From: an uncultured Anaerolineales bacterium | GTDB lineage: Bacteria > Chloroflexota > Anaerolineae > Anaerolineales > UBA11657 | Direction of reading: 5' to 3' | DNA length: 23,625 bases | NCBI GenBank assembly: GCA_913040765.1 | Contig: CAJWIA010000001.1 | Coordinates: 1-23,625, forward strand | Translations under genes and position numbers: made by a program | The notes under the pieces: model-generated | The model's database searches: none | Told to the model about the DNA's origin: nothing | What the model saw: only the letters and a program-made list of their open reading frames with translations | Shown: positions 1-23,625 of the stretch, in pieces | Position numbering within the stretch: position 1 is the first letter of the stretch | Layout of the letters: every line of letters begins with the position of its first letter

Positions 1-688
1 TTACATCTGGTAGCATATTTTCCGCCTCTATAATTTGAACTCGTGTTTCTTGGCCGATGATTGACTGAAAATCGCGCACCATAGTGGGGTATGGGTGCGG
101 CCCTAGTGCCGAACCGAGCAGATAATATGTGTCATCTACATTGGTTACCCAGTCGCGTATAGCTTCATTTATAGCGTCCTTTAAGGTCTGAGATCCTCCG
201 TCTACAGCTATAACTTCTGCGCCGAGCAATCTCATGCGCGCTACGTTCGGGGCTTGACGATTCATATCTACAGTACCCATATATACTACACATTTCAGTC
301 CTAGCAGTGCACATGCAGTTGCTGTGGCTACTCCATGCTGTCCCGCTCCGGTTTCAGCGATAATCCTAGATTTACCCATACGTTTTGCTAACAATGCCTG
401 CCCAAGCGCATTATTGATTTTGTGAGCACCTGAGTGAGCTAGATCCTCACGCTTCAAATATATTTTTGCACCCCCACAGTATGAGCTAAGGCGTTCGGCA
501 AAAGTTAGTGGTGTTGGACGACCGACATACGTAGTAAGTAAATGTTGTAACTTACTTTGGAAAGCCTTATCCTTTTGGGCACTCATGTAGGCTTTTTCTA
601 GTTCGTCAAGAGCGGGCATAAGTACTTCTGGGACAAATTGCCCACCGTATTTACCAAACTTTTTAGGTAATGGAGTGTTTGTTTCCAT
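1..688 (-). CDS. trpB: Tryptophan synthase beta subunit, 3' end outside window
   Basis: PLP enzyme that joins indole and serine to make tryptophan, the last step of the pathway; it works in the cytoplasm with TrpA. My translation from the ATG at 688 gives 229 codons before the window edge. It opens [20 protein letters not shown], a typical TrpB N-terminus. The PLP lysine lies in [10 protein letters not shown] at about residue 90, and [10 protein letters not shown] at 111-120 carries the catalytic Glu (112). The gene is the last one visible in the trp operon, 34 nt after trpF. The C-terminal half, and trpA if present, lie beyond the left edge. No frameshift is seen in the visible part. TrpB1-type rather than TrpB2 is inferred from the N-terminal sequence. 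Confidence 0.96.
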
Positions 689-722
689 ATTGTATTCTTC
701 TCATTATACAGGTTCAATCATA

Positions 723-1343
723 CTAATTACTGTCTTTATTAACGGAAAGTGCATTGGATATGAAAGTGTGCATGAGCTGTGGATCCTTAACGCCTGGTTC
801 TATTTCTACACCTGAAGCTACATCAACACCCCATGGTTGTACTTGTCTGATAGCTGGCATGATATTTTCAGGCGTTAATCCTCCTGCCAAGAAAATCTGT
901 GTGTCTCGAGCGATTGATGCTGCTTGTTTCCAGTCGGCAATGTGTCCAGCTCCACCATACTTACCCTTAACATATGCATCTAATAGACATAAATCTGGAA
1001 GGATATCTGGCAATGTTGTCTTGCCAAGCCGATATGCCTTAAATGCATCTGGCCCAAGTCTATTAATGAGTTCAGGTGATTCGTCACCATGTAATTGTGC
1101 TAGCTGGAGACCAACATCTTTCATAGCTTGCCGTATTGTATGTTCCGATTCATTGACAAATATTCCTACTATAATTGGCGGATCTTTAAGTTCACTTAGC
1201 ACATTTGTTATAGATAATGCTTTTTGTTTGCCTACATAACGTGGACTGGGAGGAAAAAAATTTAGTCCTATATGTGTGGCTCCAAGTGAAACCGCTAAAA
1301 TTGCATCCTCTATTTTAGTAAGCCCACATATCTTTATTTTCAT
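723..1343 (-). CDS. trpF: Phosphoribosylanthranilate isomerase
   Basis: Isomerises N-(5'-phosphoribosyl)anthranilate to CdRP, the third step of tryptophan synthesis. The 206-aa protein has the normal length for a stand-alone (beta/alpha)8 PRAI. It starts MKIKICGLTK, with the catalytic Cys at residue 6; the catalytic Asp is in GVDVASGVE near residue 174; GGLTPENI forms part of the phosphate site. The frame is open further upstream to 1412, but that would add 23 residues overlapping trpC. The ATG at 1343 puts the KICGLT motif at the usual N-terminal position and leaves a 13-nt gap after trpC. I see no strong Shine-Dalgarno, so translation may be coupled to trpC. Confidence 0.95.
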   Translation of the reverse strand: MKIKICGLTKIEDAILAVSLGATHIGLNFFPPSPRYVGKQKALSITNVLSELKDPPIIVGIFVNESEHTIRQAMKDVGLQLAQLHGDESPELINRLGPDAFKAYRLGKTTLPDILPDLCLLDAYVKGKYGGAGHIADWKQAASIARDTQIFLAGGLTPENIMPAIRQVQPWGVDVASGVEIEPGVKDPQLMHTFISNALSVNKDSN

Positions 1344-1356
1344 GGTTCTGTTGATG

Positions 1357-2148
1357 TTAGTCAACCTGTGTGAGTTCACGAACTTTGGAACCAACATCTG
1401 GTGCTGTGACAAGTCCTTCTCCTATAAGCATGGCGTCAATTTCTAATTCTGTCAGTTTACTGACATCAGCAAGGGTATGTATTCCACTCTCAGCTATTAT
1501 GCATGTTTCAGGAGGTATGTGGGGACGTAGTTCCGTTGTCACATCAAGTGATGTTTCAAAAGTGTGTAGATTTCTGTTGTTGATTCCTATGATTTGTGTT
1601 CCAATGGATAATGCAGTTTCTAATTCTCTTAGGTTATGGACTTCTACCAGTGCATTTAGTCCTAGCTCTTCTGTAGCAGCAATTAGTTCGCGCAGAACTT
1701 CTGTTTCTAGCATTGCAACTATTAACAATGCTGCGCTAGCTCCAGCAATACGAGCTTGCAGAAGTTGGTAACGATCGAATATGAAATCCTTCCGCAGCAA
1801 TGGCAAGCCTGTATCTAATGCCGATATTGATTGGAGGTGGTCTAGAGAGCCTCCAAAGAAATATTCATCAGTTAGTACGGAAATGGCGGATGCTCCGTTA
1901 CTAGCGTAGGTTTTTGCGAGTGCTGTTGGGTTAAAATCATCGCAAAGTATACCTTTGCTGGGCGAGCGTTGTTTGATTTCGGCAATAAGTCTTGGAACCT
2001 GTTTTGATTTTTTGTTTATTGCAGCAATAAAATCAGGGGCTGGAGACATGGTTGCTGCTAATAGCTCTAGTTCTTGCAAAGGTATGAATTTGCGCTCTTG
2101 TTTTACCTCCTCTTCTTTACGAGCAAGAATATCTGTCAGAATAGTCAC
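1357..2148 (-). CDS. trpC: Indole-3-glycerol phosphate synthase
   Basis: Closes the indole ring of CdRP to give indole-3-glycerol phosphate. The 263-aa single-domain TIM barrel has the normal length. Visible family signatures are RLIAEIKQRSPSKG (catalytic Lys), LLRKDFIFDRYQ (catalytic Lys), NALVEVHN (Glu), GINNRNLHTF (Asn) and IAESGI. The start is a GTG whose last two bases lie inside the trpD stop (GTGA overlap), which indicates translational coupling. It is separate from trpF, unlike the fused enzyme of enterobacteria. Confidence 0.96.
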   Translation of the reverse strand: MTILTDILARKEEEVKQERKFIPLQELELLAATMSPAPDFIAAINKKSKQVPRLIAEIKQRSPSKGILCDDFNPTALAKTYASNGASAISVLTDEYFFGGSLDHLQSISALDTGLPLLRKDFIFDRYQLLQARIAGASAALLIVAMLETEVLRELIAATEELGLNALVEVHNLRELETALSIGTQIIGINNRNLHTFETSLDVTTELRPHIPPETCIIAESGIHTLADVSKLTELEIDAMLIGEGLVTAPDVGSKVRELTQVD

Positions 2149-3176
2149 TTTTGTGATGCCAGTTCTTGGCTAACCTGTACTAGATCATTTAAAGTTCTTA
2201 GTGCGGCTCCACTACTGAGTGTAGTACGCGCTTCAACGAGTTTTGTCGCTATGTCCCCATCTTCTGTTGCCATTGCAGCAGCTGCATTTAGTAGTACTGT
2301 ATCTGTTTGTGATCCTTCACTTGTTCCTTCTAGAATGTTGCGCAGCATTTCTAGGTTTTTGTCTATAGAGCCACCGGTCATAGATTCTGGTTGTTTGCTA
2401 TCTATGCCCAAATCCTTTGCTTCTAACTCAAATGTATGTACGGTTCCATCTGTTCTCAGATGACTTATGCGATTTGGACCAATAGTAGTTAATTCATCTA
2501 GACCGTCATGACTATGGATTACCATCGCTGATTTACATCCTAGTTCCCCGAGAACGTACGCTATAGGTTCGGTCAACTCAGCATCATATACTCCAGTCAA
2601 CTGGCGGGTAGCCCCCGCAGGATTGGTGAGAGGTCCCAGTATGTTGAATATAGTACGTTGTTTCAGTTCTCGACGGGGCACTATAGCATGCTTCATGGCT
2701 GGATGGTATATAGGGGCAAACATGAATCCTATACCAACCTTCTCAATGCATTTTGCTACTTGCTCGGGTCCTAGCTCAAGGGCTACACCAGCTGCTTCAA
2801 GCACATCAGCACTCCCACATTTGCTGCTAGCTGCTCGGTTACCGTGTTTTGCTACCTTACGTCCCGTAGCGGCTATTACAAATGCTGCTGCCGTAGAAAT
2901 GTTGAAGCTGTTCGATCCATCGCCTCCGGTACCAACAATATCAAGAATGTCTTCATTATATTCAGGAAGAATAACTTTGAGAGAATGGTCGCGCATAGCT
3001 CGTGCGCTACCTGTGATTTCATCAACTGTTTCACCTTTCATGCGGAGAGCGATTAGATAGGCTCCAATTTCAGCCGGTGTTGCATCACCGGACATGATCT
3101 GATTCATAACAATTTCTGCTTCTGATTGCGAAAGGTCTTCGCGGTTGATCAGTTTTGGTAACGCGCTAACAATCAT
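2145..3176 (-). CDS. trpD: Anthranilate phosphoribosyltransferase
   Basis: Transfers phosphoribose from PRPP to anthranilate, the second committed step. The 343-aa protein matches the family length. The PRPP-binding GTGGDG motif is at about residues 82-87, followed by KHGNRAASSKCGSADVLEA and the RTIFNILGPLTNPA segment near the anthranilate site. There is no fused glutaminase domain, since trpG is a separate gene. The ATG at 3176 is preceded by a good Shine-Dalgarno (AGGAG, about 6-7 nt spacing), the clearest one in this operon. The gene lies 25 nt after trpG and overlaps trpC by 4 nt. Confidence 0.97.
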   Translation of the reverse strand: MIVSALPKLINREDLSQSEAEIVMNQIMSGDATPAEIGAYLIALRMKGETVDEITGSARAMRDHSLKVILPEYNEDILDIVGTGGDGSNSFNISTAAAFVIAATGRKVAKHGNRAASSKCGSADVLEAAGVALELGPEQVAKCIEKVGIGFMFAPIYHPAMKHAIVPRRELKQRTIFNILGPLTNPAGATRQLTGVYDAELTEPIAYVLGELGCKSAMVIHSHDGLDELTTIGPNRISHLRTDGTVHTFELEAKDLGIDSKQPESMTGGSIDKNLEMLRNILEGTSEGSQTDTVLLNAAAAMATEDGDIATKLVEARTTLSSGAALRTLNDLVQVSQELASQK

Positions 3177-3201
3177 AGTTATCTCCTATTGATATCACCT
3201 T

Positions 3202-3768
3202 TTATAAGCTTAGCGAAAGGAAATTATGTAATAGTGCTTTCCCACCTTCAGTTAGTATACTTTCTGGATGGAATTGCACGCCGTAGATTGGATATTCGCG
3301 GTGTCTCATTCCCATTAGAACACCGTCGCTTGTTCGTGCTTGCTCCTCGAGACAATCAGGTAAGGGTTCGCTAACTATCAATGAATGGTATCTTGTGGCA
3401 TTGAATGGATTAGGCAAATTTAGAAAAATGTCAGTACCACTATGGTGGACAACGGAGGTTTTACCATGCATTAGCGATGGTGCCCGCTCTATTTTTCCAT
3501 CAAAAGCTACTCCAATTGCTTGGTGCCCCAAGCATACTCCTAGAGTTGGTATTTTCTTGCCCAACTCTATAATAGCTTCCACAGATACACCGCTATCGCT
3601 TGGGTCTCCAGGACCAGGTGAAATAAGTAAGTGTGTGGGCGACAATTGATGCAACTTCTTTACAGTGATGCTGTCGTTACGAAAAACTTGTAACTCTGCA
3701 CCCATTTCACCTAGGTACTGAACTAAGTTATATGTGAAGCTATCGTAATTGTCGATGACAATTATCAT
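3202..3768 (-). CDS. trpG: Anthranilate synthase component II (glutamine amidotransferase)
   Basis: Class I glutaminase that supplies ammonia to TrpE. The 188-aa protein starts [20 protein letters not shown], typical of TrpG/PabA. The catalytic triad is visible: Cys79 in [10 protein letters not shown], then His167 and Glu169 in [15 protein letters not shown] at about residues 47-56 forms the oxyanion region. The ATG overlaps the trpE stop (ATGA), so TrpE and TrpG are translationally coupled and likely made in equal amounts. TrpG and PabA are hard to tell apart by sequence and it may serve both pathways; its place in the operon argues for tryptophan synthesis. Confidence 0.95.
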
Positions 3769-5195
3769 GTGTGGTGTCCATCCTCTGCTTGTTCCACTGC
3801 AAGTGCAATGGCTTTTACTTTGTCTAAAGTTTCCTTATATTCATTGGATGGATCAGAGTCTGCAACTATACCAGCTCCAGCCTGTGCAGTCACCCATTGA
3901 TCTTGCACATAGAGAGTGCGTAGTGCTATGCATGTGTCCATGGAACCATCAAAACCTATATAACCCACCACTCCAGCATATGGGCCACGAGGATTCTGTT
4001 CCAGAGTGGCTATGATCTGCATCGCCCTCACTTTTGGCGCTCCACTGACTGTGCCCGCTGGGAATGTAGCAGCCAGTAGATCAAATGCATCCATGTCTGC
4101 ACGCAGATCGCCCTCTACTTGGCTCACGATATGCATTACATGGCTGTAACGTTCCACCTGCATCATGTCGGTTAATTCCACAGATCCATAATTGCACACT
4201 CGACCTAAGTCATTTCTAGCTAGGTCTATCAACATAACGTGTTCTGCTCGTTCTTTTTCGTCTTCTAATAACTCAGTTGCTAAAGCAATGTCTTTCTGCT
4301 CAGTGCTTCCCCGTGGCCGTGTTCCTGCTATTGGTCTTAGAATAGCGCGATCATTTTCCATGCGTACATGAACCTCGGGTGAGGCACCAATTAGCTGAAA
4401 CGGTTTCGTGTTTAGATCACCAAAATCAAAAAAGAACATATATGGCGAAGGATTTATACGTCTTAACGTGCGATAAATGGAGAAAGGATGTGCCTTAGTT
4501 TTGTTGGTAAATTTCTGAGATAAAACTACCTGCAAGATATCACCAGCCATTATATGCTCTTTAGCTTTGAGGACCATATCCTGGAAACTTGTTTTTGTAT
4601 GAGACTGCTGACTGCTCGATTCGGATTTAAATATATGTGGGGTGTCGGGCAAAGGCATGGTAAGTTTGTGTTCGATAGCGTTGAGACGTTCATTGGCCAC
4701 CTCCTTTTCAGAGGTAGAGTTTTCCTCAGCATATGTAATCGCCAATAGTCGACCACGGGTATGGTCAAATGCCAACAACGTGTCACATAGCAAAAAAATG
4801 CCGTCGGGTAATTCGTGTAGAGGTAAATCAACATTTGGTTCGAAGTATCGAACTGCATCATAGCTTAAATATCCAACTAAACCACCTACTAAACGTGGCA
4901 AACCGGGAGGTGTTTCTTTACTGTATGGCACAAGTGCATTTCGTAATATAGAGAAAGGATCATCTGTATGGGTAGCCGTTAATTCTAGGTTTGGGCCCGA
5001 GTGAATAGCAGTAATCTGATCACGAATTACAAATGCAGTACTAGGTTGCAATCCGATGAAGGAATAACGGGCTACGTTTTCTCCACCAGTTACACTTTCT
5101 AACAAGAATGTCGGACCATTGCCAGACAACTTAAGATAAGTTGAAACTGGAGTTTCCAAATCAGCAATTATTTCGCGTGTTATCGGTTTTAGCAT
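3765..5195 (-). CDS. trpE: Anthranilate synthase component I
   Basis: Converts chorismate to anthranilate using ammonia from TrpG; it is the entry and feedback-controlled step. The 476-aa protein is slightly short for the family but complete. LLES at residues 31-34, within a conserved LLESVTGGE block, is the tryptophan-binding feedback motif, so allosteric inhibition by Trp is expected. The C-terminal chorismate-binding domain shows [40 protein letters not shown] and [15 protein letters not shown]. It is the first gene of the operon, about 110 nt downstream of a leader terminator. No good Shine-Dalgarno is seen before the ATG, where the upstream bases are ...CCTGGTTGTCAAT. Confidence 0.97.
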
Positions 5196-5209
5196 ATTGA
5201 CAACCAGGT

Positions 5210-5239
5210 TTTATAAGATATATAGTCAATCCCTGTAAA
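5210..5239 (-). promoter_or_regulatory. Possible secondary trpE promoter
   Basis: On the minus strand TTTACA (5234-5239) and TATAAA (5210-5215) are separated by 18 nt, downstream of the leader terminator. A start site near 5203 would give a leader of about 8 nt before the trpE ATG. The region is AT-rich, so chance matches are likely; this is a candidate only. Confidence 0.35.
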
Positions 5240-5305
5240 TATGGTACGAATATAGTGTCTATTGAGAACAGACTCCCTGTTCATTTATTTCACTCAAATT
5301 AACAT

Positions 5306-5335
5306 AAAAACCCCCACTATCAGACAACGGGGGTT
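5306..5335 (-). terminator. Intrinsic terminator of the trp leader
   Basis: Read on the minus strand, AACCCCC (5329-5335) pairs perfectly with GGGGGTT (5309-5315) across a 13-nt loop, and a run of five U follows the G tract. It stands between the leader promoter and trpE, so it must be conditional for trp to be expressed. It is the expression platform of the T-box described over this region. Confidence 0.88.
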
Positions 5336-5624
5336 CACTAGCCAGCCTCACTTATTTGCAGGTACGATCTTGTTAGAGAGTTGGAGACTCCAACTTAATG
5401 ATACCCTCAGCCTAGATAACGGTGGCGATTCCGGCTAAAGCTACTAGGATGTTACGGTGTAATCATACCGGCGTGACGGAGAGGCCACGCACATCTGTTG
5501 ACCCAGCGACTCAGAGACCCATTCAGCGCTTACATCTGGTCGGGTTTTTCAGCGATCACCCGCTCTCTGTACCATTTGTATAGCACTTACTATTTCTCTT
5601 CAGTGTCTTTTATTGTAAATTGTG
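5306..5624 (-). promoter_or_regulatory. T-box riboswitch leader, Trp specifier
   Basis: The leader has T-box hallmarks in order. AGAGAG (5563-5568) is followed by a hairpin CGGGT...GCTGAAAAACCCG, the Stem I pattern. GAA-UGG-GUCUCUGAG follows, with the apparent specifier codon UGG (Trp) at 5519-5521. Then come a GCGTGGC/GTCACGC hairpin near 5480, the conserved CCGUUAUC element near 5415-5420, a strong AGTTGGAG/CTCCAACT hairpin, and UGGC at 5341-5344 just before the terminator. UGGC can pair with the GCCA acceptor end expected for tRNA-Trp (discriminator G). T-boxes sense uncharged tRNA and stabilise an antiterminator. The usual 14-nt T-box consensus (AGGGUGGNACCGCG) is strongly diverged here, and I could not draw a convincing antiterminator 3' arm. 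Specifier, downstream gene and UGGC all agree on Trp. Confidence 0.82.
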
Positions 5625-5630
5625 GTTCTT

Positions 5631-5659
5631 TTTATACTTTAATACCTAGTAATTGTCAA
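5631..5659 (-). promoter_or_regulatory. Primary trp operon promoter (sigma70 type)
   Basis: On the minus strand TTGACA (5654-5659, perfect -35) is separated by exactly 17 nt from TATAAA (5631-5636, one mismatch from the -10 consensus). The expected start near 5624 lies just before the T-box leader. The -35 box overlaps the TGA stop codon (5656-5658) of the preceding GIY-YIG gene. Confidence 0.85.
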
Positions 5660-5931
5660 TACAAATTCTTTTGATGACTTTCAATTAAAGCTAATTTTCG
5701 AGACCGTTTCCAGCGTTTGATAGCAGCTTCGCGCTGCATAGCTGCTGATCTGGTAGGATGTTCTTCTGCAAAAACCATATCCACTGGTCTGTGCATACGA
5801 GTGTATCTTCCACCCCGCCCAGCGTTATGTTCTGATAAACGTCGCTCTAAGTTAGTGGTCCATCCTGTGTAAAGACTATCATCGCTGCAGCGTAGAATAT
5901 ACACATATACATTTTTAGGTATCTTTTGCAT
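5656..5931 (-). CDS. GIY-YIG nuclease superfamily protein, UPF0213/YhbQ type
   Basis: Small 91-aa single-domain protein of the GIY-YIG fold (YhbQ/UPF0213-like). The diagnostic residues are visible: VYI at about 10-12 (the GIY position), YTG at 21-23 (the YIG position), Arg30, the EHNAG segment, and Glu68 in REAAIK as the metal-binding position. The family is widespread; a DNA-processing or repair nuclease role has been proposed but is not settled. It begins 2 nt after the M50 protease stop, so the two are probably co-transcribed. Its stop codon lies within the trp promoter, so read-through from this gene into trp is possible. Confidence 0.9.
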   Translation of the reverse strand: MQKIPKNVYVYILRCSDDSLYTGWTTNLERRLSEHNAGRGGRYTRMHRPVDMVFAEEHPTRSAAMQREAAIKRWKRSRKLALIESHQKNLY

Positions 5932-5933
5932 AA

Positions 5934-6557
5934 TTAATTTAAAAGGAGGCCTAAAATTAGCTGGTATGGTGGCCCTAATAGTAACCCCAGCAAGTTAAAG
6001 TTGAAAATCGAACCTGCTACAATGAGAAGCATAAGAATTATGGGGCCTTGTCCTTGATAGCGTGCTATCACTGTGGCTATTTCATATGGTAACAATCCTA
6101 CAGTTACTTGATATCCATCAAGAGGTGCAATCGGAAGAAGATTGAATAGCGTCAATAGTATGTTGAGGCTGACAAACAAGAACAAGAAATAATAAGAAAT
6201 TTCAGTTTGCACGAGTCCTACGCGATAAAGCAAGGAGCCTATATAAGCTAATAGAAGATTTGACATCGGTCCAGCTGCGGCTACGACAGCCATCCCAGTG
6301 CGTGGATCACCTCTAAAATTTCGAGGATCAGTATAAACAGGTTTTCCCCATCCGAATCCTGCAATTAGAAACATGATTGAGCCGAATGCGTCCAAATGTT
6401 TGCGAGGATCAAGTGTGAGCCGACCCTGAGATCGAGGTGTAGGGTCTCCCAACCAATCTGCTGCTAGGGCATGCGCAAATTCGTGAACACTAATAGCTAG
6501 AATCAATATTATGATTCTTGACAAGTATAAAATAGGGTCGAAATTATCTAGAAACAT
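5934..6557 (-). CDS. Site-2 protease family (M50) membrane metalloprotease
   Basis: Polytopic membrane protein of the M50 family, the type involved in intramembrane proteolysis. It is 207 aa from the ATG at 6557. The zinc-binding HEFAH motif is in the first membrane helix (residues 25-29 from this start), and the third ligand Asp is in [10 protein letters not shown] near residue 147. About five hydrophobic segments are visible. The frame extends to an ATG at 6593. I prefer 6557 because MFLDNFDP...HEFAH gives the usual short N-terminus and because an extended -10 element (6580-6588) lies between the two starts. There is no PDZ domain, as in the compact group of bacterial and archaeal homologues. 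The substrate is unknown. Confidence 0.9.
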
Positions 6558-6579
6558 TAGTTTTGCACTTCGTGACTGA

Positions 6580-6588
6580 ATTATATCA
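6580..6588 (-). promoter_or_regulatory. Extended -10 promoter for the M50/GIY-YIG genes
   Basis: On the minus strand TGATATAAT (6580-6588) is a TGn plus a perfect TATAAT. A start near 6573 would leave a leader of about 16 nt before the ATG at 6557. No clear -35 is visible, which is acceptable for an extended -10 promoter. Confidence 0.5.
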
Positions 6589-6597
6589 GGCATTGCT

Positions 6598-6606
6598 TGT
6601 TATAAT
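6598..6606 (+). promoter_or_regulatory. Extended -10 promoter for DUF951/glycosyltransferase genes
   Basis: TGTTATAAT (6598-6606) is a TGn motif with a perfect TATAAT. A start near 6613 gives a leader of about 10 nt before the ATG at 6623. The element lies within 12 nt of the divergent minus-strand -10 element, so the two promoters overlap. Confidence 0.55.
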
Positions 6607-6622
6607 CGACTTATACCTGATC

Positions 6623-6811
6623 ATGAAACCTAACATAGAATTAAAGCTTGACCAAAATGTGCATCTACGCAAACCGCACCCTTGCGGTGGTTACAAGTGG
6701 CAGATTGTTAGATTAGGGGCAGATATTGGATTGCGATGTCTCACTTGTCAGCGTAGAGTGTTGATGTCGCGTCGTGCATTGGCCAAACAAATCAAAAGTA
6801 TAGAGAAATGA
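6623..6811 (+). CDS. DUF951 domain-containing protein
   Basis: 62-aa small basic protein matching the DUF951 pattern: [20 protein letters not shown] then [12 protein letters not shown]. His19, Cys21, Cys39 and Cys42 could bind one zinc, but this is inferred from spacing. Molecular function is not established for the family, which I know mainly from Firmicutes and related lineages. The ATG at 6623 is chosen over an in-frame ATG at 6563, because that one would add a poorly conserved 20-residue extension across the divergent promoters. It is the first gene of a rightward unit and ends 16 nt before the glycosyltransferase gene. Confidence 0.86.
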
Positions 6812-6827
6812 CTTTGAGTATCATGCT

Positions 6828-7943
6828 ATGAAGGTGATTATTCTTATGTCGGATACAGGTGGTGGTCACCGTTCCGTAGCTGCTGCGGTCAAATCGGCAC
6901 TTGTAACTGAGAAACCAGAAATAAGTGTGGAATTGGTTGATGGCTTGTTGGACTACGCACCTTATCCTCTTAATCGTCTGCCAGATTGGTATGCTACTAT
7001 AATTGCACGCTTTGTTGGCTTATGGCGGTATGGTTATTTACTTACTGATGGCCCAGTGCGAGCGCAGATGTTAAATCTTCTAGCCCGACCGTTTTTGCGT
7101 TCGTCAGTGCATAGATTTGTAGAACAGCATCAGTGTGACTTGTTGGTTAGCACACATCCGATGTTAGTAAGCTCAATATTGGATGGTCTTGGTGTGAATC
7201 GGCCACCATTTGTCACTGTAGTCACAGATTTAGTAACAGCGCATGCTTGGTGGTTTGATATTCGAGCAGATTTGACTCTTGTTCCGACTGAAGAAGCGAG
7301 AAATAAGGCGCTGAAATGTGGAATTGCATCTGATCAAGTGCAAGTAGCAGGACTTCCAGTATCTGGGTCGTTTAGTAAGAAATTGAACAGGAAATTAGCG
7401 CATGAAAAATTAGGTTGGGACTCCAGTGCTTTTACAGTACTTTTGATGGCAGGTGCAGAGGGTATGGAGCCATTGTGGGATATTGCTAACGCTTTTCGGA
7501 GTAGCAATATGGCTTTACAGCTTGCAATTGTATGTGGCAGAAATGAACGCATATTATCAGAATTCCAAGCCTTGGATTGGCCAGCTGACACTTACCTATA
7601 TGGTTTTGTGGACAATATGTCTGTACTCATTAGAGGTGCAGATGTGGTTATCACTAAGGCCGGCCCTTCTACTGTCATGGAGGTTATCAATTGCGGGAGG
7701 CCGCTCTTGTTGTGCGGTGCTATTCCTGGTCAGGAAGATGGTAATGTAAGGTTTGTTCTGGAGAACAATCTGGGCTGGTGGACTCCGTTCCCAGAAGATG
7801 TGCTTTCTAGACTGAGAGTACTGCAGAGGATGGATACAAGAAGAAAAGATAGTGTATCCATGGCGATAGACAGTTTGTTTGCGTCAAGATCTGCGAGTAC
7901 TGTAGCATCGGAAATAATTGGGCTTTTACCAAAAGCGGTATAA
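6828..7943 (+). CDS. MGDG synthase / UgtP-like glycosyltransferase
   Basis: 371-aa GT-B glycosyltransferase resembling monogalactosyldiacylglycerol synthases and the diacylglycerol glucosyltransferase UgtP (GT28 group). The N-terminal half has ILMSDTGGGHRSVAAAV, the glycine-rich acceptor-side loop, and the Rossmann-like VVTDLVTAHAWWF. The C-terminal nucleotide-sugar site shows VVITKAGPSTVMEVINCGRP and IPGQEDGNV, close to the IxGQExGNV motif of plant MGD1. The inferred role is transfer of a hexose from a UDP-sugar to a membrane diacylglycerol at the cytoplasmic membrane. The donor and acceptor cannot be told from sequence. MurG is less likely because the GGGH motif and the GQExGNV block fit the MGD/UgtP side better. 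It lies in tandem with DUF951 upstream and GNAT downstream. Confidence 0.84.
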   Translation: MKVIILMSDTGGGHRSVAAAVKSALVTEKPEISVELVDGLLDYAPYPLNRLPDWYATIIARFVGLWRYGYLLTDGPVRAQMLNLLARPFLRSSVHRFVEQHQCDLLVSTHPMLVSSILDGLGVNRPPFVTVVTDLVTAHAWWFDIRADLTLVPTEEARNKALKCGIASDQVQVAGLPVSGSFSKKLNRKLAHEKLGWDSSAFTVLLMAGAEGMEPLWDIANAFRSSNMALQLAIVCGRNERILSEFQALDWPADTYLYGFVDNMSVLIRGADVVITKAGPSTVMEVINCGRPLLLCGAIPGQEDGNVRFVLENNLGWWTPFPEDVLSRLRVLQRMDTRRKDSVSMAIDSLFASRSASTVASEIIGLLPKAV

Positions 7944-7944
7944 T
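7939..7944 (+). promoter_or_regulatory. Candidate -10 box before the GNAT gene
   Basis: A perfect TATAAT overlaps the TAA stop of the glycosyltransferase gene. A start near 7951 gives a leader of about 16 nt to the ATG at 7967. No convincing -35 is seen, so this could be a by-product of the stop codon. Confidence 0.35.
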
Positions 7945-7966
7945 CGTCATGGGGTTAAATTAGATT

Positions 7967-8920
7967 ATGCAAGATGGATTGCGTCCGGTAAATGTGCGGC
8001 ATGACTTGCCTGAAATTGCTGAATTGATCGAGTTATGTTTTGGAGATGTATTAGATGAAAGTGGCCGTGCTGCTATACGTGAAATGCGCACGATGAGCAG
8101 AGCTGGTCCTTTTCTTTGGTTGATGTCTTTGTTTCCGATAGGTAATCCTTCATGGCAATATGGATTTGTCTACGTAAGCTCAGGTCTTGTAGTTGGTAAT
8201 ATTGGTGCACAACCAATTAGTAGTAAAATGGATATTTGGCTGATTGCCAATGTGGCTGTGCATCCGGGTTATCGCAGGAAAGGCATTGCCAAACAATTAG
8301 TTCAAACAGCACTTCAGTCTGTTGCTAGCAGGGGTGCTACACGGGTAATACTGCAGGTAGATATTGACAATAATGATGCTGCTAGTTTATACACACAAAT
8401 TGGATTTAAGACCCTGGCTATTCGCACAATTTGGCGTCGCAAAGGTCAATACTTAACAGACCACACTCCTTTTCAGTCTCCAATGAAAATACGGCCGGCT
8501 TTGCGAGATGATTGGCCTTTGGAATATTCTCTTCTAAACAAGTATAGTCCTGAAGGTCTTACATGGACTGCACCCTTACAGATAGAGCATTTGAGACCTT
8601 CAATATTTAGGGATATTGGCCATTTTATGACTGGCAATCAAGAAGAACGTTGGCTTATCTTACGATTTGGAGAAGTAATAGGATGGATTTACATACTTTC
8701 TGGATCGAGTAGTGCAGATCAGATTCGGTGGGTAGTATCTCCGCAATGGCGTTTTGATTTAGAACATGAATTGCTAAGGTATGCACTTAATAGGTTGGGT
8801 GATGGTAGTAGTAACGTTTGGATTGAACATCCTGATGGTGACGCTAACAGATTTCTACATCAACACTTCTTTGAATCGACACGAACTTTAAGATGGATGC
8901 AAATTGATTTACCAGTATGA
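7967..8920 (+). CDS. GNAT family N-acetyltransferase, two-lobed
   Basis: 317-aa protein whose N-terminal half (about residues 5-155) is a canonical GNAT fold. The acetyl-CoA motif A is VAVHPGYRRKGIAKQLV at about 97-112, followed by DIDNNDAASLYTQIGFK, the usual NxxAxxLYxxxGF motif. The C-terminal half (about 165-317) begins IRPALRDDWPLEY, like the start of a second GNAT domain, but lacks the R/Q-x-x-G-x-G/A loop. It looks like a degenerate or non-catalytic lobe. The acceptor substrate is unknown. It starts 23 nt after the glycosyltransferase gene and may be co-transcribed with it. Confidence 0.85.
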   Translation: MQDGLRPVNVRHDLPEIAELIELCFGDVLDESGRAAIREMRTMSRAGPFLWLMSLFPIGNPSWQYGFVYVSSGLVVGNIGAQPISSKMDIWLIANVAVHPGYRRKGIAKQLVQTALQSVASRGATRVILQVDIDNNDAASLYTQIGFKTLAIRTIWRRKGQYLTDHTPFQSPMKIRPALRDDWPLEYSLLNKYSPEGLTWTAPLQIEHLRPSIFRDIGHFMTGNQEERWLILRFGEVIGWIYILSGSSSADQIRWVVSPQWRFDLEHELLRYALNRLGDGSSNVWIEHPDGDANRFLHQHFFESTRTLRWMQIDLPV

Positions 8921-8923
8921 AAT

Positions 8924-8981
8924 CTCAAAAGCTCTGTGATTATTTGAGTTTCAAATTGATATTCATATGTAATTCAAATAA
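8924..8981. repeat. AT-rich intergenic inverted repeats
   Basis: The 121-nt gap between the GNAT and DnaJ genes holds two nested inverted repeats. CTCAAA (8924-8929) pairs with TTTGAG (8943-8948). TTATTTGA (8940-8947) pairs with TCAAATAA (8974-8981). They share the central TTTGA, so only one hairpin can form at a time. There is no U tract that would make a standard terminator. Confidence 0.4.
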
Positions 8982-8998
8982 AATTGATTGAAAATGTA

Positions 8999-9028
8999 TT
9001 GGACAGTATATGATTTTAGACATATATG
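8999..9028 (+). promoter_or_regulatory. Candidate promoter of the DnaJ-like gene
   Basis: TTGGAC (8999-9004) and TATATG (9023-9028) are 18 nt apart. A start near 9035 would leave only about 7 nt before the GTG start at 9042. No CIRCE-type inverted repeat is present. Confidence 0.35.
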
Positions 9029-9041
9029 GTGAATAACTAAA

Positions 9042-9971
9042 GTGGAATATCAAGATTACTATAAGACACTGGGTGTTTCCCGCTCTGCAAGCAATAAGGA
9101 TATCAAGAAAGCTTATAGGCAATTAGCGCGCAAATATCATCCGGACCTTCAACCTGATGATAAATCTGCGGAACAGAAACTAAAGACTATTAATGAAGCT
9201 TATGATGTTCTAGGTAATCCTGAAAAGCGAGCTAAATATGATCGTCTTGGTGCCAGTTGGTATCATCATCAAGCTCGAGGGGGACGGTCTGGGGGATTTG
9301 ATTGGTCAAATTGGGCGTCTCAGGGACAGCCCGGACATGGCTCATTTAATTATGGCGATATGTTCGGCCAAGGAATGCCTCAAGGTGGTTTCTCTGATTT
9401 TTTCAACACCATATTTGGAGCATCCGGGTCACAGGCTAATGCTCCAGGGATGGGTATGCATACCCCTAAAGATATGGTTCGTGAAGTAACAATAACGTTG
9501 GCAGAAGCATCTACAGGTGCTGTTCGCAGGTTGTCGAAAGGTAACCGATCAATTGATGTTAAGATACCCCCAGGTGCCAAAACTGGAACTCGTGTGCGTA
9601 TATCAGGTCAAGGTCCTCATAGGCAAGATGGTTATAAAGGCGACCTATACCTAAGAGTGCGCGTACGGCCTGACAAACGGTTTAAGAGAAAGAATGATGA
9701 TTTGTATTTGAGGCTTCCGGTTGATTTGTTTGTTGCAGTAATGGGTGGAGAAGTTGTTGTGCCGACTTTAGATGGAAATTTGTCGCTGTCAGTTCCCGCA
9801 GGCAGTCAAGGTGGTCAAACCATTCGTTTGAAAGGGAAAGGTATGCCTAATCTAAGAAATCCCCGTAAATTCGGTGATTTGTATGTACGTTTACAGCTTC
9901 AAATACCAACTCAATTATCCGATAAGGAAAGGTCTCTTTGGGAGGAGCTTAACCGGCTTCAAAGAAGCTAA
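9042..9971 (+). CDS. DnaJ-family co-chaperone, CbpA type (no zinc finger)
   Basis: 309-aa Hsp40. Residues 1-70 form the J domain, with HPD at 33-35, which stimulates the DnaK ATPase. Residues about 75-140 are Gly/Phe-rich (GGRSGGFDW, FGQGMPQGGF). Residues about 145-305 are the two substrate-binding beta domains, e.g. DVKIPPGAKTGTRVRISGQG and LKGKGMPNLRNPRKFGDLYV. The CxxCxGxG zinc finger of true DnaJ is absent, which makes it a CbpA/DnaJ2-type protein. The start is GTG at 9042; no in-frame ATG lies nearby. No dnaK or grpE is adjacent. A perfect GCTTC-AAA-GAAGC hairpin abuts the stop codon. Confidence 0.92.
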   Translation: MEYQDYYKTLGVSRSASNKDIKKAYRQLARKYHPDLQPDDKSAEQKLKTINEAYDVLGNPEKRAKYDRLGASWYHHQARGGRSGGFDWSNWASQGQPGHGSFNYGDMFGQGMPQGGFSDFFNTIFGASGSQANAPGMGMHTPKDMVREVTITLAEASTGAVRRLSKGNRSIDVKIPPGAKTGTRVRISGQGPHRQDGYKGDLYLRVRVRPDKRFKRKNDDLYLRLPVDLFVAVMGGEVVVPTLDGNLSLSVPAGSQGGQTIRLKGKGMPNLRNPRKFGDLYVRLQLQIPTQLSDKERSLWEELNRLQRS

Positions 9972-10042
9972 ACTAATGTCATTGTCAAGATACATTAATT
10001 TATTGGCATATGACCATCAGGATGCTAGTGTAATACACTATG

Positions 10043-10071
10043 TTGTTAGTGCTATGATACAATATTATAAT
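10043..10071 (+). promoter_or_regulatory. Promoter of tRNA-Gln
   Basis: TTGTTA (10043-10048), a 17-nt spacer and a perfect TATAAT (10066-10071). The expected start near 10078 is about 10 nt before the mature tRNA 5' end. Confidence 0.7.
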
Positions 10072-10087
10072 GTTAGCTGTTAGCCTT

Positions 10088-10158
10088 TGGGCCGTGGTGC
10101 AATGGTAGCACAGCGGTCTTTGGAACCGTAGATCCTGGTTCGAATCCAGGCGGCCCAG
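10088..10158 (+). tRNA. tRNA-Gln (anticodon UUG)
   Basis: All four arms fold. The acceptor stem TGGGCCG/CGGCCCA has the U1-A72 pair common in bacterial tRNA-Gln. The D stem is GTGC/GCAC, and the anticodon stem GCGGT/ACCGT has loop CTTTGGA (anticodon TTG). The variable loop is AGAT, and the T arm is CCTGG-TTCGAAT-CCAGG. The discriminator is G at 10158. The next bases are CCT, so a full CCA end is not encoded and must be completed by the CCA-adding enzyme. It stands alone between the dnaJ-like gene and glmU. Confidence 0.95.
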
Positions 10159-10274
10159 CCTAAACTTTATTCCAAACTCACTAATTGTGAACGACGATTC
10201 CCCAAGTAGTTATAGAGATTATCCAGAATTTATTGTTTCTAGTAGGCTGTTATGCTGCGGCATTTCATGTTCGA

Positions 10275-10280
10275 TATACT
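10275..10280 (+). promoter_or_regulatory. -10 element of a possible leaderless glmU promoter
   Basis: TATACT ends 7 nt before the glmU ATG at 10288, so transcription would start at or 1 nt before the start codon. No clear -35 is seen. The rest of 10159-10287 shows no other feature. Confidence 0.5.
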
Positions 10281-10287
10281 ATCAAAT

Positions 10288-11667
10288 ATGTCTATAAAAA
10301 CTGCATCTGTGATATTAGCTGCGGGTAAAGGCGCACGTATGCGCTCTAATATTCCCAAAGTGCTGCACACTTTGGGAGGTCGACCGTTGATGGAATATGC
10401 CCTAGACTTAGGCTTCGATATTTGTAACAAGCCCCCAATCGTAGTGGTGGGATTTGAGTCCGAGAAGGTGCAAGAATGTATTGGGAATCGTGCAAAAATA
10501 GTATTGCAAGAGCCGCAGTTGGGTACTGGTCATGCTTTGCATCAGACAGCAGGTGTACTTCGTGGACAGGCGGATATGATTGTGGTATGGGCTGCTGATA
10601 TGCCTCTACTTAGTAAAGAGACTTTGCAATCTGTAGTGAATTGCCAGATTGAAAATGAAGGTCCGATTTCTATTGTTACGGCAATATCTAATAATGATCG
10701 TGGATTTGGCAAGGTAATTCGATCGGAACTTGGTGAAGTACAAGCGATAGTGGAAAAATCAGATGCGACTGCTGAACAGCTCTCTATAAATGAACTTAAT
10801 GTGGGCGTTTATTGCTTTAGGTCATTGTGGTTGTGGGATGAATTGTCTGCTCTAAAGCCTTCTGCTAATGGGGAATATTATCTGACTGATTTGATTAAAT
10901 CGGCATCTTCACAGGATGAGAAGATTGGAGTTGTTACAACCAATGCTGTAGATGAAATAATAGGTATTAACACACGCGTACATTTAGCAGAAGCCGAGAC
11001 TGCTCTAAGGACCCGCATTAACAATCGCTGGATGGAACGTGGCGTCACATTAATTGATCCTGCTAATACTTATATAGATTCGAATGTGGAAATTGGGTTA
11101 GACACTATTGTGTTGCCCAACACACATTTACAAGGTAATACTGTTGTTGGATCGGAATGTACGATAGGCCCTAATAGTACAATTCGCCATTCTGTTATTA
11201 ATGATCGTTGCAAAATCGAATCTTCGGTAGTTGAGCATGCTACGCTAGGCAATGACGTTGACGTGGGACCATTTGGGCATTTAAGGGCTGGGGCGCATCT
11301 TGACAATGGTGTACATGTAGGTAATTTTGGAGAGGTCAAGAATTCATATCTTGGTCCAGATGTGAAAATGGGTCACTTTTCATATGTTGGTGATGCTACT
11401 ATAGGTGCACGTACTAATATAGGAGCGGGAGCTATCACATGTAATTATGGCATGGACAAAAACAAACATCGAACTGAAATTGGAGAGGATGTGTTCATTG
11501 GAAGCGACACCATGTTAGTAGCACCATTACATATAGGCTCTAGAGTAAGAACTGGTGCTGGATCAGTTGTTACCAAGGATTTACCAGATGACAGTTTAGC
11601 AGTAGGTGTACCAGCACGTATTATTTCAAGAGCGGTTGATGATGATATTCAATTAAAAGATGAATAA
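10288..11667 (+). CDS. glmU: Bifunctional UDP-GlcNAc pyrophosphorylase / glucosamine-1-P N-acetyltransferase
   Basis: Makes UDP-GlcNAc from glucosamine-1-phosphate, acetyl-CoA and UTP, the cytoplasmic precursor for peptidoglycan. The 459-aa protein has the usual full length. The N-terminal uridylyltransferase domain has LAAGKGARMRSNIPKVLH (residues 10-27) and WAADMPLLS, where the metal-binding Asp is kept. The C-terminal left-handed beta-helix acetyltransferase domain ends with NIGAGAITCNYG and has His363 in GHFSYVGDA, the same number as the E. coli catalytic His. I chose the ATG at 10288 because MSIKTASVILAAGKG is the normal N-terminus; an ATG at 10252 in frame would lie upstream of the -10 box. 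The 3' end overlaps the next gene by 8 nt. Confidence 0.95.
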   Translation: MSIKTASVILAAGKGARMRSNIPKVLHTLGGRPLMEYALDLGFDICNKPPIVVVGFESEKVQECIGNRAKIVLQEPQLGTGHALHQTAGVLRGQADMIVVWAADMPLLSKETLQSVVNCQIENEGPISIVTAISNNDRGFGKVIRSELGEVQAIVEKSDATAEQLSINELNVGVYCFRSLWLWDELSALKPSANGEYYLTDLIKSASSQDEKIGVVTTNAVDEIIGINTRVHLAEAETALRTRINNRWMERGVTLIDPANTYIDSNVEIGLDTIVLPNTHLQGNTVVGSECTIGPNSTIRHSVINDRCKIESSVVEHATLGNDVDVGPFGHLRAGAHLDNGVHVGNFGEVKNSYLGPDVKMGHFSYVGDATIGARTNIGAGAITCNYGMDKNKHRTEIGEDVFIGSDTMLVAPLHIGSRVRTGAGSVVTKDLPDDSLAVGVPARIISRAVDDDIQLKDE

Positions 11668-12901
11668 CTTCATTTTCATACTAATAATATTTTTGGTAAA
11701 CGCGTTTCTGTCAGTCATAAGGACTGTATTTCTTAATGTTTCAGCCAATGATTTTGAAGACGCTTCTGAGAGTGGGGAAACTGGAGCTAGAATTGCTCGA
11801 ATGGTACTGGATGATTCCATTCGGCTGAACGTTACTTTGCGATTGTTACATGGCCTCTCTAATGCATTGTTCACTGGATATTTGTTGTGGGTGTTGCTTC
11901 CTATTCTTATAACGGTAGGTCATATAGAGATTTTAGTGCTGGCATTCATATCTTCGCTGACTTTGTTAGTCCTGACTGAGATGGTTCCGCAGTCCTTGGT
12001 GGTGAACATACCTGCAGTATGGGCAATTCGGTTAGCTCCAGCAATGTTGGGTCTGACTTGGATATGTAGCCCAATCACTAGTTTGCTTCAATTCGTTGCC
12101 AATCGTTTAGGAGCACCTTTAAGTGAACGTGCACGATTGCTAGTAACTCCAGATGAGATCAAGAATTTGGTTGATGCTGGTCAGGAAGGTGGCTCGATTG
12201 AGCAGGATGAGCGGCAAATGATACACTCTGTTTTCCAATTTAGCGACACGCTTGTTCGAGAGGTTATGATACCGCGTATTGATGTTCTAGCTCTTGATGT
12301 TGCAACTACATTGTCGGAAGCTCATATGGCAGTTGTAGAAAATGGATACAGTCGTATACCTATTTATGATCATACAGTTGATAACATAATTGGCTTGCTT
12401 TATGCTAAAGATTTATTAGCTGCTCAGAACAATGATGAAGAGAGTCCGATATTAAGAGATATGCTCCGTAAGCCATTTTTTGTTCCAGAAACCAAAAAAA
12501 TTGATGCTCTTTTACCTGAGTTGCAGGGTCAACGAATGCATATGGCAATTGTAGTGGATGAATATGGCGGAATGGCTGGAGTAGTCACTCTCGAAGATCT
12601 CGTTGAGGAACTCATAGGCGAGGTGCAGGATGAATATGATTTGGAGGAAGATATTCCATTTAAGCAGACTGGCGAACACGAGTATTTGGTGCAAGGTCGC
12701 ATCGATATTGATGATCTGAATCGTAAGTTGCAAACTGATATAGATGGTGGGGATTCGGATACGCTTGCAGGATATATATTTGAGCGACTTGGTAGAGTGC
12801 CAGTGTTAGGAGAAAGTATAGAAGTTAATGGGTTTATGCTAGAAGTACATCAGGTGGTTGAGCGTCAGATTAGATGGGTTCGTGTACTACATCGGACCTG
12901 A
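11660..12901 (+). CDS. Hemolysin C/CorC-family CNNM transporter-like protein
   Basis: 413-aa membrane protein of the CNNM/CorC family, linked in homologues to Mg2+ or Co2+ efflux and sometimes annotated as hemolysin. An N-terminal CNNM (DUF21) membrane domain spans residues 1-145, with helices near 3-25, 62-85, 88-112 and 118-140. A tandem CBS pair follows at about 200-325 (VMIPRIDVLALD, SRIPIYDHTVDNIIGLLYAK, DEYGGMAGVVTLEDLVEEL). A CorC_HlyC C-terminal domain covers about 335-410. The start codon lies inside the end of glmU (8-nt overlap), so the two genes are translationally coupled. The functional link to GlmU is unclear. Confidence 0.9.
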   Translation: MNNFIFILIIFLVNAFLSVIRTVFLNVSANDFEDASESGETGARIARMVLDDSIRLNVTLRLLHGLSNALFTGYLLWVLLPILITVGHIEILVLAFISSLTLLVLTEMVPQSLVVNIPAVWAIRLAPAMLGLTWICSPITSLLQFVANRLGAPLSERARLLVTPDEIKNLVDAGQEGGSIEQDERQMIHSVFQFSDTLVREVMIPRIDVLALDVATTLSEAHMAVVENGYSRIPIYDHTVDNIIGLLYAKDLLAAQNNDEESPILRDMLRKPFFVPETKKIDALLPELQGQRMHMAIVVDEYGGMAGVVTLEDLVEELIGEVQDEYDLEEDIPFKQTGEHEYLVQGRIDIDDLNRKLQTDIDGGDSDTLAGYIFERLGRVPVLGESIEVNGFMLEVHQVVERQIRWVRVLHRT

Positions 12902-13093
12902 TTGCCCAAAATTCCTATAGAAATGAGTATTTGTTGGGTTTGGAACATTAATCTAAGTTGTTTGAGCAGCGCGGCCGAGTAACCTGTTCTCGATTTTCTT
13001 ATTTAACCAAATTATCCCCAGAGTTGTTGCCAGTTATTACAGTAGCGGTTGGGATCAGTATCTTGGCATTCATATTGCAATATTTCAGAATGG
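12902..13093. other. Intergenic gap before recO
   Basis: About 190 nt with no convincing gene or RNA. A 19-codon ORF (12923-12982) is present but has no ribosome-binding site. I see no terminator with a U tract for the glmU-CNNM unit. Confidence 0.5.
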
Positions 13094-13099
13094 TATAAT
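13091..13099 (+). promoter_or_regulatory. Extended -10 of a leaderless recO promoter
   Basis: TGGTATAAT is a TGn plus a perfect TATAAT. It ends exactly 6 nt before the ATG at 13106, which puts the usual +1 at the A of the start codon. No -35 is evident and no Shine-Dalgarno is possible on such a transcript. Confidence 0.6.
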
Positions 13100-13105
13100 C
13101 GCAAA

Positions 13106-13924
13106 ATGGCGCGAACACGGACAATACGTACTGAAACGATTGTCCTTAGGCATCAGGTTTTTGGTGAAGCAGATAGGCTGCTCACTTTGTTAACACCTAA
13201 TCACGGTAAAGTAAGAGCAATTGCTAAAGGTGTCAGGAGACCATCAAGTCGTAAAACTGGTCATCTTGATCTTTACATGCGTTCGGATGTACTACTTGCC
13301 AGTGGTCGCAATCTGTATGTTGTTACTCAGGCTCAGACGATTGACGCATATAGGCAATTGCGAGAAAATTTAGTGAGAAGCAGCTATGCTAGCTGCTCAA
13401 TAGAATTGCTTGATAGTTTTACACCAGATGGCGAGCCAAACATAGATTTATATTATCTGTTGGAGCAAATGTTGTCGAGCATAAGTGTTAGCGATAATCT
13501 ATCAATCATCATGCGGCACTATGAATTACACTTGTTGGAAATGGTCGGATTTCGTCCGGAATTGGAGTTTTGCGTGGGTGATAATAAACCGATACAACCA
13601 GAAAATCAATTTTTTGATGCTTTGGCGGGAGGTGTTCTATGTCCTCAGTGTGGGAGTGGCAAATCTAATGTTATGCCGGTTAGCATGGACACACTTAGAT
13701 TGATGCGTTTTTTGCAAAGGAACAATTACTCCTCTATCAACAATTTAAGCGTAAGATCAAAAGTAGCGGCCGAAATAGAGAAGATACAATTACACTACAT
13801 TTCTATACAGTTGGAAAGACAATTAAAGTCTGTGGATTTTCTTGATCGTGTTCGTAGACTCGATATTAACAGCTTCGATAAAATTATCAGTCCTACCCAA
13901 GCTGTTAATAGATTTGAGCAGTAG
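13106..13924 (+). CDS. recO: DNA repair protein RecO
   Basis: Recombination mediator that helps load RecA on SSB-coated DNA in the RecFOR pathway. The 272-aa protein has the usual length. The N-terminal OB fold (about 1-80) reads [20 protein letters not shown] and [15 protein letters not shown]. The C-terminal helical domain carries a zinc-site region with FCVGDN (Cys156) and GGVLCPQCG (Cys179, Cys182). The second Cys of the usual first CxxC pair is missing. The ATG at 13106 ([11 protein letters not shown]) matches the normal RecO N-terminus; an in-frame ATG at 13049 would put the -10 box inside the gene. The gene is 17 nt upstream of glyQS, so the two are probably co-transcribed. Confidence 0.92.
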
Positions 13925-13941
13925 CACATGTAGGTGCACTA

Positions 13942-16923
13942 ATGAGAACCATGTTTAGTTTTCAAGAAGCAATAATGTTGCTAGAGAAATTCTGGTCTGA
14001 TCGCGACTGTTTAATATGGCATCCACATAATAGCCAGGTAGGTGCTGGAACAATGAATCCTGCTACTGCACTTCGAGTACTTGGGCCGGAACCTTGGAAT
14101 GTGGCATATGTTGAACCCTCCATTCGTCCTGATGACGGTCGATATGGAGTAAATCCGAATCGGCTGCAGCAACATTATCAGTACCAAGTTATTCTGCAGC
14201 CAGCACCAGAAGATCCTCAAGAAATATACTTGGAATCTTTGGCGGCTATAGGTATTGACATGCGCCATCATGATATTAGATTTGTAGAAGACAATTGGGA
14301 ACAACCGGCAATTGGAGCATGGGGTCTAGGCTGGGAAGTATGGCTTGACGGGCAGGAAATCACCCAATTTACATATTTTCAGCAGGTAGGAGGTATACCA
14401 CTAGAATCTATTGCAGTGGAGATCACATATGGTATTGAGCGCATTCTTATTGCTACTCAGAATGTAACAAGCTTCCGCGACATTCAGTGGGTTGACAACA
14501 TAACTTATGGAGATGTCAACTTACAATCCGAACAGGAACATAGTCGCTACTACTTTGAAGTTGCAGATGTAGATAGACTCCGTAAACTTTATGAGTTATA
14601 CAAATCAGAAGCCGAATCCGCATTGGATGATGGATTAGTCTTGCCAGCATATGATTATGCTTTAAAGTGTTCACACACTTTTAATGTATTAGATACTCGA
14701 GGTTCTATAGGCGCCACTGAAAGAGCAGTGTTTTTTAGGGAAATGCGTGGGCTAGTAAGAAAAATTGCACAAAGTTATCTAGAGCAACGTCAGACCTTAG
14801 GATTCCCGCTCCTGATAGAAAATATTGCTACAACATCAGAGACTCCTCATGCAGATTTGCCTGACGATCCTGAAAGTTCAGTTGAATATTTGCTTGAGAT
14901 TGGTGTTGAGGAATTGCCAGTAGCCGATTTAGACGATGCAATCAAACAGTTGAAAGAGTTTGTTCCCGAATCATTAATTCGATCTCGTTTGTCATATTCT
15001 AGTGTTAGTGTGAATGGCACACCCAGAAGATTAGTTGTTATCATAAAAGATCTGTCTAAAGACAACACAGATAATGCAAAGATAGTACGTGGTCCAGCTG
15101 CAAAACATGCATATGGCACTGATGGCAAACCCACAAAAGCGGCCAAAGGTTTTGCTCGTAGTCAGGGTGTTGCAATTGATGAATTAGAGATTCGCAGTAT
15201 CGATGATGGAGAGTATGTTGTAGCAGTGCTGTTGGAAGAAAAGACGGATATACCAGAAGTGATGGTGAAGGTAGTTCCAGAAATAATAGGAAAGCTAAAT
15301 TTTCAAAAGACAATGCGGTGGATGTCAGGAGATAATTCGACAGCATTTTCTCGTCCAATACGGTGGATAGTGTCATTGCTAGGTAGCAAGGTGCTACCGT
15401 TTTCTTATGCTGGGGTCATGGCCGGACGCGAATCACGTGGATTAAGATCGCTATCCACCACCCCTATTGGCATTCCTGAGGCGGATGCATATTCATCCAT
15501 TATGTTGGACCACAGAATTATTGTAGATGAGTCAGAGCGTTGTAATATTATAGTTTCTACCGGCTTGGAACTAGCTTTAACCGTTGGGGGTAAGATGCTG
15601 GATGATTTAGGTTTGTTGTCGGAAGTTGCAAATCTTGTTGAAAGCCCCAAGGTTTTCCTTGGCGAATTCGATCGACAGTACTTGGATATTCCACAAGAAG
15701 TCTTAATGGCTGTGATGAAGAAGCATCAACGGTATTTTCCTGTCTTAGATGATGGAAATTTGATGCCATATTTCGTGGGAGTTCACAATGCAGATGTTGA
15801 GGATTCCGATTTGGTCATACAAGGCAATGAAAAGGTAATAAGCGCACGATTTGCGGATGCAAGTTATTTTATTGAAGCGGACAGCAAGCATAATCTTCAG
15901 GAGTTCCGGCAAGATCTTGCAAGACTAGTATTTCAGGAGCAACTTGGTTCCATGTTGGACAAATCTGAACGGATAGAGAAAATCGCTGTAGAATTAGCAA
16001 AATATTTTGGCATAGAAACCGAGCAGGTTGCGACAGTTACAAGGGCAGCTCATTTGGCAAAAGCTGATTTGGCTACCCGGATGGTAGTAGAAATGACAGC
16101 ATTACAGGGGGTTATCGGTCGTGAATATGCAGTCCGATCTGGAGAATCCAATCAGGTTGCTAAGGCTATTGAACAACATTATTGGCCACTGAAGATAGAT
16201 GGTGATTTGCCAGAAAGCATACCTGCAGTGATTGTTGGTCTAGCCGACAGGCTTGACTCATTGATAGGATTGTTGTCAGTTGGTCTTAAGCCCACCTCCG
16301 CTACAGATCCTTTTGGTCAGCGTAAAATGGCGTTAGGATGTGTACAATTGCTCTTGGGAAAGGATCTTGATCTTGATCTTCGTGTTGCATTAGAAATAGC
16401 TGTGCAGGCACAACCAGTAAAGGTAGAAGGCGTTGTTAAGCAAGCAACAAGTTTTATCTTGAAGCGTTTGCAAGGTTTGCTGCGCGATCGTGGTTATCGA
16501 CATGATGTACTACAAGCTGTACTGTCAGCCCAAGGCTCTAATCCACATAGAGTACTGCAATCGGTAGATGATTTGACCACGTGGGTCACTAGAGACGATT
16601 GGTCTACAATCCTTGATTCTTTTGCAAGATGTGTGCGAATACTACCGGAGGATGAAGAATTAATATTGGTTGATAATAGATTGTTTTCTTGCGAATCTGA
16701 GACAGAGCTCTGGGAAGCATTGTCCAATATTAGGCCTAGTGACACTGTGGACGATTTCCTCAATAGTTTTGCTGGTCTTATCCCTGCTGTCACATCTTTT
16801 TTTGATGAAGTTCTAGTGATGACTGATGATTTGAATGTTCGTTCAAATCGATTTGCATTACTTCGGTCTGTTGCTCAGATGGCAGACGGAGTAGTGGATA
16901 TGTCTAAATTGGATGGGTTCTAG
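13942..16923 (+). CDS. glyQS: Glycyl-tRNA synthetase, fused alpha and beta subunits
   Basis: Charges tRNA-Gly. The 993-aa protein fuses the two subunits that are usually separate in bacteria. Residues 1 to about 290 are the class II catalytic alpha subunit ([70 protein letters not shown]). Residues about 291-314 are an acidic, Pro-rich linker. Residues from about 315 are the beta subunit ([41 protein letters not shown]), ending with the anticodon-binding region to VDMSKLDGF. The two parts are close in length to E. coli GlyQ (303) and GlyS (689), and no frameshift is seen. The ATG at 13942 has AGGTG about 7 nt upstream. Confidence 0.95.
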
Positions 16924-17001
16924 AGCACTGATATCAAAGCACATATTGTGTGAGCAGCACGATTGTGTTTATGTTGTTTGTGCAACCCTAGTGATATTAA
17001 T

Positions 17002-18918
17002 ATGAAAGCTACTGAAGAGATTAAGTCTCGTCTTGATATTACAGAGATCATAGGCGAAACTGTTAAACTCCGTCGAACTGGTAATGCCTATACTGGGTTT
17101 TGTCCATTTCATGAAAACAAGAATACGCCAGCTTTTGTAGTTTGGCCGGACAGTGGAAGTTGGAAATGTTTTGGTGCTTGTAATGATGGGGGCGATGTCT
17201 TTAGTTTTCTGATGAAAAAAGAGGGGTGGGAATTTTTGGAAGCTTTGCAGTATCTTAGTCGTCGTACTGGAGTAGAACTGGAGCATCAAACTCCGCAACA
17301 GGAAAATGAACGACAAGAGCGTCTGCGAATGCACAACTTACTTACTACAGTAAGCGAATACTACCACAAATTGTTGATTGATAATGAAGCTGCAGATGGA
17401 GCTCGTAATCTACTATTACAACGTGGTTTGTCAGAGGAAACATGGGGCGTATTCGGCCTTGGATATGCTCTTTCTAGTTGGGACGGATTGCGTAAGTTTT
17501 GTTTAGGGCAAGGTTATTCTGATGATGATCTTGTAGCTGTAGGGTTGTTAGTGAAAAAAGATACTGGTAGGGTATATGATAGATTTCGTGACCGTATTAT
17601 CATGCCAATTTGTCTACAGCAAGGGCAAGTGGTAGGTTTTGGTGCTCGTGTAGTTGACTCAGATGATCAACCCAAGTTCATGAATTCTCCACAAACTGCA
17701 TTTTTTGACAAAGGATCTCTTCTGTACGGTCTTGATAAATCTTATATGCGTATTCGCGAAGAGGGCGTTGCTGTACTGGTTGAAGGTTACATGGATGTAA
17801 TTGCCGCACATCAGGCCGGTTTTACAAATGTGGTATCTGCAATGGGTACCGCATTGACGGAAAAACAGCTGCGTTTGTTAAAAAGATATGCTTCACGTGT
17901 TGTGTTAGCATTGGACCCTGATGTTGCTGGTGATCGTGCAACTCTTCGTAGTCTGACTGTCGCTAGGCAAAATCTGGAACGAGAGTCAGCGCCTATTTTT
18001 GACCCACGAGGTTTGCTGCGTGATGAAGGTCATCTAGAGCTCGACATTCGTGTAGCAACTATGCCAAATAAAATGGATCCAGATGAACTTATAGCATCTA
18101 ATCCAGAATCTTGGCGATCTCTAATATCCAAAGCACCATCAATCGTTGATTATGTTATGGAAGTTTTTACCACAGGCCGTGATTTGCAGGATTCTAAAGT
18201 CAAAGCTGAAATAATTGATGATATTGTCCCCATAATTTCTGACGTAAGTCATCCGGCAGAAAGAGCTGATTATATGCAAAAACTTGCTCGAACCCTTCGT
18301 GTTGATGAGCGTATGATACATATGGGTAAAATGAGTGGATTCGGTAGTCGAGATAATAAAAACCGAGCTACTTCGGATAGCGATAAGCCACAAAAGAATT
18401 CAGAAGTGATTGATGAACTTGAGAATTATATTGTGGTGGCTTTCTTACGCAAACCTGAGGTAGTTGCAAGGGTTGACCGCGCATTGCGAGAAGCGGGTTC
18501 AGAAGTACTGTCTTCCCGCGATTTTGGTATTACCGAATATCAAAGGCTTTTCGAAATAATTAAGGCCAGTATAAATCAGGCTGGGATCACTCCAACAGAA
18601 TACATAGAAAACAATATGGATGCTGGTCTACATGAGAGTTGGCAAGAACTGTGCTATGCTGGAAATGAGTTAGTGTTGGAAGATGAACGTCGTATTCAGG
18701 ATGTTATTAGTTCTGCAATAAGATTGCGTAGCCGTAATTTACGTCATTGGCTTACTGAGTTGCAGCATCTTGAAACTGGTATGCGAGATCAAGGTGATTT
18801 AGAGCAAGCACAAAATTATCAGGACCTTACATTGCAATATACTCGTGCCCTTAGAGGATTACAAAGTTTATTGCGTGATTATTCAAATCCGTTAAGTGCA
18901 TTAGGCACCAACCAGTAA
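17002..18918 (+). CDS. dnaG: DNA primase
   Basis: Makes RNA primers at the replication fork. The 638-aa protein is slightly longer than E. coli DnaG. The N-terminal CHC2 zinc ribbon is GFCPFHENK...KCFGACNDGGDVFSF, with Cys34, His37, Cys56 and Cys60; the last pair is Cys-x3-Cys, not the usual Cys-x2-Cys. The RNA polymerase basic region has YDRFRDRIIMPI at about 192-203. The Toprim metal site is Glu261 in VEGYMDV with Asp305 and Asp307 in DPDVAGDRA. The C-terminal third (from about 440) is variable and fits the helicase-interaction domain. I chose the ATG at 17002 (MKATEEIKSRLDI); the frame extends to 16963, but those residues do not match the family. No strong Shine-Dalgarno is visible. Confidence 0.93.
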   Translation: MKATEEIKSRLDITEIIGETVKLRRTGNAYTGFCPFHENKNTPAFVVWPDSGSWKCFGACNDGGDVFSFLMKKEGWEFLEALQYLSRRTGVELEHQTPQQENERQERLRMHNLLTTVSEYYHKLLIDNEAADGARNLLLQRGLSEETWGVFGLGYALSSWDGLRKFCLGQGYSDDDLVAVGLLVKKDTGRVYDRFRDRIIMPICLQQGQVVGFGARVVDSDDQPKFMNSPQTAFFDKGSLLYGLDKSYMRIREEGVAVLVEGYMDVIAAHQAGFTNVVSAMGTALTEKQLRLLKRYASRVVLALDPDVAGDRATLRSLTVARQNLERESAPIFDPRGLLRDEGHLELDIRVATMPNKMDPDELIASNPESWRSLISKAPSIVDYVMEVFTTGRDLQDSKVKAEIIDDIVPIISDVSHPAERADYMQKLARTLRVDERMIHMGKMSGFGSRDNKNRATSDSDKPQKNSEVIDELENYIVVAFLRKPEVVARVDRALREAGSEVLSSRDFGITEYQRLFEIIKASINQAGITPTEYIENNMDAGLHESWQELCYAGNELVLEDERRIQDVISSAIRLRSRNLRHWLTELQHLETGMRDQGDLEQAQNYQDLTLQYTRALRGLQSLLRDYSNPLSALGTNQ

Positions 18919-18968
18919 CGTGAATTTTACGCTTACTTTAACCTAACATAGTCTAAAAAAAACAGTTG

Positions 18969-18997
18969 TTGACGCCTTTTATTACGTGTGATAAACT
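18969..18997 (+). promoter_or_regulatory. nuo operon promoter
   Basis: TTGACG (18969-18974), a 17-nt spacer and TAAACT (18992-18997) preceded by TGA, an extended -10 arrangement. The start is expected near 19004, leaving a leader of about 60 nt before nuoA. Confidence 0.65.
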
Positions 18998-19007
18998 CAT
19001 TTTAACA

Positions 19008-19025
19008 TTGTGACAAAAGCCACAA
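19008..19025 (+). promoter_or_regulatory. Candidate Rex operator
   Basis: TTGTGACAAAAGCCACAA is an 18-bp palindrome of the form TTGTG-N8-CACAA, the architecture of operators bound by the NADH/NAD+ sensor Rex. It lies just downstream of the expected nuo start site, where a bound repressor would block initiation. An extra half-site TCACAA follows at 19031-19036. A nuo operon is a known Rex target in Streptomyces. No rex gene is in this window. A weak RNA hairpin is the alternative reading. Confidence 0.6.
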
Positions 19026-19064
19026 TTAGATCACAAATAGTCTGATTAAGTCAGGGAGTAACCA

Positions 19065-19436
19065 ATGCCACTACAAGAATTGTTGAGGGATTACTTGCCC
19101 ATCGCCATATTACTTGGAGTGTCAACGGGGCTAGCTATTGCTATGGTCGTGCTTGGCCAGATACTTGGGCCTCGCAGGGATACTCCTGAAAAACTAATGC
19201 CATATGAGTCGGGCATGACACCAATAGGGACAGCAGTGAGACGTATGCCGGTACGATATTATCTTATAGCTGTTCTGTTTGTTTTATTTGATATAGAAGT
19301 GATCTTCTTGTTGCCGTATGCTGTTGTTCTAAGGAAACTAGGACTATTTGGACTTATTGAGATGCTGGTGTTTGTGATGATTTTGTTGGTAGGTTATGTA
19401 TATGTGTGGAAAAAAGGTGCTTTAGAATGGGAGTGA
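19065..19436 (+). CDS. nuoA: NADH-quinone oxidoreductase subunit A
   Basis: Small membrane subunit of complex I near the junction with the peripheral arm. The 123-aa protein has three predicted membrane helices (about 10-33, 65-88, 96-116). The conserved loop after helix 1 contains MPYESGMTPIG, and helix 2 contains FDIEVIFLLP with the conserved acidic pair. The ATG at 19065 has a strong Shine-Dalgarno AGGGAG (19053-19058). It is the first gene of the nuo operon and lies 44 nt before nuoB. Confidence 0.96.
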   Translation: MPLQELLRDYLPIAILLGVSTGLAIAMVVLGQILGPRRDTPEKLMPYESGMTPIGTAVRRMPVRYYLIAVLFVLFDIEVIFLLPYAVVLRKLGLFGLIEMLVFVMILLVGYVYVWKKGALEWE

Positions 19437-19480
19437 CGCGTAGCTAAGTTTAGAGGAATATGTAAGAGAGGCTAATTGTT

Positions 19481-19963
19481 ATGGGTGCTGAAAATAAGTT
19501 GGGTAATCTTGGAATAGTTACTACAACGCTGGAAGCGGTAGTTAATTGGGGTCGAACTGGTGCTATGTGGCCTATGCTTTTTGGTTTAGCATGCTGTGCA
19601 ATGGAGATGATCGCTACTCAAGCTGCGAATTACGATGTCAGTCGGTTTGGAATGGAATTGATGCGTGCTTCTCCTCGACAGAGTGATTTGATGATTGTAG
19701 CTGGTCGTGTCAGTCGCAAGATGGCTCCAGTGCTTCGTCGTCTATATGATCAAATGCCGGACCCAAAATGGGTTATTGCTATGGGTGATTGTGCATCGTG
19801 TAGCGGTGTATTCAACAATTACGCTCTTGTGCAAGGTGTAGACGAAATTGTTCCAGTAGATGTATATGTGGCTGGATGTCCGCCGCGACCGGAGGCATTG
19901 ATTGACGGGATAATGAAATTGCATGACAAGGTACGTGAGGAAAGTATAACTCACTGGGCATAA
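19481..19963 (+). CDS. nuoB: NADH-quinone oxidoreductase subunit B
   Basis: Carries cluster N2, the last [4Fe-4S] centre before quinone. The 160-aa protein has the ligands Cys38-Cys39 in GLACCAME, Cys104 in GDCASCSG and Cys133 in GCPPRPEAL. The N-terminus [17 protein letters not shown] is typical of the family. A GAGAGG Shine-Dalgarno lies about 9 nt before the ATG. The stop is followed after 4 nt by the nuoC start. Confidence 0.97.
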
Positions 19964-19967
19964 TATA

Positions 19968-20492
19968 TTGAATAATCATATAGAAGCTACTATAGATCAA
20001 GTGCGGGCATTGCATCCAGAAGCTATAGAAAGTGTGATGAACTTTCGTGAAGAGCCGACTCTTATTGTGGATGCTACTCATTTGTTAGATATATGTAATT
20101 TGCTGCGCTTTGATTCCGGGCTGGATTATTCGTTGCTTGTAGATATTGCGTTTGTAGATCATTATCCAAATGAACCTCGTTTTTCATTGTCGTACATACT
20201 GCATTCGTTAGAAAAAAATGCACGTATACGCTTGCGGGTTCAACTTTCTGGGAAGTCTCCTGAAGTGTCAAGTGTCACTGCGTGTTGGAAGTCTGCCGAA
20301 TGGCCAGAGAGAGAGGCATTTGACATGATGGGCATTAATTTTGTAGGTCATCCTGACTTACGCCGCATTCTTATGCCGGCAGATTGGGATGGTCATCCTT
20401 TACGTAAAGATTATCCACTTGGTTACGAGGAAGTGCAATTTTCATTCAACTGGGAAGAGATTGACAGCAAGAAAGATTATGCCAAGGAATGA
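19968..20492 (+). CDS. nuoC: NADH-quinone oxidoreductase subunit C
   Basis: 30-kDa-type peripheral subunit of complex I, not fused to NuoD here. The 174-aa protein has the signature AEWPEREAFDMMGINFVGHPD, followed by RRILMPADWDGHPLRKDYPLG. The best start is TTG at 19968, because the family-like RALHPEAIESV segment begins upstream of the first internal ATG (residue 24). A GTG about 33 nt downstream is another possibility. The stop is 1 nt from the nuoD start. Confidence 0.93.
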   Translation: MNNHIEATIDQVRALHPEAIESVMNFREEPTLIVDATHLLDICNLLRFDSGLDYSLLVDIAFVDHYPNEPRFSLSYILHSLEKNARIRLRVQLSGKSPEVSSVTACWKSAEWPEREAFDMMGINFVGHPDLRRILMPADWDGHPLRKDYPLGYEEVQFSFNWEEIDSKKDYAKE

Positions 20493-20493
20493 T

Positions 20494-21729
20494 ATGAGTC
20501 AGGTTCGAAAATTAGAAACGACTTTGGATGAACTTAAAACACTGTTTAGTGATAAGGCTCAAACAGGCGAGACGATGGTGCTCAATCTTGGACCGCAGCA
20601 TCCTAGCACTCATGGTGTGTTACGTCTAATTTTAGAGTTGGATGGTGAAGAGGTAGTACGCTGTGTGCCTGACGTGGGATTTCTGCACACTGGCATAGAG
20701 AAGAATATGGAGGCAAAAACATATCTCAAAGCTCTTGTTATGACAGACCGTATGGATTATCTAAACAATTTAGGTAATAACCTTACATATTGTTTAGCAA
20801 TTGAGAAGCTTTGTAATATTGAAGTACCTAAACGAGCCCAAGTAATCAGAGTAATTTGTGCAGAGTTACAACGTATTGCATCTCATTTGGTCTGGTTGGG
20901 TACTTCGGCGATGGATCTTAATGCCAGTAGTGTTCTTATATACTGCTTCCGTGATCGAGAAAACTTATTAGATATTTTTGAGATGATTGGCGGCCAGCGT
21001 ATGATGACCTCATATATTCGTCCTGGTGGGGTGTGGAGGGATGTTCCGGATGAATTTGTTCCTGCTGTAAATCGTTTTCTCGACTATTTGCCGGAAAAAC
21101 TGGCAGACTATGAGCGAATGTTGACGCGCAATCCTTTGTTCATGCGACGCACAATTGATATCGGTATTATTGATCCGTCTGATGCTGTGGAACGTGGTAT
21201 GACAGGTTCTTCATTGCGTGGTTCTGGTATTAACTACGATGTTCGTAGAGCTATGCCATATAGTGGGTACGACGAATATGATTTTGATGTTCCTCTAGAA
21301 GATGGTTGTGATGTATATGCTCGTTATCGAGTGCGTATGCGTGAATTTCACGAGTCTATGGGGATTATAAAGCAAGCTTTAGATAAATTAGAGCCTGGCC
21401 CAGTTATTACGGATGATCGTAAATATAGTCCACCCCCGCGTTCAGAGCTAGGTAATAGCATGGAGGCTGTGATTCACCATTTTAAATATTGGACGGAAGG
21501 TTTCTCGGCCCCAAAAGGTGAGGTGTATGTAGCGACTGAGTCACCGAGAGGAGAACTAGGTTGTTGTCTAGTTGGTGATGGTAGTCCGAAGCCTGGTAGA
21601 GTTCACTTTCGTACTCCATCATTTCATAATCTACAATCTTTATCGTTTATGTCTGAAGGATATCTAGTTGCTGACCTTGTGGCAATGATTGGTTCGATAG
21701 ATATCGTGCTAGGAGATGTAGACCGGTGA
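20494..21729 (+). CDS. nuoD: NADH-quinone oxidoreductase subunit D
   Basis: 49-kDa-type subunit that forms the quinone-reduction site with NuoB. The 411-aa protein carries NLGPQHPSTHGVLR at about residues 31-44 (the quinone-site His/Tyr region is conserved), IASHLVWLG, and GELGCCLVGDGSPKPGRVHFRTPSF near the C-terminus. I chose the ATG at 20494, which has AAGGA at 20484-20488. In-frame ATGs further upstream (20479, 20389) overlap nuoC. The stop overlaps the GTG start of nuoE. Confidence 0.96.
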   Translation: MSQVRKLETTLDELKTLFSDKAQTGETMVLNLGPQHPSTHGVLRLILELDGEEVVRCVPDVGFLHTGIEKNMEAKTYLKALVMTDRMDYLNNLGNNLTYCLAIEKLCNIEVPKRAQVIRVICAELQRIASHLVWLGTSAMDLNASSVLIYCFRDRENLLDIFEMIGGQRMMTSYIRPGGVWRDVPDEFVPAVNRFLDYLPEKLADYERMLTRNPLFMRRTIDIGIIDPSDAVERGMTGSSLRGSGINYDVRRAMPYSGYDEYDFDVPLEDGCDVYARYRVRMREFHESMGIIKQALDKLEPGPVITDDRKYSPPPRSELGNSMEAVIHHFKYWTEGFSAPKGEVYVATESPRGELGCCLVGDGSPKPGRVHFRTPSFHNLQSLSFMSEGYLVADLVAMIGSIDIVLGDVDR

Positions 21730-22268
21730 GTTCTAATACAGCAAATCAGACACTTCGCACTAGATATTCTGCTGAAGTAAAAGATATACTGCAGCGTTAT
21801 CCAGATGATCAAAAGCGGTCAGCAGTGATGCCACTTCTTTTTCTTTCGCAGAAGGAAGGTTTGCAGGCAACTGTGTCTGTAATGAGTGAAATTGCCCAAA
21901 TCTTAGATATTTCAATTACTCAAGTGGCTTCCATTGTTGGATTTTATACACTTTACTATGCACACTCTGGAGGGAAAAACAGAATACAGATTTGCACTGA
22001 TCTTCCATGCGCTTTGCGGGGTGCAGATGATTTTGCTGACAAAGTGTGTGAAAAATTGGGTGTGAAGTTAGGTGAAACAACTGAGGATGGTGAGTTTACT
22101 GTTGAGTCGGTCATGTGTTTGGCGGCTTGTGACAAAGCACCAATGTTCCAAGTGCAAAATGGCGATGGTATCACTTACCACGAGCGTCAGACGATTTCCG
22201 ATGTACAGGCAGTAATTGAACAATTAGGAAATGTTGAGATCGATAAAAGTCCAGAAGGTGCTGAATGA
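21726..22268 (+). CDS. nuoE: NADH-quinone oxidoreductase subunit E
   Basis: 24-kDa-type subunit with the N1a [2Fe-2S] cluster of the NADH dehydrogenase module. The 180-aa protein has the four ligands Cys90 and Cys95 (CTDLPC) and Cys131 and Cys135 (CLAAC), with VGFYTLY preceding them. The start is GTG at 21726, overlapping the nuoD stop, with AGGAG at 21711-21715. The nuoE/nuoF overlap is ATGA. Confidence 0.96.
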   Translation: MSSNTANQTLRTRYSAEVKDILQRYPDDQKRSAVMPLLFLSQKEGLQATVSVMSEIAQILDISITQVASIVGFYTLYYAHSGGKNRIQICTDLPCALRGADDFADKVCEKLGVKLGETTEDGEFTVESVMCLAACDKAPMFQVQNGDGITYHERQTISDVQAVIEQLGNVEIDKSPEGAE

Positions 22269-23554
22269 CTGAGTATCTATTGTTACGTCATCGCAATCGT
22301 GGAGAAGAAAACATAGCAGATTTAGATACCTATCTAAGTTTGGGTGGATTTGAAGCGTATGAGAAAGTAGTAACTACGATGACTCCACAGGAAGTTATCG
22401 ACATTGTAAAAGCTTCTGGTCTACGTGGTAGGGGTGGAGCAGGTTTTCCTACTGGACTAAAGTGGTCTTTTCTCTCAGACCGATTCCCGCGGTATGTTGT
22501 TGCTAATTCAGATGAGTCAGAACCTGGCACATTTAAGGATAGAGAGATAATGGAGCATAATCCGTTCCAGTTTTTAGAAGGACTAATGATTTGTGCTTAT
22601 GCTGCTCAAGCGGAAGTAGCATATAACTACTGTAGGGGGGAGTTTTGGGAACTTACTCAGGTTCTAGAATCTAAAGTTCGGCAGTTAAATGATAGAGGCT
22701 TATTAGGTAGACGGGTTTTTGATACTGATTATTCATTGCAGATAAACCATCATCTTGGAGCTGGAGCTTACATTTGTGGAGAGGAATCTGCTTTGCTGGA
22801 GTCAATTGAAGGTAAATTAGGACAACCCCGTCTTAAACCACCGTTTCCAGCTGATCGTGGTTTGTATCAATTACCTACTGTGGTTAATAATACTGAGACA
22901 TTGACAAATGTTCCTCTTATAATTTCTCGTGGGCCTGAATGGTATAAATCGATTGGCACTGAAAAAAGCTGTGGACCAAAGATAATGTGCCTTTCGGGAC
23001 ATGCTAAACACCCAGGCAATTATGAAACTCCATTGGGGATTACCTTTCGAGAACTGATTTTTGACTTAGCCGGTGGTATACGAGATGACAAAGCTCTAAA
23101 AGCTATTATGCCATCTGGAGCATCTGCTCCATTTTTACCTGCAAGCGATGAAGTACTTGATACTCCATTGACGTATGAAGATATACCCAAGATTGGTTCC
23201 CAACTCGGTTCTGCTTCTATCATTTTGCTTGATGAAACTGTAGATATAAGTTGGGCGGCACTGAAGACTATGAAATTTTTTGAGCATGAATCGTGTGGTA
23301 AATGCACGCCTTGTCGCGAAGGTACTTATTGGATGTATCATTTGCTAGGCCGCATTAATAGTGACAAAGCTGAGCAAGCTGACGTAGATTTATTAGGGGA
23401 AGTAGCACAGCAGGTTGTTGGAAAGTGTCTTTGTCCTTTAGGTGATTTTGCCACCAGTGCTGTTTTCTCTGGTATCGAATTGTTTCAAAATGATTTTAAT
23501 TCACATATACCTGACGCAGTTAATGGCGCAGATAATCCCAACAAAAATAAGTGA
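22265..23554 (+). CDS. nuoF: NADH-quinone oxidoreductase subunit F
   Basis: 51-kDa-type subunit that binds NADH, FMN and cluster N3. The 429-aa protein has LRGRGGAGFPTGLKW (residues 53-67, NADH/FMN glycine-rich loop), NSDESEPGTFKDRE, YICGEESALLESIEG (FMN region), and the N3 ligands Cys344, Cys347 and Cys350 in ESCGKCTPC with Cys390 in CLCPLGD. AAGGTG precedes the ATG. The presence of NuoE and NuoF means this complex I uses NADH, unlike the 11-subunit forms that lack this module. Confidence 0.97.
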   Translation: MTEYLLLRHRNRGEENIADLDTYLSLGGFEAYEKVVTTMTPQEVIDIVKASGLRGRGGAGFPTGLKWSFLSDRFPRYVVANSDESEPGTFKDREIMEHNPFQFLEGLMICAYAAQAEVAYNYCRGEFWELTQVLESKVRQLNDRGLLGRRVFDTDYSLQINHHLGAGAYICGEESALLESIEGKLGQPRLKPPFPADRGLYQLPTVVNNTETLTNVPLIISRGPEWYKSIGTEKSCGPKIMCLSGHAKHPGNYETPLGITFRELIFDLAGGIRDDKALKAIMPSGASAPFLPASDEVLDTPLTYEDIPKIGSQLGSASIILLDETVDISWAALKTMKFFEHESCGKCTPCREGTYWMYHLLGRINSDKAEQADVDLLGEVAQQVVGKCLCPLGDFATSAVFSGIELFQNDFNSHIPDAVNGADNPNKNK

Positions 23555-23559
23555 CGCTC

Positions 23560-23625
23560 ATGACTGAATCTATCCTCGTAAATATTGATGATAAAGAAGT
23601 TGCTGTACCTAAAGGCACATTAGTT
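23560..23625 (+). CDS. nuoG: NADH-quinone oxidoreductase subunit G, 5' end only
   Basis: The last 66 nt encode 22 codons beginning MTESILVNIDDKEVAVPKGT. This matches the start of the ferredoxin-like [2Fe-2S] domain of NuoG (VxIDGxxVxVPxGT). It lies 5 nt after nuoF, at the expected place in the nuo order. The rest is beyond the right edge. A different 2Fe-2S protein is possible but less likely. Confidence 0.85.
   Translation, partial: MTESILVNIDDKEVAVPKGTLV

What the first reader, a model, noticed from the sequence alone, without database searches (positions are those of the whole stretch)
5306..5624. T-box with a UGG specifier controls the trp operon
A promoter, an AGAGAG Stem I motif, a GAA-UGG specifier context, a CCGUUAUC element, a UGGC acceptor-pairing tetranucleotide and a terminator are all present in the right order before trpE. 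The specifier (Trp), the UGGC (fits a G discriminator) and the biosynthetic genes agree. The core 14-nt T-box consensus is strongly diverged and I could not find a standard antiterminator 3' arm, so this may be a divergent T-box subtype.
Basis: partly seen in the sequence, partly recalled or inferred. Interest (0 to 1): 0.7.

Follow-up and report, generated by a model that had tools for sequence, protein, structure and literature searches.

The report
Trp T-box with stripped-down tRNA-end sensor
The RNA leader in front of this bacterium's tryptophan genes looks like a T-box that binds uncharged tRNA-Trp, but its usual tRNA-end sensor has been lost and a much simpler second sensor, found across related bacteria, appears to do the job alone.

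Summary
The T-box reading is supported. RF00230 matches the minus strand at 5612-5380 (74.3 bits, E 2.7e-16, below the 93-bit gathering score). UGG specifier, F-box, UGGC and terminator are shared by 7 of 7 family leaders, the window included. Many Trp leaders of Anaerolineae (Chloroflexota) carry one Stem I followed by two expression platforms: a non-canonical GUGANRC-UGGC element with a terminator, then a canonical GGGUGGCACC antiterminator with a second terminator. The window's lineage lost the second. In the first, GUGANRC pairs with the terminator's apical loop (GYNUCAC type), UGGC sits at the helix edge, and the terminator's 5' arm would be trapped in the loop. It has no ACC, no general A2 helix and no evident Stem III. 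Pairing and covariation support it: 121 of 149 elements form all six pairs, against 13% of loop-shuffled controls. Stand-alone first platforms also precede trpS in four genomes. Nothing was tested experimentally. A 'duplicated terminator-antiterminator' T-box class is recalled from Vitreschak 2008, whose text was not held, so this is rated a new variant of a known kind.

The parts
5631..5659 (-). promoter-like TTGACA - 17 nt - TATAAA
   Evidence: read; TTGACA-N15-19-TATAAA in 7 of 7 family leaders; not reported by the consensus scan
5380..5612 (-). RF00230 T-box covariance match (Stem I to Stem II/F-box; its 3' end is misaligned in my judgement)
   Evidence: 74.3 bits, gathering 93, E 2.7e-16; 1.9e-16 in the own-genome search
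5563..5568 (-). AGAGAG of Stem I
   Evidence: AGAGA conserved in the 7-leader alignment
5519..5524 (-). GAAUGG with UGG (Trp) specifier 5521-5519
   Evidence: GAAUGG in 6 of 7 family leaders, UGG in 7 of 7
5417..5422 (-). F-box CCGUUA
   Evidence: 7 of 7 family leaders
5361..5406 (-). stem GGGUAUC...GUACC between F-box and the antiterminator
   Evidence: fold and, by eye, compensatory changes among family leaders
5345..5351 (-). A1-like 5' arm GUGAGGC of the proposed antiterminator
   Evidence: arm family GUGANRC in 149 elements
5341..5344 (-). UGGC, proposed pairing site for the GCCA end of uncharged tRNA-Trp, directly next to the A1-like helix
   Evidence: 7 of 7 family leaders
5319..5325 (-). 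A1-like 3' arm GUCUGAU, in the apical part of the terminator
   Evidence: homologous arms GYNUCAC-type in relatives
5306..5336 (-). intrinsic terminator, 13-pair stem and U run, -14.4 kcal/mol
3765..5195 (-). trpE
   Evidence: Pfam PF04715, PF00425
3202..3768 (-). trpG
   Evidence: Pfam PF00117
2145..3176 (-). trpD
   Evidence: Pfam PF00591, PF02885
1357..2148 (-). trpC
   Evidence: Pfam PF00218
723..1412 (-). trpF (start codon uncertain)
   Evidence: Pfam PF00697

Best explanation
A tRNA-Trp-responsive transcription-terminating T-box leader of the trpEGDCF operon whose only discriminator is a non-canonical one. Stem I reads the CCA anticodon of tRNA-Trp with its UGG specifier (inferred from the family). 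When tRNA-Trp is uncharged, its GCCA end pairs with UGGC (5344-5341). That would stabilise a short helix between GUGAGGC (5351-5345) and GUCUGAU (5325-5319). The terminator's 5' arm is then caught in the hairpin loop of this helix and RNA polymerase reads on. When tRNA-Trp is charged, the terminator (5336-5306) forms and the operon is off. In most related leaders this platform is followed by a canonical T-box discriminator and a second terminator, so one tRNA would have to pass two checkpoints; the window's lineage has lost the second. Shown by sequence: the parts, their conservation, pairing and covariation, and the loss. Inferred: tRNA binding, charging discrimination and switching.
For: RF00230 E 2.7e-16. 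Six relatives from the family share UGG, CCGUUA and UGGC. 149 distinct elements, one of which (L268) is probably a chance match: 121 form all 6 pairs and 28 form 5; after shuffling the central 16 nt, 13% form 6. At pair 6, located without using that pair, A faces U in 16 of 18 and G faces C or U in 129 of 131; at pair 4, three G arms face C, C and U. In a set chosen only by specifier and F-box, 30 of 107 Trp leaders show a hairpin plus U run before the canonical T-box by my reading, and 29 of the 30 have GUGRNRC followed by UGGC (28) or UGGU (1). Tally of 147 elements by downstream gene: TrpE 75, TrpB-like 45, TrpS 16, too little sequence 9, other 2. No canonical second copy in reach for the window, G001-G005 and four trpS leaders. 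G007, congener of G005, keeps both. Discriminator base G in 15 of 15 tRNA-Trp genes.
Against: The A1-like helix is weak: mean -2.0 kcal/mol against -11.8 for the terminators; in the window -2.6 against -14.4. In the window it has a G-G mismatch and two G-U pairs. In canonical T-boxes the antiterminator without Stem III did not bind tRNA appreciably (Li 2019 as told in PMC7583486 section 5.2, read), and no Stem III or G-U-closed A2 is evident here. RF00230 score is under the gathering cut-off. The 149 sequences are related and were mostly found with a pattern that demands CTGGC, so conservation counts are inflated; no tree-based covariation test was run. One leader (L343) has an upstream terminator without the element.
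Confidence: 0.68

Rival explanations
1. An ordinary T-box whose discriminator has merely drifted: A1 = AGGC/GUCU, bulge UGGCUAGUG, A2 = AAC/GUU, i.e. the canonical plan with a longer bulge.
For: AAC-CCCC-GUU can form next to GUCU in the window; G005 shows GGC/GUC at the same place (by eye).
Against: Relatives with both platforms show that this element is the first of two and is not derived in place from the canonical copy. A2-like pairs are not general: L135 has only 7 nt between UGGC and the 3' arm. With A2 the modelled energy is worse than without (-1.0 against -2.6).
Confidence: 0.15
2. The first element senses nothing: AGGCUGG is only the 5' strand of Stem III of the canonical second discriminator, with a terminator-like hairpin in its loop.
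For: In double leaders this strand does covary with the strand before the canonical T-box: at position 5, located without using that pair, A faces U in 23 of 24 and G faces C or U in 82 of 84. GAGUG before it fits the RRRxG flank of Stem III described in PMC7583486.
Against: The element persists, with UGGC, where no second copy exists: six family genomes and four trpS leaders. For C at position 5 only 11 of 28 face G (my locator shifts there). An uncontrolled terminator would shut the operon.
Confidence: 0.1
3. A decayed, non-functional T-box remnant in the window's lineage: the canonical discriminator is deleted and the operon is served by leaky read-through.
For: The canonical copy is gone, small genome (1.6 Mb, 77% complete), weak modelled helix.
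Against: UGG, F-box, UGGC, the loop arm and terminator are kept in relatives that are only about 70-74% identical over the leader.
Confidence: 0.07

Closest known systems
Canonical transcriptional T-box riboswitch (RF00230), e.g. Bacillus subtilis tyrS/glyQS type
   Same: Stem I with AGAGAG and specifier, F-box, UGGN next to the antiterminator helix, competing terminator, amino-acid gene downstream.
   Different: Only UGGC kept of the UGGNACC bulge; no general A2; no Stem III of the RRRxG-AA kind between F-box stem and helix; antiterminator 3' arm lies in the terminator's loop and the terminator's 5' arm is trapped rather than paired.
T-boxes with duplicated terminator-antiterminator elements (Vitreschak et al. 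2008, RNA; recalled from the abstract, paper not held)
   Same: One Stem I with two terminator-antiterminator units, as in the double leaders of the relatives.
   Different: Whether that class includes a non-canonical first unit or Chloroflexota trp genes could not be checked. The window has only the first unit.
Tandem complete T-boxes of Bacillota trp operons (PMC12452182, passages seen)
   Same: Two tRNA-Trp checkpoints before trpE.
   Different: There each unit has its own Stem I; the passage seen says tandemly arranged T-boxes were observed only in Bacillota. Here one Stem I serves two platforms in Chloroflexota.
Dehalococcoides trpE T-box (PMC2494555, passages seen)
   Same: Chloroflexota Trp T-box upstream of trpE.
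   Different: No first platform was found in the small-genome leaders outside the class that I fetched (1 of 66 loci L344-L409 has it); that some of them are Dehalococcoides is my guess from genome size.

Membership tests
T-box riboswitch (RF00230) | covariance match | tested here: met
   74.3 bits, E 2.7e-16; below the curated gathering score of 93, which is not met
T-box riboswitch (RF00230) | Stem I specifier that fits the regulated gene | tested here: met
   UGG before trpE; 7 of 7 family leaders
T-box riboswitch (RF00230) | F-box / Stem II | tested here: met
   CCGUUA aligned by Infernal, 7 of 7
T-box riboswitch (RF00230) | UGGN complementary to the tRNA end, at the edge of antiterminator helix A1 | tested here: met
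   UGGC directly after the GUGAGGC arm; tRNA-Trp discriminator G in 15 of 15 relatives' genes; own tRNA-Trp not found
T-box riboswitch (RF00230) | antiterminator exclusive with terminator | tested here: inconclusive
   pairing and covariation and topology favour it; modelled helix is weak
canonical T-box discriminator | 14-nt T-box sequence with UGGNACC bulge | tested here: not met
   no TGG.ACC between the element and trpE in the window or in five of six family relatives
canonical T-box discriminator | helix A2 | tested here: not met
   possible 3-pair AAC/GUU in the window but no gain in energy; no room in L135
canonical T-box discriminator | RRRxG - Stem III - AA before A1 | tested here: inconclusive
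   AAGUG runs straight into the A1-like arm; whether the GGUAUC...GUACC stem stands in for Stem III is unknown
T-box with duplicated terminator-antiterminator (Vitreschak 2008) | two terminator-antiterminator units on one Stem I | tested here: not met
   window has one unit; 136 of 147 relatives' elements do have a canonical second unit
T-box riboswitch (RF00230) | read-through on uncharged, termination on charged tRNA | not testable with these tools
   needs in vitro transcription

The most novel reading that the evidence does not exclude
A second, structurally different kind of T-box discriminator exists: a bare A1-like hairpin with UGGC at the loop edge, without Stem III, ACC or A2, that senses tRNA-Trp charging and antiterminates by trapping the terminator's 5' arm in its loop. 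It normally works as the first of two serial checkpoints on one tRNA and has become the sole sensor in the window's lineage and before trpS in others. Because its 5' strand is also Stem III of the second discriminator, the tRNA end would be handed from one site to the next.
Probability: 0.45. Interest if true: 0.82.

Novelty: new variant of a known kind. Interest (0 to 1): 0.62.

Why it matters
The literature I read describes the T-box discriminator as essentially identical in all known T-boxes, with Stem III indispensable for binding the tRNA end (PMC7583486, passages and section 5.2). A natural sensor lacking Stem III, ACC and A2, used alone on trpE and trpS, would make it directly testable which parts are needed to tell charged from uncharged tRNA. 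The double leaders suggest serial checking of one tRNA at two terminators. Rfam and scanners keyed to the canonical 3' end would see only the second platform, or score stand-alone leaders below cut-off (48.6 to 77.4 bits for five of them besides the window).

Tried and rejected
Rejected: Infernal's own placement of the antiterminator, because GUUGGAGUCUCCAAC is not kept in G005 and G007. Rejected: rnk_leader, NsiR1, SNORD95, bxd_5 and anti-hemB matches (E 0.6 to 9.7). Rejected: leader-peptide attenuation; I saw no run of Trp codons in the leader (read by eye, no systematic search). A first multiple alignment was useless because loci were not turned to one strand; one search replaced it. A first pairing test without fixing the place of the hairpin loop gave weak blind counts (pair 6: A facing U 8 of 18); restricting the 3' arm to within 5 nt of the loop centre gave the counts reported. 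Both are told because the restriction was chosen after seeing the first result. One search dropped 16 candidates (15 without specifier and canonical T-box, 1 without U run); further dropped L247 by hand and L258 for lack of a hairpin, and kept L268, probably a chance match. In one search my automatic terminator finder flagged 41 of 107 leaders; in some it took a wrong U run (L304, L308, L309, L310, L336) or the second terminator; the count of 30 is my reading, and part of the print was cut from view. The pattern scan of the order (82 of 400 genomes) had reversed-pattern control hits in 6 of 400 genomes.

Own tRNA-Trp: not found with two patterns. Literature: searches were the searches; none of the listings I saw described this element. 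Papers not held: 10.1261/rna.819308, PMC2271356, PMC2650889. Three of the 41 python/genome aids planned were not used: no covariance model was built, no tree was made, no protein structure predicted.

Full report
What is there. On the minus strand between the GIY-YIG gene (5656-5931) and trpE lies a leader with a promoter, T-box Stem I, UGG specifier, F-box, UGGC and a 13-pair terminator. RF00230 scores 74.3 bits (E 2.7e-16), below the gathering score. The own genome has two other strong T-box matches, on C25 and C68, both with canonical GGGUGGUACCGCGG ends; two further matches are weak (E 0.02 and 0.48). All 61 genomes of the nearest relatives searched have T-box matches at E <= 0.001, 33 of 61 above the cut-off; the same search rang in 5 of 14 control genomes. 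The organism belongs to the Anaerolineales (Chloroflexota), judged by the names of records holding the same leaders.

Conservation in the family. Seven leaders (the window and six relatives, G001-G005 and G007) align over the whole leader, with 97 to 70% identity to the window. All 7 have UGG (6 as GAAUGG, one as AAAUGG), CCGUUA, CUGGC and TTGACA-N-TATAAA. Six of 7 lack any TGG.ACC downstream of the element; G007 has it. G005, of the same genus as G007, keeps the U run and TTTAAG after the first terminator but not the T-box, which reads as a deletion of the second platform.

Two platforms in the order. Of 19 trpE leaders with specifier and F-box fetched through TrpE, 16 carry GTGA-N-R-C-TGGC (one as ATGAGGC) followed by a terminator; three (L041, L042, L055) have only a single, canonical or near-canonical, end. 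A pattern for F-box, element and U run hits 82 of 400 genomes of the order; the reversed pattern hits 6. The scan of GTDB genomes gave 115 stretches, including Caldilineae and Ardenticatenia records with both platforms, and a number of chance matches without specifier in other phyla. In a set chosen only by specifier and F-box (177 of 400 genomes of the phylum have a match), I fetched 107 distinct leaders. The element with a U run is in 28 of the 41 leaders L303-L343, which come from the order and class, and in 1 of the 66 leaders L344-L409, which come from the rest of the phylum. L343 has an upstream terminator without the element. Among the 30 T-box loci L006-L035 taken by best score regardless of specificity, the 5 with the element (L007, L009, L013, L030, L033) all have the Trp specifier.

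Anatomy of the first platform. Across 149 distinct elements the arm is GUGAGGC, GUGACGC, GUGAAGC, GUGAGAC and rarer forms, then UGGC (150 of 151 before the last two drops, one UGGU; CTGG[CT] was required by the search). The terminator's apical part holds GCAUCAC, GUCUGAC, GUAUCAC, GUUUCAC, GUCCCAC and the like. These pair with the arm with a mismatch usually at position 5. 121 of 149 form six pairs and 28 form five; with the central 16 nt shuffled, 13% form six and 59% five. With the locator blind to the tested pair, standard pairs are 120, 145, 130, 137, 139 and 147 of 149 for pairs 7, 6, 4, 3, 2 and 1. A at position 6 faces U in 16 of 18 and C in 1; G faces C in 100 and U in 29 of 131. A6 arms occur in at least four families of the order (f1, f6, f12, f15) and in a Caldilineaceae record. 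GUGGGGC arms face GUCCCAC in two and GCGCUCAC in one. An earlier, looser locator gave weaker blind counts (see Tried and rejected). Because the 3' arm abuts the terminator's 3' strand, helix and terminator should not coexist: this is a topological argument, not a measurement.

Dual use in double leaders. Positions 4-7 of the same arm also pair with the strand before the canonical T-box, as its Stem III would: standard pairs in 115, 116, 111 and 89 of 136 leaders for pairs 4, 5, 6 and 7; A5 faces U in 23 of 24, G5 faces C or U in 82 of 84, C5 faces G in only 11 of 28. GAGUG before it fits the RRRxG flank reported for Stem III (PMC7583486). So tRNA bound at the first UGGC and Stem III of the second discriminator exclude each other; a hand-over is my inference.

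Stand-alone first platforms. No canonical copy was found in reach for 11 of 147 elements: five distinct f1 elements (window, G001, G002, G003, G005; G004 shares the window's element sequence), four leaders L073, L117, L119, L124, the probable chance match L268 and L295, where the contig ends. The four leaders match RF00230 at 48.6 to 73.9 bits and stand before trpS: three by NCBIfam TIGR00233 above cut-off, L119 by tblastn at 78% identity. By downstream gene 147 elements fall to TrpE 75, TrpB-like 45, TrpS 16, too short 9, other 2.

tRNA. Fifteen of 15 ARAGORN-confirmed tRNA-Trp genes of relatives have G as discriminator base, including G001, G002 and G007, fitting UGGC; UGGU would wobble, and TBDB reports U at this place in 46% of Trp T-boxes (PMC7778990, passage seen).

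Weak points. The modelled helix is weak; related sequences inflate counts; no tree-based test; no experiment; the key earlier paper on duplicated units was not readable. The description of canonical discriminators rests on PMC7583486 (passages and section 5.2 read).

Noticed in passing
L073, L117, L119, L124, directly after the leader terminator: A short gene with the motif YCAV-TGA-HY or similar precedes trpS; it looks like a SelW/Rdx-type selenoprotein gene with an in-frame TGA (family recalled; TGA left as a stop). A Trp T-box would thus control a selenoprotein-trpS operon.
   Followed up: partly
L055 (G008), L024, L034: A third genus of the same family has a single canonical T-box with UGGU before trpE and no first platform.
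   Followed up: no
L041 (G031): Trp leader with GGGUGGCAGAACGAAG instead of UGGCACC before trpE: another diverged discriminator.
   Followed up: no
L343 (G749): Trp leader with an upstream terminator but UUGGCUCCCUGGU instead of the GUGANRC-UGGC element.
   Followed up: partly
L001 and L002 (own genome C25, C68): Canonical T-boxes; downstream reading frames look like pheS and leuS by eye, not tested.
   Followed up: no
window 6563-6808: DUF951 protein gene divergent from the M50 peptidase gene.
   Followed up: no
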